Shown here: one piece after another, positions 1 to 44,483 of the stretch
Layout: each line of letters starts with the position of its first letter
Numbering within the stretch: position 1 is the stretch's first letter
Source of the DNA: a virus
Length of the DNA stretch: 44,483 nucleotides
Virus record (IMG/VR): IMGVR_UViG_3300005529_000058
Location: 1-44,483 of that record
Direction: 5' to 3' (one strand)
Notes under the pieces: generated by a model
Told to the model about the DNA's origin: nothing
The model's database searches: none
The model's input: the letters and a program-made list of their open reading frames with translations, nothing else
Position numbers and translations under genes: made by a program

Positions 1-989
1 TACAACTCGCCACCTTCGTGCAGGCGTATGCCTCCGGGCTGGGCGGCGTGCCGTGGATCGCGGACAGCAACACGCTCAACGGGCCGCACGGTGAGGGAGG
101 GCAGGAAGGGATCGGGCTGGTGGGTTCGCGGACGCTGACGTCGACGGCTTATTCGAACGTGTACGACATCACCGTCCTGGGCACGGCGAGCAACTCCAAC
201 TACAAGCTGTTCCCGATGCTGGGGTATGCGGGCCGATACAATCTGGCGGACAAGAGCGGAGCCGCGAGCGATATTCGTTCGTCGGCCTATGCGATGTGCT
301 ACGCCTACAACGCCGGCGAGTGCATTCCTGGAAGCACGGCTGGCCATGTGTACGTGAATGTGCCCTTTGCCTACAATCCCGCGAGCACATGCGCGGTGGC
401 GCAGAATTTCGCATCGATCCCCTGTGTGCTGATGGCCGAGCCGGGCGCCGGCGGTTTCCGGCAGCTCGGGTGGGACCGGCCGGATCCACAGGGCGCGCGT
501 ACCCGGTCCCTGGGGTATTGCTTTGGGCTTTACGGCACGGCTTACGCCTTCGAGCTCCATCAGCCGTTCTCGACGACGCAGAGCATCTGTCCTCCGCAGA
601 TGACGCTTGGGTGGGGTCCGGTCTCATGGATGATGGGCCTGCCTCCGTGGGTGGAGGATTCAGCGAATCGCACGCAGACCGGGGGGATCGCGGTGAAGAT
701 TCCCTCGGGGCTGCAATATGCCGAAGTGCAATTCGGATACTCGCGGTACGTGGGGCCGAATCAATCGCCGGTGGGGAACTTCTTTTGCACGCCGCGGAGC
801 GAGTCCTGCAACACGAGCGGATCGCCGTTCAACTTCGAAAGCGAGACGCGCACGCTGACGACCTGCACAAGCGGCTGCACGATTACCATCCCGGCGATCG
901 CTCCGAACCTGGTCTACTACCGCGTGCGGCGATCGAGCAACGGTACGACATGGGTGTCGGGAGACACGCAGGCAGTCGCACTGCCCTAA
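1..989 (+). CDS. C-terminal part of tail fibre / receptor-binding-like protein (5' end beyond the left edge)
   Basis: The frame is open from base 3, so the gene starts outside the left edge; the GTG at 18 is only the first possible start codon inside the window. The 320-odd visible residues are beta-rich, Cys-containing and rich in Gly, Ser, Thr and Tyr, with no membrane segment. The stretch around GSTAGHVYVNVPF and the later GLPPW and IAVKIP pieces resemble a domain I recall from secreted proteins of Solibacter-type Acidobacteriota. If the window is circular, the last frame of the window (from 43955) reads straight into this one, giving a 505-residue fibre protein directly downstream of the tail hub gene. 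If it is not, this is the end of a host secreted protein. I favour the first reading. Confidence 0.6.
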   Translation, partial: QLATFVQAYASGLGGVPWIADSNTLNGPHGEGGQEGIGLVGSRTLTSTAYSNVYDITVLGTASNSNYKLFPMLGYAGRYNLADKSGAASDIRSSAYAMCYAYNAGECIPGSTAGHVYVNVPFAYNPASTCAVAQNFASIPCVLMAEPGAGGFRQLGWDRPDPQGARTRSLGYCFGLYGTAYAFELHQPFSTTQSICPPQMTLGWGPVSWMMGLPPWVEDSANRTQTGGIAVKIPSGLQYAEVQFGYSRYVGPNQSPVGNFFCTPRSESCNTSGSPFNFESETRTLTTCTSGCTITIPAIAPNLVYYRVRRSSNGTTWVSGDTQAVALP

Positions 990-1001
990 GCCGTCTCGAT
1001 C

Positions 1002-1655
1002 TCAAGAGCGCGAAATAAATCGTGCCCTGAAAATTCCGGCGATCAGCAGGCCACTTCCGGCGAGGACGAAAGCCGATGGTTCAGGAATGGACTGAATCTC
1101 GCCGAAGATTTGAGTGAACGTAGAATTTCCCGGCTGCCCTACGTCCTGCTGGCTGAATCTCAGCGCTACCTGATCCGCGAGCGTTGGATCGAACAGATAA
1201 AAAACGTGCGAGTCGGGAAGAAGCGTGCCAGAGCAATTGCTTCCGCTGAAGGTTCCATTTTCGCAACCCGAAATCGTTCCCAGTACTCCTGGTGTGGGAG
1301 GGGCGAGAGTTTCACTGGCCATGATCAAACGGGTCGGGCCAGTCACCGCGAATCCAAAGTTGAGATCGAGGGTCGTTCCCTCCAGCACGGTAATATTCCC
1401 AGTCCCGGTGAAGCTCAGGCCTGAGAACACGATGGAAATAGCATTCGGATCGACCGGGCTCCCGTTGTTCGTTGCCGAAAACTCGAAATTACTCCAAAGG
1501 ATTCCGTTGAACTGGCATCCAGTGCTGCCGAGCGCTATGTATTGATCGAGCGTGCCGCTGTCGCATGAACTGAACGAGGGTGATGCGGCGGCGAGTGCTG
1601 CGAGCGTAAAAAAGGCCCCGATTAGTGGGGCGGATTTATAGAAACTCATCGTCAT
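1002..1655 (-). CDS. PEP-CTERM sorted secreted protein
   Basis: A 217-residue protein with an N-terminal signal peptide (short basic start, then a Leu/Ala-rich core ending near AAASPSFSS), a Thr/Gly/Ser-rich beta-type body with a few Cys, and a C-terminal sorting signal starting near residue 189: SIPEPSAF, a hydrophobic helix, then an Arg-containing tail. PEP-CTERM proteins are exported and processed by exosortase (EpsH) systems of the host. I chose the ATG at 1655 because GGAGG lies seven bases upstream; longer frames start inside non-coding-looking sequence. It converges on the tail fibre gene with 12 bases between the stops. No exosortase is in the window, so sorting would need host machinery. 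The body matches no domain I recognise. Confidence 0.85.
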   Translation of the reverse strand: MTMSFYKSAPLIGAFFTLAALAAASPSFSSCDSGTLDQYIALGSTGCQFNGILWSNFEFSATNNGSPVDPNAISIVFSGLSFTGTGNITVLEGTTLDLNFGFAVTGPTRLIMASETLAPPTPGVLGTISGCENGTFSGSNCSGTLLPDSHVFYLFDPTLADQVALRFSQQDVGQPGNSTFTQIFGEIQSIPEPSAFVLAGSGLLIAGIFRARFISRS

Positions 1656-1803
1656 TTTCCTCCGATTGTAAAGCTTTGAAAATGTCCTGCGAGGGAATTG
1701 TTTCACAGCTCGAAGGGAAATGCAACGAGTCGTTACCTGCTCCTGGGCAGCAATCGAGGGGACGATTGTCTCCGTCGGAGACTGAATCGCTGGGAGTCGT
1801 AAA

Positions 1804-2133
1804 CTAGGCGCGCGCAGGGGCGCTGATGGTTTCCGCCGCCGTGGGCTGCGCGCGCGGCCGAGGGATGCAAGCGACAATGCCCTCCAGTGCGAGCGCGATG
1901 GCGATCCCGATTACTCCCAGGCCAAGCTGGATTTGTCCCGATGTGTTCTTGCGATCCGAAATCGCGGCAATCTGATCCGCGACATGGTTGGCGCCGTAAT
2001 ATGAGGGTCCAGCTTCGCGTACTGCGAGGCCTGTCCACTGGAGATCCTCGATTCCGCGCGAAATAGAGAACCCGCTCAGGGCGAGCAATGCGACCGCAGC
2101 AGTTCTGAGCAAGATAATTCGAAGGGTATTCAT
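1804..2133 (-). CDS. Small membrane protein, unknown function
   Basis: A 109-residue protein with two likely membrane helices, one at residues about 7-24 (ILLRTAAVALLALSGFSI) and one at about 72-90 (LGLGVIGIAIALALEGIVA). A roughly 45-residue polar loop joins them, and the tail is rich in Pro and Ala. It lies upstream of the PEP-CTERM gene on the same strand, 148 bases away, and diverges from the XRE regulator gene. No strong ribosome-binding site precedes the ATG at 2133. I do not recognise the family. The location suggests a lysogenic accessory gene if the window is a phage. Confidence 0.55.
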   Translation of the reverse strand: MNTLRIILLRTAAVALLALSGFSISRGIEDLQWTGLAVREAGPSYYGANHVADQIAAISDRKNTSGQIQLGLGVIGIAIALALEGIVACIPRPRAQPTAAETISAPARA

Positions 2134-2192
2134 AGGCTGACACCAGGGAACGTATCAGATCCTCACCCGAATGGCAAGGGGCAACCAGGACA

Positions 2193-2250
2193 TTAATTGC
2201 CAAATTAAACTGCCCAAGAAAGAAACTTGTGTCCCTGCCTATGGGCAGGG
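2193..2250. promoter_or_regulatory. Two inverted repeats in a divergent intergenic region
   Basis: Between the leftward membrane gene (start 2133) and the rightward XRE gene (start 2286) lie TTAATT-GCCA-AATTAA (2193-2208, perfect 6-bp arms) and CCCTGCC-TATG-GGCAGGG (2233-2250, perfect 7-bp arms, 4-base loop). The first is a plausible operator for the neighbouring regulator. The second could be a hairpin in the XRE leader or another operator. I found no convincing -35/-10 pair here. Confidence 0.4.
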
Positions 2251-2285
2251 TGCTTGTGGGCAGCAGAATCCGTACGCTGTAAGCC

Positions 2286-2498
2286 TTGTACGAAGCTCAG
2301 CGCGCGGTAGGACACGAGATTCAGAAGATCCGGCGTCGTCGTGGAATCACGCAAGACGAACTGGCGGAAATGGCGGGCCTGAACCGCGCCCATCTGTATC
2401 GAATCGAAGCCGGCAAGCGCAATGTGACGCTGAAGACGCTTGCGATCTTGGCCGATGCGCTGGGCGTGCGCATCCGTGACCTGGTCCGCACTGCTTAG
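2286..2498 (+). CDS. XRE-family helix-turn-helix regulator
   Basis: A 70-residue protein that is almost only a Cro/CI-type HTH domain: IRRRRGITQDELAEMAGL, then NRAHLYRIEAGKRNVTLKTL and ALGVRIRDLV. Such single-domain proteins bind operator dyads as dimers. The start is taken as TTG at 2286; no ATG lies upstream of the HTH, so the exact start is uncertain. It is followed 66 bases later by a small secreted peptide gene on the same strand and faces a minus-strand membrane gene. It has no sensor or peptidase domain, so a CI-like autocleavage switch is unlikely. Confidence 0.8.
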   Translation: MYEAQRAVGHEIQKIRRRRGITQDELAEMAGLNRAHLYRIEAGKRNVTLKTLAILADALGVRIRDLVRTA

Positions 2499-2564
2499 GC
2501 GGATTTTTCCCGGTTTCCATTTTCTCGACCGTTGTAGATTTCAAAATCAAAGGAGAAACGACCG

Positions 2565-2735
2565 ATGAAAAAGCAGATCATTTTGATTGTGATGACGGTG
2601 GCGGCGCTCAGTATCGGAATGGAGGCGACCCGAACAGTTCAGGCCTCAAGCACGCCGGCGAAAGTTCCGGCGCTGCCTCCAGTAGAAGCGACGACCGGTC
2701 CGTTCTGTCCCCCGTGGTGTCCGGGATCGCGCTAG
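2565..2735 (+). CDS. Small secreted peptide with C-terminal CPPWC motif
   Basis: A 56-residue reading frame with a strong ribosome-binding site (AAGGAG, 8 bases before the ATG). It begins MKKQ, continues with a hydrophobic core (IILIVMTVAALSIGM) and a likely signal-peptidase site after VQA, then a Pro/Ala/Thr linker and the end GPFCPPWCPGSR. The two Cys spaced by PPW could form a disulfide. The mature part would be only about 29 residues. It is probably co-transcribed with the XRE gene upstream. I do not recognise a family; possibilities are a signalling peptide, a small toxin or a decayed secreted protein. Confidence 0.6.
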   Translation: MKKQIILIVMTVAALSIGMEATRTVQASSTPAKVPALPPVEATTGPFCPPWCPGSR

Positions 2736-2753
2736 AGCGCAAGTTTCGAAGGC

Positions 2754-3491
2754 TCAGGGCCTGAGCGCAGGTTCCGTGCCCTGAGCTTTTTTGAATTCGT
2801 GGAAGGGAAGCCAAGTCTCGCCGTCGCGCCGAAGGCAGATTACCCAGGCGACAGAGCAGCCGATGGGCCCTATGTTAACGAGGAGTTGGTAGGCGAGCGC
2901 ATAGGCATAACTGGCGGCGCCTGCTTCGATGGTGACATTGGCGACGAACAGGACGGCAAAGAATGCCGCCGAAATTACGACGTGATGCCGAACGTTCTTG
3001 CGCATTTCCTGGAAGTCAAACTGGGAGAAAAAGAGAACGCTTAGCAGGATGAAGATCAGGCAACCCAGTGCCTCGTTCCGGTAGACGCGTGAAACGGTTG
3101 CGCCGATGTGCTTCCATGGCGCATGCAGATAGGCGGCGGAAAGGCCAGCGACTGTAGCTGAGATCAACGCCATGCCCGCGCCTAGTCCGGTTGCGAAGTT
3201 CCGGATGTTTTTGAAATGGGAGCACATGCGCACGTAGAGTTCGAGCGTCGCGGCTAGGTGGAGGGCGACGGCGAGTGGGGCGAGTGCCGCCCATCGCTGA
3301 GCGTAGACGTCGTACCCTTGGCCGCTGAATTTGACCCAGAGCAGAATGGTCCCGCGGAAGAAAGCTCCAAGAAGCATGGCGACGAGCATGGGATACCGTC
3401 GCGCGAGGCCTCGGCTTAGAAGTACGGCTGCGGCGATAAAAGCGGTGGCAGTAGAGGCGCCGGTGAGCCACCAGATGAGGGAATTGATCAT
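2754..3491 (-). CDS. Polytopic membrane protein, unknown function
   Basis: A 245-residue integral membrane protein with about six or seven helices; the first is LIWWLTGASTATAFIAAAVL and later ones include GCLIFILLSVLFF and VISAAFFAVLFVANVTI. The start is set at ATG 3491 because its ATGA overlaps the stop of the upstream gene (3488-3835), a typical coupling junction; a longer frame exists but lies inside that gene. The last residues are polar. It forms a two-gene operon behind the promoter at 3868-3897. I know no function for the family. A constitutively expressed membrane pair near a repressor region suggests superinfection exclusion or another lysogenic conversion role, which is inference. 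Confidence 0.7.
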   Translation of the reverse strand: MINSLIWWLTGASTATAFIAAAVLLSRGLARRYPMLVAMLLGAFFRGTILLWVKFSGQGYDVYAQRWAALAPLAVALHLAATLELYVRMCSHFKNIRNFATGLGAGMALISATVAGLSAAYLHAPWKHIGATVSRVYRNEALGCLIFILLSVLFFSQFDFQEMRKNVRHHVVISAAFFAVLFVANVTIEAGAASYAYALAYQLLVNIGPIGCSVAWVICLRRDGETWLPFHEFKKAQGTEPALRP

Positions 3492-3835
3492 GAGATTAGG
3501 TAGCCGACAAATCGCGCGCGGGCCGTGCGGACTCCGGAATGGTGTAGGATTTTGAAAAAGACTGCGGCGATTGTGGCAAAAACGAGCGGCAAATAATTGC
3601 GCCAATTACCGTCGTAAACGATCGCTATCAGCTTGCGTCGGAAGGCCTGACGAATCGACCCGAGTGAGGAGATCTCCGGGAGATCGTGAAGGAACAAGGG
3701 GCCTGCATCCACAGTGGCGCCATTCGCGAGCCGATCGCGCATCGATAGAACGGCGCGGTGATATTCCTGCAAAAGGCCGCGCGCCATTTGCAGTTCAGCT
3801 TGGGTGATTCGGTCGGGGTTTTTCAAACAGCGCAC
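3488..3835 (-). CDS. Single-span membrane protein, first gene of a leftward pair
   Basis: A 115-residue protein: a charged, helical N-terminal half (TQAELQMARGLLQEYHRAVL), then one membrane helix at about residues 81-95 (YLPLVFATIAAVFFKIL) and a short basic tail. Its stop overlaps the start of the polytopic membrane gene by four bases, so the two are probably made together and may interact. A near-consensus sigma-70 promoter lies just upstream on the minus strand. Function unknown. Confidence 0.65.
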   Translation of the reverse strand: MRCLKNPDRITQAELQMARGLLQEYHRAVLSMRDRLANGATVDAGPLFLHDLPEISSLGSIRQAFRRKLIAIVYDGNWRNYLPLVFATIAAVFFKILHHSGVRTARARFVGYLIS

Positions 3836-3867
3836 CTCTGCTCTTTGCGACAGTCGGGATGGGAGAA

Positions 3868-3897
3868 ATAATATCCCCGATTGCGCTAATATGTCAA
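3868..3897 (-). promoter_or_regulatory. Sigma-70-type promoter for the leftward membrane operon
   Basis: On the minus strand TTGACA (3897-3892) and TATTAT (3873-3868) are separated by 18 bases. That is a perfect -35 and a five-of-six -10, about 30 bases before the start codon at 3835. The + strand here also holds TCGGGA (3854-3859) and TCCCCGA (3874-3880), an imperfect dyad over the -10 that could be an operator. The strength of the boxes suggests expression in the lysogen. Confidence 0.7.
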
Positions 3898-3913
3898 CCG
3901 TATTTTCGGGATT

Positions 3914-4237
3914 TTACTTTTCTTCGGACGTTATCCGTTCGAAATTGCGGATCGTCCCCATAAGCATTCGCTCGACGGGACTCCGCTCGTCGTCGGATTT
4001 CCGGAGGACCTGAAGAAGCCTGCACTCCAGCGCTGTTCTGGCGAGGCGATCGTCGGTCGCGTTTACGTAATTGTCCATCAGGTCAAGTAACGATTCCTTG
4101 ATCCCGCGGCCCTCTTTGGCGATCTTGCTCACGAAATTACGCCGAATTTGCAACTCGGCGGCCGTGTCGCACTTGAAGGAAATTTGATTTTTTTCTTTCG
4201 CCATTTCAGCCACTTGGCGACTGGTAGCAGATGTCAT
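3914..4237 (-). CDS. Ribbon-helix-helix-like regulator, divergent from the early operon
   Basis: A 107-residue protein. After about 15 residues comes a beta-strand-like stretch KNQISFKCDTAAE followed by two helices (LQIRRNFVSKIAKEGRGIK and ESLLDLMDNYV), the plan of Arc/CopG-type DNA-binding proteins. The C-terminal half is helical and acidic and could be for oligomerisation. It is transcribed away from the early operon, and the region between them contains a promoter studded with CTAG repeats, as expected for a repressor that controls both directions. The family match is moderate; no enzyme motif is visible. Confidence 0.6.
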   Translation of the reverse strand: MTSATSRQVAEMAKEKNQISFKCDTAAELQIRRNFVSKIAKEGRGIKESLLDLMDNYVNATDDRLARTALECRLLQVLRKSDDERSPVERMLMGTIRNFERITSEEK

Positions 4238-4250
4238 AGCTAGTTTTCCA

Positions 4251-4285
4251 TTGACAAAAACCAGAGTTCTAGACTAGGATTCTAG
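4251..4285 (+). promoter_or_regulatory. Early operon promoter with CTAG operator repeats
   Basis: TTGACA (4251-4256) and TAGGAT (4275-4280) with an 18-base spacer sit 28 bases before the ATG at 4308. The -10 region is filled with CTAG cores at 4269-4272, 4274-4277 and 4282-4285. TTCTAG is repeated exactly at 4267-4272 and 4280-4285 (13-bp spacing), and CTAGACTAG (4269-4277) is itself a palindrome. A further AGCTAG lies at 4237-4242, at the start of the divergent regulator gene. CTAG is scarce in most GC-rich genomes, so this cluster is probably a repressor-binding array. Confidence 0.7.
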
Positions 4286-4307
4286 CTACAAGTTGCAAGT
4301 GACAAAT

Positions 4308-4526
4308 ATGAAGCATCAGCGCAGCAAAAGCAAGCAGCGGAAGGCGCGCGGAAACTCCGATTACGGACTTGTCCGGCGCGTGGCTGCGCGCCTTGGAAAG
4401 TCTGAGCGGTGGATCTCGGACGTCAAAAACGGCGTCTATCCGCAGGACACGGCGGCCGCGAAGGAAGTGCTGGCGGCGATCGAGCAGGAGCGTGAGCTGA
4501 TGCGAAAGGAATCTCATGCGGCCTGA
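4308..4526 (+). CDS. Small Cro-like HTH protein, first gene of the early operon
   Basis: A 72-residue basic protein with a helix-turn-helix: DYGLVRRVAARLGKSERWIS then DVKNGVYPQD. The second helix and the VKNG turn look like Cro/XRE-type DNA binders. I use ATG 4308; a TTG at 4293 would add five residues. It is the first gene after the early promoter and overlaps the next gene by 11 bases. Its place opposite the divergent regulator suggests a Cro-like role in a lysis-lysogeny switch, which is inference. Confidence 0.65.
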   Translation: MKHQRSKSKQRKARGNSDYGLVRRVAARLGKSERWISDVKNGVYPQDTAAAKEVLAAIEQERELMRKESHAA

Positions 4527-4764
4527 TCAGAATACCCCGGTGCCGCCAGTACGCAAGAGCGTGCGTGCGGAAGTGGCTGAAAGATCGGCAATTTCGGGTG
4601 GACGTCCCGCGGCGTTCGCGGCGCACAGCCGGCCGGACCTGGTGATGCGCCATGTAAGAGACACGCGCGATGCGGTGAAGACGGCCCGGCGGCTCGGCGT
4701 GCGCGTCAACGATGTGCTTCGCGTGGTGCTCGACGAGATGGACCGCATGCGGAGGGCATCATGA
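4516..4764 (+). CDS. Small basic protein, unknown
   Basis: An 82-residue basic protein with a Pro/Arg-rich, probably disordered N-terminus and a C-terminal helical part (VRDTRDAVKTARRLGVRVND, then VLRVVLDEMDRM) that could be DNA-binding. It overlaps the upstream gene by 11 bases and the downstream gene by an ATGA junction. I recognise no family. Confidence 0.55.
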   Translation: MRPDQNTPVPPVRKSVRAEVAERSAISGGRPAAFAAHSRPDLVMRHVRDTRDAVKTARRLGVRVNDVLRVVLDEMDRMRRAS

Positions 4765-4997
4765 CCGGGCTTGCGGATGCCGCGCGGATCCTGATGACGG
4801 AAGAACCAGTCACGATCGAGCAGCTGCAGTGCATCGAAGCGCTGCAGGCGGCCTCGGGTGTGTCGTCGGAAGCGATCGCGCGGTATGTGCTCGAGAACTT
4901 CGGGTGCGCGGACCTGGCGCAGCTCGATCGCGAGGCGGGGTATTGCGTGATCGACTGGCTGGATGAGCATACGCGCGCGACGGGAGTCGCCCGATGA
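4761..4997 (+). CDS. Small helical protein, EA-x3-VI-x-WL domain (copy 1)
   Basis: A 78-residue helical protein. The region from about residue 22 (QLQCIEALQAASGVSSEAIA) to YVLENFG and LDREAGYCVIDWLDE resembles the short three-helix module found as a C-terminal tail on several phage and plasmid DNA-metabolism proteins, where the pattern is L-x-x-x-EA-x-x-(L/V)I-x-x-L. Here it stands alone. The gene at 9247-9438 encodes a second version with the same spacing. The start overlaps the upstream stop (ATGA). Function unknown. Confidence 0.6.
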   Translation: MTGLADAARILMTEEPVTIEQLQCIEALQAASGVSSEAIARYVLENFGCADLAQLDREAGYCVIDWLDEHTRATGVAR

Positions 4998-5371
4998 TCT
5001 ACTCGACGTCGACGGGGAATGTCGCGGATGTGCTGCTGTTCGATGACGGCTCCTATGTGAGCGACTGGAAGTCGACGCCGCTGAAGGAAGACGTAGCGGA
5101 GCTCGAGCAGGCGATCGCGGACACGCGTTGCCGAGCGGAGCTGGACGCCGCGGCGGAGCTGGCGCGGCAGGAGCGCGAGTCGTTTCACCCACGCCGGCGC
5201 GATTCGCGCCAGGCCTGCGACGCGCTGTGGCAGGCGCAGGTGCGGGACCTGACCGCTCAGCGCGATCGCTGGTATCGAAATTTCTGGTGGGCGGTGCTGA
5301 TTCCCTCGACGCTGGGGCTCGGGTATCTGGCATTCCGGCTGGCCGTATTTGGGCTGGGCTCGATGTTGTGA
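4994..5371 (+). CDS. Coiled-coil protein with C-terminal membrane helix
   Basis: A 125-residue protein: a soluble N-terminal part, a charged helical stretch at about residues 33-60 (Glu/Ala-rich, likely coiled coil), a basic segment, then one membrane helix at about 96-120 (FWWAVLIPSTLGLGYLAFRL). The topology, a long cytoplasmic part with a C-terminal anchor, resembles spanin-like or tail-anchored phage proteins, but no family is clear. It overlaps the upstream gene by four bases. Confidence 0.55.
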   Translation: MIYSTSTGNVADVLLFDDGSYVSDWKSTPLKEDVAELEQAIADTRCRAELDAAAELARQERESFHPRRRDSRQACDALWQAQVRDLTAQRDRWYRNFWWAVLIPSTLGLGYLAFRLAVFGLGSML

Positions 5372-5402
5372 GCCATTTTTTCGAAAAAGAGGAGAAAAGC
5401 GG

Positions 5403-5579
5403 ATGTTGAACCTGAAAGTCAAGCGAGCGGATTTGGGGCAGTTGAAGCAGATGATCGCCGAGGGCGAGGCCAGTGTCGGGCTGGAAGTCTCGGGAAACAT
5501 CAGCGGCGTCGACGCGGACGGCGTGGTCCATGAGATCGGACTGAGCCTGGGGGACGAGACGCCGGCGGCGCAGGAATAG
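5403..5579 (+). CDS. Small acidic protein, unknown
   Basis: A 58-residue protein beginning MLNLKVKRADLGQLKQMI, then a beta-type stretch (SVGLEVSGNISGVDADGVVHE). A good ribosome-binding site (GAGGAG) precedes ATG 5403. It is the last gene before the intrinsic terminator at 5627-5679. Family unknown. Confidence 0.55.
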   Translation: MLNLKVKRADLGQLKQMIAEGEASVGLEVSGNISGVDADGVVHEIGLSLGDETPAAQE

Positions 5580-5626
5580 GTTCCTTCGAGGGGCTGGGAT
5601 CTGCGAACCCGGCGTCCTGTGAGGCA

Positions 5627-5679
5627 AAACGCCGCGCGTCTTTCTTTCTTGGGAGCGTTTAGCGCGCGGCTTTTTTTTT
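5627..5679 (+). terminator. Rho-independent terminator / attenuator before the RRM gene
   Basis: GCCGCGCG (5631-5638) and CGCGCGGC (5663-5670) are perfect complements and are followed at once by nine T residues (5671-5679). The 24-base loop contains GCGTTT (5655-5660), which can instead pair with AAACGC (5627-5632), a mutually exclusive fold. The RRM gene starts only 17 bases after the T-tract, so the element may work as an attenuator in the leader of that gene rather than a plain stop. Confidence 0.8.
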
Positions 5680-5696
5680 GATTTTGGGAGATTCGA

Positions 5697-5999
5697 ATGA
5701 AATTGTTTGTGGCGAATATCAACTTCGATGCGACCGCTGAGGACCTGGAAGACTTCCTGTCGATGGCTGGCTTTAACGCGGCGGACGTGAAGCTGGTGCG
5801 GGACCGGCAGACGGGCACGTCGCGCGGTTTCGCGTTCGTGGAGATCGACTCGGCCTCGGATGGCCAGCGCGCGGTGCGCGAGCTGCACGGCAAAGAATTC
5901 ATGGGCCGGGCGCTGATCGTGAACGAAGCCAGGCCGGAGGATCGTGACCGGCGAGGCGGAAGGGATCACCGGGGCGGGCGGCAGCAGCGCTTCCGGTAA
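5697..5999 (+). CDS. RRM-type RNA-binding protein
   Basis: A 100-residue protein consisting of one RNA-recognition motif plus a short Arg/Gly-rich tail. RNP2 is KLFVANI near residue 2 and RNP1 is RGFAFVEI near residue 43. The spacing and the glycine-rich end match the small bacterial Rbp proteins. Such proteins bind single-stranded RNA. The upstream terminator-like hairpin with two alternative folds is a candidate autoregulatory site. An RRM protein is unusual cargo in a phage early operon. The fold call is firm; its RNA target is unknown. Confidence 0.9.
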   Translation: MKLFVANINFDATAEDLEDFLSMAGFNAADVKLVRDRQTGTSRGFAFVEIDSASDGQRAVRELHGKEFMGRALIVNEARPEDRDRRGGRDHRGGRQQRFR

Positions 6000-6117
6000 C
6001 AGGCTTCGAGTTCCCCGATAGGATTCAATTCCTGGGGCTCGAGCGGGCCGGCTCAAGGTGCTGGGGAGCAATTGGGTCGGCGCGCTAGGTTCCCGAGAGC
6101 AAGGAAAAAACTTTTCT

Positions 6118-7743
6118 ATGAATACAACGCCCGAAGTGTCTCGATACGCGGAAGCATTGCCGATTGCGTGGATTCGCGAGTCGGAATCGAACCCGCGCAA
6201 GACGTACGACCAGAAGAGCCTGCAGGAGCTGGCGGAGTCGATCAAGGCGAATCCGCTGGGTGTGGTCGAGCCGCTGGTGGTGCAGGAGCTCGGACCGGAG
6301 AGCTACTGCCTGATCGCGGGATCGCGGCGACTGCGCGCGGCGAAGATGGCGGGGCTGGAGACGATTCCGGCGCGGATCGCTGTGCTGAGCGAGAAGCAGA
6401 TTCTGGAGATCCAGCTGATCGAGAACCTGCAGCGCGAGGACGTCAAGCCCGTGGAAGAAGCCGAGGGGTATGCGCGGCTGATGGAGCTGGATCCGGACTA
6501 TACGGCCGAGAAGCTCGCGGAGCGCGTGGGCAAGGATCGCAGCTACGTCTACAAGCGGCTTACGCTGATCCGGCTGCCGGCGCCGGTGAAGGACGCGCTG
6601 GCGGATTCGCGGATCACGATCGGGCATGCACTGGCGATCGCGCGGCTGGGTTCCGGCATCGATCAGTTGAGAGCCTTCGGCGCGTGTTTTAGCGAGCAGC
6701 GTTGGGATGGGAAAACCAAGCTCTGGATCCATGTCACGGACGGCATTGCCGATGTCTCCGTCGAGCATGTCGAGCGATTCATCCGCGAAGAGATCCTGCT
6801 GGATCTGAAATCGGCGCCATGGAAAAAAGACGACGCCTCGCTGCTGCCTCGCGCCGGTGCGTGTACGGAGTGTCCTAAGCGGACGGGCTCAAACGCGGCA
6901 TTGTTTGATGACCTTCAGAAGGGTGATTTCTGTACCGACTCGGAATGCTTCCGCGCCAAGCGGGCCGCTCTCATTACGCGCATCGTGGAGGCGGGTCGTG
7001 CGGAAGGGAAAGTCGTTGTCGAAGTAACGGTGGGCTACGGTTTGGCCGAAAAGGGCTCGATTGGGCGCGACGATTTCCGCGAGATTACGAAAAAGGACCG
7101 GTGCGAGCACGTCGAGCCGGCCGTGGTCGTGAAGGGCGAGGGCCGGGTCGGACAGAGACTCGAGATCTGCCGAACGAAAACGTGTAAGAAGCACTGGCGT
7201 CAGTCGGGCCCCATGTCCAGTGGCGGGTCGCGGTCCGCGGTGGCGAAGCCTTCGGAAGCGGAACTGCTCAAGCGCAAGCGGGAGCTGCTGAATCAGCGGA
7301 TCGAAGTGGAGACGCGCCGGGAAGCGATCCGGACGATTGCCGATGCGCGGTCCGAGAAGACGCTGCTGATGGTGATCTTCATCGGCGAGCGGCTGATCGA
7401 GCGTTTGCATCACGACGACCAGAAGGAGCTGTGCGCGGCCTTCGGGATCGAGCCGAAGAAGAAGCAGTACGGGACCGACTATAAGGCTCCGCTGAAGGGC
7501 TGGCTGAAGGGCAAGAAGCCGGATGCCGTGCTGCCGTTCTTTGTCGCCGTGGCATCGTATGCCTCGTTCGGGGATTCGAGCCAGCAGATGAATGCCGCGG
7601 CGGAACTGATGGGCGTCGACCTGGCGGATCTGAAGAAGAAGATCGCGGCGCCGCTGCTGGCGAAGTTCGAGGCGGCGAAGCAGAAGAAAGCGAAATCGTC
7701 TCCGCCGGAGACGAAGAAGGCCGGAAAGAAGGCGGGGAAGTGA
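6118..7743 (+). CDS. ParB/Spo0J-family protein, no ParA partner
   Basis: A 541-residue protein, start at ATG 6118 after AAGGAAAAAA. The N-terminal ParB domain holds NPRKTYD (box I, about residue 22), GSRRLRAA (in place of the usual GERR, about residue 70) and ENLQREDVKPVEEAEG (about 100), the CTP-binding motifs of the family. A KorB-like HTH follows (AEKLAERVGKDRSYVYKRL, about 130). The long C-terminal part has a Cys cluster (CTECPKR, then FCTDSEC and CRTKTC), a charged helical region and a Lys-rich end. No ParA is present, so it may be a regulator, a clamp loaded on DNA or a replication factor. A candidate binding site is the repeat array at 17646-17869. Confidence 0.85.
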   Translation: MNTTPEVSRYAEALPIAWIRESESNPRKTYDQKSLQELAESIKANPLGVVEPLVVQELGPESYCLIAGSRRLRAAKMAGLETIPARIAVLSEKQILEIQLIENLQREDVKPVEEAEGYARLMELDPDYTAEKLAERVGKDRSYVYKRLTLIRLPAPVKDALADSRITIGHALAIARLGSGIDQLRAFGACFSEQRWDGKTKLWIHVTDGIADVSVEHVERFIREEILLDLKSAPWKKDDASLLPRAGACTECPKRTGSNAALFDDLQKGDFCTDSECFRAKRAALITRIVEAGRAEGKVVVEVTVGYGLAEKGSIGRDDFREITKKDRCEHVEPAVVVKGEGRVGQRLEICRTKTCKKHWRQSGPMSSGGSRSAVAKPSEAELLKRKRELLNQRIEVETRREAIRTIADARSEKTLLMVIFIGERLIERLHHDDQKELCAAFGIEPKKKQYGTDYKAPLKGWLKGKKPDAVLPFFVAVASYASFGDSSQQMNAAAELMGVDLADLKKKIAAPLLAKFEAAKQKKAKSSPPETKKAGKKAGK

Positions 7744-8180
7744 TTCGCGCCCTGCTGCGCGTCGCGATCGCGGCGCTGACGCCGACGCTGCCATTGCTGT
7801 CGCCGACCTTGTCAGTGGATCGCGCGATGTCGGCGGCCATTGTCCGGCCGGCGGATGCGATCGCGATCGATATCCGGCCCGCAGTGCTGGTGAGGCTCGA
7901 GCGGTCGATCGCGCGGCATGAGAATTGCGTCCAGTGGAACAATCCGGGCTGCCTGGCTTATGCAGGGCAGGCGAATGCTTTGCGGCTCGCCAACGGCTAT
8001 GCGGAATTCCTGACCGAGCGGGATGGCCGAGTGGCGCTCGAAAACGACCTGAGGGCGAAGCTGGGGCGGTGCATGAACGTCGGGGAGATCGCGCAGGCCT
8101 GGAATCGGGCGAAGTATCTGCCGGCGCTGCTGCGGGAGACGGGGTTGCGCCAGGAGGATGGCTGGTGTTCGCAAAAGTGA
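7740..8180 (+). CDS. Phage NNPG-domain protein (virion or lysozyme-like)
   Basis: A 146-residue protein with a hydrophobic N-terminus (LLRVAIAALTPTLPLLS, possible signal or anchor) and a domain starting near residue 60: WNNPGCLAYAGQ, then NGYAEFLTERDGRVALENDL and later AQAWNRAKYLPALLRETGL. This matches a phage domain with an NNPGN-(L/I)-x-Y-x-GQ core that occurs in small structural or lysozyme-like proteins. It starts at a GTG overlapping the parB stop. It is the best candidate here for a muralytic or virion-entry protein, but catalytic residues cannot be assigned by eye. Confidence 0.6.
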   Translation: MIRALLRVAIAALTPTLPLLSPTLSVDRAMSAAIVRPADAIAIDIRPAVLVRLERSIARHENCVQWNNPGCLAYAGQANALRLANGYAEFLTERDGRVALENDLRAKLGRCMNVGEIAQAWNRAKYLPALLRETGLRQEDGWCSQK

Positions 8181-8196
8181 CGACAGGAGCTCAAGT

Positions 8197-8598
8197 ATGA
8201 GTCTAGGCCACGCGACAGATACCTTCACGCTGGGCGCGCTGATTGCTGAGTTGGATGATTACGCGCGTCGTATTGAAGATCCCGCGGATTCGCGCGTCCT
8301 CTACGATTTTGTGCATTTCCATCCGAAGACCCTGGCGTCCTATCGCGGAGACTATGCGGACCTCGCTCTTGGTTACGGACAGGTCTATAGCGAGGCACCG
8401 AAGATTGCGGGTTTGATCGAGCACCTGAAGGGGTGTGTGGGTCGCGACTTTCATGGCTGGAAGGGCGGGATCTATCGCGCCAGCTTGGCCACACCTGTGT
8501 GGGTGGCGAATCCCGGAGAGACCGGGAGCACGGGGATCGTCGGCGTTCAAGTTATGGATGGCGATGTCGTGCTGGTCACGAAGAAGTTCGTGATCTAA
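8197..8598 (+). CDS. Conserved phage protein of unknown function
   Basis: A 133-residue protein from ATG 8197, with CAGGAG 7 bases upstream. The pattern LYDFVHFHPKTLASYRGDYA, then DLALGYG, and later GWKGGIYRA and TPVWVANPGE resembles small early proteins I recall in other tailed phages, with no known function. No transmembrane or nucleic-acid-binding motif is visible. It lies between the NNPG-domain gene and a Cys-containing small gene in the same operon. Confidence 0.65.
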   Translation: MSLGHATDTFTLGALIAELDDYARRIEDPADSRVLYDFVHFHPKTLASYRGDYADLALGYGQVYSEAPKIAGLIEHLKGCVGRDFHGWKGGIYRASLATPVWVANPGETGSTGIVGVQVMDGDVVLVTKKFVI

Positions 8599-8609
8599 GG
8601 AGAAAGTAT

Positions 8610-8894
8610 ATGCCGGCGCCGCGGTGCACGCTTTGCGACAACTCGGGGCAGGTGCTGGAGGTTCGCCTGGTCTGGACGAAGCGGCGGCAGGGGATGGCAC
8701 CGCTGCGATGCTCGCGGCGGGTGGAGTCGGAGGCGGAGGGCTGGGAGATGGCGAAGACGCTGGGCGACGACGTGGTCGGGGTGGATGTGCTGTCGTGCTC
8801 GTCGGTATGCCGGTGCAGGAGCGGGGCGAAGGCAGAAGCGGAGCCGGCGGAGGCTCCGAAGGATTGGAAGATGGCGCAGGCGGGGGATGAATGA
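8610..8894 (+). CDS. Small Cys-containing protein, possible zinc ribbon
   Basis: A 94-residue protein, ATG 8610 after AAGGAGAAAG. It has CTLC near the start, then PLRCSRR and a later CSSVCRCR cluster, which together could bind zinc. The tail is acidic and Ala-rich. It overlaps the next gene by an ATGA junction. No family recognised. Confidence 0.5.
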   Translation: MPAPRCTLCDNSGQVLEVRLVWTKRRQGMAPLRCSRRVESEAEGWEMAKTLGDDVVGVDVLSCSSVCRCRSGAKAEAEPAEAPKDWKMAQAGDE

Positions 8895-9250
8895 AGGACG
8901 GCGTTGTAGAAATGAACGTAACCAAGAGGGCAATCGAAGGCCGGCGGGTGGCGCAGTTCCATATCTCGCGGGAGTACTTTGTCGACTTGATTCGCGGCGG
9001 TGGCTCGCCGATCCAACCCGATGGGAAGTGCAGAGTGGTCACCTGTGATTTGCCTGACGATTTCCAGCTGCTGCACGTCGAATGGAATTTCGCCCAGGGC
9101 GCCGTGCGTGTGATCGGGAAAAGCGCATCGTTCGCGGAAGTCGAAGCCGGCAGCGCGCTCCTGCCGACGATCACACCAATGTGCCGCGTCGACTACGAGG
9201 ATCCCGCCGTGCTCGCAGATCGCGCGCGGAAAGCGCAGGTCGGACTGTGA
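8891..9250 (+). CDS. Hypothetical protein of the early operon
   Basis: A 119-residue mixed alpha/beta protein (VAQFHISREYFVDLIRGG, then CRVVTCDLPDDFQLLHVEWN). No membrane segment or recognised motif. It is translationally coupled to both neighbours by four-base overlaps. Confidence 0.55.
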   Translation: MKDGVVEMNVTKRAIEGRRVAQFHISREYFVDLIRGGGSPIQPDGKCRVVTCDLPDDFQLLHVEWNFAQGAVRVIGKSASFAEVEAGSALLPTITPMCRVDYEDPAVLADRARKAQVGL

Positions 9251-9438
9251 TCCAGCTCGCGGACCGGCTGCAGCTGCGCACGATCGCGGACCTGCTCGAG
9301 AACAGCGACGTACTCGAGTCGGAGTTGCTGACATATATCGGCAAGCAGTTCGGGCGGATGGGGGTCGGGGAGCTGCGGGAGAGCGAGGCTCGGAACGTGA
9401 TCCGGTGGCTGAGCGAGAAAGGCTTGGCGAAGTCATGA
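9247..9438 (+). CDS. Small helical protein, EA-x3-VI-x-WL domain (copy 2)
   Basis: A 63-residue helical protein starting at GTG 9247, which overlaps the previous stop. The segment LLTYIGKQFGRMGVGELRES, then EARNVIRWLSE, lines up with YVLENFG...LDREAGYCVIDWLDE of the gene at 4761-4997: both read Y-(I/V)-x3-FG-x7-L-x-x-x-EA-x3-VI-x-WL. The module resembles C-terminal tails of phage and plasmid recombination or replication proteins. As a stand-alone peptide its role is unknown. Confidence 0.6.
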   Translation: MIQLADRLQLRTIADLLENSDVLESELLTYIGKQFGRMGVGELRESEARNVIRWLSEKGLAKS

Positions 9439-9743
9439 CGATTTTGGGTTTGCGTGCGCGTCGGGCGGATGTGCTTCGGGTATTGGTCATGCGGCATCGC
9501 AAGAAGCTTGCGAACGCGTCGAAGCCGTGGAGCGAAGAAAAGGCCAGGGAGTTGTTCGATTCGGCGAATCTGATGATGTATGTCACTGCGGGGACTTGCG
9601 ACGATCTTCTGCGGATGCTTCCGGAGCCGCCGGCGCCGCGCGAGGATGTCGAGCGGATGGCGGACCGGATCGAGCGGAAATGGCTGACTCGGCCGGGCCA
9701 GATGGCGACGGCGGATCTGGATCCAAGGACGGTCGAGGTTTAA
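9435..9743 (+). CDS. Hypothetical protein of the early operon
   Basis: A 102-residue basic, mostly helical protein (LRARRADVLRVLVMRHRKKL, then WSEEKARELFDSANLMMYV). It starts at ATG 9435 overlapping the preceding stop and ends one base before the DUF5131 gene. I recognise no family. Confidence 0.5.
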   Translation: MTILGLRARRADVLRVLVMRHRKKLANASKPWSEEKARELFDSANLMMYVTAGTCDDLLRMLPEPPAPREDVERMADRIERKWLTRPGQMATADLDPRTVEV

Positions 9744-9744
9744 C

Positions 9745-10830
9745 GTGGGGGCGAAGAGCAAGATCGAATGGACGGATGCGACCTGGAACCCGGTGCGCGG
9801 CTGCTCGGCCGTATCACCTGGTTGCAAAAACTGTTTTGCGGCACGCGACGCAGCTAGGTTCGCTGGCGCCGACGATAAACAGGGCACGCGGGGACCGTTT
9901 CACGGATTCGTGCGGATTTCCAGTAGTCAGCCGCAATGGACTGGCAAGGTCGAGTTGATGGAGCATAAGCTCGGCGAGCCGCTCGCATGGCGTAAACCGC
10001 AGAAGATTTTCGTGAATTCGATGAGTGATCTGTTCCACCAGGCGCTCCCGGACGAAGCAATCGACCAAATCTTCGCGGTGATGGCGCTGTGTCCGCGGCA
10101 CTCGTTTCAGGTCCTAACGAAACGGCCGCGCCGGATGATGGAGTATCTTGCCGATCCGGAGACGTCTGAGCGTGTCGACGCGTTTGCATGGGAAATGATC
10201 GAAGAGCGCGTGGATCCGCTGAACAGGCGATCTGATGACATCCGCGCGACGGCGCGGAGTCTACAGGACGGTCCGCTTCCAAATGTTTGGCTCGGCGTCT
10301 CCGTTGAGGATCAAGAGATGGCAGACGAGCGGATCCCGCTGCTGCTGCAGACACCCGCGGCGATTCACTTCGTAAGTTACGGGCCTGCGCTCGGGCCTGT
10401 GGACTTCAGCCGAACTCCGAATGACGAATTTGCTCATGGGTTCATTAACCCGCTGCGGGGATTCCAATCGGGGGACGATGGCACGCGCCGAAGGCTTGAT
10501 TGGATTGTCGCCGAGGGCGAGAGCGGTCCAGGTGCGCGACCTGCGCATCCGCAGTGGTTCCGGGATGTTCGCGACCAGTGCGTCGAGGCCGGCGTTTCGT
10601 TCTTCTTCAAACAGTGGGGCGAGTGGACTCCTGGCGAGAACGTCGACAGGCGATTCGGGACGGTCGAAACCGCCAAGTGGTTTGACGGTCGGTGGAGATT
10701 CAGCTCGGAGAATCTTGCTCGCACGGATGGCCATCGTGACGATCAGCCGGATCTGTATCGGGTCGGGAAGAGGGCTGCGGGCGCTTTCCTCGATGGCCGC
10801 GAGTGGCGCGAATTTCCGGAGGTCGCATGA
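9745..10830 (+). CDS. DUF5131 (phage Gp37/Gp68 family) protein, radical-SAM-like Cys motif
   Basis: A 361-residue protein starting at GTG 9745. The N-terminus KIEWTDATWNPVRGCSAVSP followed by GCKNCFA is the signature of the phage Gp37/Gp68 family (DUF5131). Its three Cys (C-x5-C-x2-C) look like a divergent iron-sulfur site related to radical SAM enzymes. Other family landmarks are IFVNSMSDLFH, FQVLTKRPRRM, NVWLGVSVED, the WIVAEGESGPGARP block and FFFKQWGEW. Members usually have Tyr where this one has Phe in NCFA. No reaction is established to my knowledge. It sits between small early genes and two excisionase-like genes. Confidence 0.85.
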   Translation: MGAKSKIEWTDATWNPVRGCSAVSPGCKNCFAARDAARFAGADDKQGTRGPFHGFVRISSSQPQWTGKVELMEHKLGEPLAWRKPQKIFVNSMSDLFHQALPDEAIDQIFAVMALCPRHSFQVLTKRPRRMMEYLADPETSERVDAFAWEMIEERVDPLNRRSDDIRATARSLQDGPLPNVWLGVSVEDQEMADERIPLLLQTPAAIHFVSYGPALGPVDFSRTPNDEFAHGFINPLRGFQSGDDGTRRRLDWIVAEGESGPGARPAHPQWFRDVRDQCVEAGVSFFFKQWGEWTPGENVDRRFGTVETAKWFDGRWRFSSENLARTDGHRDDQPDLYRVGKRAAGAFLDGREWREFPEVA

Positions 10831-11048
10831 AGACTGGGAGCCGGATGACGATTCAGGAAATCATGGACCGGCTGCAGGTGGGCCGCGACATGGTCTATGC
10901 GATGCTCCGGTCGGGGCAACTGCCGGGGACGCGGATGCCGGGGCGGAGCCGGTGGATTGTCACGCGCCAGGCCTTCGAGGAATGGGAGCGGGCCAACGGG
11001 CTACGCCAGGCTGGGTCCGATCGAGCAATGGAGGCCTCGCCGCGATGA
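10827..11048 (+). CDS. Excisionase-like HTH protein 1 (HTH_17)
   Basis: A 73-residue protein with the winged HTH of excisionase/AlpA-type DNA-binding proteins: MTIQEIMDRLQVGRDMVYAM, then LRSGQLPGTRMPGRSRWIV and a helix AFEEWERANG. It starts at an ATG overlapping the DUF5131 stop. It lies three genes upstream of the integrase, so it could direct excision or regulate the operon. The next gene encodes a second HTH_17 protein. Confidence 0.8.
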   Translation: MKTGSRMTIQEIMDRLQVGRDMVYAMLRSGQLPGTRMPGRSRWIVTRQAFEEWERANGLRQAGSDRAMEASPR

Positions 11049-11242
11049 AGCCGGAACGTTTACTGAAGCCGCGCGAGGTCGCGGAGTGGCTCGGAGTGAC
11101 GGAGGCCTGGGTGCGTGATCACGCGAGTCGCCGGGAGCCGCGGTTGCCGGTAGTGAAGCTCGGGAGCGCTGTGCGGTTCAGGGCGAAGGACATCGAGGAA
11201 TTTATCGAACAATGTGTGCGGCTGAAGGGGGCGGCGGCGTGA
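11045..11242 (+). CDS. Excisionase-like HTH protein 2 (HTH_17)
   Basis: A 65-residue protein: LLKPREVAEWLGVTEAWVRD (HTH), PVVKLGSAVRFRAKDIEEFI (wing and last helix). This is the usual plan of Xis/AlpA-like proteins. It overlaps both neighbours by four bases. Two such proteins in tandem may divide the work, for example one for excision and one for transcription, but the sequence does not say which. Confidence 0.85.
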   Translation: MKPERLLKPREVAEWLGVTEAWVRDHASRREPRLPVVKLGSAVRFRAKDIEEFIEQCVRLKGAAA

Positions 11243-11445
11243 CGCAGTTTCTCAGTCCCGGCGATCGGCGTGCCCTGGTCTATTTGCTCGACCGCCTGTG
11301 CGAATACGAGGAAGGCATTATCGACGCGCACACGGTGGACGGCGAGTTGTCGCGTTCGGATGCTCTGAGTGCGGTGGCTGTCATGCAATCGCGCCGTGTA
11401 TTTACCCGGGCGCAGTGTCTGATGCGGGAACTGGAGCGAGTGTGA
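11239..11445 (+). CDS. Small helical protein, unknown
   Basis: A 68-residue helical protein (LSPGDRRALVYLLDRLCEYE, then a short acidic part and AQCLMRELERV) starting at GTG 11239. It is coupled to both neighbours through four-base overlaps. No family recognised. Confidence 0.5.
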   Translation: MTQFLSPGDRRALVYLLDRLCEYEEGIIDAHTVDGELSRSDALSAVAVMQSRRVFTRAQCLMRELERV

Positions 11446-11654
11446 ACGAAGACAGCGAATGTGTTGTAGCCTGGTGCCGCTGTTGCGACCACATCGTATT
11501 TGCGGCGGTCGACACGCCGGATCACGCCAATGAGAATGCGAGTGAGATCGCAAAGTGCGTCCGCGCGGGGCTGCGGGTGGGGTCGCTCAAGTCGAGCCAG
11601 GTTCGCGCTGCGGTTTGGGGTTGTGACCAGAAGTCGAAGAAGGCGAAGAGATGA
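11442..11654 (+). CDS. Small Cys-rich protein upstream of the integrase
   Basis: A 70-residue protein starting at GTG 11442, with CVVAWCRCCDH near the N-terminus and further Cys at about 39 and 61. The C-x4-C-x-CC pattern could bind a metal. The C-terminus is Lys-rich. Its stop overlaps the integrase start (ATGA). Family unknown. Confidence 0.5.
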   Translation: MNEDSECVVAWCRCCDHIVFAAVDTPDHANENASEIAKCVRAGLRVGSLKSSQVRAAVWGCDQKSKKAKR

Positions 11655-12988
11655 GCACGGACGTCGGCATGATAGACTCGCGGAATCGTCCTACGTTCGA
11701 TCTGAGGACGATTGGACGTCACTTGCCGAGACCTCGATCGCAGCGCGGTTGGCTGAGCGACACGATGCCGAAGCGCGGGAAGCTGCCGCGCGGGCGCTAT
11801 TTTGCGCGCTGGCGGGTTTATCTCCGCGGACCCGATGGGGTCGAGCGCATCCGGAAAGTCGAGAAGGTCATCGATCGCGATGTGGCCGAGCAGAAGGGAT
11901 TCGTGCTGGGCTATCCGGGGCCGCTCACGAAGACGGATGCGCGCGAGGTTCTCGAGCGGCTGATTCGCGAAACGAACGCGTCGCCAGCGACGGCGTTCCA
12001 GGGGCGAATGACGATGGGTGAGCTGGCTCGCGAATACATCGACCTGAACAAACCGCACTGGGGTGTGAATACGGTCCGCGTGAACGAATCGCTGATCGAG
12101 AATAATTTCATCGGGAAGCTCGGGCCGCGGCCGGTGCGGGACCTGGCGCCGGCGGAGCTGCAGCGGTTCATCAATGAATTCGTCGAGGCGCGGTACAGCC
12201 AGGCGCATCTGTCGAAGCTCGTCGGGTTCCTGCGGGCGATTCTGGATGTGGCGATGGACCGCCGGCTGATCGATCGGAATCCCGCGCGAAAGCTGCGGGC
12301 TAAGTCGAGAAAGAAGGCCAGCGACCTGGCACATACGTCGGAGGAGTGCGGCGCGCTGTTCGCCGCGGTGTCGGGCCGGGATCATGTCGCGATCCGGATC
12401 GCGGTCCAGCTCGGGCTGCGTCCGGAGGAGCTGTTCGTGCTGCGGCGGAATGACGTCCGCGGCGGCGAGCTGGTGATCGACGAGGCGCTGGTCGACGGGG
12501 ACACGAAGGAACCGAAGACGCTGGCGTCGGTCAGGTCACAGTATCTGCCGGCGGATCTGCAGACGGAGCTCGCGCATTATCTCGAGACGCTGGAGGATGA
12601 GGGGCCGACGGCGTGGCTCTTTCCTGCGACACGCAAGGGCGTCCCCGTGCGGCCGAATAATTTTCTGAAGCGGGTCCTGAAGCCGGCGGCGATTCGGGCG
12701 AAGATCGCGGTCGCGAAGGACGCGAAGGGGAACGAGACGACGGCCGTAAATTTTCAGTCGCTGCGAAGGACGTCGGCGACGCTGTTCGGGGCCAGGGCGA
12801 AGGATCCGAAGTCGACGCAGGCGCACATGGGGCATGCGGATCCGCAGGTCACGCTGAGGCATTATCAGCAGGCGATCCCGGCGGAGGTCAAGGCGGCCGC
12901 GCTGGCGCTCGAGAGGGATCTGCTGGAGGCGCAGAAGAGGTCGGTGGAGAAGATGCGGGGAGAGGTCGCGAATGTCAGACCGGTCTAA
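11651..12988 (+). CDS. int: Tyrosine site-specific recombinase (integrase)
   Basis: A 445-residue phage integrase. Residues about 45-95 look like an arm-type DNA-binding domain, about 120-220 is the core-binding domain (MTMGELAREYIDL, and LSKLVGFLRAILDVAMDRRL), and the rest is catalytic. Visible active-site residues are Arg257 (GLRPEELFVL), Arg372 (FQSLRRT), His395 (AHMGHAD) and Tyr405 (LRHYQQAI). The His that normally stands three residues before the second Arg is Gln369; I recall this FQ-x-LRRT form from acidobacterial integrases. The start overlaps the previous stop (ATGA); the unusual N-terminal extension may be non-essential. A tRNA-Thr-derived att core lies about 350 bases downstream. 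Confidence 0.92.
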   Translation: MSTDVGMIDSRNRPTFDLRTIGRHLPRPRSQRGWLSDTMPKRGKLPRGRYFARWRVYLRGPDGVERIRKVEKVIDRDVAEQKGFVLGYPGPLTKTDAREVLERLIRETNASPATAFQGRMTMGELAREYIDLNKPHWGVNTVRVNESLIENNFIGKLGPRPVRDLAPAELQRFINEFVEARYSQAHLSKLVGFLRAILDVAMDRRLIDRNPARKLRAKSRKKASDLAHTSEECGALFAAVSGRDHVAIRIAVQLGLRPEELFVLRRNDVRGGELVIDEALVDGDTKEPKTLASVRSQYLPADLQTELAHYLETLEDEGPTAWLFPATRKGVPVRPNNFLKRVLKPAAIRAKIAVAKDAKGNETTAVNFQSLRRTSATLFGARAKDPKSTQAHMGHADPQVTLRHYQQAIPAEVKAAALALERDLLEAQKRSVEKMRGEVANVRPV

Positions 12989-13238
12989 GACCGTTCGAGC
13001 GCGAATCGAATACACCACTGAGGATGGGCAGCGACACGAGTGTTTTATCGAGATTGCCCGACGTCATCCGGTGGTGTCGGTTGAATCGGTCTTTGTTGAC
13101 GGTGTTCAGGTCGCAGCCGAAAATGTGGCGATCATTCAGGAGCTGGTGGACGACGGGCCCCGGGAGCCGACCTACGAAGCGCGTGGCGGAATAATTATCG
13201 GCCTCGACGCGCATTCTCGCGACCGACTAAAACCTTGA
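12972..13238 (+). CDS. Small hypothetical protein overlapping the integrase end
   Basis: An 88-residue beta-type protein (VRARIEYTTEDGQRHECFIE, then VVSVESVFVDGVQVAAENVA) that overlaps the integrase 3' end by 17 bases. It is the last gene before attP. No family recognised. Confidence 0.5.
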   Translation: MSDRSKTVRARIEYTTEDGQRHECFIEIARRHPVVSVESVFVDGVQVAAENVAIIQELVDDGPREPTYEARGGIIIGLDAHSRDRLKP

Positions 13239-13282
13239 ATCTCGGCGAGGGCTCTGTAAGGTCGAGCTCAGGAAGTGGAGGT

Positions 13283-13304
13283 TATGGGTGGGTTTTGGGT
13301 GGGC
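13283..13304 (+). repeat. Left arm-like repeats of attP
   Basis: TATGGGTGGG (13283-13292) and TTTTGGGTGGGC (13293-13304) lie in tandem, about 36 bases left of the tRNA-like core. The same motif in the same orientation occurs twice on the right side at 13466-13489. Repeated short motifs on both sides of a core are the pattern of integrase arm-type sites. Confidence 0.6.
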
Positions 13305-13339
13305 GGGTAAACGAAGGTCCCTGTAAGTGCTTGAAGAAG

Positions 13340-13385
13340 TGGAGCCACCAGAGGGACTTGAACCCCCGACCCGCAGTTTACAAAA
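13340..13385 (-). other. attP core: 3' half of a tRNA-Thr gene
   Basis: Read on the minus strand, the sequence runs from a TTTGTAA anticodon loop (anticodon TGT, + strand 13380-13382) through a GGGGG-TTCAAGT-CCCTC T-arm and the acceptor strand TGGTGGC, T, CCA (ending at 13340). This is the 3' half of a tRNA-Thr. The 5' half is missing: bases beyond 13385 do not restore the anticodon stem (only three of five pairs), D-arm or acceptor strand, so it is not a functional tRNA. Tyrosine integrases often use such tRNA 3' ends so that integration rebuilds the host gene. It lies beside int, with arm-like repeats on both sides. Confidence 0.8.
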
Positions 13386-13465
13386 GTGACCCTCCTGACA
13401 TAAGCCGTTGAGGCTTCATTGTCGCTGTTCGCGCGTCTTGGTGCAAAAGCGGCAGATTCGGCGGG

Positions 13466-13489
13466 TTTTGGGTGGGCAATTGGGTGGGC
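13466..13489 (+). repeat. Right arm-like repeats of attP
   Basis: TTTTGGGTGGGC (13466-13477) is an exact copy of the left-hand repeat at 13293-13304 and is followed two bases later by TTGGGTGGGC (13480-13489). All copies are in direct orientation. They stand about 80 bases right of the tRNA-like core and 25 bases before the next gene. Confidence 0.6.
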
Positions 13490-13514
13490 AAATCTAAGGG
13501 GAGTTTTCACGGTC

Positions 13515-14021
13515 ATGAACGGGAGCGACTACCGGATAAAGCGAGCGAAGCAATTAGAACGAATCGCGCAGCGGCTCTACGATTTGCGCGATGCGACGCC
13601 ATCTTCTGATCGTGCTGCTTGGCAGGAGCTCGATGGCATCGCTACAAAAATGAGCAGCATCGCTGGAAAACTGGAAAAGGCATTTCGGATCGAAAGCCAT
13701 AACCCGCCGCCGATCCGCATCCAGCGAAAGCGCACGAAGGGCTGGAAGATGCCCGATAACACTGTGTATGTGGGCCGGCCGACGAAATGGGGGAACCCCT
13801 ATATTGTCGGAATCGATGTTCCGGGAAAGTTAGACGCCACCCTCGAATTTCGCCGCTGGCTCAATGGAGAGATCGGAGTGGGCGGATCCGAATTGCGTAA
13901 GGAAGTCGAATCGCTGCGCGGAAAGAACCTTGCATGTTTCTGTGCCTTAGATGAGTTCTGCCATGCTGATGTGCTGCTTGAGATCGCGAACGAGCCCTTT
14001 GCCCCGGCTGAGCCCAAATGA
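13515..14021 (+). CDS. DUF4326-domain protein
   Basis: A 168-residue protein from ATG 13515. The N-terminal 70 residues are helical and charged (possible coiled coil). The C-terminal part is a DUF4326 domain: NTVYVGRPTKWGNPY, then FRRWLNGEIG and LRGKNLACFCALDEFCHADV, with the conserved Cys and His. The domain occurs in many phages; its function is not established to my knowledge. It is the first gene right of attP. Confidence 0.8.
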   Translation: MNGSDYRIKRAKQLERIAQRLYDLRDATPSSDRAAWQELDGIATKMSSIAGKLEKAFRIESHNPPPIRIQRKRTKGWKMPDNTVYVGRPTKWGNPYIVGIDVPGKLDATLEFRRWLNGEIGVGGSELRKEVESLRGKNLACFCALDEFCHADVLLEIANEPFAPAEPK

Positions 14022-14038
14022 AATCCCTACAAAACATC

Positions 14039-14296
14039 TTAGATGGCCTGGGACAAGTCAGCTTGATTGCGACGCCATTCCTCTACGCGCGAGGCGCGCA
14101 CATGCCAGTAGCGGCTGCCCTGTCCGACGACCATCACTTCGAACATCGTGTCTGGTCTTGGTTTCGGACCCTTCCAGAAAGGATTTCGAAAGAAGTCCAT
14201 CGCATTGCCGACGCCTTCGTAGAGGCTCTTTCCCGACGTCACGTGTGTATAAGCCCTGCCGGCGGGGTTGAAGATTGTCACGCAGATCACAGCCAT
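14039..14296 (-). CDS. Small minus-strand protein, unknown
   Basis: An 85-residue protein (MAVICVTIFNPAGRAYTHVT, then SLYEGVGNAMDFF, DTMFEVMVVGQ and SRYWHVRASRVEEWRR). The plan, a beta-strand start, a helix, a TxFEV strand and a C-terminal helix with Arg/Trp, resembles small proteins I recall from acidobacterial mobile elements. I prefer it over the plus-strand frame 14018-14335, whose translation looks random. It is the only minus-strand gene inside the rightward block. Confidence 0.55.
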   Translation of the reverse strand: MAVICVTIFNPAGRAYTHVTSGKSLYEGVGNAMDFFRNPFWKGPKPRPDTMFEVMVVGQGSRYWHVRASRVEEWRRNQADLSQAI

Positions 14297-14331
14297 GCGC
14301 CCATCATTTTATCTCTGCGAGCGGATCGGGT

Positions 14332-14616
14332 ATGACGGCGAAGGTGGAAGCTGTGCAGATCGACGAGGTGGATGTGGTCAGGCGCGCACTCGCGCTGCGC
14401 AAGGAACGCAAGATCGGCACGCTGTGGGCTGAGTGCGGACGCTTCTTCATTTCCGAAAGTGAGTTCGATCCGTATGGGACCAGGGTGCGCATTTCGCTCG
14501 AAGGCCTGCTCGGCCTGGTGGAGAGCATCGAGCGCGGTCCTGTCCGGAAGCCGGCCGCGAGCGCGGGCCGTGAGTCCGGCGCTGAATCCATTCCCATCCT
14601 CGCTTCGGGGCGTTAG
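14332..14616 (+). CDS. Small hypothetical protein before the primase
   Basis: A 94-residue protein from ATG 14332 (VDVVRRALALRKERKIGTLW, then CGRFFISESEFDPYG and a helix GLLGLVESIERG). No family recognised. It ends 12 bases before the primase-helicase start, so both are likely on one transcript. Confidence 0.5.
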   Translation: MTAKVEAVQIDEVDVVRRALALRKERKIGTLWAECGRFFISESEFDPYGTRVRISLEGLLGLVESIERGPVRKPAASAGRESGAESIPILASGR

Positions 14617-14628
14617 GGCGCAGACGCC

Positions 14629-17619
14629 GTGAGCGAAAACACAGTAGATCAGATTTTATCCGCGGCCAGGCTGTTGTTCCAGCCCGGCGACGTCGTCGAG
14701 CTGCGCGTCCCGAAGGCGCGCAAGTTCCGCGTCATTGCGGGATACTTCGATGATTTCCAGTTGCTGGCGGAAGCGGCCGCGGCGCTCGATCGCGAGGCAT
14801 ATCCCGGGATCTATTGGACGCTGAACGCCGTCGATCGCGCGCTCCTCGCGCGAGGCGTCAATAAGATCCTGCGCTACGTCGGCCAGGATGGAACCACTTC
14901 CGACAAGTACATCCTGCGGCGCCGGCTGCTGCTGATTGACTGCGATCCGGAACGGCCGCCGGAAATTTCAAGCAGCGATGCCGAGCACACCGCGGCGCTG
15001 GAGAAGACGGCGCGGATCCGGGACGCGCTGCTGGCTGAGGGCTGGCCTGAACCGTTGTATGCCGACAGCGGTAATGGCGGCCACCTGCTCTATCGCGTCG
15101 ACCTGCCGAACGACAAGGAGTCGGCCGAGCTGCTGTCGCATTGCCTACAGGCGCTGGCGGCACGATTCGACGATCCGGAGGCGACGGCTCATCGAATCAA
15201 GATCGACCGGGCGGTGTTCAACGCGTCGCGGATCTCAAAGATCTACGGCACGATGGCGCGCAAGGGCGACAATACCGCCGAGCGGCCGCACCGCGTGTCG
15301 CGCGTGCTGCACGTTCCGGCACTCTTCGCGCCTGTCTCGCTCGAGCTGCTGCAGGCGTTGGGCGCGCAAGCGCCATCAAATAAGAAGAACGCGCCGAAGG
15401 CGCATCCTACTCAAAGCTCGCGCGCAACTCAAAGCTCGCGGCCGTTGCGATCCGAGTTCGATCTTCGCGAATTTCTCGATCGCCACGGCATCCGGTATCG
15501 GGATCCGGTCGCTCACGACAGCGGCGTCAAGTACACCCTATACGAGTGTCCGTTCGACCCTTCGCACAAAGCGAAGGACGCCGCAGTGTTCGATCGTCCG
15601 GACGGCTACGGCTTCAAGTGCTTTCACAGTTCCTGCGCAGACCGCGGTTGGCGGGAGTTCCGTGAGCTATTCGAACCCGGCGCCTACTCGAGGGGTGCGG
15701 CTGGCGGGCGAAACTCCAGACGAAATCCCGCATATCCCGCGGGGTCGACGAATGAAGTGCCGCCGGATTTCGCGGAGTCGTATGACGAGGGAGAGTCGGT
15801 CGGTCGCGAAGAGGCGCTCGCGATGGTGTTCGATGCGATCGCGCGCGGCGATCATGACGGCGTCAACCTTATGATTCCGGAGATCGCCAAGCTATCGGCG
15901 ACCGAGAGTCTTCGTGTCAAAACAAAGATGGAGGAAAAGTTCGGGCGCAAGTTCAAGGCCAGGGCGTTCGAAACTGCGGTTCGCGAAGAGAGGCGGCGGG
16001 CCATTGCGGGATTTCCGGCGGAAGACGCCAGCCTGCCAGTGGTTATTGTGAACAACCGGCCGATGCGCGACGTGGTAAGCGATGCGCTGGCGGCGCTGCG
16101 GGCGGCCAACGATCCACCATTCCTTTTCGTGCGATCAGGCGAGATGATATTCGTCGAGATCGACGAGCGGGAGCGGCCGTCGATCCGCGCCGTCGAGAAA
16201 GCACACCTCCGCGGCCGCCTCGATCGCGCTGCAAACTTCGTGCGGCGCACCGATGGCTACGACATCGCAGTCCCGCCGCCGGTGGAAGTCGTCGAGGATA
16301 TCCTGGCGCTGCCAAGCGTCCAGTGGGGTGTCCCGCCACTCGAATTCGTGGTGGAAGTTCCGACGCTGCGTCCAGATGGAACGGTACTGTCGTCGCCCGG
16401 GTACGATCCGATTTCGCGGATGCTTTACGCGCCCGCGCCTGGTTTCAAGATGGAGCCGATTCCCGACGTCGTCGACGGCGCGGAGCTCGAGTCGGCCGTG
16501 ATCCTGATCGATGAGGCCATCTATGACTTCCCGTTTGCCGAAGAGCGCGATGACAAGGGTGCGGTCTATCCGGCGAATCCCAGCAGAGCGAATTTCTTTG
16601 GGTTGCTGCTGACGCCGATCGTTCGCCCGGCGATCTCCGGCACTGTCCCCATGGCGCTGATTGATGCGCCACAGGCCGGCACGGGGAAGTCGCTTCTTGC
16701 GGATCTGTTCAGCGTGGTCACGACGGGCCGCCCGGCAGCCATGATGCCGTTCCCACGCAACGAAGAGGAAATGCAGAAGTCGATCGGGTCGACACTGCTG
16801 GCCGGCGGCGCGCTGGTGTGCTTCGACAACGTCGAGGGGATCCTCAATTCGCCAACCCTGGCGCTGGTGCTGACGGCGAAAGAGTATCAGGCGCGCATTC
16901 TGGGGGTCTCGGAGAACATGATCGCTCCGAATCGCGCGACCTGGCTCGCGACGGGAAACAACATCAGGCCATCCGGAGACATGCCGCGGCGCTGCTACAC
17001 GATTCGCTTGGATGCGAAGAAATCCCGGCCGTATCAGGGACGAGATTTCAAACACCAGAATCTGCTGGAGTGGGCGAGCTCGATGCGGCCGCAGCTGCTG
17101 CGCGCGCTGCTGATCATCGCGCGGGCGTGGTATCAGCTGAAGGATCGGCCACAAATCGGCGACGCGTGGGGCTCGTTCGAAGACTGGCATCGCACGATCG
17201 GCGGGATCCTGCGCGCTGCGCACATCGAGGGATTCGTCGCCAATCTGAAGAAGTTCATCGAAGAGGGCGACGACATGGCGCTCCAGTGGGAAAGCTTCCT
17301 GGCGGAGCTCGAGTCTGCACTCGGCAGCACCTGGTTCAAGGTGGGGCTGATCACAAGGGAAATTCGCGAGGCTACGGCTATGGCGCCAGCTCGATTCACG
17401 ATTCCGGATTCGCTGGCCGACGTCGACCGACGCAAAGAGGGCGGTTTTGAGCGCGCGCTGGGAAAAAGCTTCGCGAAGCGACTGGGCACGCGTTTCGGCG
17501 AGAAGGAGCTCCACCTAGAGCGCCGCGTCGATCCGCACACGAAGCAGAGCGAATGGAGGGTGCTGACCAAGGATACGGAAGCCGAAATCGTTCGGCCAAA
17601 GGAGACGACTGCGCAGTGA
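14629..17619 (+). CDS. Primase-helicase replication protein
   Basis: A 996-residue protein starting at GTG 14629. The N-terminal part looks like an archaeo-eukaryotic-type primase/polymerase: LLLIDCDPERPP (acidic pair at Asp104/Asp106), then YADSGNGGHLLYRVDLP and a basic ISKIYGTMARKGDNT. Next, around residues 290-345, comes a zinc-binding segment (YECPFDPSHKAKDAAVF, then FKCFHSSCADRGW). The C-terminal third is an AAA+/SF3-like helicase: Walker A DAPQAGTGKSLL (Lys687), Walker B ALVCFDNVEG (Asp733), a sensor-type ATGNNI and an arginine-rich DMPRRCYTIRL. It would prime and unwind phage DNA. The repeat array just downstream is a likely origin. Confidence 0.85.
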   Translation: MSENTVDQILSAARLLFQPGDVVELRVPKARKFRVIAGYFDDFQLLAEAAAALDREAYPGIYWTLNAVDRALLARGVNKILRYVGQDGTTSDKYILRRRLLLIDCDPERPPEISSSDAEHTAALEKTARIRDALLAEGWPEPLYADSGNGGHLLYRVDLPNDKESAELLSHCLQALAARFDDPEATAHRIKIDRAVFNASRISKIYGTMARKGDNTAERPHRVSRVLHVPALFAPVSLELLQALGAQAPSNKKNAPKAHPTQSSRATQSSRPLRSEFDLREFLDRHGIRYRDPVAHDSGVKYTLYECPFDPSHKAKDAAVFDRPDGYGFKCFHSSCADRGWREFRELFEPGAYSRGAAGGRNSRRNPAYPAGSTNEVPPDFAESYDEGESVGREEALAMVFDAIARGDHDGVNLMIPEIAKLSATESLRVKTKMEEKFGRKFKARAFETAVREERRRAIAGFPAEDASLPVVIVNNRPMRDVVSDALAALRAANDPPFLFVRSGEMIFVEIDERERPSIRAVEKAHLRGRLDRAANFVRRTDGYDIAVPPPVEVVEDILALPSVQWGVPPLEFVVEVPTLRPDGTVLSSPGYDPISRMLYAPAPGFKMEPIPDVVDGAELESAVILIDEAIYDFPFAEERDDKGAVYPANPSRANFFGLLLTPIVRPAISGTVPMALIDAPQAGTGKSLLADLFSVVTTGRPAAMMPFPRNEEEMQKSIGSTLLAGGALVCFDNVEGILNSPTLALVLTAKEYQARILGVSENMIAPNRATWLATGNNIRPSGDMPRRCYTIRLDAKKSRPYQGRDFKHQNLLEWASSMRPQLLRALLIIARAWYQLKDRPQIGDAWGSFEDWHRTIGGILRAAHIEGFVANLKKFIEEGDDMALQWESFLAELESALGSTWFKVGLITREIREATAMAPARFTIPDSLADVDRRKEGGFERALGKSFAKRLGTRFGEKELHLERRVDPHTKQSEWRVLTKDTEAEIVRPKETTAQ

Positions 17620-17645
17620 CGCGGCGCAGGATGTAGGCCATGTAG

Positions 17646-17869
17646 ACATCCCGCAATTTATTGCGAACATCCCGCAGCTGAGCGAACATCCCGCAGTCGC
17701 TCGAACGAGGCGGACAAACGGGAGTGGATAGGTGAAGTGTATCTGTTGAAATATAAGGATTTGCGGTATGTGATATCCCGCAATGCGGGATGTGTTGAAG
17801 AAATATAAGTCAGCGGTATGTCGTTGGTTTGAGTAGGTGATTATGAATGTTGCGGGATGTGCGGGATGT
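17646..17869. repeat. Iteron-like array: candidate replication origin or ParB site
   Basis: The gene-free stretch 17620-18038 holds seven copies of a 10-mer. ACATCCCGCA occurs at 17646, 17667 and 17686 (steps of 21 and 19 bases, about two helical turns), with a variant ATATCCCGCA at 17773. The reverse form TGCGGGATGT occurs at 17784, 17851 and 17860. Copies four and five form a palindrome around one A (17773-17793). A second imperfect repeat, GTTGAA...ATATAAG...GCGGTATGT, occurs at 17745-17771 and 17794-17821 and makes the area locally AT-rich. A GCCGCC/GGCGGC hairpin follows at 17902-17923. The setting beside the primase-helicase fits an origin; the central dyad could also be a parS for the encoded ParB. 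Confidence 0.7.
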
Positions 17870-18038
17870 TGAATATCCTTGATACGACGAAAAGAGATTA
17901 CGCCGCCCTATTAGTGCGGCGGCAATGCATTACCTATACAGGGGCTGGAATCCAATCCCGCACACCCTGCATGGTGCAAGAAAAAAAGTTTGAGAGGAAT
18001 CCGGCGACGCGAGCACTATAGTCGCAGGGAGGCTGTTC

Positions 18039-18257
18039 ATGCTCTGGAGGCTTGCTGTCGCGCTAGTGTTCCTGTTGCCGGTGGATCTGGTTTCTGCGTC
18101 GAAATCGAGCCCGAAGACAAGGGCGAGCCGCAAGGTTCGCAGAAGCTATCGCCAGTCGCATGCCTGCCCGTCCACTGGGAAAAAGAGCGGCGCATGTCCC
18201 GGCTACACGATCGACCGATCGAGTGGCGAGCCCATCTGGAAGCCAAAGCGCCAGTAA
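18039..18257 (+). CDS. Small secreted protein, truncated HNH-like
   Basis: A 72-residue protein with GGGAGG 7 bases before ATG 18039 and an N-terminal signal peptide (MLWRLAVALVFLLPVDLVSA). The mature part has CPSTGKKSGACPGYTID, which matches the first half of small phage HNH proteins that normally continue with a DH and the rest of the nuclease. Here the text goes DRSSGEPIWKPK and stops, so the catalytic His is missing. It may be a decayed HNH protein or a peptide that kept only the Cys-containing half. Confidence 0.6.
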   Translation: MLWRLAVALVFLLPVDLVSASKSSPKTRASRKVRRSYRQSHACPSTGKKSGACPGYTIDRSSGEPIWKPKRQ

Positions 18258-18260
18258 GAA

Positions 18261-18307
18261 TACGTACTAATCCGCACAAACACGTACAAACCCGTACAAA
18301 TCCGTAA
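18261..18307. repeat. Tandem 10-bp repeats upstream of a promoter
   Basis: Four and a half copies of a 10-mer close to CCCGTACAAA run head to tail from 18261 to 18307: TACGTACTAA, TCCGCACAAA, CACGTACAAA, CCCGTACAAA, TCCGTAA. The period equals one helical turn, so a bound protein would sit on one face. The array ends 27 bases before the -35 box of the promoter at 18334-18363, an activator-like position. Confidence 0.65.
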
Positions 18308-18331
18308 GTCGATCAAAAGATTAAACTTAAC

Positions 18332-18363
18332 GCTTGCCAATTTGAACAATTTGCAAGCATAAT
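18332..18363 (+). promoter_or_regulatory. Candidate late promoter with palindromic operator
   Basis: TTGCCA (18334-18339) and CATAAT (18358-18363), each five of six to consensus, are 18 bases apart. The spacer is almost wholly a dyad: GCTTGCCAATT (18332-18342), five bases, AATTTGCAAGC (18348-18358), with one mismatch in 11 pairs. A protein bound there would cover both promoter boxes. Downstream are the HNH, terminase and structural genes, so this is the natural candidate for the late promoter. Confidence 0.7.
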
Positions 18364-18454
18364 GTTTGTGCATCGTTGTTCCCCGAAACACCGTTGCCAC
18401 TTGAGAGCGCCTGGACGCTCTTTAATCCATTTCCAGCGGGCCTGTGCACCACAC

Positions 18455-18706
18455 GTGTCTGTCATCATTCAAACCCAAGACGGACGTCACCTCAGAGACG
18501 AAGACGAAGAAGTAGTACTGAGGAACCGCGCGCACTTCCGTCTTGTATTCAATCGTCGCGGTTACCTGAAGCGCGCGATCTTGCGCGACCGTGATCTAAT
18601 GCCGCTGATCTCTCTGTCGCGGGAAGGCACAAGCTTCGAGCAGTCTCTATCGCAGGGTCGAGTCTGGGCGCTGCGCGGGGTTGTTGGGAGCAGTCTAGGT
18701 GAGTAA
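18455..18706 (+). CDS. Small basic phage protein, unknown
   Basis: An 83-residue protein if started at GTG 18455; an in-frame ATG at 18362 overlaps the -10 box, so it could not be used on a transcript from that promoter. The readable part is VIIQTQDGRHLRDEDEEVVL, then FRLVFNRRGYLKRAILRDRD and FEQSLSQGRVWALRG. The ending resembles small phage proteins with a conserved VWAL-like end, function unknown. Its stop overlaps the HNH start. Confidence 0.5.
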   Translation: MSVIIQTQDGRHLRDEDEEVVLRNRAHFRLVFNRRGYLKRAILRDRDLMPLISLSREGTSFEQSLSQGRVWALRGVVGSSLGE

Positions 18707-19041
18707 TGCTGCGGCCCTGCGCTGCGCAGCCGTGTTCGGAGCTGGTCGAGAAGGGACGATGCGCCAAGCATCGGCAGGAGCTAGACGCTGATCGAGGCAC
18801 AACAGTCCAGCGCGGGTATGATGCGGCCTGGAAACGCATCCGCGCAGCGAAGCTTGCACGTGATCCATTCTGTGAGATCAGAACGAATTGTGACGGGGCC
18901 ATCGCAACGGAAGTGGATCACCGCGAGCCGATCGCTCAGCGTCCGGATCTGCGATTAGAGTGGAGCAACCTGCAGAGCTCCTGTAAAAGCTGCAATGCGG
19001 CGAAAGCCAAACGTGCAAAACGACGCAGTAAATCGCGCTAA
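18706..19041 (+). CDS. HNH endonuclease
   Basis: A 111-residue HNH protein: N-terminal CAAQPCSELVEKGRCAKH (zinc-type Cys), then RGYDAAWKRIRAAKLARDPF, ATEVDHREPIAQRPDL (DH of the HNH core) and LQSSCKSCNAAKAKR (asparagine and zinc knuckle). HNH proteins beside the small terminase are common in cos-type phages with HK97-like heads, where they nick or cut DNA during packaging. It precedes the terminase genes by 222 bases. Confidence 0.88.
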   Translation: MLRPCAAQPCSELVEKGRCAKHRQELDADRGTTVQRGYDAAWKRIRAAKLARDPFCEIRTNCDGAIATEVDHREPIAQRPDLRLEWSNLQSSCKSCNAAKAKRAKRRSKSR

Positions 19042-19263
19042 ACCCCAGCTGCTACGCACGATGGTGGTCGATGTTCCGCGTCGGTACGGACTCGCATTGC
19101 TTCCCATACATTACGCGTTATGGCCTCCCAACCCTTTGGAAGTGAACAGCTTAGCGGCAGGGGGTAGGGGGTCGAAAAAGGCCCGACCGGAGGGCCGCGC
19201 GACCTTGGCATAGCCGTATGCGAAAAAATTTGGGTTTTTCGATGTTTTTGGGGCAGGAATGAG
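19042..19263. other. Gene-free gap before the terminase, candidate cos/packaging site
   Basis: No credible gene is seen. The gap between HNH and small terminase is the usual place for cos in HNH-type phages. It contains a G-rich run (CAGGGGGTAGGGGGTC, 19159-19174) and a short hairpin GGCCC (19180-19184) with GGGCC (19192-19196). No repeats of a clear terminase-binding kind were found by eye, so the assignment rests on position. Confidence 0.4.
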
Positions 19264-19737
19264 ATGGGTTTGAGGGGACCAGCGCCGAAATCGACTGAGA
19301 TCCGGACCTTTGAAGGGGTTCCGGAGCGGCCGCGCGGAATGCCCGCGGCGGCTCGCAAGATCTGGGCCGGGTACGTCGGCCAGCTGGCCGGCAGTCTCCG
19401 CCTGGTGGATGCTTTCGCATTACGGCGTCTGTGCGAGGACGTCGCGCTGCTCGAGGAGCTGCAGGCGGGACTGCGGCGGATGGCTTCCGATCTTCGGCGC
19501 GAGGCGAAGACTCGCGGCGAGCATCTTTCGGGCGGGGCGATGATCGCCCTGGCGAAGACGCATGAAGGGCGACGTCTGACGACGACGATCAATTCGCTGG
19601 CGGGCCGGATCCAGCGCCAGGAACTTCAGTTCGGTCTGACTCCGGCGTCGGCCGGGCGTCTGGGTGACGGGCTGGGCGGCGCTCCGCTGATTCCCACCGG
19701 CGACGTGGACGGGTTGGAGAGGGCGCTCTGTGGCTGA
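19264..19737 (+). CDS. terS: Terminase small subunit (P27 family)
   Basis: A 157-residue protein. The start MGLRGPAPKSTEIRTFEGVP with its GxRGPAPxPT-like box, followed by helical segments (ARKIWAGYVGQLAG and LCEDVALLEELQAGL) and RRLTTTINSLAGRIQRQELQFGLTP, is typical of P27-type small terminases. It recognises phage DNA and hands it to the large subunit. Its end (LERALCG) overlaps the next gene, whose own end is similar. Confidence 0.85.
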   Translation: MGLRGPAPKSTEIRTFEGVPERPRGMPAAARKIWAGYVGQLAGSLRLVDAFALRRLCEDVALLEELQAGLRRMASDLRREAKTRGEHLSGGAMIALAKTHEGRRLTTTINSLAGRIQRQELQFGLTPASAGRLGDGLGGAPLIPTGDVDGLERALCG

Positions 19738-20065
19738 ACAGTTGCGACTGCCGACGCTGCGCAGCGCCAGGCTGCCATTTCGCGTTCGCCGCCGGACCGT
19801 TCGCCGCGCGGTGTGGCGTGAGCTGGCGGCGCATACGGATGAGGCTCTGAAGCACGGTTTCGAAATCCGGCCGCTGGTGGAAGATTCGATGTTGCTGGCG
19901 GAGCTGCGGGTGCGGTACCGAGCGGCGGCGCGAGTCATGCGGCGGCAGACGGGCGCGCCGCGCGCGGCATTTGCGGGGACGCTCGAAGGGCGGCGGATTC
20001 ATCAGCTGATGACTTTGCTGAGCGAGCGGATTTCGGCGCGCGAGGACAAGATCCTGTGTGGCTGA
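19730..20065 (+). CDS. Small helical protein, possible partial paralogue of the small terminase
   Basis: A 111-residue helical, Arg-rich protein from GTG 19730. Its second half (AFAGTLEGRRIHQLMTLLSE, then RISAREDKILCG) resembles the terminase small subunit from ALAKTHEGRR onward: both have EGRR, a helix ending in an R-I-x-x pair, and the closing residues LCG. The junction to the next gene (TGTGGCTGA) is identical to the one before it. A tandem partial duplication of terS is the simplest account; it could instead be an unrelated packaging accessory. Confidence 0.5.
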   Translation: MAEQLRLPTLRSARLPFRVRRRTVRRAVWRELAAHTDEALKHGFEIRPLVEDSMLLAELRVRYRAAARVMRRQTGAPRAAFAGTLEGRRIHQLMTLLSERISAREDKILCG

Positions 20066-22757
20066 CTATCGTCCCGCGACGTGCGCCTATTGCAACACGG
20101 ACACGTGGTGCGAGAAGCGAGCGAACGGGAAACCACAGTGCCGCGCCTGTAAGATCGAGCGCTTTTATGAGTATGTGCTCTATGCGCCGTTCAGCTACAA
20201 GCTTCAGCGATGGGGCCGCGACACGCTTCGACGGCTCTATGGGACAGTCCGTCCGGAAAACGGCCTCCGGCAGTATCGCCGTGGCTACATCAGCACCGCA
20301 AAGCAGAACGGAAAACAGTTGAGCGTGGACACTCCTATCCCAACCCCCAACGGATGGCGAACGATGGGTGATCTGAAAGTGGGAGATTTCGTTTTCGGGC
20401 CTGACGGCTCGCCCACCCCAGTGATTGCCAAGAGCCGACCGGATGCTACCGAACGCGCGTTTCAGATTTCATTCAGGGATGGATCGTCAATCATCGCCGG
20501 TGCGCGTCACGAATGGTACGCGGAAAAATATTCGGGGCAGATCCGCAGAATTTTTACTACTCAGGAATTCTTCGAACAAGATAGTCCGCGCCGCTCAAAT
20601 TTTCGTATCCCTGTGGCTGCGCCCCTAGATCTTCCACCGGCGGAGCTGCCTGTTCACCCGTATCTTTATGGATTCTGGCTCGGCAATGGCTGCGCAACGA
20701 AACCGGAAGTGACGGTGTATCGCGAGGATGCCGATGCGTTCGTGGCGAATATGCAGCGTTCAGGCGACCGGATCGCCGCGATGATGGCCCAGGCGGGCGA
20801 AAGCAACGTCTATCGCCTGCCGGCACTTCGTAGTGTTCTGGTAGAGCACTTCTCTCAGAAGCGTATTCGTCCTGCATACCTTCGAGCGTCGGCCGCTCAG
20901 CGTTGGGATCTCCTGGCTGGGTTGATCGACTCCGATGGGTGTATTTCGACGAACAGGGGACAGTCGATTTATGCGACATCGGTCCCCGGATTGGCTGATG
21001 ATGTCGTCGAGCTGCTGCGCACCTTGGGTGTAAAGGCGACATGCAATCGTGTTGACTCGGATCGTTACGGCAAGCCGAATGCGCCTCACTATCGCGTCCA
21101 GTTCACCGCCGTGGAAGACATGCCGTGCTCCTGGCTGGATCGAAAGCTGAAGCGCCGTTGGCGCAAGATCGACGGATCGCGCGGGGAGTTTCATCATTTT
21201 ACGATTTCGGAAGTCGCTCCGCGGCCGATGCAATGCATTCAGGTTGCACACCCTGATCACATCTATCTGGCGGGTCCCGGCTTCGTGCCAACGCATAACA
21301 GCTTTATCATTGGCGGCCTTCCGATTTACCACCTTTTGATGGAAGACGAGTTCCAGCCCGAGGCTTACGGCGTGGCGAGCGCGCGCGACCAGGCGGGCAT
21401 CGTGTTTAAGGCCGCGGCGACGCTGGTGGAGGCGAATCCGCTGCTGCGATCGAAGCTCAAGGTACTCGAAAGCACGAAGCGAATCGTGAGGCGGGATGGC
21501 GGCGGCATCTATACCGTGCTTTCGGCGGACGGCGACGTGCAGGACGGCAAGCGTCCCAGCCTGCTGCTGTTTGACGAGCTTCACCGGTTCACGCGGAAGA
21601 AGGCGGAGACGGTCCGGACGGTGCTGTTGAAGGGGATGATTTCTCGCGCTCCCGTGGTCGACGGCGTGGCGACGGGCGAACCTTTGATGCTGCAGACGAC
21701 TACTTCGGGCGACGAGCATGAATCGCGGCTGTGGTTCAGCGAATACGAATACGCTCAGCATGTCATCGACGGCAGCATCGAGGACGAAAGCTACTTCGCG
21801 GTGATTTACCAGGCGGACCCGCGGCGTATCGAGAGCGATCCCGAGTATTGGAAGAGCCGAGAGGCTCGCGTGGCCGCGAATCCCTCGCATGAGGACCGCG
21901 GCGGCTTTCTGGCGGACAAGGAAATCGAGAAGGACATGCTTGAGGCGGTCGCCAGGCCGGAGAAGTATGGCGACTACGTCCGGCTGAACCTGAACGTTCC
22001 GGTGGTTGCAACGGGAACGCCGGCGATCGAGATGGCGCTGTGGAGCTCGGGCGGCGGCGATGTCGATCTGCGGAAATGGCCGGTCTATGACGTCGATCTG
22101 CTGATCTCGAAATGGAATCTGGCCGAGCGCGCATGCGTGGTGGGAATCGATTTTGCGTGGACCACCGACTTTGCGTGCGTCTCGGTGCTGTTCCTGCCCA
22201 CTGAACAGGATCCGACCTGGCGAGTTCTGGTGTTCTACTGGCTGCCGGCGGACGCGATCGCGGGCCTCGAGCGACGGACGCGGGCTCCGCTGACGGACTG
22301 GGTACGCCGCGGTTTTCTCCAGACCTCGCCTGGCGCCGAGATCCGGATGCAGGACCTATTCGAAAAAGTGGAATGGGCCGCGGAGATGTTCAGCGTGCGC
22401 GAAGTGACGTTCGATCGCTACGGCGGCGTCGACGCGGCAGCCACGCTCGCACTGGTTCCGAAAGGTTTCGTGTGCGTGAAGATTCCGCAGACGCTGAGCG
22501 GGCTTTCGCCGGCGACGAAGGCGTTTCTGGGCGCCTACAAGAACCGCCAACTGGTGCACGGCAACCATCCGATTCTGAACTGGAATGTTTCCTGCATGAC
22601 GCTGGCGACCGACGGCGGCGATCAATGCAAGCCCGAAAAGCCGGCGCGGGATGAGTCGGCGAAACGGATCGACGGAGTGGCGGCGACGGTGACGGCATGG
22701 GCGCGCGCGATGTTCCTGTCTCCGGCGGAGACAGAGAGCGTGATCGAGGTCTGGTGA
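20058..22757 (+). CDS. terL: Terminase large subunit containing an intein
   Basis: The 899-codon gene encodes a 571-residue terminase plus a 328-residue intein (Gln87-Asn414). The terminase N-terminus carries a CxxC...CxxC zinc-ribbon-like segment (Cys9, 12, 28, 31). The Walker A reads STAKQNGK then, after the intein, SF: insertion is directly after the catalytic Lys86. Walker B is SLLLFDELHRF (Asp506, Glu507). The C-terminal nuclease begins VGIDFAWTTDF (Asp698), with FDRYGG later. It powers DNA packaging and cuts genome ends. Start at ATG/GTG-type GTG 20058 overlaps the preceding gene. Without splicing the Walker A loop would be split, so ATPase activity should depend on intein removal. Confidence 0.93.
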   Translation: MADYRPATCAYCNTDTWCEKRANGKPQCRACKIERFYEYVLYAPFSYKLQRWGRDTLRRLYGTVRPENGLRQYRRGYISTAKQNGKQLSVDTPIPTPNGWRTMGDLKVGDFVFGPDGSPTPVIAKSRPDATERAFQISFRDGSSIIAGARHEWYAEKYSGQIRRIFTTQEFFEQDSPRRSNFRIPVAAPLDLPPAELPVHPYLYGFWLGNGCATKPEVTVYREDADAFVANMQRSGDRIAAMMAQAGESNVYRLPALRSVLVEHFSQKRIRPAYLRASAAQRWDLLAGLIDSDGCISTNRGQSIYATSVPGLADDVVELLRTLGVKATCNRVDSDRYGKPNAPHYRVQFTAVEDMPCSWLDRKLKRRWRKIDGSRGEFHHFTISEVAPRPMQCIQVAHPDHIYLAGPGFVPTHNSFIIGGLPIYHLLMEDEFQPEAYGVASARDQAGIVFKAAATLVEANPLLRSKLKVLESTKRIVRRDGGGIYTVLSADGDVQDGKRPSLLLFDELHRFTRKKAETVRTVLLKGMISRAPVVDGVATGEPLMLQTTTSGDEHESRLWFSEYEYAQHVIDGSIEDESYFAVIYQADPRRIESDPEYWKSREARVAANPSHEDRGGFLADKEIEKDMLEAVARPEKYGDYVRLNLNVPVVATGTPAIEMALWSSGGGDVDLRKWPVYDVDLLISKWNLAERACVVGIDFAWTTDFACVSVLFLPTEQDPTWRVLVFYWLPADAIAGLERRTRAPLTDWVRRGFLQTSPGAEIRMQDLFEKVEWAAEMFSVREVTFDRYGGVDAAATLALVPKGFVCVKIPQTLSGLSPATKAFLGAYKNRQLVHGNHPILNWNVSCMTLATDGGDQCKPEKPARDESAKRIDGVAATVTAWARAMFLSPAETESVIEVW
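20316..21299 (+). mobile_element. LAGLIDADG intein in the terminase Walker A motif (class 3-like)
   Basis: The insert begins QLSVDTPIPTPNGWRTMGDL (block A with Gln, not Cys or Ser, as residue 1) and ends VPTHN before Ser415. Block B is AGARHEWY (Trp153) and block F is MQCIQVAHPDHIYLAG (Cys393); with Thr412 in PTHN this gives the Trp-Cys-Thr set that defines class 3 inteins, where the block F Cys is the first nucleophile. A homing endonuclease lies between: LYGFWLGNGCAT (first LAGLIDADG, with Asn210 where an acidic residue is usual) and LLAGLIDSDGCI (second, Asp293 intact). Boundaries are set by splice-site residues and by restoration of GKS. Confidence 0.88.
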
Positions 22758-23011
22758 TGAAAACGTTATTTCAGCGCGCATTGGAATGGCTCCGCGGTCC
22801 GGGGCCACAATCCTTGATGCAACTCGCGATTCGCCGGAAAAAAGGGCGAACGGCTACCTCGCGGTTATATGTGATGCGCATTGACCACCCACTTTCGCGA
22901 GAGGCCCTTGTGGGCCTGGATAAATCGCTTCAGCCGCTGCGGGATAAGTACGGACTCGATTTCATTGTTCTCGAACCCGGAATTCAACTCGGTAGGTTTG
23001 ATGACATCTGA
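22757..23011 (+). CDS. Small phage protein between terminase and portal
   Basis: An 84-residue protein from ATG 22757 (overlapping the terminase stop), basic N-terminal half, then LYVMRIDHPLSREALVGLDK and DFIVLEPGIQLGRF. Small proteins with a VLEPG end are often found in this position in HK97-like head modules; function unknown. It overlaps the portal gene by 11 bases. Confidence 0.6.
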   Translation: MKTLFQRALEWLRGPGPQSLMQLAIRRKKGRTATSRLYVMRIDHPLSREALVGLDKSLQPLRDKYGLDFIVLEPGIQLGRFDDI

Positions 23012-24449
23012 GCTCATCCATATTTCGCGCGATTGGAGCTATCCGGTCCGTGAATCGCGAAGCAGCCTGGAAAATCCCCAGACACCGCTCAGCTATCCGG
23101 CTGAGTGGCTGCTGGATATTTTCAATGGCGGGCGCACTGATTCGGGGATCCGGGTCAGTGAGCTGACGGCGTTCCAGACGACGACTTTCCTGGCATGCGT
23201 CGATCTGATCGCTTCGAAGTTCGCCTCGCTTCCGATCCACGTCTATGAGCGCCAGGTGATGAAGGGTGGGCGCGCAGCGCACCGGATTGCGTACGACCAC
23301 AACTATTACGAACTGATCCACGTCGAGCCGAACGTGGAGATGAGCCGGCAGACGTTTCTGAAGACATACATGATTCATTGCCTGGCCTGGTCGAACGGTT
23401 ACGGCGAGATCCAGCGCGACGGCGGCAATGAAGCGATCGCGCTGTGGCCTCGGAATCCTTCGAAGACGCGGCCGAGGCGTTTGACGGCGGCCTTGAGACT
23501 GAATCCCGAGCCGTGGCGGCCGTTCCCGGTGGAACTGGCTGCCGGCACGATGGTGTTCGAGACGACGGATGGGATCGACGATCTCGACCATTCGGACATC
23601 ACGGCGAACTCGGCGAGGCCTGCGCGCATCATTCCCGCAGAAGACATGCTGCATGTTCCCGGGATCAGCTTCGACGGGCGCCTGGGGCAAAGTGTCGTGT
23701 GGCTGGCGCGTCAGATCCTAGGGCTTCAGATGGCTCTGGAAAAATTCGGGGCGAAGTATTTCTCGAATTTCGCGAAGCCCGGGGGGCTTCTCACCCTGCC
23801 CGCCTTGCAGAAGCCGGACCAGGATAAGGCCAGGCAGTCGTGGCTCGAGGCTCAGGGTGGTGAAAATGCTCATCGTGTCGCGGTGATGCCGACGGGCGCC
23901 ACCTTTACCCCGATGAGCAATAATCCGCAAGATTCGCAGGCGCTCGAATCGCGTCAGCACGGCCGTACGGAAATCGCAGCGATTTTCCATGTCCCCGGCC
24001 GGATGGTGGGGGACACGTCCAAGTCGGCCCGGGCGTCGACGGAGCAAGAAAATCAGGAGTTCCTGGATTACGGGCTTTCGCCGTGGCTCAATGCGTTCAA
24101 GCTCGAAGTGAAGCGTAAGCTGTTTCCGCATCCCCAAGTTGGCCGCCGGCCGAAAAATCCGTATTATGTCGACTTCGACACGACGGAGCTGGTCCGGCCG
24201 GATGCCGCGGCGCGCGAGAAGTTCTATGCGAGCGGCCGGCAGTGGGGCTATCTGAACGCGAATGACGTTCGCGCGTTCGAGAAGCTGAATCCGATCGACG
24301 AGCCTTCGGCAGAGAAGTACTGGATGCCGATCAACATGACGCTCGTCGACACACCGATCGATCCCACGCATCAGGACGGCGCCGGCAATGGCGAGCCGCC
24401 GGCCGGCGCGAATTCCACGAAAGTTCCGGCCAAGGCCGAAGCGGAGTAA
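23001..24449 (+). CDS. Portal protein (HK97 family)
   Basis: A 482-residue protein. Landmarks are TFLACVDLIASKFASLPIHV, LAWSNGYGEIQRD, ARIIPAEDMLHVPGI, the long helix region around LGLQMALEKFGAKYFSNFAK and the EIAAIFHVPGRMVGD block with an asparagine/glutamine-rich helix after it. These are typical of HK97-type portals that form the dodecameric DNA channel. The C-terminus is Pro/Gly-rich. ATG 23001 is used because it overlaps the upstream stop; a longer frame upstream lies inside the neighbour. Confidence 0.92.
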   Translation: MTSELIHISRDWSYPVRESRSSLENPQTPLSYPAEWLLDIFNGGRTDSGIRVSELTAFQTTTFLACVDLIASKFASLPIHVYERQVMKGGRAAHRIAYDHNYYELIHVEPNVEMSRQTFLKTYMIHCLAWSNGYGEIQRDGGNEAIALWPRNPSKTRPRRLTAALRLNPEPWRPFPVELAAGTMVFETTDGIDDLDHSDITANSARPARIIPAEDMLHVPGISFDGRLGQSVVWLARQILGLQMALEKFGAKYFSNFAKPGGLLTLPALQKPDQDKARQSWLEAQGGENAHRVAVMPTGATFTPMSNNPQDSQALESRQHGRTEIAAIFHVPGRMVGDTSKSARASTEQENQEFLDYGLSPWLNAFKLEVKRKLFPHPQVGRRPKNPYYVDFDTTELVRPDAAAREKFYASGRQWGYLNANDVRAFEKLNPIDEPSAEKYWMPINMTLVDTPIDPTHQDGAGNGEPPAGANSTKVPAKAEAE

Positions 24450-24455
24450 TTTTCC

Positions 24456-24752
24456 ATGTTCTTGAAATCGAAATTGCCGATCGAGATCGAAGCCAGCGAG
24501 CTGGTAGTCGCGGGGCGGCGCTACCTGGTGATCGACGCTGAAGCACTCGGCGGTCTCTATGAGGCGAATCACGAGATAACCCCCACTGACGATCGCAGTC
24601 AGGCCGGTAAGACCCCGGCGGGGGCGCGGCGCACTCCGCGTCCCCAGACGTCAGTGCGGAAGAAGAGCCAGCCGAAAAGCGTCGCTACCCCCCCAGCGCG
24701 CCCGAAGCGCCGATGGCGGGGACTCGCGAGGCTGAGATTCTCGCGCTGCTGA
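24456..24752 (+). CDS. Small protein after the portal, probably frame-interrupted
   Basis: A 98-residue frame. The first 45 or so residues (MFLKSKLPIEIEASELVVAG, then YLVIDAEALGGLYEANH) look natural, but after about residue 48 the text becomes Arg/Pro/Lys-rich with the feel of a wrong frame. In the frame of the next gene the same DNA reads VSAEEEPAEKRRYPPSAPEA and leads straight into its wHTH. A single-base change in the GC-rich stretch 24605-24640 would join them into one protein of about 150 residues. It may be a real frameshift, a sequencing error or two overlapping genes. Confidence 0.45.
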   Translation: MFLKSKLPIEIEASELVVAGRRYLVIDAEALGGLYEANHEITPTDDRSQAGKTPAGARRTPRPQTSVRKKSQPKSVATPPARPKRRWRGLARLRFSRC

Positions 24753-24907
24753 AGAAGCGGCCGATGACGAGCTACGACATCGTGCAGGCGACGAAGGCCA
24801 CGAACGCGGCGATTTATACGGTTCTGAGCGTGATGCGGAAGAAGGGGCTGATCGAGACGCGCGAGGATCCGGCGACCGGCGAGAAGGTCAACGCGGTAAA
24901 GGCGTAA
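24713..24907 (+). CDS. Small winged-HTH protein (possible C-terminal half of the previous gene)
   Basis: A 64-residue protein, ATG 24713, with a wHTH look: TREAEILALLKKRPMTSYDI, VQATKATNAAIYTVLSVMRK and KGLIETREDPATGE (wing). It resembles MarR/ArsR-type minimal DNA-binding domains. Such a protein between portal and protease is unusual. Its reading frame is open back to 24611, so it may belong to the gene that starts at 24456. Confidence 0.55.
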   Translation: MAGTREAEILALLKKRPMTSYDIVQATKATNAAIYTVLSVMRKKGLIETREDPATGEKVNAVKA

Positions 24908-24924
24908 CGCAGGAGGACACCCAC

Positions 24925-26004
24925 ATGAGCATGGTTCGTGAATTCCGATCGTTGAAGGCGCGGGAGCTGCGCGCGGAACAGGGCGAGGATGGCAAGCGCT
25001 ATCTGAGCGGATATGCCGCAACCTACAACACGCTGTCCGACGACCTCGGCTGGGGGATGCGGGAGCGGATCATGCCGGGAGCGTTCGCGCGCGCGGTCAA
25101 TGAGGGCCAAGATGTCAGGCATCTGATCAATCACGATCCGAACCTGGTGCTCGGGCGGACCAAGGCGAAGACGACGGAGCTGGTGGACGATTCGAAGGGC
25201 CTGCATTTCCGTACGCTGATGCCTGACACGGGTTATGCCCGGGACCTGTTCGAGTCGGTCGGCCGCGGCGACATCGATGAGTGCAGTTTCGGATTCATCG
25301 CAGTCCGGACCGCCTGGATCGAGGAGCCGGATCCCGAGGACGAGAAGCGGATCCGCTGCATCCGCGAGCTGCACGACGTCGACCTGTTCGACATTTCGAC
25401 GGTGACGTATCCGGCCTATCCCGGTACGAACACCACGGCGGAACGCTCGAGGATGTTTCCGGATGGAGTGCCGGTCGAGGTGCGATCGCGGATGAAGCGT
25501 GATGCGGCGGACGGTGACGAGTCCTGCGGCTGTTCGTGCGCGGCTTGTATCGACGGCGACTGCGCGGAGTGCTCGAACGCGGACTGCGAAGAAGTGAACT
25601 GCCGGGACTGCCCGATGCAGGCGGCCGAACGCGCGAAGAGAGCGAAGAAGACGAGGCGCGTCGACGGCGAGGACCTCGCCGCGGATTGCTTCCTGGTCGT
25701 CGGGGATCCCGAGGACACGAGGACGTGGAAGCTGCCGTCGAAGTTTTCGACGGATGAGAAGACGCGAACGCACCTGAAGAACAACCTGGTGCGATTCAAC
25801 GAACTCAAGAGCGTCTCGGACGAAGGCAAGACGGCGGCCTGGGGCGCGCTGGTGAAGCTCTGCAAAGATCACCAGATCGACCCGTCGAACGAAGCGGAGA
25901 ATCTGCGGTCGTTCCTGACGTCTGAGCAGCTCTACGATTTTCAGCGAGATTCGATCGTGGCGGCGGCTGAGTATAAGCTGCGCGCGATCAAAGCAAGTTT
26001 GTAA
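24925..26004 (+). CDS. Prohead protease with Cys-rich linker and extra C-terminal domain
   Basis: A 359-residue protein. Residues 1-175 are an HK97-type prohead protease: FSGY-like LSGYAATYNTLSDDLGWG, HLINHDPNLVLGRT (His66/His70), ECSFGF (Ser121) and VDLFDISTVTYPAYPGT. It would cleave capsid delta domains during maturation. Then comes a segment with nine Cys between residues 201 and 229, followed by a separate domain (DCFLVVGDPEDTRTWKLP, then LKNNLVRFNELK) like the DUF6582-type module found with phage proteases. AGGAGG lies before the start. The Cys cluster is unusual and could bind metal. Confidence 0.88.
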   Translation: MSMVREFRSLKARELRAEQGEDGKRYLSGYAATYNTLSDDLGWGMRERIMPGAFARAVNEGQDVRHLINHDPNLVLGRTKAKTTELVDDSKGLHFRTLMPDTGYARDLFESVGRGDIDECSFGFIAVRTAWIEEPDPEDEKRIRCIRELHDVDLFDISTVTYPAYPGTNTTAERSRMFPDGVPVEVRSRMKRDAADGDESCGCSCAACIDGDCAECSNADCEEVNCRDCPMQAAERAKRAKKTRRVDGEDLAADCFLVVGDPEDTRTWKLPSKFSTDEKTRTHLKNNLVRFNELKSVSDEGKTAAWGALVKLCKDHQIDPSNEAENLRSFLTSEQLYDFQRDSIVAAAEYKLRAIKASL

Positions 26005-26124
26005 TCGGCGAGCCGTCCGCGACGCGGACGCTAACGCCATTGCGAGCCGGAGCCTGGGGTTCACTCCAGCTAGCCGGAACCGTTCGATTCATAACCTTTT
26101 CTCAAAACAGGAGACGAAAAATCT
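26005..26124 (+). promoter_or_regulatory. Structured leader between protease and capsid genes
   Basis: The 120-base gap contains a hairpin CGTCCGC (26014-26020), 3-base loop, GCGGACG (26024-26030), and a second imperfect hairpin (CCTGG-GGTTCACT-CCAG area, about 26051-26068). AGGAG lies 11 bases before the capsid ATG. No -35/-10 pair is clear. It may tune capsid translation or stabilise the message. Confidence 0.35.
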
Positions 26125-27507
26125 ATGAACCGGAATGAAGCCCGGGAGCTGCGCGAGCAGCGCGCGAAGATCGCGCACCAGATGAGCGAATTGGCGACCG
26201 GCGGTCTGAAGACTGCCGAGGATCGCGAAAAGTTCGATGGGATGGACAAAGAACAGGATGAGATCCGGCAGCGCATTGAGCGCATCGAGAAGGCGTCGGG
26301 AATTACGGACGAGTTGCGCGCGACGGGACAACCGCCGGCCGGACAGCCTGGCATCGTGCCTGCGGGAACGCCCGAGGAGCAAAAGCAGCGCGAGCAGGAT
26401 TATCGTGCGGCGTTCAAGTCGATGCTGAAGAATGGCTTCGATCCGAAGCCGCTCTACGGGATCCGCGGCGTGACGCCGGCGGATCGTGCGCTGCTGATGT
26501 CGCGTTCGCGGACGAATATCGCGACGCCGGATGAGATCGCGCGTGAATTGCGCATCGCCGGCGGCAGCGGCCTGGTGAGCGGCGGTCAGGGAGCCTATCC
26601 GGGGGCGACGTCGGGATTCTTCGTGCCCGTGGGGTTCGTCGATGAGATCGAGCAGGCCATGAAATACTACGGGCCCATGCTCGACGGCGGGCTCGGGATG
26701 CCGAGAATCTTCCCGACCGACAGCGGACAGCCCCTGCCGTTTCCCGTTTCGAACGACACCACGGTAGTCGGCGAGCTGATCGCCGAGCAGACTACGGTGA
26801 CGCAGGGCGTGGTCTCGATGAGCCAAATCATGTTCGGGGCCTACAAATTCAGCACGAAGCTCGTACAAGTGTCGCTCGAGCTCCTGCAGGATTCGGCTTT
26901 CGATATCGAAGAATGGCTCAAGGGCCTATTCGCGGAGCGCCTGGGTCGCATTCTGAACACGAAGTTCACTGTGGGTGCCGGTACGACTGAGCCGACGGGG
27001 ATTGTGACGGCCGCGACTGCGGGGCCGACTTTTCTCGGCGCGGGCACAAACGACGGATCTTCGGCGGCGAACACGATCGGCAGCGACGATCTGGTCAGCC
27101 TCGAGCACGCCGTGGACATCGTGTATCGCCGCGGTGCGAAGTACATGATGCACGATTCGACGATCGCGGCGCTCAAGAAGGTGAAGGACAAGTACGGGCG
27201 TCCGTTGTGGCAGCCGGGCCTGGCGGTGAACCAACCCGACACGATCAACGGGTATGCGTATGTCGCGAATAACGACATGGATCAGCTCCAGACCCAGGTC
27301 GACTCGCCGCCGATCACGAAGAAGACGGTCCTTTTCGGCCAGCTGTCGAAGTACCTGGTTCGCCGAGTGAAGGATCTCAGCATCATCCGGCTCGACGAGC
27401 GCTTCGCGGAGTTCGGCCAGGTCGCGTTCCTCGGCTTCGCGCGATACGACGGCAATCTCCTCGACGCGGGCACCCATCCCGTCGTCTACGGTCAGAACAC
27501 CTACTAA
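26125..27507 (+). CDS. Major capsid protein (HK97 fold)
   Basis: A 460-residue protein. The first 90 or so residues are a charged coiled coil (delta/scaffold domain, to be removed by the protease), followed by GGSGLVSGGQGAYPGATSGF, then FFVPVGFVDEIEQAM, the central VSMSQIMFGAYKFSTKLVQV and SLELLQDSAFDIEEWLKG, GTTEPTGIV, YRRGAKYMMHDSTIAALKKV, DKYGRPLWQPG and the C-terminal LFGQLSKYLVRRVKDLSI. This order is typical of HK97-type capsids. The gene is preceded by a ribosome-binding site and followed by a 12-bp perfect hairpin. Confidence 0.94.
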   Translation: MNRNEARELREQRAKIAHQMSELATGGLKTAEDREKFDGMDKEQDEIRQRIERIEKASGITDELRATGQPPAGQPGIVPAGTPEEQKQREQDYRAAFKSMLKNGFDPKPLYGIRGVTPADRALLMSRSRTNIATPDEIARELRIAGGSGLVSGGQGAYPGATSGFFVPVGFVDEIEQAMKYYGPMLDGGLGMPRIFPTDSGQPLPFPVSNDTTVVGELIAEQTTVTQGVVSMSQIMFGAYKFSTKLVQVSLELLQDSAFDIEEWLKGLFAERLGRILNTKFTVGAGTTEPTGIVTAATAGPTFLGAGTNDGSSAANTIGSDDLVSLEHAVDIVYRRGAKYMMHDSTIAALKKVKDKYGRPLWQPGLAVNQPDTINGYAYVANNDMDQLQTQVDSPPITKKTVLFGQLSKYLVRRVKDLSIIRLDERFAEFGQVAFLGFARYDGNLLDAGTHPVVYGQNTY

Positions 27508-27528
27508 GCGTTCTGATCCCGCCCCATT

Positions 27529-27567
27529 GCGGGCCGCGTGTCCTTTCGGGGACCTCACGCGGCCCGC
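27529..27567 (+). terminator. Strong GC hairpin after the major capsid gene
   Basis: GCGGGCCGCGTG (27529-27540) and CACGCGGCCCGC (27556-27567) are perfect 12-base complements around a 15-base loop. No T-tract follows, so it is not a classical terminator; it may be a partial terminator or an mRNA-stabilising element that raises capsid expression above that of the genes downstream. Confidence 0.6.
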
Positions 27568-27586
27568 GATTCCAGATCAAAAGCAA

Positions 27587-27784
27587 ATGATTCACGACAC
27601 CTGCGATTGTTGCCGCCGGGAGTTTGGGCGTACGCCTGGAACACCGGCGATTTGCATGAATTGCGGGTTCGAGAACACCCGGGCGGATGCGCCGAAAGCG
27701 TCTCCGGTGGAGACGGCCATGGCGGTTCCGGCTCGAGAACGGGCTGTGCGACCGGCGCCGCGGGCGCGGCGGAGGGCAAGCTAG
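27587..27784 (+). CDS. Small zinc-ribbon-like protein
   Basis: A 65-residue protein with CDCCRREFGRTPGTPAICMN then CGF, giving CxxC...CxxC, followed by a Pro/Ala/Arg-rich tail. It is set between the capsid hairpin and the connector gene. No ribosome-binding site is obvious, so translation is uncertain. Confidence 0.5.
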   Translation: MIHDTCDCCRREFGRTPGTPAICMNCGFENTRADAPKASPVETAMAVPARERAVRPAPRARRRAS

Positions 27785-28531
27785 ATGGGTTATTGCCGCG
27801 CGATCGAATTGCCGAGTGCCGAGCCTGTTTCGTTGGCGGACGCGCGCAGCTTTTTACGGCTGTCGTCCGCGTATACGGCCGAGGACGACACGATCGAGGC
27901 GCTGATTGTCGCGGCGCGCGAGCAGGGCGAGGTTCTGACGGGCCGGGCACTGGCGAAGCGGAAGTTTACCCAGGTCCTGGATTCGCATCCGTATTACACA
28001 GACAGCGTGCAGAGCCAGCTGGCCTATCCGCCGAACTACTACAGTTTGCCGCGGTATTCGACGACGCTGTGGAACTACTCCCAGATGATCAAGCTGGGCT
28101 ATTCGCCGGTGATCAGCGTCGAGGGGATGATCTACATTGCGCCCGACGGCAGCTCGCAGACATGGCTCCAGGACACGCAGTTCATTCTTGACCGGATCTC
28201 CGAACCGGCACGCATCTTTCCGCTGCCGGGGCAGAACTGGCCGGCGGACCTGAATGTCGCGAATTCGCTGCAGATCAATTTCACGGCCGGCTACGATCCG
28301 GATCCGACCGCGGTCGATACGCATGTCATCGGCTCGCCACCGCTGAGCCCGCCCGGACAACAGGTGACGTCGACGATCGTGAGCGGGATCCCGCAGAAGC
28401 TTCGCCTGGCGATCCTGAACCTGGTCGCGTTCTGGTTTCAGAACCGCGGCGCCGCGGGGACCGTGCCTCCGTACATCGAGAACATTTTTCTTTCGCACGC
28501 GATTTATGACTTCGCTCCGACGCGCGGATAA
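27785..28531 (+). CDS. Head-tail connector (gp6-like)
   Basis: A 248-residue protein starting at ATG 27785. The N-terminal PVSLADARSFLRLSSAYTAE followed by DDTIEALIVAAREQGEVLTGRAL-type helices is the signature of gp6-like connectors that extend the portal ring. The C-terminal helix (LRLAILNLVAFWFQNRG) completes the usual layout. The middle is an inserted beta-rich segment. Confidence 0.85.
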   Translation: MGYCRAIELPSAEPVSLADARSFLRLSSAYTAEDDTIEALIVAAREQGEVLTGRALAKRKFTQVLDSHPYYTDSVQSQLAYPPNYYSLPRYSTTLWNYSQMIKLGYSPVISVEGMIYIAPDGSSQTWLQDTQFILDRISEPARIFPLPGQNWPADLNVANSLQINFTAGYDPDPTAVDTHVIGSPPLSPPGQQVTSTIVSGIPQKLRLAILNLVAFWFQNRGAAGTVPPYIENIFLSHAIYDFAPTRG

Positions 28532-28533
28532 CC

Positions 28534-28911
28534 ATGACATCGTCCTACAAAATCGTCAACGGACGGCCCACGATCGAGATCGGGGCTCTGCGTCACGAAG
28601 TGTCGATCCAGAAGAACGGCCCAGCCAGCCCGCCAGTGTTCGACGCGGGCGGCCCGGTCCTTGGATGGAATACCTTCGCGACGGCGCTCGCGGCGATCGA
28701 GGCGGTCCGCGGAACGGACGTCATCAAGTCTGGCCAGACTACGACTCAGTTGTTTCTGACGGTCACGATGTGGTGGCAGCCGGGAATTCTTCCCGATATG
28801 CGCGTCGCTAGCGATAACGGCAGCCTGTACGTGATTCAGAGCGTGGAGAACGTCCTCGAGATGGATGTGGTGCTGGTGCTGAACTGCCTGGGGCTTTCGA
28901 AGAACACATGA
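28534..28911 (+). CDS. Head closure / head-tail adaptor protein
   Basis: A 125-residue beta-rich protein: IEIGALRHEVSIQKNG, then WNTFATALAAIEAVRGTDV and LFLTVTMWW, SLYVIQSVENV. GALRH(R/E)V-x-IQ at the start is typical of phage head-closure proteins. It precedes the glycan cassette, whose first gene overlaps its stop by four bases. Confidence 0.85.
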   Translation: MTSSYKIVNGRPTIEIGALRHEVSIQKNGPASPPVFDAGGPVLGWNTFATALAAIEAVRGTDVIKSGQTTTQLFLTVTMWWQPGILPDMRVASDNGSLYVIQSVENVLEMDVVLVLNCLGLSKNT

Positions 28912-29558
28912 ATTCGCTGGTTACCTGCATTTGCCCGACGACGGCCTCGCGCCGGAAGTTTCTGCCGCGGGCGATCGACTGTTTCCTCAAGCAGACGTAT
29001 ACGCCGCGGGAGCTGCTGATTGTCACTGAGCCAGGCGAGGCGATCGAGGTGCCGGATCATCCGCTGATTCGAGTGGTGCGCACTCCCGGGCTCCTGCGTT
29101 TGGGCGCCAAGCGCAATTTCGCATGCGAGCAGGCCTACGGCGAAATCATCGCGCATTTCGATGACGACGATGTTTCGGCGGCGGAACGGCTGGCGGATCA
29201 GGTGAGCTGGCTTGTTTTGTCGGGGCTCGGTGTGACCGGCTACAGCCAGATGAAGTTCACCGATGGGAACCGCTGGTGGAAATATACGGGCGATCCGAAG
29301 TTTCCGCTGGGGACCTCGCTCTGTTACTGGAAGAGCTGGTGGGAGCAGTGCCGGTTTCCGGATCAGCAGGAATCGTCGGACACGGTCTTTACCTATGCGG
29401 CGCAGGGCGCCGGGCAGGTCTCCGTGCATCCCTGCGGCAACATGATGTTCGCGACCGTGCATCCTGCGAGCGTCCAATATAAGCGGCGCATTTCGCACCT
29501 GGGCGATAAGAGCAACTGGCCCGAGCTGCCGGCGACCGAGGCGGTGGTATGCGCCTGA
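28908..29558 (+). CDS. Glycosyltransferase family 2-like (GT-A)
   Basis: A 216-residue protein. The start VTCICPTTASRRKFLPRAID, then FLKQTYTPRELLIV, is the nucleotide-sugar fold of GT2 enzymes, and IIAHFDDDDVSAAERL holds the metal-binding acidic run (Asp85-Asp88). No membrane helix is present, so it is probably cytosolic. It starts the cassette of six glycan genes between head and tail genes. Substrate and acceptor are unknown; a virion protein is my best guess. Confidence 0.85.
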   Translation: MNSLVTCICPTTASRRKFLPRAIDCFLKQTYTPRELLIVTEPGEAIEVPDHPLIRVVRTPGLLRLGAKRNFACEQAYGEIIAHFDDDDVSAAERLADQVSWLVLSGLGVTGYSQMKFTDGNRWWKYTGDPKFPLGTSLCYWKSWWEQCRFPDQQESSDTVFTYAAQGAGQVSVHPCGNMMFATVHPASVQYKRRISHLGDKSNWPELPATEAVVCA

Positions 29559-30034
29559 ACCTCGGATGCTCGGACGATCACCGGGATGGATACGTGAACG
29601 TCGACCAGGCGCCGCCGGCGGATCAAATTGTGAATCTGCGGAAGCGCTGGCCTTGGGCAGACTCGAGTGTCGACGAAATCCTGGCGCATGACGTCTTCGA
29701 GCACCTGAAGTCGAAGGTGCGGACGATGAACGAATGCTGGCGGGTGCTGAAGCCCGGCGGCGTGCTCGACCTGGCTGTGCCGTGCGTGATGCTTGCCGAT
29801 GGCCGGGTGAATCCCGGCGCGTTCAGCGATCCGACGCACAAATCATTCTGGACCATGGACGATCGCTATTACTTCTGCGAGGAGTGGAACAACCCTCAGG
29901 GCGAGCGCGGCCGTCTGGGTCCTGCTTATAGGATCAACGCATTGTTCCGCCCGCGGAAATGGGAGCTGTTCGAGTACGGGGCCGGTGCGGAGCGGCGGTC
30001 TAAGGTGCGGGCGATTCTGGAGGCCGTGAAGTGA
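29549..30034 (+). CDS. SAM-dependent methyltransferase (class I)
   Basis: A 161-residue protein. LNLGCSDDHRDGYVNVD (motif I), WADSSVDEILAHDVFEHL and ECWRVLKPGGVLDLAVP are the hallmarks of small class I methyltransferases that often serve glycan pathways. It overlaps the glycosyltransferase end by 10 bases and the next gene by four. Likely function is methylation of a sugar; the acceptor is inferred from context. Confidence 0.82.
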   Translation: MRLNLGCSDDHRDGYVNVDQAPPADQIVNLRKRWPWADSSVDEILAHDVFEHLKSKVRTMNECWRVLKPGGVLDLAVPCVMLADGRVNPGAFSDPTHKSFWTMDDRYYFCEEWNNPQGERGRLGPAYRINALFRPRKWELFEYGAGAERRSKVRAILEAVK

Positions 30035-31308
30035 TTTTCGCAACGAACGAGCGAGAAACGATCGCGCTGCCGCTTTCATTTGCACCGCCGGCGCTGCTGA
30101 CGGGAGCGCGCTGGAGCCAGATCGAGCATTTTTACCCGACGGACAAGATCCGGCAGATCGAGAAGGCCTCGATCCGGGAGTTCATGGAGAAGTACCGGCA
30201 CTTCCTGCGCGGCCGCGTGGCGGATTTCGGCGCGGGGCTGCAGCCGTATCGCGATCTGGTCGGCGGCGAGTACTTCCCGATGCAGGAAGGCGATCTGTTT
30301 CCGCCGGCTCTGTTGGACGCGGTGATGTGCAACCAAGTGGCGCAATATCTCGGCGATCCCGCGGCGACGTTTCAGGAGATCGCGTCGAGGCTCCGCCGCG
30401 GCGGCCGTCTGGTGATGACGTACCCGACCAATTGGGACGAAGTCGAGGGGAACGATTACTGGCGGTTCACGAAAGCCGGCATGGAGCGACTGCTGAAGGC
30501 TGTGGGGCTAAGTGTGATCGCGCATGAGCTGCGCGCGGAAGTCCGCGTCAATAATTTCCGTTTCCCGCTGGGCTATGGAGTGGTGGCGCAGAAGCCGTAT
30601 ACGCCGGGTCCGGATGCGAGCGCGAAGATCCTGGCGGAGATGGTCCGCCGGCGCGTGCCGTTCTTTTTCATCCGCTACGGCGACGGCGCGATCGAGTGCA
30701 TACGGGGTCTGGGCCGAGGCTCGACTCGCGATGGCGAAGAATATTCGCCGGCACTGGGCAAGCTGCTGCTCGACGCCTGGAATAGCGTGATCGGATCGCC
30801 GGGGGCCGTTGTGGGGGATTGGCGATCGGCATCGTTCGATGCGCGTTCGGAATACAGCCGCTATACGGAGGAGTATGAGCAGCTGCTGGGCGATGCGCAT
30901 CCACTGCTGCTGCATTTCGAATCGCTGCTGCTGATGCGCGAATCGGAAGAGCTTGTGGACTTTTACCGGGCGGTGAAAGAGGATCCGCGCAAGAAGTTGT
31001 TTATGGGGCCGGCGGGGAATGCGGGCGCGGCGGCGATGCTCGGCGCAGAGTTCCTCGAGGTGCCGATGACGAATCTGCTGCTCCACACCGGCCGGCTCAG
31101 CGACGAGCTGATCACGCGGGATTTCGACGTGCTGCTCTACGGCGCCGGCATGGCGGGGACGATCCCCGCGGCGCGGTGCTTCCAGAAATTCCCGCAGCGG
31201 ACGTTTATCAACCTCGGGAGCGCGATGGATCCGCTGTTTCGAGGTACGACGAGGCGGCAACAGTTGACGACGGCGCGAGCGCGCGCCTTATTTGCGGAGC
31301 TCATGTGA
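30031..31308 (+). CDS. Methyltransferase to GT-D-type glycosyltransferase fusion
   Basis: A 425-residue fusion. Residues 1-190 are a class I methyltransferase-like domain (RVADFGAGLQPYRDLV, LRRGGRLVMTYPTNWDEV, YWRFTKAGMERLLKAVGL). After a linker near 190-205, the second half begins VPFFFIRYGDGAIECI (Arg215-Tyr-Gly-Asp-Gly219), the signature of GT-D fold (DUF1792-type) glycosyltransferases, and continues through FMGPAGNAGAAAMLG to RTFINLGSAMDPLF. Motif I of the first half lacks the usual GxGxG spacing, so that half may be degenerate. The pairing of sugar transfer and methylation in one chain suits stepwise capping of a glycan. Confidence 0.75.
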   Translation: MIFATNERETIALPLSFAPPALLTGARWSQIEHFYPTDKIRQIEKASIREFMEKYRHFLRGRVADFGAGLQPYRDLVGGEYFPMQEGDLFPPALLDAVMCNQVAQYLGDPAATFQEIASRLRRGGRLVMTYPTNWDEVEGNDYWRFTKAGMERLLKAVGLSVIAHELRAEVRVNNFRFPLGYGVVAQKPYTPGPDASAKILAEMVRRRVPFFFIRYGDGAIECIRGLGRGSTRDGEEYSPALGKLLLDAWNSVIGSPGAVVGDWRSASFDARSEYSRYTEEYEQLLGDAHPLLLHFESLLLMRESEELVDFYRAVKEDPRKKLFMGPAGNAGAAAMLGAEFLEVPMTNLLLHTGRLSDELITRDFDVLLYGAGMAGTIPAARCFQKFPQRTFINLGSAMDPLFRGTTRRQQLTTARARALFAELM

Positions 31309-31859
31309 TCGATCCGAAAAAAGTGAGTGCGGTGCTGGTGACGAAGGGGGGCCGAGACGTTGCGTCGATCCGCGAGCGTCTGAGCGTCTTCGGCCAGGTG
31401 ATCGTCTGGAACAATGCGGCGGGCATCGACGAAAAGGTCTTCGGGCGATATCTCGGTGTTCTGCAGGCAACCTGCGATCACGTTTACGTGCAGGATGACG
31501 ATTGCCTGATCGACGTCGAGCGGTTGTGCGCGGAATATCGGCCAGACGAAGTGCTGTGCAATGTCTTGCCGAGTCACGCGCCCTTTTACGGCGCCAGGCG
31601 GATGAGTCTGGTGGGCTGGGGTTCGATCTTCCCGAAGACGGCAGTCAATTTCGATCCCTATCTGTGGAAGTTTGCGTCCGATGAGCTGTTTAAGCGAGAG
31701 TGCGACCGGGTGTTTACGCGGCTGAACTGGCTGCGGATCCGCGTGGTGGACATCGGCGTCGAGCATCTTCCGTGGGCACATGGCGACGACCGCATGGGGC
31801 GCGAGGCGCGGCACGGGAATGACCTCGAGGTGATCACGCAAAGGCTGGCGGTGCTGTGA
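31305..31859 (+). CDS. Glycosyltransferase-like protein
   Basis: A 184-residue protein starting at GTG 31305 (overlapping the previous stop). The opening VSAVLVTKGGRDVASIRERL and the acidic VYVQDDDCLIDVERL (Asp64-Asp66) fit the nucleotide-sugar domain of a small GT-A enzyme; WGSIFPKTAVNFDPY and VEHLPWAHGDDRM follow. It is shorter than most GT2 enzymes. Role in the cassette: probably a further sugar transfer. Confidence 0.7.
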   Translation: MIDPKKVSAVLVTKGGRDVASIRERLSVFGQVIVWNNAAGIDEKVFGRYLGVLQATCDHVYVQDDDCLIDVERLCAEYRPDEVLCNVLPSHAPFYGARRMSLVGWGSIFPKTAVNFDPYLWKFASDELFKRECDRVFTRLNWLRIRVVDIGVEHLPWAHGDDRMGREARHGNDLEVITQRLAVL

Positions 31860-32404
31860 AGCTATTTGTTTCTCCGCACAATGACGACGCCGTGCTGTTC
31901 GGCGCCTTTACGCTGCAGCGGGAGCGGCCGCTGGTGCTGACTGTGTTCGATAGTCATGTCCAGGTGGCGCGCGGCAACGCGCACTGCGATGCAGCGACCC
32001 GGCGGAATGAGGACATCGCGGCGATCCGCGGGGTGCTCGGCTGCGCGATTCAGTTCGGGGGCGTGCCGGACGATAACCCGGATCCGGGTAAGGTTCGCGC
32101 GGCGCTCGAGAAGTGGGCGCTTGCGGCCGAGGTTTGGCTGCCGGCGGTCGAAGTCGACGGACATGCCCAGCACAATCTGGTGGGCGAGATCGGCCTCGAG
32201 GTGTTCTCGAGGGCGATCGTTCACCGATACCTGACGTATACGACGGCGGGGAAGTCGAGCCACGGCCGGGTGGTTCCCTTCACCGGCGCGATGCTGCGGA
32301 ATAAGTTGCAGGCGATGATCTGCTACCAGACGCAGATCGAGACGGATTCGCTGGGCTGCTGGCCGCATTTCGCCCGCAATCAGTACGAATATCTGGCCGA
32401 TTGA
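31856..32404 (+). CDS. PIG-L / LmbE-family deacetylase
   Basis: A 182-residue protein whose start MKLFVSPHNDDAVLFGAF contains the H-x-D-D zinc motif (His8, Asp10, Asp11) of PIG-L deacetylases, and HAQHN (His103, His106) supplies the distant His ligand. RNEDIAAIRGVLGC is the usual following helix. Family members remove acetyl from N-acetyl sugars. In this cassette it would modify an amino sugar on the glycan. Start overlaps the upstream stop. Confidence 0.82.
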   Translation: MKLFVSPHNDDAVLFGAFTLQRERPLVLTVFDSHVQVARGNAHCDAATRRNEDIAAIRGVLGCAIQFGGVPDDNPDPGKVRAALEKWALAAEVWLPAVEVDGHAQHNLVGEIGLEVFSRAIVHRYLTYTTAGKSSHGRVVPFTGAMLRNKLQAMICYQTQIETDSLGCWPHFARNQYEYLAD

Positions 32405-32416
32405 GCCGCGTTCGTA

Positions 32417-33160
32417 ATGGATAAGATCGACATTCTTTTTCTCGGTCACGAGCGCGAAGAGTTCACGCGCGCAGCTCATGCCGCATTGGTGGCGAATACG
32501 AACTGGTCGCGCGTGCATCGCGTGGTGATTTACGACGATGGCGCCGCGGCGCACCTTCCGGCGTTGTTGAAATTTCCGGTGTATTCGATCGGCCGGAGCC
32601 AGCGGCTTGGCGGTCCGGTGGCGATCATGAACGATTTTCTCGGTCGATCTGGGGCGGCTGTGTTCGCAAAGATCGACAACGATGTGATCGTCCCGCCTAG
32701 CTGGCTCGATGCGGCGCTGGATGTGATGGCATCGCGGACGGAGCTGGGGCTGCTGGGCCTGGAGCCTCCGATGAGCAGGACTCCGGCGCCGTGGGCGCCC
32801 GACCGCCGGCATCGCATCCCTGAATGGGAAGACGTCGCCGCAAATGAAGCGCGCGGATATGCGCCGTGCGATGCGATCGGCGGCGTTGGAGTAATGCGGC
32901 GGAGCGTGTTCGATGGCGGCATGCAGCCGCGCGGCATCTATGGCGGTTTCACGGACTGGCAGCTGCGGCATCCGGAGATCGGGAAGGGCTGGATCTGCCC
33001 GCCGCTGAATCTGTTTCTGCTGGACCGGTTGCCGATGGAGCCGTGGGCTTCGCTTTCCCGTGAGTACATCGCGAAGGGCTGGCAGAGGGCCTGGACGAAT
33101 TACGGTCCGGAGGCCGCGCCGCTGTGGAGCTGGTGGGCGACGGATGCTGTACACGACTGA
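32417..33160 (+). CDS. Glycosyltransferase, GT-A type
   Basis: A 247-residue protein. IDILFLGHEREEFTRAAHAA, then RVVIYDDGAAA, and VFAKIDNDVIVPPSWLDAAL (D-x-D, Asp87 and Asp89) are GT-A features; GYAPCDAIGGVGVMRRSVF resembles the acceptor-side motif of GT2 enzymes. It ends the cassette. The 12-base gap before it contrasts with the four-base overlaps among most of the others. Confidence 0.8.
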   Translation: MDKIDILFLGHEREEFTRAAHAALVANTNWSRVHRVVIYDDGAAAHLPALLKFPVYSIGRSQRLGGPVAIMNDFLGRSGAAVFAKIDNDVIVPPSWLDAALDVMASRTELGLLGLEPPMSRTPAPWAPDRRHRIPEWEDVAANEARGYAPCDAIGGVGVMRRSVFDGGMQPRGIYGGFTDWQLRHPEIGKGWICPPLNLFLLDRLPMEPWASLSREYIAKGWQRAWTNYGPEAAPLWSWWATDAVHD

Positions 33161-33290
33161 GCTTGGCCTCTTGCGGAAGCTGGCGATCGCCGGCGGACCA
33201 GGTATTCCCGGCGCGGTCGCGATGGTGATGCCTGCGCTATGGTTTTGGCCGCGATGCAGCGGGCTGATCGTGACGGTTTTCAAAAACTAA
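33144..33290 (+). CDS. Very small hydrophobic protein, doubtful
   Basis: A possible 48-residue protein (ATG 33144) with a hydrophobic middle (LAIAGGPGIPGAVAMVMPAL). It overlaps the end of the last glycosyltransferase and fills the gap before the tail terminator gene. No ribosome-binding site. It might be a cryptic membrane peptide or no gene at all. Confidence 0.3.
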   Translation: MLYTTELGLLRKLAIAGGPGIPGAVAMVMPALWFWPRCSGLIVTVFKN

Positions 33291-33294
33291 CAAG

Positions 33295-33690
33295 ATGCTC
33301 GAAGACGGGATCGCGAAGCTGGTGCAGAGCAATCCGGCAGTCGCCGCCATTGCGACCATGGGCGGCTTTGTCGGGCAGCTCCCGGAAAATTTCACGCTGC
33401 CGTCCTGGACGCAGAGATCGGCCGGCGACTATTCGGAATACGGGCTGCAGGGCGAGCGCGGCCTAAACCGGAGGCGCCTGCAGATTGACTGCTACGGCAG
33501 TCCGGCGGAGGCCGTCAGCCTGGCGGAAGCGATCGACGCGGTGCTGAGCGGGTACAAGGGCACGCTTCCGGACGACGATTCGACGCTCGTGTACGGGTGT
33601 TTTCAATCCGACGTGATGGATTTTTTCGATTCCGGGGCCCGCACGCTCCGGAGAATGCTCGAGTACAGGATCTGGTTCTTCCGAGCCTGA
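33295..33690 (+). CDS. Tail terminator / tail completion protein
   Basis: A 131-residue protein (LVQSNPAVAAIATMGGFVGQ, LPSWTQRSAGDYSEYG, RRRLQIDCYGSPAEAVSLAE, MLEYRIWFFRA). The pattern resembles the small tail-completion proteins (DUF3168-type) that cap the tail tube next to the connector. It comes first in the tail block, before the tube gene. Confidence 0.7.
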   Translation: MLEDGIAKLVQSNPAVAAIATMGGFVGQLPENFTLPSWTQRSAGDYSEYGLQGERGLNRRRLQIDCYGSPAEAVSLAEAIDAVLSGYKGTLPDDDSTLVYGCFQSDVMDFFDSGARTLRRMLEYRIWFFRA

Positions 33691-33719
33691 TCATTCCGAC
33701 CTAGGAGAGGAGAAACGAT

Positions 33720-34166
33720 ATGTCCGCAACGCTTGGCAACATCGGGTATGGTGCAATTTTCTACACCGGAGACACCAGCAGCCCGCCCGCTTACACCGCG
33801 GTGCTCGAGATCAAGAGCATCAAGAAGAAGAACCTGACGGTACCGGTCGTCGACTTCAGTCACCTGCTTTCGCCGAATCGAACGGCGGAGAAGGGGCCGG
33901 GCATTATCGAGCCGGGTGACATCGAGCTCGGCGGCAACTTCATCGGCGATGCGACGCAGCTCGGGATCCAGACGCTGGCACAGGCCGGCACGGTGTTTCC
34001 GTTCAAGATCACGGCGCCGGTGCAGAAGGGCGCGAAGACCTACACCGCCATAGGGCTGTGCTTCGTGACCGAGTATGGCCCGGCCGATGCATTCGAGGCG
34101 GACAAGCCGATGCAGTTCATGGCGAAGTTCCAGATCAGCGGTGCTGTGACCGAAACGGTCGTCTAG
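33720..34166 (+). CDS. Tail tube protein
   Basis: A 148-residue beta-rich protein with a strong ribosome-binding site (AGGAGAGGAG) 5 to 15 bases upstream. Features include YTAVLEIKSIKKKNLTVPVV, FSHLLSPNRTAEKGPGI and MQFMAKFQISG. The strong Shine-Dalgarno and position right after the terminator protein fit the major tail tube. The call is by position, size and fold impression. Confidence 0.75.
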   Translation: MSATLGNIGYGAIFYTGDTSSPPAYTAVLEIKSIKKKNLTVPVVDFSHLLSPNRTAEKGPGIIEPGDIELGGNFIGDATQLGIQTLAQAGTVFPFKITAPVQKGAKTYTAIGLCFVTEYGPADAFEADKPMQFMAKFQISGAVTETVV

Positions 34167-34178
34167 CGGATTCTCTCT

Positions 34179-34820
34179 GTGCCGAGCATTGCGGAATGGC
34201 TGACGCCGCGCGTCGAGGTAGAAGTTGGGGGCGCGCGGCGGCGGCTTCTGTTCACGCACTCGGCGCTTTTGGAAGTTGAGGATCTGACGGGAATCGATGT
34301 GATGGAATCCGGAATCAAGCTGTGGGGCGCATCGGCGACACTGCTGCGGGTCTTGCTCGCGGCGGCACTTCATGGCGGAGGCTGGGCCGGATCGCTGGAG
34401 GAGGCCGGGTCGGCGATCGGGGCAATGGGCGTGCGGCATGCGCAGGCGGCGCTGACGGGCGCCTGGGTGGTTTCGATGCCTGAAGCGGATCCGGAGGAAA
34501 AGCAGGGCAAGCCGGCGGAGGCGGTGAAGATTTCCTGGCGAGAGGCCTGGGCGATCGCGCGGGTGGATCTGAAGCTGGGGGACGCGGAGTGGCTGGCGCT
34601 GACGCCGCGGCTGGTGAAGGATTTGAGCCGGGAGCGGCTCGAGGAAAAGCGCCAGGCGGAGTTTATGTTGAGCCAGATCGCGGCCGCGGCGGCGAATTTC
34701 GGCGGGCGCGGTCCGGAGAAGGCGCTGCCAGGCGACTGGTTCATGATCCACAAGTGGCCGGCGAAGGAAGTGACCGCGGAGGATATCAGCGCGGCGCTGG
34801 GCGGAAATATTTTCAACTGA
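34179..34820 (+). CDS. Tail assembly chaperone-like protein 1
   Basis: A 213-residue protein starting at GTG 34179. Its first 95 residues (VEVEVGGARRRLLFTHSALL, then EVEDLTGIDVM and a helix) match the following gene; the remainder (WREAWAIARVDLKLGDAEWL, RERLEEKRQAEFMLSQIAAA) is helical and charged. Gene order and fold fit GTA gp10-like tail assembly chaperones. The next gene is in the -1 frame relative to this one, but no convincing slippery heptamer is visible. Confidence 0.6.
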   Translation: MPSIAEWLTPRVEVEVGGARRRLLFTHSALLEVEDLTGIDVMESGIKLWGASATLLRVLLAAALHGGGWAGSLEEAGSAIGAMGVRHAQAALTGAWVVSMPEADPEEKQGKPAEAVKISWREAWAIARVDLKLGDAEWLALTPRLVKDLSRERLEEKRQAEFMLSQIAAAAANFGGRGPEKALPGDWFMIHKWPAKEVTAEDISAALGGNIFN

Positions 34821-34831
34821 GGGAATCCAAA

Positions 34832-35125
34832 GTGAAGCAAAACAGAAATTCGTCTCCGGCGGAGACAGGGCCGAAAGGGCCCGTGACGATCCAGGTCGAC
34901 GGAAAGAGCTATGAGCTGGTGCACGACTTCAACCTGCTGGTGAAGGTCGAAGAAGAGTGCGGGCGCAACCTGCTGGCGGCGCGGCCGGACGCGGGGACGC
35001 TCCGCGCGATGCTCTATGCGCATCTGCTGACAAAGAATCCGGCGATGACGCTCGAAGCGGCGGGCAAGCTCATTCGGCCTGACACCATCGAGGCCATCAG
35101 CGAGGCGATTGCGAGTCTCGGCTAA
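34832..35125 (+). CDS. Tail assembly chaperone-like protein 2 (paralogue)
   Basis: A 97-residue protein from GTG 34832: VTIQVDGKSYELVHDFNLLV, then KVEEECGRNLL, LRAMLYAHLL and a final TIEAISEAIASL. It aligns with the N-terminal part of the upstream protein (VEVEVGGARRRLLFTHSALL, EVEDLTGIDVM), so the two are tandem paralogues. It probably helps tape measure and tube assembly. Confidence 0.65.
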   Translation: MKQNRNSSPAETGPKGPVTIQVDGKSYELVHDFNLLVKVEEECGRNLLAARPDAGTLRAMLYAHLLTKNPAMTLEAAGKLIRPDTIEAISEAIASLG

Positions 35126-35133
35126 GGAACACG

Positions 35134-35613
35134 ATGGGCGCTGAGCTTGCCAGAGTCGAAGGGATCGAGGAGACGTGCGACGCGCTAACGCGTCTGCCCG
35201 GGCTCATGGTTGCGCATTGTTTCCAAAAAGCCTTGCGCTCGGCCGCGGAAGTGATTGTCGCCGAGATTCAGGCGCGCACTCCGATCGGTGACGATATCTG
35301 GAACTTCGACGAGCCCAAGCTTCGGGACTCTCTGGTGACTGAAATCACTCTGGACAGCGAATTTCGGGGCGGCATCGCGGAGATCGGATTCGGCAAGGTC
35401 GGGTACCGGGCGCTCTGGGTGGAATACGGACACGAGATGGTGGGGCACAGGCCTGACAAAAAGAAGCTCGGTTTCGTCGACGCTCATCCCTTTATCCGTC
35501 CCGCCTTCGATGCATGCGAAAACCGGGCGATCGATGCGTTTGTCGACACCTTCGTTCAGGAAATGGAAGCCGTGAAGACTGAGCTTGGCCTGGGAGGGCC
35601 GCCGAATGGCTAG
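35134..35613 (+). CDS. HK97 gp10-like minor tail / neck protein
   Basis: A 159-residue protein: VEGIEETCDALTRLPGLMVA, EVIVAEIQARTPIGDD, SLVTEITLDSE, GIAEIGFGKVGYRALWVEYG and AHPFIRPAFD. That sequence of blocks is typical of HK97 gp10-like neck or minor tail proteins. In most phages this gene precedes the tail terminator; here it lies after the tube and chaperones, a permuted order. Confidence 0.75.
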   Translation: MGAELARVEGIEETCDALTRLPGLMVAHCFQKALRSAAEVIVAEIQARTPIGDDIWNFDEPKLRDSLVTEITLDSEFRGGIAEIGFGKVGYRALWVEYGHEMVGHRPDKKKLGFVDAHPFIRPAFDACENRAIDAFVDTFVQEMEAVKTELGLGGPPNG

Positions 35614-38416
35614 GCGAGCCGCGGGCGTTACCGTCACGTTCAGCGCGGGCAGCGCCACGTTCCGGCGCGACGTCGACCAGAACACCGCGAAGATCCGCCA
35701 ATTCGGGGCGCATACGACGTCCTCCATGGCCGCCTCGAGCGCGGCGATTCGAACGCTTGAAGGAAATTTCGACCACAATCTGCGCGCCGTAGAGCGGTTC
35801 CTTGGAACGACGCTCAAGCTGGGGCCGGTGCTGCAGGCTGCGTTTCCGATCGTCGGCGGAGTTGCGTTTGCGGGACTACTGGTCGACATCGGTGAAAAGG
35901 TGGTGAAGTTCGTTCGCGATATCCAGACGGCGCCGGAAAAGATCCGGGGAGCATTCCGCGAGCTGAACGCTCCGCTGCGGCTGACGAACGACGAATTAGA
36001 CCTGGCGAATAGCCGCCTCGAGGCGGACATTGCGAAGCTCGAAGGAAAGCGGCAGAACACTCTCGCGATCGCGCTGAACGAGGCGAAGGTCGCGGCGGAC
36101 AAGTTGGCCGACTCCCTCGACAAGGACCTTGGCGCGCTGCATAAGCTGCTCGACGAACAGCAGGCGAGTTGGTATCAACGACTCTTGACTGGCGAGGGGA
36201 GCACTAAGGACATTGTTGAGCGGCTCGGCGGCAAGACGGGTTTCGGGGGATTTCGGGGTGAGATTGCAGAAAAAATGAGGACTGGCCGCGATCAGATCGC
36301 GGATGCGAAGACGCTGAATGAAGCCGGTGCGCGCAGGGAGCAACTGGCGCGCGTAGTCGACGATGCGTACCAGAAACAGATCGAGGACTTCGAGGCGCGC
36401 CTCGCAACGGCAAGAAAGAAAGCGGAACCGATTCCCCAGTTTGTCACGACCGGTCCCAACGGTGAGGGTTACGAAACGCTGATTCCGGGCCAGGAACAAA
36501 CGCGCACGATCGAAGGACTTACTGGAGCGCTGGAGCGGTTGAAGCAGGAGCGTCTGGAGACGATAAAGAGCATTCGGAATACGGAGCTGCAGCAGAAGGA
36601 TACGCAGCTCCATGGTGCCAAGGACGACGCTCGGTTAGACAAGCCTTTCAATGACCGCATGAAAGCCATGGCGGCGCAGCTGGAGGCTGTGCGTCAGAAG
36701 CTGACGGCGATCGGGCAACCGGAAGCGGCGCAGGTGCTGGCGAAGGCGTTTGGCGATGCGGGCAAGACCATCGAAGAAGTCAATAAGGCGCTCGAGCGGC
36801 AGCACACGAAGCTGAGCAATACGGAAGAAGCCTCGATCGTCCTGACGGAGATGGAGATTGCGAGCGCCGAGGCTGAGGCGCAGTGGAAAACGAAGCTCGA
36901 TGCCACGTCGACGTCCATCGAGGAGCGGATCCGCGCGCAGGAACTCCTGACGGCGGCGATCGGCAAGGGGTATGAGGCGACGAAGCGGGCGAGCGTCGAG
37001 TCGCAGGTGGTGCGCGCCGTCGGCTCCAATTTCGGCGACGCGAACTGGATGAAGGATCACGCGGCGGATGTCGCGGCCTTGCGCGGGCGCTTCGAAAAGG
37101 AATTCGAAGCGCAGCACGGCGAGCAGGTCGCCGCGGCGATCGATGGCTTGAACCAGCAGATTTCGCTCGAAAGGCAACTGGCGGCAGTGCAGACCGAGGG
37201 CGCGGGGGCCGTTCGGGACGCGGCCTTTGCCCATAAGATCGCAATCCTCCAGCAGAACGGCGCGACGGATGAGCAGATTCAGGCGGAGCGGGATCTTTAT
37301 GCGGCGCAGAAGGCGAATCTCTCGGCCGACAACATCGCCAAGCTGAAAGAAAAAACGGATGAAACCGAGCGGCTGACGGCGGCGATCATGGAAGGGGCCG
37401 AGGCGGAACGTCTGGCGGCGCTAGAGAACAAGTACGCGGCGATGCGGCGCGGGGGCTCGAGCGAAGACGAGATTGCGGCGGCGCGGAAGCTGGACCAGGT
37501 GGAGCATCAGGGCCAGGTGACGAGAGAGGCGATCCGGACTGGCATGGTCTACAAGGATCAACTCGAGAGCCTCAATCAGCAGATCGAGGCGCTGAAAAAG
37601 ACGCGCGAGGCGCAGGGCGACAATCTCGCGATCGAATTGGCGCTCCGCGATCTGGAGAATCAACGCCTGCAGGCGCTTGCGAACTACTCGCTTTCGATGG
37701 GCCGCGCTCGCGATGGCGTGCGGGCCTTCTTCATCGAAATGCAGGAGAGCGGGCGGACCGCGGCGCAGAACATCTATGAGGCGCTGCATTCGACGTTCGA
37801 CAAGCTGACGACCGAGCTGGGGAAGCTTGCGACGGGGCAGAAAACGTCGTTCGGAAAGACCTTTCAATCGATCGGCCAGGAGATGGTGACGAATCAGATC
37901 CGGTCCATCGCGCAGAAGGGCCTCGCGGCGCTGGGGAAGAAGTTCGGCATCGACGTCGGACAGGGCAAGCCGGATGGGACGCGGTCGAATCCGCTGTGGG
38001 TGCAGATGGCGGATGCGAGCGCGATCGCGAATCCGGCGGGGATTGCCGGCAAGCTCGGTGGGCTTTTCGGCGGCGGAGATAAGGGCGGCGGGATCTTCAG
38101 TTTCCTGGGAAGCCTGGGCAGCCTGATTCCGCATGCGGATGGAGGATTCGTGTCACCGAATAGCGCCTACCTCGTGGGCGAGCGCGGTCCTGAGCCGTTC
38201 TTCCCGGGGACGTCGGGATACATGATGTCCGCGGCCGCTTCGCGGCGCAGCTCTGGCGGGGAAACCCACATGTACACGATCGATGCGCGGGGAACGGATC
38301 CGGTGCTGGTCGAGCAAAGGGTGAAGGCCGCGATTCTCGCGGCGCACGATTCGGCGGTGACGAAGAGCGTCCAGGTGAATCACGACCAGGCACGCCGCGT
38401 GCCGGGGAAGGGCTGA
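35606..38416 (+). CDS. Tape measure protein
   Basis: A 936-residue protein starting at ATG 35606 (overlapping the upstream stop). The N-terminal 100 residues (VTVTFSAGSATFRRDVDQNT, then TKIRQ-type helices) lead into a hydrophobic helix (FPIVGGVAFAGLLVDIGEKV) and a long Gln/Glu/Ala-rich coiled-coil body. The C-terminal end holds HADGGFVSPNSAYLVGERGP then EPFFPGTSGYMM, the familiar end of tail tape measures. Its length would set tail length, roughly 140 nm by the usual 1.5 angstrom per residue rule. Confidence 0.9.
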   Translation: MARRAAGVTVTFSAGSATFRRDVDQNTAKIRQFGAHTTSSMAASSAAIRTLEGNFDHNLRAVERFLGTTLKLGPVLQAAFPIVGGVAFAGLLVDIGEKVVKFVRDIQTAPEKIRGAFRELNAPLRLTNDELDLANSRLEADIAKLEGKRQNTLAIALNEAKVAADKLADSLDKDLGALHKLLDEQQASWYQRLLTGEGSTKDIVERLGGKTGFGGFRGEIAEKMRTGRDQIADAKTLNEAGARREQLARVVDDAYQKQIEDFEARLATARKKAEPIPQFVTTGPNGEGYETLIPGQEQTRTIEGLTGALERLKQERLETIKSIRNTELQQKDTQLHGAKDDARLDKPFNDRMKAMAAQLEAVRQKLTAIGQPEAAQVLAKAFGDAGKTIEEVNKALERQHTKLSNTEEASIVLTEMEIASAEAEAQWKTKLDATSTSIEERIRAQELLTAAIGKGYEATKRASVESQVVRAVGSNFGDANWMKDHAADVAALRGRFEKEFEAQHGEQVAAAIDGLNQQISLERQLAAVQTEGAGAVRDAAFAHKIAILQQNGATDEQIQAERDLYAAQKANLSADNIAKLKEKTDETERLTAAIMEGAEAERLAALENKYAAMRRGGSSEDEIAAARKLDQVEHQGQVTREAIRTGMVYKDQLESLNQQIEALKKTREAQGDNLAIELALRDLENQRLQALANYSLSMGRARDGVRAFFIEMQESGRTAAQNIYEALHSTFDKLTTELGKLATGQKTSFGKTFQSIGQEMVTNQIRSIAQKGLAALGKKFGIDVGQGKPDGTRSNPLWVQMADASAIANPAGIAGKLGGLFGGGDKGGGIFSFLGSLGSLIPHADGGFVSPNSAYLVGERGPEPFFPGTSGYMMSAAASRRSSGGETHMYTIDARGTDPVLVEQRVKAAILAAHDSAVTKSVQVNHDQARRVPGKG

Positions 38417-38421
38417 GGGTT

Positions 38422-38835
38422 ATGTCGCGAAGCGTCAACAAGGTTATTTTGATCGGCCATTTAGGCAGGGATGCGGAGACTTCCTGGACGCCGTCGCAGG
38501 TGTCGGTGACGAAGTTTTCGGTGGCCACGAACCGGCGGTGGAAGGATCAAGGCTCGGGCGAGTGGAAAGAGCAGACCGACTGGACCAGCGTCGTGCTCTG
38601 GCGCGGGGAGAAGGTCGCGGAGTACCTCAAGAAAGGGCAGCAGGTCTATGTGGAGGGCCGGCTGCAGACGCGGAGCTATGAGAAGGACGGCATGAAGCAC
38701 TGGGTCACGGAGGTGATCGCGGACTCTGTGATTCTGCTGGGCGGCTCCGGCGATCGCGGCGGCGCGTCCCGCGCGGGCGCAGGGGATCCGCCGCCGCATC
38801 GCGACGGGGTAGGGGATGACGACGTTCCGTTCTAG
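38422..38835 (+). CDS. ssb: Single-stranded DNA-binding protein
   Basis: A 137-residue SSB: MSRSVNKVILIGHLGRDAET, VTKFSVATNRRWKD, EQTDWTSVVLWRGEKVAEYL, KKGQQVYVEGRLQTRSYEKD, a Gly/Pro/Arg-rich linker and the acidic tip DDDVPF that recruits partner proteins. The fold is complete. It sits between the tape measure and the distal tail gene, far from the replication block at 13.5-18 kb, so it would be expressed late unless it has its own promoter, which I do not see. Confidence 0.95.
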   Translation: MSRSVNKVILIGHLGRDAETSWTPSQVSVTKFSVATNRRWKDQGSGEWKEQTDWTSVVLWRGEKVAEYLKKGQQVYVEGRLQTRSYEKDGMKHWVTEVIADSVILLGGSGDRGGASRAGAGDPPPHRDGVGDDDVPF

Positions 38836-38843
38836 GAAGAGCG

Positions 38844-39233
38844 ATGCCGACATTTGAAGGGCGGAACATCATCACGATCCCGGCGTATCCGCCGGCGCCG
38901 CAGTCGATCGAAGTGACGGCGATCGACGTAGTGGGTCAGAATGTATCGCCCTTCACGGGGCAGCAGCAGGTGTACGACTGGAATGCTTCCTGGCTCGAGG
39001 CCTCGGTGACGATGCCGCCGATGACGGACGCGACCGCGCAGGCCTGGGTGCAGTTCCTGAAGGATCTGAAGGGCGTGGCGAACGTGTTTCAATTCACGGC
39101 CGGATTCCAGGCGGCATTTCCGCTGAGCATCCCCAACGGCTGGTATTGGTCACTGAAGTCGAACGAGCGGAAATGGTCGATCACGAAGGCCGCGATCTAC
39201 GGGATGCAGTTCGATATCCGGAGGGCGTTCTAA
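38844..39233 (+). CDS. Distal tail / tail tip protein
   Basis: A 129-residue protein: ITIPAYPPAPQSIEVTAIDV, QQVYDWNASWLEASVTMPPM, AQAWVQFLKDLKGVANVFQF. The position just before the DUF2163-like and hub genes and the beta-rich layout fit a distal tail component. Family assignment is by context, so only moderate confidence. Confidence 0.55.
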   Translation: MPTFEGRNIITIPAYPPAPQSIEVTAIDVVGQNVSPFTGQQQVYDWNASWLEASVTMPPMTDATAQAWVQFLKDLKGVANVFQFTAGFQAAFPLSIPNGWYWSLKSNERKWSITKAAIYGMQFDIRRAF

Positions 39234-39237
39234 AGCG

Positions 39238-39822
39238 ATGCGTCCGATGTCTGACGACATGGCGACGGCGTTGTCTTCGCCGCTGCTGAGGCCCGCGATT
39301 TTCTTTCAGGCGCAGTTTGCGAGCGGAACGATTTATCTGTGGAGCGGCATCGGGACGATCTCATGGAACGGTCAGAATTGGACCGGCGTGGGCTCGCTGG
39401 GCAAGATTTCAGCGATCGAAGAAGGGACCGGGATCGAAGCGAAGGGTGTGACCGTGCAGCTGAGCGGCATCGACCCGGCGATGCTGGCCGATGCGCTGCA
39501 GGAGCTGCAACTGGGGACGCCGGCGGCGATCTATCTGGCGCTGTTCGATACGAGCAGCCCTCCGCAGTTGATCGCGGATCCACTGGTTTGCTGGGCCGGG
39601 CGCGTCGACCAGCCCACGATCGAGGTGAGCGGCGAGTCGGCAACGATTTCGCTGAACTGCGAGAACCGGCTGCTCGACATGAACGTCGCGGTGGACCGCC
39701 GATACACGCTGGACGACTCGCACATTGAGAATCCGGACGACCTCGGGTTCATGTTCGTGAACTCGCTACAAGAGCAAACGATTAGTTGGGGAAGGACCCC
39801 TGCCTCGAGTAACAACCTCTAG
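39238..39822 (+). CDS. Tail tip protein, DUF2163-like
   Basis: A 194-residue beta-rich protein: LLRPAIFFQAQFASGTIYLW, SWNGQNWTGVGSLGKISAIE, VTVQLSGIDPAMLADALQEL and a later WAGRVDQPTIEVSGESATIS. These features match a family of tail tip proteins that sit before the DUF6950 protein and hub in many siphoviruses. The function is to build the tail tip. Confidence 0.65.
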   Translation: MRPMSDDMATALSSPLLRPAIFFQAQFASGTIYLWSGIGTISWNGQNWTGVGSLGKISAIEEGTGIEAKGVTVQLSGIDPAMLADALQELQLGTPAAIYLALFDTSSPPQLIADPLVCWAGRVDQPTIEVSGESATISLNCENRLLDMNVAVDRRYTLDDSHIENPDDLGFMFVNSLQEQTISWGRTPASSNNL

Positions 39823-39828
39823 CTGCGA

Positions 39829-40269
39829 ATGAAGACGAATCTCAAAAGAGCGTCGGACTGGGCGCAGCGGCTGGAGATCTTTCTTCGCGAAAACCATGCG
39901 AGAAAGTTCCAATACGGGCGCTGGGATTGCTGCCTGTTCGTCGCGGACGCGATCGCGGCGATGACGGGGAGCGATGTGGCGGCCGAGTTTCGCGGGAAGT
40001 ATGCACGCTGGGGCGAGGCGCTGCGCGTGATGGAGGCGAAGACGGGGCAGCGATCGGTGGCCGCGATCGCCGCCGCGGTGGCGGAAGAGTTCGGAATGCC
40101 GGAAGCGGCACCCGGGCGAGCGCAGCGCGGCGATATGGCTCTGCGGCGCCGGCCGCGAGGTTATTCGCTCGGCCTGGTGGCGATGAACGGGCTCGAGATT
40201 CTGTTTCCGTGCGCGATGGGTATGGGGACCTGTCCGCTGAGCGATGCAACGCGGGTCTGGCACGTCTAA
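39829..40269 (+). CDS. DUF6950 protein, NlpC/P60-like tail-associated
   Basis: A 146-residue protein with FQYGRWDCCLFVADAIAAMT near residue 28 (Cys39/Cys40 after the WD pair) and later QRGDMALRRRPRG. This F-x-(W/Y)-G-x-x-DC-x-x-F pattern is that of DUF6950 proteins, which resemble NlpC/P60 cysteine peptidases and lie next to the tail hub. It may open peptidoglycan during entry; the catalytic His cannot be assigned with certainty. Confidence 0.7.
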   Translation: MKTNLKRASDWAQRLEIFLRENHARKFQYGRWDCCLFVADAIAAMTGSDVAAEFRGKYARWGEALRVMEAKTGQRSVAAIAAAVAEEFGMPEAAPGRAQRGDMALRRRPRGYSLGLVAMNGLEILFPCAMGMGTCPLSDATRVWHV

Positions 40270-43200
40270 ATGTCAAAGGGCATCGTCGAAACGGTTGCGG
40301 GGCTGGCCACGATCGCGGCCGGCGTGTATATCGAGATCGCTTCGTTCGGCGCGCTGACTCCGCTGGCCACGTTTCTGATCAGTGCCGGGTCCGGGATGGT
40401 CATCGCCGGCGTCGGGACGATGCTCTCGAAGGGGCCGCTGCAGGGATTCGCGACGACGACGCGCAATCCGGTGGCTCCGTGGAATGTCGTGGTGGGGCGT
40501 GCGCGAGTAGGCGGCACGCCGGTTTACATCGGGGAGTTCGGGGAAAACGACAAGTACCTGGACATGGTGATGGTACTGGCGTGCCATCCGTGCGAGGCCG
40601 TCGACGCGCTGCTGTTCGACATGCAGCGGGTGCAGATCGGCGCGAACAATACCAGCTTCACGCCGCTGCAGCAGACGATCCCGATCCAGCGGATCACGCG
40701 CGTGGGGAACGTGGTGACGGTGGTGCTGAACGCGAACATCCCCCTGGTCTCCGATGGAGACCAGCTGATTATCCAGGGCGTGCATCCGGTGAGCGCGGGA
40801 CTCAACGGGCGATTTCCGATCCAGATCGTGAGCCAGGTGTTCGGCAGCCCGGGCAGCTTGACGTTTACCTACTTGAGCGGCGGGACGGCGATCGATATTC
40901 CGTCGTTCCCCGGATCCGAGAGCGGGCAGGTCAAGACGACCTGGCCGGACTACGGGAAGAAGGTCTACATGGAGGTCCTGCTGGGCGACCAGGTGCAGGG
41001 CCAGACTTTCGCCGGCATGCTCAACGGGACGCCGAGCGACGGGGATGCCGGCAACCTGATCCAGAATTCGCCGAACCCGTGGACCGCTGACTGCTCGCTG
41101 GTGGGGATGACGGCTGTTTTTCTGCGGCTGCACTATAACGACACGATCTTCGCGAACGGGCTGCCGCAGATCAGCTTTCGCGTGCGCGGCAAGAAAGACA
41201 TCCTGGATCCGCGGACTTCGCCGCCGACGGTGGGGTACACGGAGAACGCCGCGCTGATCATCGCGGATTATCTGGCGAACACGAAGTGGGGCTTCAAGGC
41301 GACGTATGGCACAGAAATTCCGCTGCCGCAACTGATCGCGGCAGCAAATCTCTGCGATGAGGCGGTGGACCTGGCGCAGCCTCCGGGAGCGACGGAGCCG
41401 CGGTACACGTGCAACGGGACGTTCCAGCTTTCGATGAAGCGCGGCGAGGTGCTGCAGAATCTGCTGACGTCGTGCGGGCGGCTGACATATATCGGCGGGC
41501 AGTTCGTGATCTGGCCGTGGGCATGGTATGGCGTGGCGAAAACGCTCGACAATGCATGGCTGCTGTCGAATCTGACGAAGCCGTTCCGGTGGCGGCCGTC
41601 GGTGACGATCAGCGATCTGTACAACGGCGTGAAGGGGACGTTCATTTCGCCGCTGAACAACTGGCAGTCGAGCGACTTTCCGCGGTATGCGCAGGACGCG
41701 GAGCACGGTTATGACGACGGGCCTCCGGAGTACGACTTCGATGCGAACCTGGCGGCGGACGGCGGCGACCGGCGCTGGAAGGATATCCAGCTACCCTTCA
41801 CGATTTCTTCGGGCATGGCGCAGCGTCTGGGGAAGATCGAGCTGATGCGATCGCGCCGTCAGGGGACAGGGACGTTTCCGCTGAATATGTCGGGGTATCA
41901 GTTCACGCCGCCTGATGTGCTTTCGCTCACGCTGAGTTTCTTCGGCTGGGCCGACAAATATCTGGAAGTGCGGCAATCGCGATTCATGCTCGACGGCGCG
42001 GTCCTCGGCGTCGAACTCGACCTGCAGGAGACGGATCCATCGGATTACGCGTGGGACATCGGCGAGGAGCTTTCGCCGGCGGGCTATCAGCAGGCGATCG
42101 TGCCGGATAACCGGACGCCCGCGGCCCCCACGGATCTGGCGACTTTCAGCGAGCAGGGGCACGTTGTTCTGACGTGGACGGAACCGGCGGACGGATATGT
42201 GCTGAACGGCGGGCATGTCGAGATTCAGTATCAGTTGCTGGAATCGCCGGAAGGGCTGTGGCTTTCGCTGGGCCGTTTCGATCCGACGATCACGCAGGCG
42301 ACCCTGCCGCTCCTGATTCCGGGAGAAATGTATACGATCCGGATCCGCGCGGTGAATGCGGCGGGTGTACCGTCAGCCTGGGTGATGATCGTGGTCACGG
42401 CGCCGGCGCTGACGATCGCGCAGTGGCAGCCGTACCAGGTGCAGGGCGACCCGGCGGATGCGCTCTTCCCCAACGAGTGGACTTTCGACGTCGCGCTGGC
42501 CTATCAACTCACAGGCGACGACAACATCCTGATGAACATCGTCGCGACGGGAAAGCGGCCGGTGACGAAGTTCCTGACGGACACGGCGCCGTCGATCGCG
42601 GCCATAGGTCAGGCGTCCGCTGGAGGCAGCTTGCCCGGCGGCCGGACGTATCTGGTATCGCTTGGGGCCCTTGACGGATCGAACCGGAGCGTGCGGCCGA
42701 CCGACGTCGACGCGGTTGTGGTGCCGGGCGGATCCGACCTGAACGAGATCGTGCTGAGCGGGATCGTCTGGCCCGCGGTCGACGGGCTGACACAGGGCGT
42801 CGTCTTTCTGCAGGATTCGGAATCGGACGATCTGCTTTGCGCGCAGTTGACTGTGCCGCTGACGCCGGGTGGGGCAGGGAACTATACCCCGACACTGATC
42901 TCCATTCCAGGTCCGCTGGTGCGCTCGAGCTGGGCGCGGCCGAATGAGGATGTCGCGGGCGTCGTGCTCAAAGGGCGGCATCTGATCCATGGCGGCGCCG
43001 TGGGCGCGGTGATCGACGCGGTTTCCGGGAACACGGTGGTTTCAAATGAGTGCGTCGATGTGGCGGGCGTCGACAACTGGACGGGCCGCGAACTGGTGCC
43101 GATCGGAAGGCAGAACGCGAGCATTCCGTTCCAGGCCTATAAAATCACGGCGTTCGACCCGGCCACAGGTACATTCACGCTGGACCGGCCCGCGACGGCG

Positions 43201-43962
43201 CTCGAGGCCGACGACGTTTTCGTGATCGCGACGATCGGCCTGGACAACAGCGCGAATCCCTACCAGGTGAGCGACGGGCGGTTTTCGAATGCCGCGAATA
43301 CGGATGCGCAAGGGAACTCGACGCCACACAGCGGCCTGACACCGAGCGATCCGAACGAAATCGGGAACGTCGTCTTTGTGATCGCGGGGACAAGCCGAGG
43401 AATGAGCGCGAAGATCGTCGACAACGACGCGACGAGTTATACGCTCGATGCTCCGATTCCGATCGACGGAACGTCGCGGTGGGTTGTGGTCGAGGACGGA
43501 TGGCCCTTTTCTGTACCCTCGAGCGCTTCGGGGAGCGGTGACGCGTTTCTGGCGGCGTCGATCGCGATGCCGACGGCGAACTTTACGAAACGGTCGATGC
43601 TGATCGGGGCGTTCGCGGTGGACTCCTCGGGGAACGAGTCGCAAGAGGCGGATGCACCGTTCCGGATGATCTATGTGCCGGCGACGGGCAAGCCCCAGCG
43701 GACAGTGACGGCAGACACGACGATCGGACCCGGCGATTACATGTTGAACTGCGACACGAGCGGTGGGCCGGTTACGGTGACTCTGCTCGATTCCACGCAG
43801 GTACCGGGGCGCCGCTTCTTAATCGTGAAGGTGAGCGACGACGACAATGCCGTGACGATTTCCGTGCAAAATTCCGGCGTGATTTTGACGACGGGTGGGA
43901 ACGTCGACCAGTTGGAGCTCGACGCGATCGGCGAGAGTGTGGAAGTGGTGGCGAATGGCTAA
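40270..43962 (+). CDS. Tail hub / host specificity (J-like) protein
   Basis: A 1230-residue protein. The N-terminus has a hydrophobic Gly/Ala stretch (LATIAAGVYIEIASFGALTP), then RNPVAPWNVVVGRARVGGTP and the long beta-rich hub body (YTENAALIIADYLANTKWGF, VLQNLLTSCGRLTYIGGQFV). A fibronectin type III domain follows at about residues 615-712 (APTDLATFSEQGHVVLTWTE ... YTIRIRAVNAAGVPS). The C-terminal part is beta-rich. This is the arrangement of J-like central tail proteins that contact the host. It ends overlapping the last fibre gene. Confidence 0.85.
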   Translation: MSKGIVETVAGLATIAAGVYIEIASFGALTPLATFLISAGSGMVIAGVGTMLSKGPLQGFATTTRNPVAPWNVVVGRARVGGTPVYIGEFGENDKYLDMVMVLACHPCEAVDALLFDMQRVQIGANNTSFTPLQQTIPIQRITRVGNVVTVVLNANIPLVSDGDQLIIQGVHPVSAGLNGRFPIQIVSQVFGSPGSLTFTYLSGGTAIDIPSFPGSESGQVKTTWPDYGKKVYMEVLLGDQVQGQTFAGMLNGTPSDGDAGNLIQNSPNPWTADCSLVGMTAVFLRLHYNDTIFANGLPQISFRVRGKKDILDPRTSPPTVGYTENAALIIADYLANTKWGFKATYGTEIPLPQLIAAANLCDEAVDLAQPPGATEPRYTCNGTFQLSMKRGEVLQNLLTSCGRLTYIGGQFVIWPWAWYGVAKTLDNAWLLSNLTKPFRWRPSVTISDLYNGVKGTFISPLNNWQSSDFPRYAQDAEHGYDDGPPEYDFDANLAADGGDRRWKDIQLPFTISSGMAQRLGKIELMRSRRQGTGTFPLNMSGYQFTPPDVLSLTLSFFGWADKYLEVRQSRFMLDGAVLGVELDLQETDPSDYAWDIGEELSPAGYQQAIVPDNRTPAAPTDLATFSEQGHVVLTWTEPADGYVLNGGHVEIQYQLLESPEGLWLSLGRFDPTITQATLPLLIPGEMYTIRIRAVNAAGVPSAWVMIVVTAPALTIAQWQPYQVQGDPADALFPNEWTFDVALAYQLTGDDNILMNIVATGKRPVTKFLTDTAPSIAAIGQASAGGSLPGGRTYLVSLGALDGSNRSVRPTDVDAVVVPGGSDLNEIVLSGIVWPAVDGLTQGVVFLQDSESDDLLCAQLTVPLTPGGAGNYTPTLISIPGPLVRSSWARPNEDVAGVVLKGRHLIHGGAVGAVIDAVSGNTVVSNECVDVAGVDNWTGRELVPIGRQNASIPFQAYKITAFDPATGTFTLDRPATALEADDVFVIATIGLDNSANPYQVSDGRFSNAANTDAQGNSTPHSGLTPSDPNEIGNVVFVIAGTSRGMSAKIVDNDATSYTLDAPIPIDGTSRWVVVEDGWPFSVPSSASGSGDAFLAASIAMPTANFTKRSMLIGAFAVDSSGNESQEADAPFRMIYVPATGKPQRTVTADTTIGPGDYMLNCDTSGGPVTVTLLDSTQVPGRRFLIVKVSDDDNAVTISVQNSGVILTTGGNVDQLELDAIGESVEVVANG

Positions 43963-44483
43963 TTCGTACACCGTGATCGCGGGAGCGGGTAAGTCGGCCG
44001 CTGTGGGTGGCGGGACGGTGCAGGATGCGCTTGGGCTGACGGCGAGCGCGATCATCGACCCGATCACCGGCGATCTGACGATTACGGCCGCGGTGACTCC
44101 GCCGGCTTCGCTAGGCGGAATCATTGGGTGGCATTTGTACCTAGAGTGCCCGGATCAGTCGAGCGCGGCGCCGTTCGTGTCGGGGTCGAGCCTGGCTGGG
44201 TCGGCTGTGGCGTCGGGCCCGTGGGCGCCGATCGATTGCGGAAAGCAGCCCTATAGCGCCGCGACGCAGCCGTGGATCCTCACGGTGCCGGCGCCGACGT
44301 CGATCGATCCGACGAATCCTCCGCCATGCAGGCTCTACGCGGTGGCCTATTCAGCGAACACGGAGAACGCCCTGGTCCAGGCGAACCAACCGAACGCGAC
44401 GCCCAGCGTGGTGTTCACGCCGGTGCCGGCGGGGACGCAGAATTCCGCGGGCACGAACGTCACGGCGATTTCCGGGTTGATTG
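43955..44483 (+). CDS. Tail fibre protein, N-terminal part (3' end beyond the right edge)
   Basis: The ATG at 43955 overlaps the hub stop. The visible 176 codons (YTVIAGAGKSAAVGGGTVQD, then LTITAAVTPPASLGGIIGWH and CRLYAVAYSANTENALVQAN) are beta-rich with conserved Cys and look like the N-terminal part of a fibre protein. The frame runs off the right edge with one base of a codon left over. Joined to base 1 of the window it continues in frame with 1-989, giving 505 residues, which is the main argument for circularity. Confidence 0.7.
   Translation, partial: MANSYTVIAGAGKSAAVGGGTVQDALGLTASAIIDPITGDLTITAAVTPPASLGGIIGWHLYLECPDQSSAAPFVSGSSLAGSAVASGPWAPIDCGKQPYSAATQPWILTVPAPTSIDPTNPPPCRLYAVAYSANTENALVQANQPNATPSVVFTPVPAGTQNSAGTNVTAISGLI

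What the first reader, a model, noticed from the sequence alone, without database searches (positions are those of the whole stretch)
28908..33160. Six-gene glycan-modification cassette placed between the head and tail genes
Three glycosyltransferase-like genes, a class I methyltransferase, a methyltransferase to GT-D fusion and a PIG-L deacetylase are joined mostly by four-base overlaps and lie exactly between head closure and tail terminator. None of the genes has a membrane anchor, so action on cytosolic targets such as assembling virion proteins is likely. Glycosylation of capsid and tail proteins is known from actinobacteriophages; this would be an acidobacterial version with methylation and deacetylation. 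An alternative is modification of host surface polysaccharide to block superinfection.
Basis: partly seen in the sequence, partly recalled or inferred. Interest (0 to 1): 0.8.

Follow-up and report, generated by a model that had tools for sequence, protein, structure and literature searches.

The report
Phage sugar-coat cassette among head genes
A temperate soil phage, probably of Acidobacteriota, carries six co-linear genes for building and trimming a sugar chain inside its head-and-tail gene block; the same gene set recurs in dozens of uncultured phages, mostly beside head genes, so these phages most likely decorate their own particles with a custom sugar chain, although no sugar has yet been seen on a particle.

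Summary
Six same-strand genes (28908-33160) lie between head completion (PF05521) and tail terminator (PF11367), joined by 4-10 base overlaps. They encode a GT2 glycosyltransferase, a methyltransferase, a methyltransferase/GT-D fusion, a GT-A-fold glycosyltransferase, a PIG-L deacetylase and a second GT2-like enzyme. None has a membrane segment. The GT-D part rests on an AlphaFold model whose best PDB matches are DUF1792 (4pfx/4phr), but the DxE glutamate is alanine.

The set is a real module. Thirty-nine IMG/VR contigs (32 groups at 90% GT4 identity) carry at least four of the seven families, co-linear and on one strand. Where the window's head-connector genes are recognisable it sits at one of three junctions: MCP|adaptor, adaptor|head-completion, head-completion|tail-terminator. 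Related acidobacterial prophages have no, one, or several GT genes at that last junction. The window's head genes resemble one phage (L016), its cassette others (L004/L024/L083), so cassettes appear to be swapped.

No close match exists in 50,697 phage records. Twenty related records lack thymidylate synthase, priming glycosyl-phosphotransferase and GtrA. Most likely it is a late-expressed cytosolic pathway putting a methylated, de-N-acetylated oligosaccharide on virion proteins (confidence 0.6). The acceptor is unknown; host-surface modification is not excluded.

The parts
28534..28911 (+). head completion / head closure protein (upstream flank)
   Evidence: PF05521 3.7e-10, phrog_25 head closure Hc1; its stop overlaps the GT1 start by 4 bases
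28908..29558 (+). GT1, soluble GT2-family glycosyltransferase, DDDD motif; the only cassette gene in the smallest relatives
   Evidence: PF00535 4.3e-11; profile to heparosan synthase B 1.5e-15; alone at this junction in L128 and L130
29549..30034 (+). MT2, class I SAM methyltransferase
   Evidence: PF08241 4.8e-9; up to 81% identity to relatives in other contigs
30031..31308 (+). MT3 + GT-D fusion: class I methyltransferase (about residues 1-188) and GT-D-fold domain (about 190-425)
   Evidence: PF08241 2e-4; AF2 pLDDT 92 and Foldseek best 4pfx/4phr E 5e-7; the halves are separate genes in L003 and L004; DxE motif altered
31305..31859 (+). GT4, GT-A-fold glycosyltransferase, QDDD motif, no Pfam family
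   Evidence: AF2 pLDDT 97; Foldseek to GT-A enzymes, best E 2.3e-4; 53-sequence alignment keeps D64 D65
31856..32404 (+). PIG-L/LmbE-type N-deacetylase
   Evidence: PF02585 2.1e-5, under cut-off; invariant PHxDD and H106; diacetylchitobiose deacetylase 1.4e-4
32417..33160 (+). GT6, GT2-like glycosyltransferase, KIDND motif, not found outside viruses here
   Evidence: profile to heparosan synthase B 4.8e-5; 39 viral loci; no relative in genome contigs
33295..33690 (+). tail terminator / tail completion gp17 (downstream flank)
   Evidence: PF11367 3.1e-7

Best explanation
The cassette is a cytosolic glycan-assembly module expressed with the late structural genes. GT1 probably starts the chain on a virion protein. 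The GT-D domain, GT4 and GT6 add further sugars, the PIG-L enzyme removes an N-acetyl group from an amino sugar, and the two methyltransferases cap or modify sugars, before or while particles assemble. The acceptor is most likely an abundant head or tail protein, or a fibre/decoration protein; fibre-like genes sit beside the cassette in several relatives. Different phages exchange the module, giving particles of different glycan 'serotype'. Shown here: gene content, order, site preference, spread and mosaicism. Predicted: the folds. Inferred: donor sugars, acceptor, order of action and biological role.
For: Seven families co-linear and on one strand in 39 contigs, 32 groups at 90% GT4 identity. 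Placed at three different junctions of the head-connector region; in larger phages the core has terminase, portal, protease and head proteins of other families in its flanks. GT1 overlaps the head-completion gene by 4 bases. Same junction in related prophages holds no GT, GT1 alone, or several GTs. Extra genes in relatives are sugar genes: DegT, WbqC, epimerase, YdjC, GT2s. Collagen-like and other fibre genes lie beside cassettes; L019 has collagen next to a Galactosyl_T gene. No membrane segments; no priming transferase or GtrA in 20 records. Mycobacteriophages glycosylate capsid and tail tube with their own GTs (PMC12363180).
Against: No glycan and no acceptor has been observed. MCP and tail tube of the window have no Ser/Thr-rich extension, and no fibre gene lies in the window's own cassette. 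The head-tail boundary is a recombination boundary in this phage, which explains part of the position without function. The GT-D DxE glutamate is lost, so that domain may be inactive or use another residue. Soluble GTs can also act on lipid-linked sugars.
Confidence: 0.6

Rival explanations
1. The enzymes modify host surface polysaccharide (O-antigen or exopolysaccharide precursors at the inner membrane) to block superinfection or keep progeny from sticking to debris, using the host's lipid carrier, priming transferase and flippase.
For: Many of the carriers are temperate (integrase in 12 of 20 records), and phage-encoded O-antigen conversion is common. Sugar-nucleotide genes and WbqC in related cassettes are typical of polysaccharide loci. 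One acidobacterial vOTU set lists a GtrB-like protein (PMC11924767).
Against: No GtrA and no priming glycosyl-phosphotransferase in the window or 19 related records. The genes are inside the late structural operon with no promoter-like site found, not in a lysogenic-conversion position, and keep to head-gene junctions across divergent phages.
Confidence: 0.2
2. A set of accessory enzymes with some other target (small molecule, lipid or host metabolite) that rides at a recombination boundary between head and tail modules; the location carries no functional meaning.
For: In the window head genes match L016 while cassette and tail terminator/tube lean to L004/L024. L130 carries other accessory genes between adaptor and head completion. 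PIG-L relatives act on small glycoconjugates.
Against: The module is also found inside the head block (MCP|adaptor and adaptor|head-completion) and keeps its order over much sequence divergence; several GTs plus methyltransferases and a deacetylase look like one glycan pathway.
Confidence: 0.13
3. DNA hypermodification: the GTs glycosylate modified bases of the phage genome.
For: Virus-encoded GTs that hypermodify DNA with diverse glycans are known (reference cited in PMC12619734).
Against: No thymidylate synthase/hydroxymethylase-type partner (PF00303) in the window or 19 related records, with control genomes ringing; the genes sit in the structural block, not the replication block. Several records are fragments.
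Confidence: 0.03

Closest known systems
Virion glycosylation of mycobacteriophages (Che8 gp110, Corndog gp38, Myrna)
   Same: Phage-encoded soluble glycosyltransferases thought here to act on the phage's own particle; capsid and tail tube are the known targets (PMC12363180; PMC12619734)
   Different: Here a multi-gene pathway with methyltransferases, a GT-D domain and a deacetylase, collinear and set among head genes; no close sequence match in phage records; no glycan shown
Cytosolic Fap1 adhesin glycosylation in Streptococcus parasanguinis (dGT1: DUF1792 GT-D plus GT-A CgT)
   Same: Sequential soluble GTs on a protein in the cytosol; GT-D fold matches 4pfx/4phr and the GT1 profile matches GalT1 5hea
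   Different: No serine-rich repeat acceptor found in the window; GT-D fused to a methyltransferase instead of a GT-A domain; DxE altered
PIG-L/LmbE N-deacetylases (diacetylchitobiose deacetylase, MshB/BshB type)
   Same: PHxDD and GHxxH residues kept; profile match to solved deacetylases
   Different: Phage-encoded, short, under the Pfam cut-off, substrate unknown
Gtr-type serotype conversion cassettes of temperate phages
   Same: Temperate phages carrying glycosyltransferase genes that could alter a surface
   Different: No GtrA flippase, no membrane protein in the cassette, late-operon location

Membership tests
Phage virion-protein glycosylation systems | glycan present on virion proteins, dependent on the phage GT | not testable with these tools
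   needs purified virions; no isolate is known
Phage virion-protein glycosylation systems | phage-encoded soluble GTs linked to structural genes | tested here: met
Phage virion-protein glycosylation systems (mycobacteriophage GT families) | sequence relationship to GTs of isolated phages | tested here: not met
   tblastn of four cassette proteins gave no match and GT1 three weak partial matches in 50,697 records, none in mycobacteriophages; structure-level comparison not done
GT-D glycosyltransferases (DUF1792) | GT-D fold | tested here: met
   4pfx/4phr the only PDB matches under E 0.001, probability 1.0, TM-score 0.57; PF22882 GT-D-like weak in 2 of 6 members
GT-D glycosyltransferases (DUF1792) | DxE metal-binding motif | tested here: not met
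   RFGDGE of 4pfx aligns with RYGDGA; a Glu two positions later is conserved in the core group
PIG-L N-deacetylases | catalytic/metal residues PHxDD and second-motif His | tested here: met
   H8, D10, D11, H106 invariant in 9 sequences
PIG-L N-deacetylases | Pfam PF02585 gathering score | tested here: inconclusive
   25.5 bits against a cut-off of 28.2
Gtr-type O-antigen conversion | GtrA flippase | tested here: not met
   PF04138 in 0 of 20 records
Lipid-linked polysaccharide or glycoprotein pathway | priming glycosyl-phosphotransferase | tested here: not met
   PF02397 in 0 of 20 records; a host enzyme could supply it
Phage DNA hypermodification | thymidylate synthase/hydroxymethylase-type partner | tested here: not met
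   PF00303 in 0 of 20 records

The most novel reading that the evidence does not exclude
A widespread exchangeable virion 'serotype' locus of uncultured phages, many probably of Acidobacteriota: a self-contained seven-family pathway (three glycosyltransferases, a GT-D domain, two methyltransferases, one deacetylase) that builds a methylated, partly de-N-acetylated oligosaccharide on phage particles and is exchanged between phages at three defined head-gene junctions.
Probability: 0.45. Interest if true: 0.8.

Novelty: new variant of a known kind. Interest (0 to 1): 0.62.

Why it matters
If true, virion glycosylation is not confined to phages of a few cultured hosts but is a common, modular trait of uncultured phages, with a pathway richer than a single transferase. 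Soil has no antibodies, so it would ask what a sugar coat is for there: adhesion, shielding, host recognition or stability. The gene set MT3, GT-D, GT4, PIG-L, GT6 is also a marker with which to find such phages.

Tried and rejected
DNA hypermodification: no TS homologue in 20 records. Lipid-linked or Gtr-type conversion: no priming transferase or GtrA. Serine/threonine-rich acceptor in the window: none striking. Composition shift marking recent import: none, GC 0.62-0.64 as around it. GT6 in bacterial genomes: none in genome contigs; in 396 Acidobacteriota-phylum genomes only generic partial GT2 matches inside large proteins. GT-D: nothing in the same genomes, but that search had no positive control genome; MT3 has chromosomal relatives in 19 of 396. 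Paper searches found no description of this cassette; the primary mycobacteriophage paper is not held, so its content is cited second hand. PMC8402811 concerns a host-derived lipid-linked glycan and is not a precedent. The long opposite-strand ORF 31862-33283 was set aside: no homology support, while the + strand ORFs have many homologues.

Full report
OBSERVATION. The flanks are head completion PF05521 and tail completion gp17 PF11367. The record is a 44,483-base IMG/VR virus contig with an integrase at 11651-12988 and a lambda-type structural block. G+C is flat across the cassette. No 19-residue segment of the six proteins is hydrophobic enough for a membrane anchor.

WHAT THE PARTS ARE. GT1 is a GT2-family enzyme; its family profile matches heparosan synthase B (1.5e-15), chondroitin synthase and GalT1/5hea. 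MT2 and the N-terminal half of gene 3 are class I methyltransferases. The C-terminal half of gene 3 has no Pfam hit alone, but an AlphaFold model from 14 viral sequences (pLDDT 92) has the DUF1792 GT-D structures 4pfx/4phr as its only matches below E 0.001. RFGDGE of 4pfx reads RYGDGAIE here, so the fold is met and the motif is not. GT4 has no family, but its model (pLDDT 97) matches GT-A glycosyltransferases (best E 2e-4) and it keeps QDDD. The PIG-L protein keeps the metal residues and matches diacetylchitobiose deacetylase. GT6 keeps KIDND with one exception in 14 sequences, L009 KIDSD, and matches GT2 synthases.

A REAL MODULE. Scans with GT-D, GT6 and GT4 profiles found 12, 39 and 68 viral loci. 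In gene maps of 93 contigs, 39 carry at least four of the seven families, in 32 groups at 90% GT4 identity. All 479 confident family hits lie on the + strand of loci oriented by one cassette gene. Pair order is nearly fixed: GT1 before MT2 18/18, MT3 before GT4 35/35, GT4 before GT6 36/37. PIG-L is the gene that most often changes place, and GT1 lies after GT6 in three contigs. MT3 and GT-D are fused in the window and in L028, L030, L031 and L033, but separate in L024, L025, L026, L083, L004, L032 and L040.

WHERE IT SITS. The module lies at MCP|adaptor (e.g. L028, L030, L031, L033), adaptor|head-completion (e.g. L057, L015; L045 and L046 have GT1 before the adaptor) or head-completion|tail-terminator (window, L024, L025, L026, L083, L062). 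In larger phages with only the PIG-L/MT3/GT4/GT6 core, a pooled scan of flanking genes found terminase, portal, protease and major head proteins of other PHROG families; in L078 a terminase lies just upstream. For the other remote contigs the neighbourhood was not examined.

NATURAL SERIES. An MCP-profile scan of genome contigs gave Acidobacteriota MAGs as the four best matches: Terriglobia 64%, Acidobacteriia 52%, Acidobacteriaceae 50%, Bryobacterales 48%. Host assignment rests on MAG binning. The window's head genes match L016 best (portal 64, MCP 69, adaptor 66, head completion 63%), while GT-D, MT3, GT4, PIG-L and GT6 match L004, L024 or L083, whose MCPs, where present, are only 36 and 32% identical; tail terminator and tail tube also lean that way. 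MT2 is closest to L028/L030. So glycan gene sets appear to be swapped on related head backgrounds, with one boundary near head completion/GT1.

EXTRA GENES IN RELATIVES. A pooled scan of 66 further ORFs from cassette regions gave GT2s (19 members), more methyltransferases, DegT aminotransferases (4), YdjC (2), WbqC and an NAD epimerase, which make or alter sugars. Fibre-like genes occur inside or beside cassettes: malectin in L032, CBM5/12 and weak collagen in L066, collagen next to a Galactosyl_T gene at MCP|adaptor in L019, tail-fibre profiles in L086, and proteins with signal-peptide-like starts in L024 and L083. They are candidate acceptors, but none lies in the window's own cassette.

MECHANISM. 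Shown: content, order, sites, spread, mosaicism. Predicted: folds and motifs. Inferred: late co-expression (overlap with head completion; no sigma-70-like promoter in the region, which is weak evidence in this phylum); GT1 as primer, because it stands alone in the smallest versions and first in most others; chain growth by GT-D, GT4 and GT6; de-N-acetylation by PIG-L; methyl capping by MT2 and MT3; a virion acceptor. No TS, priming transferase or GtrA is present in 20 related records, with control genomes ringing, though several records are fragments. Twelve of the 20 have an integrase.

COMPARISON AND NOVELTY. It works like phage-encoded virion glycosylation as reported for Che8, Corndog and Myrna (PMC12363180; PMC12619734) and, in enzymology, like cytosolic Fap1 glycosylation by dGT1 (PMC5063993). 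Membership is not claimed: the glycan is untested and no close match exists among 50,697 phage records (GT1 has three weak partial hits). GT6 and GT-D were not found in host-phylum genomes, while MT3 relatives were. A paper on acidobacterial viruses mentions scattered GT genes (PMC11924767) but the passages read do not describe this module. I rate it a new variant of a known kind.

CAVEATS. GT2-type profiles can cross-react between GT1, GT6 and generic GT2s in the more remote contigs. The series L129-L128-L127 compares relatives and is not a time course. A recombination hot spot explains part of the position.

Noticed in passing
window 20058-22757: Terminase large subunit is interrupted by an intein-like insert with a LAGLIDADG endonuclease (PF14528, PF05204); relatives L016 and L017 align on either side of the gap, residues 1-123 and 414-899.
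   Followed up: partly
window 33144-33290: Possible 48-residue ORF with a hydrophobic stretch between GT6 and the tail terminator, overlapping the end of GT6; coding status unknown.
   Followed up: no
window 38422-38835: A single-stranded-DNA-binding-protein-like gene (MSRSVNKVILIGHLGRDAE...) inside the tail gene cluster, after the tape measure gene.
   Followed up: no
window 27785-28531: The head-tail adaptor has a conserved Tyr/Ser/Asn-rich stretch (HPYYTDxxQSQLAYPPxYYSLPRYSTTLWNYSQMIKL) that GT-less relative L020 shares; unusual, not linked to the cassette.
   Followed up: partly
L019:5125-6932: Collagen-repeat protein (PF01391) next to a Galactosyl_T-type gene (PF01762) between MCP and adaptor, a different sugar gene at one of the same junctions.
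   Followed up: partly
L024:10702-12488: Three consecutive small proteins with signal-peptide-like N-termini (...YAQ...AAQ...FGQ) inside a phage cassette between GT-D and GT4; similar starts in L083 and L032.
   Followed up: partly
window 9745-10830: DUF5131 gene (PF07505, 1.6e-89) in the early region beside a ParB-like gene at 6058-7743.
   Followed up: no
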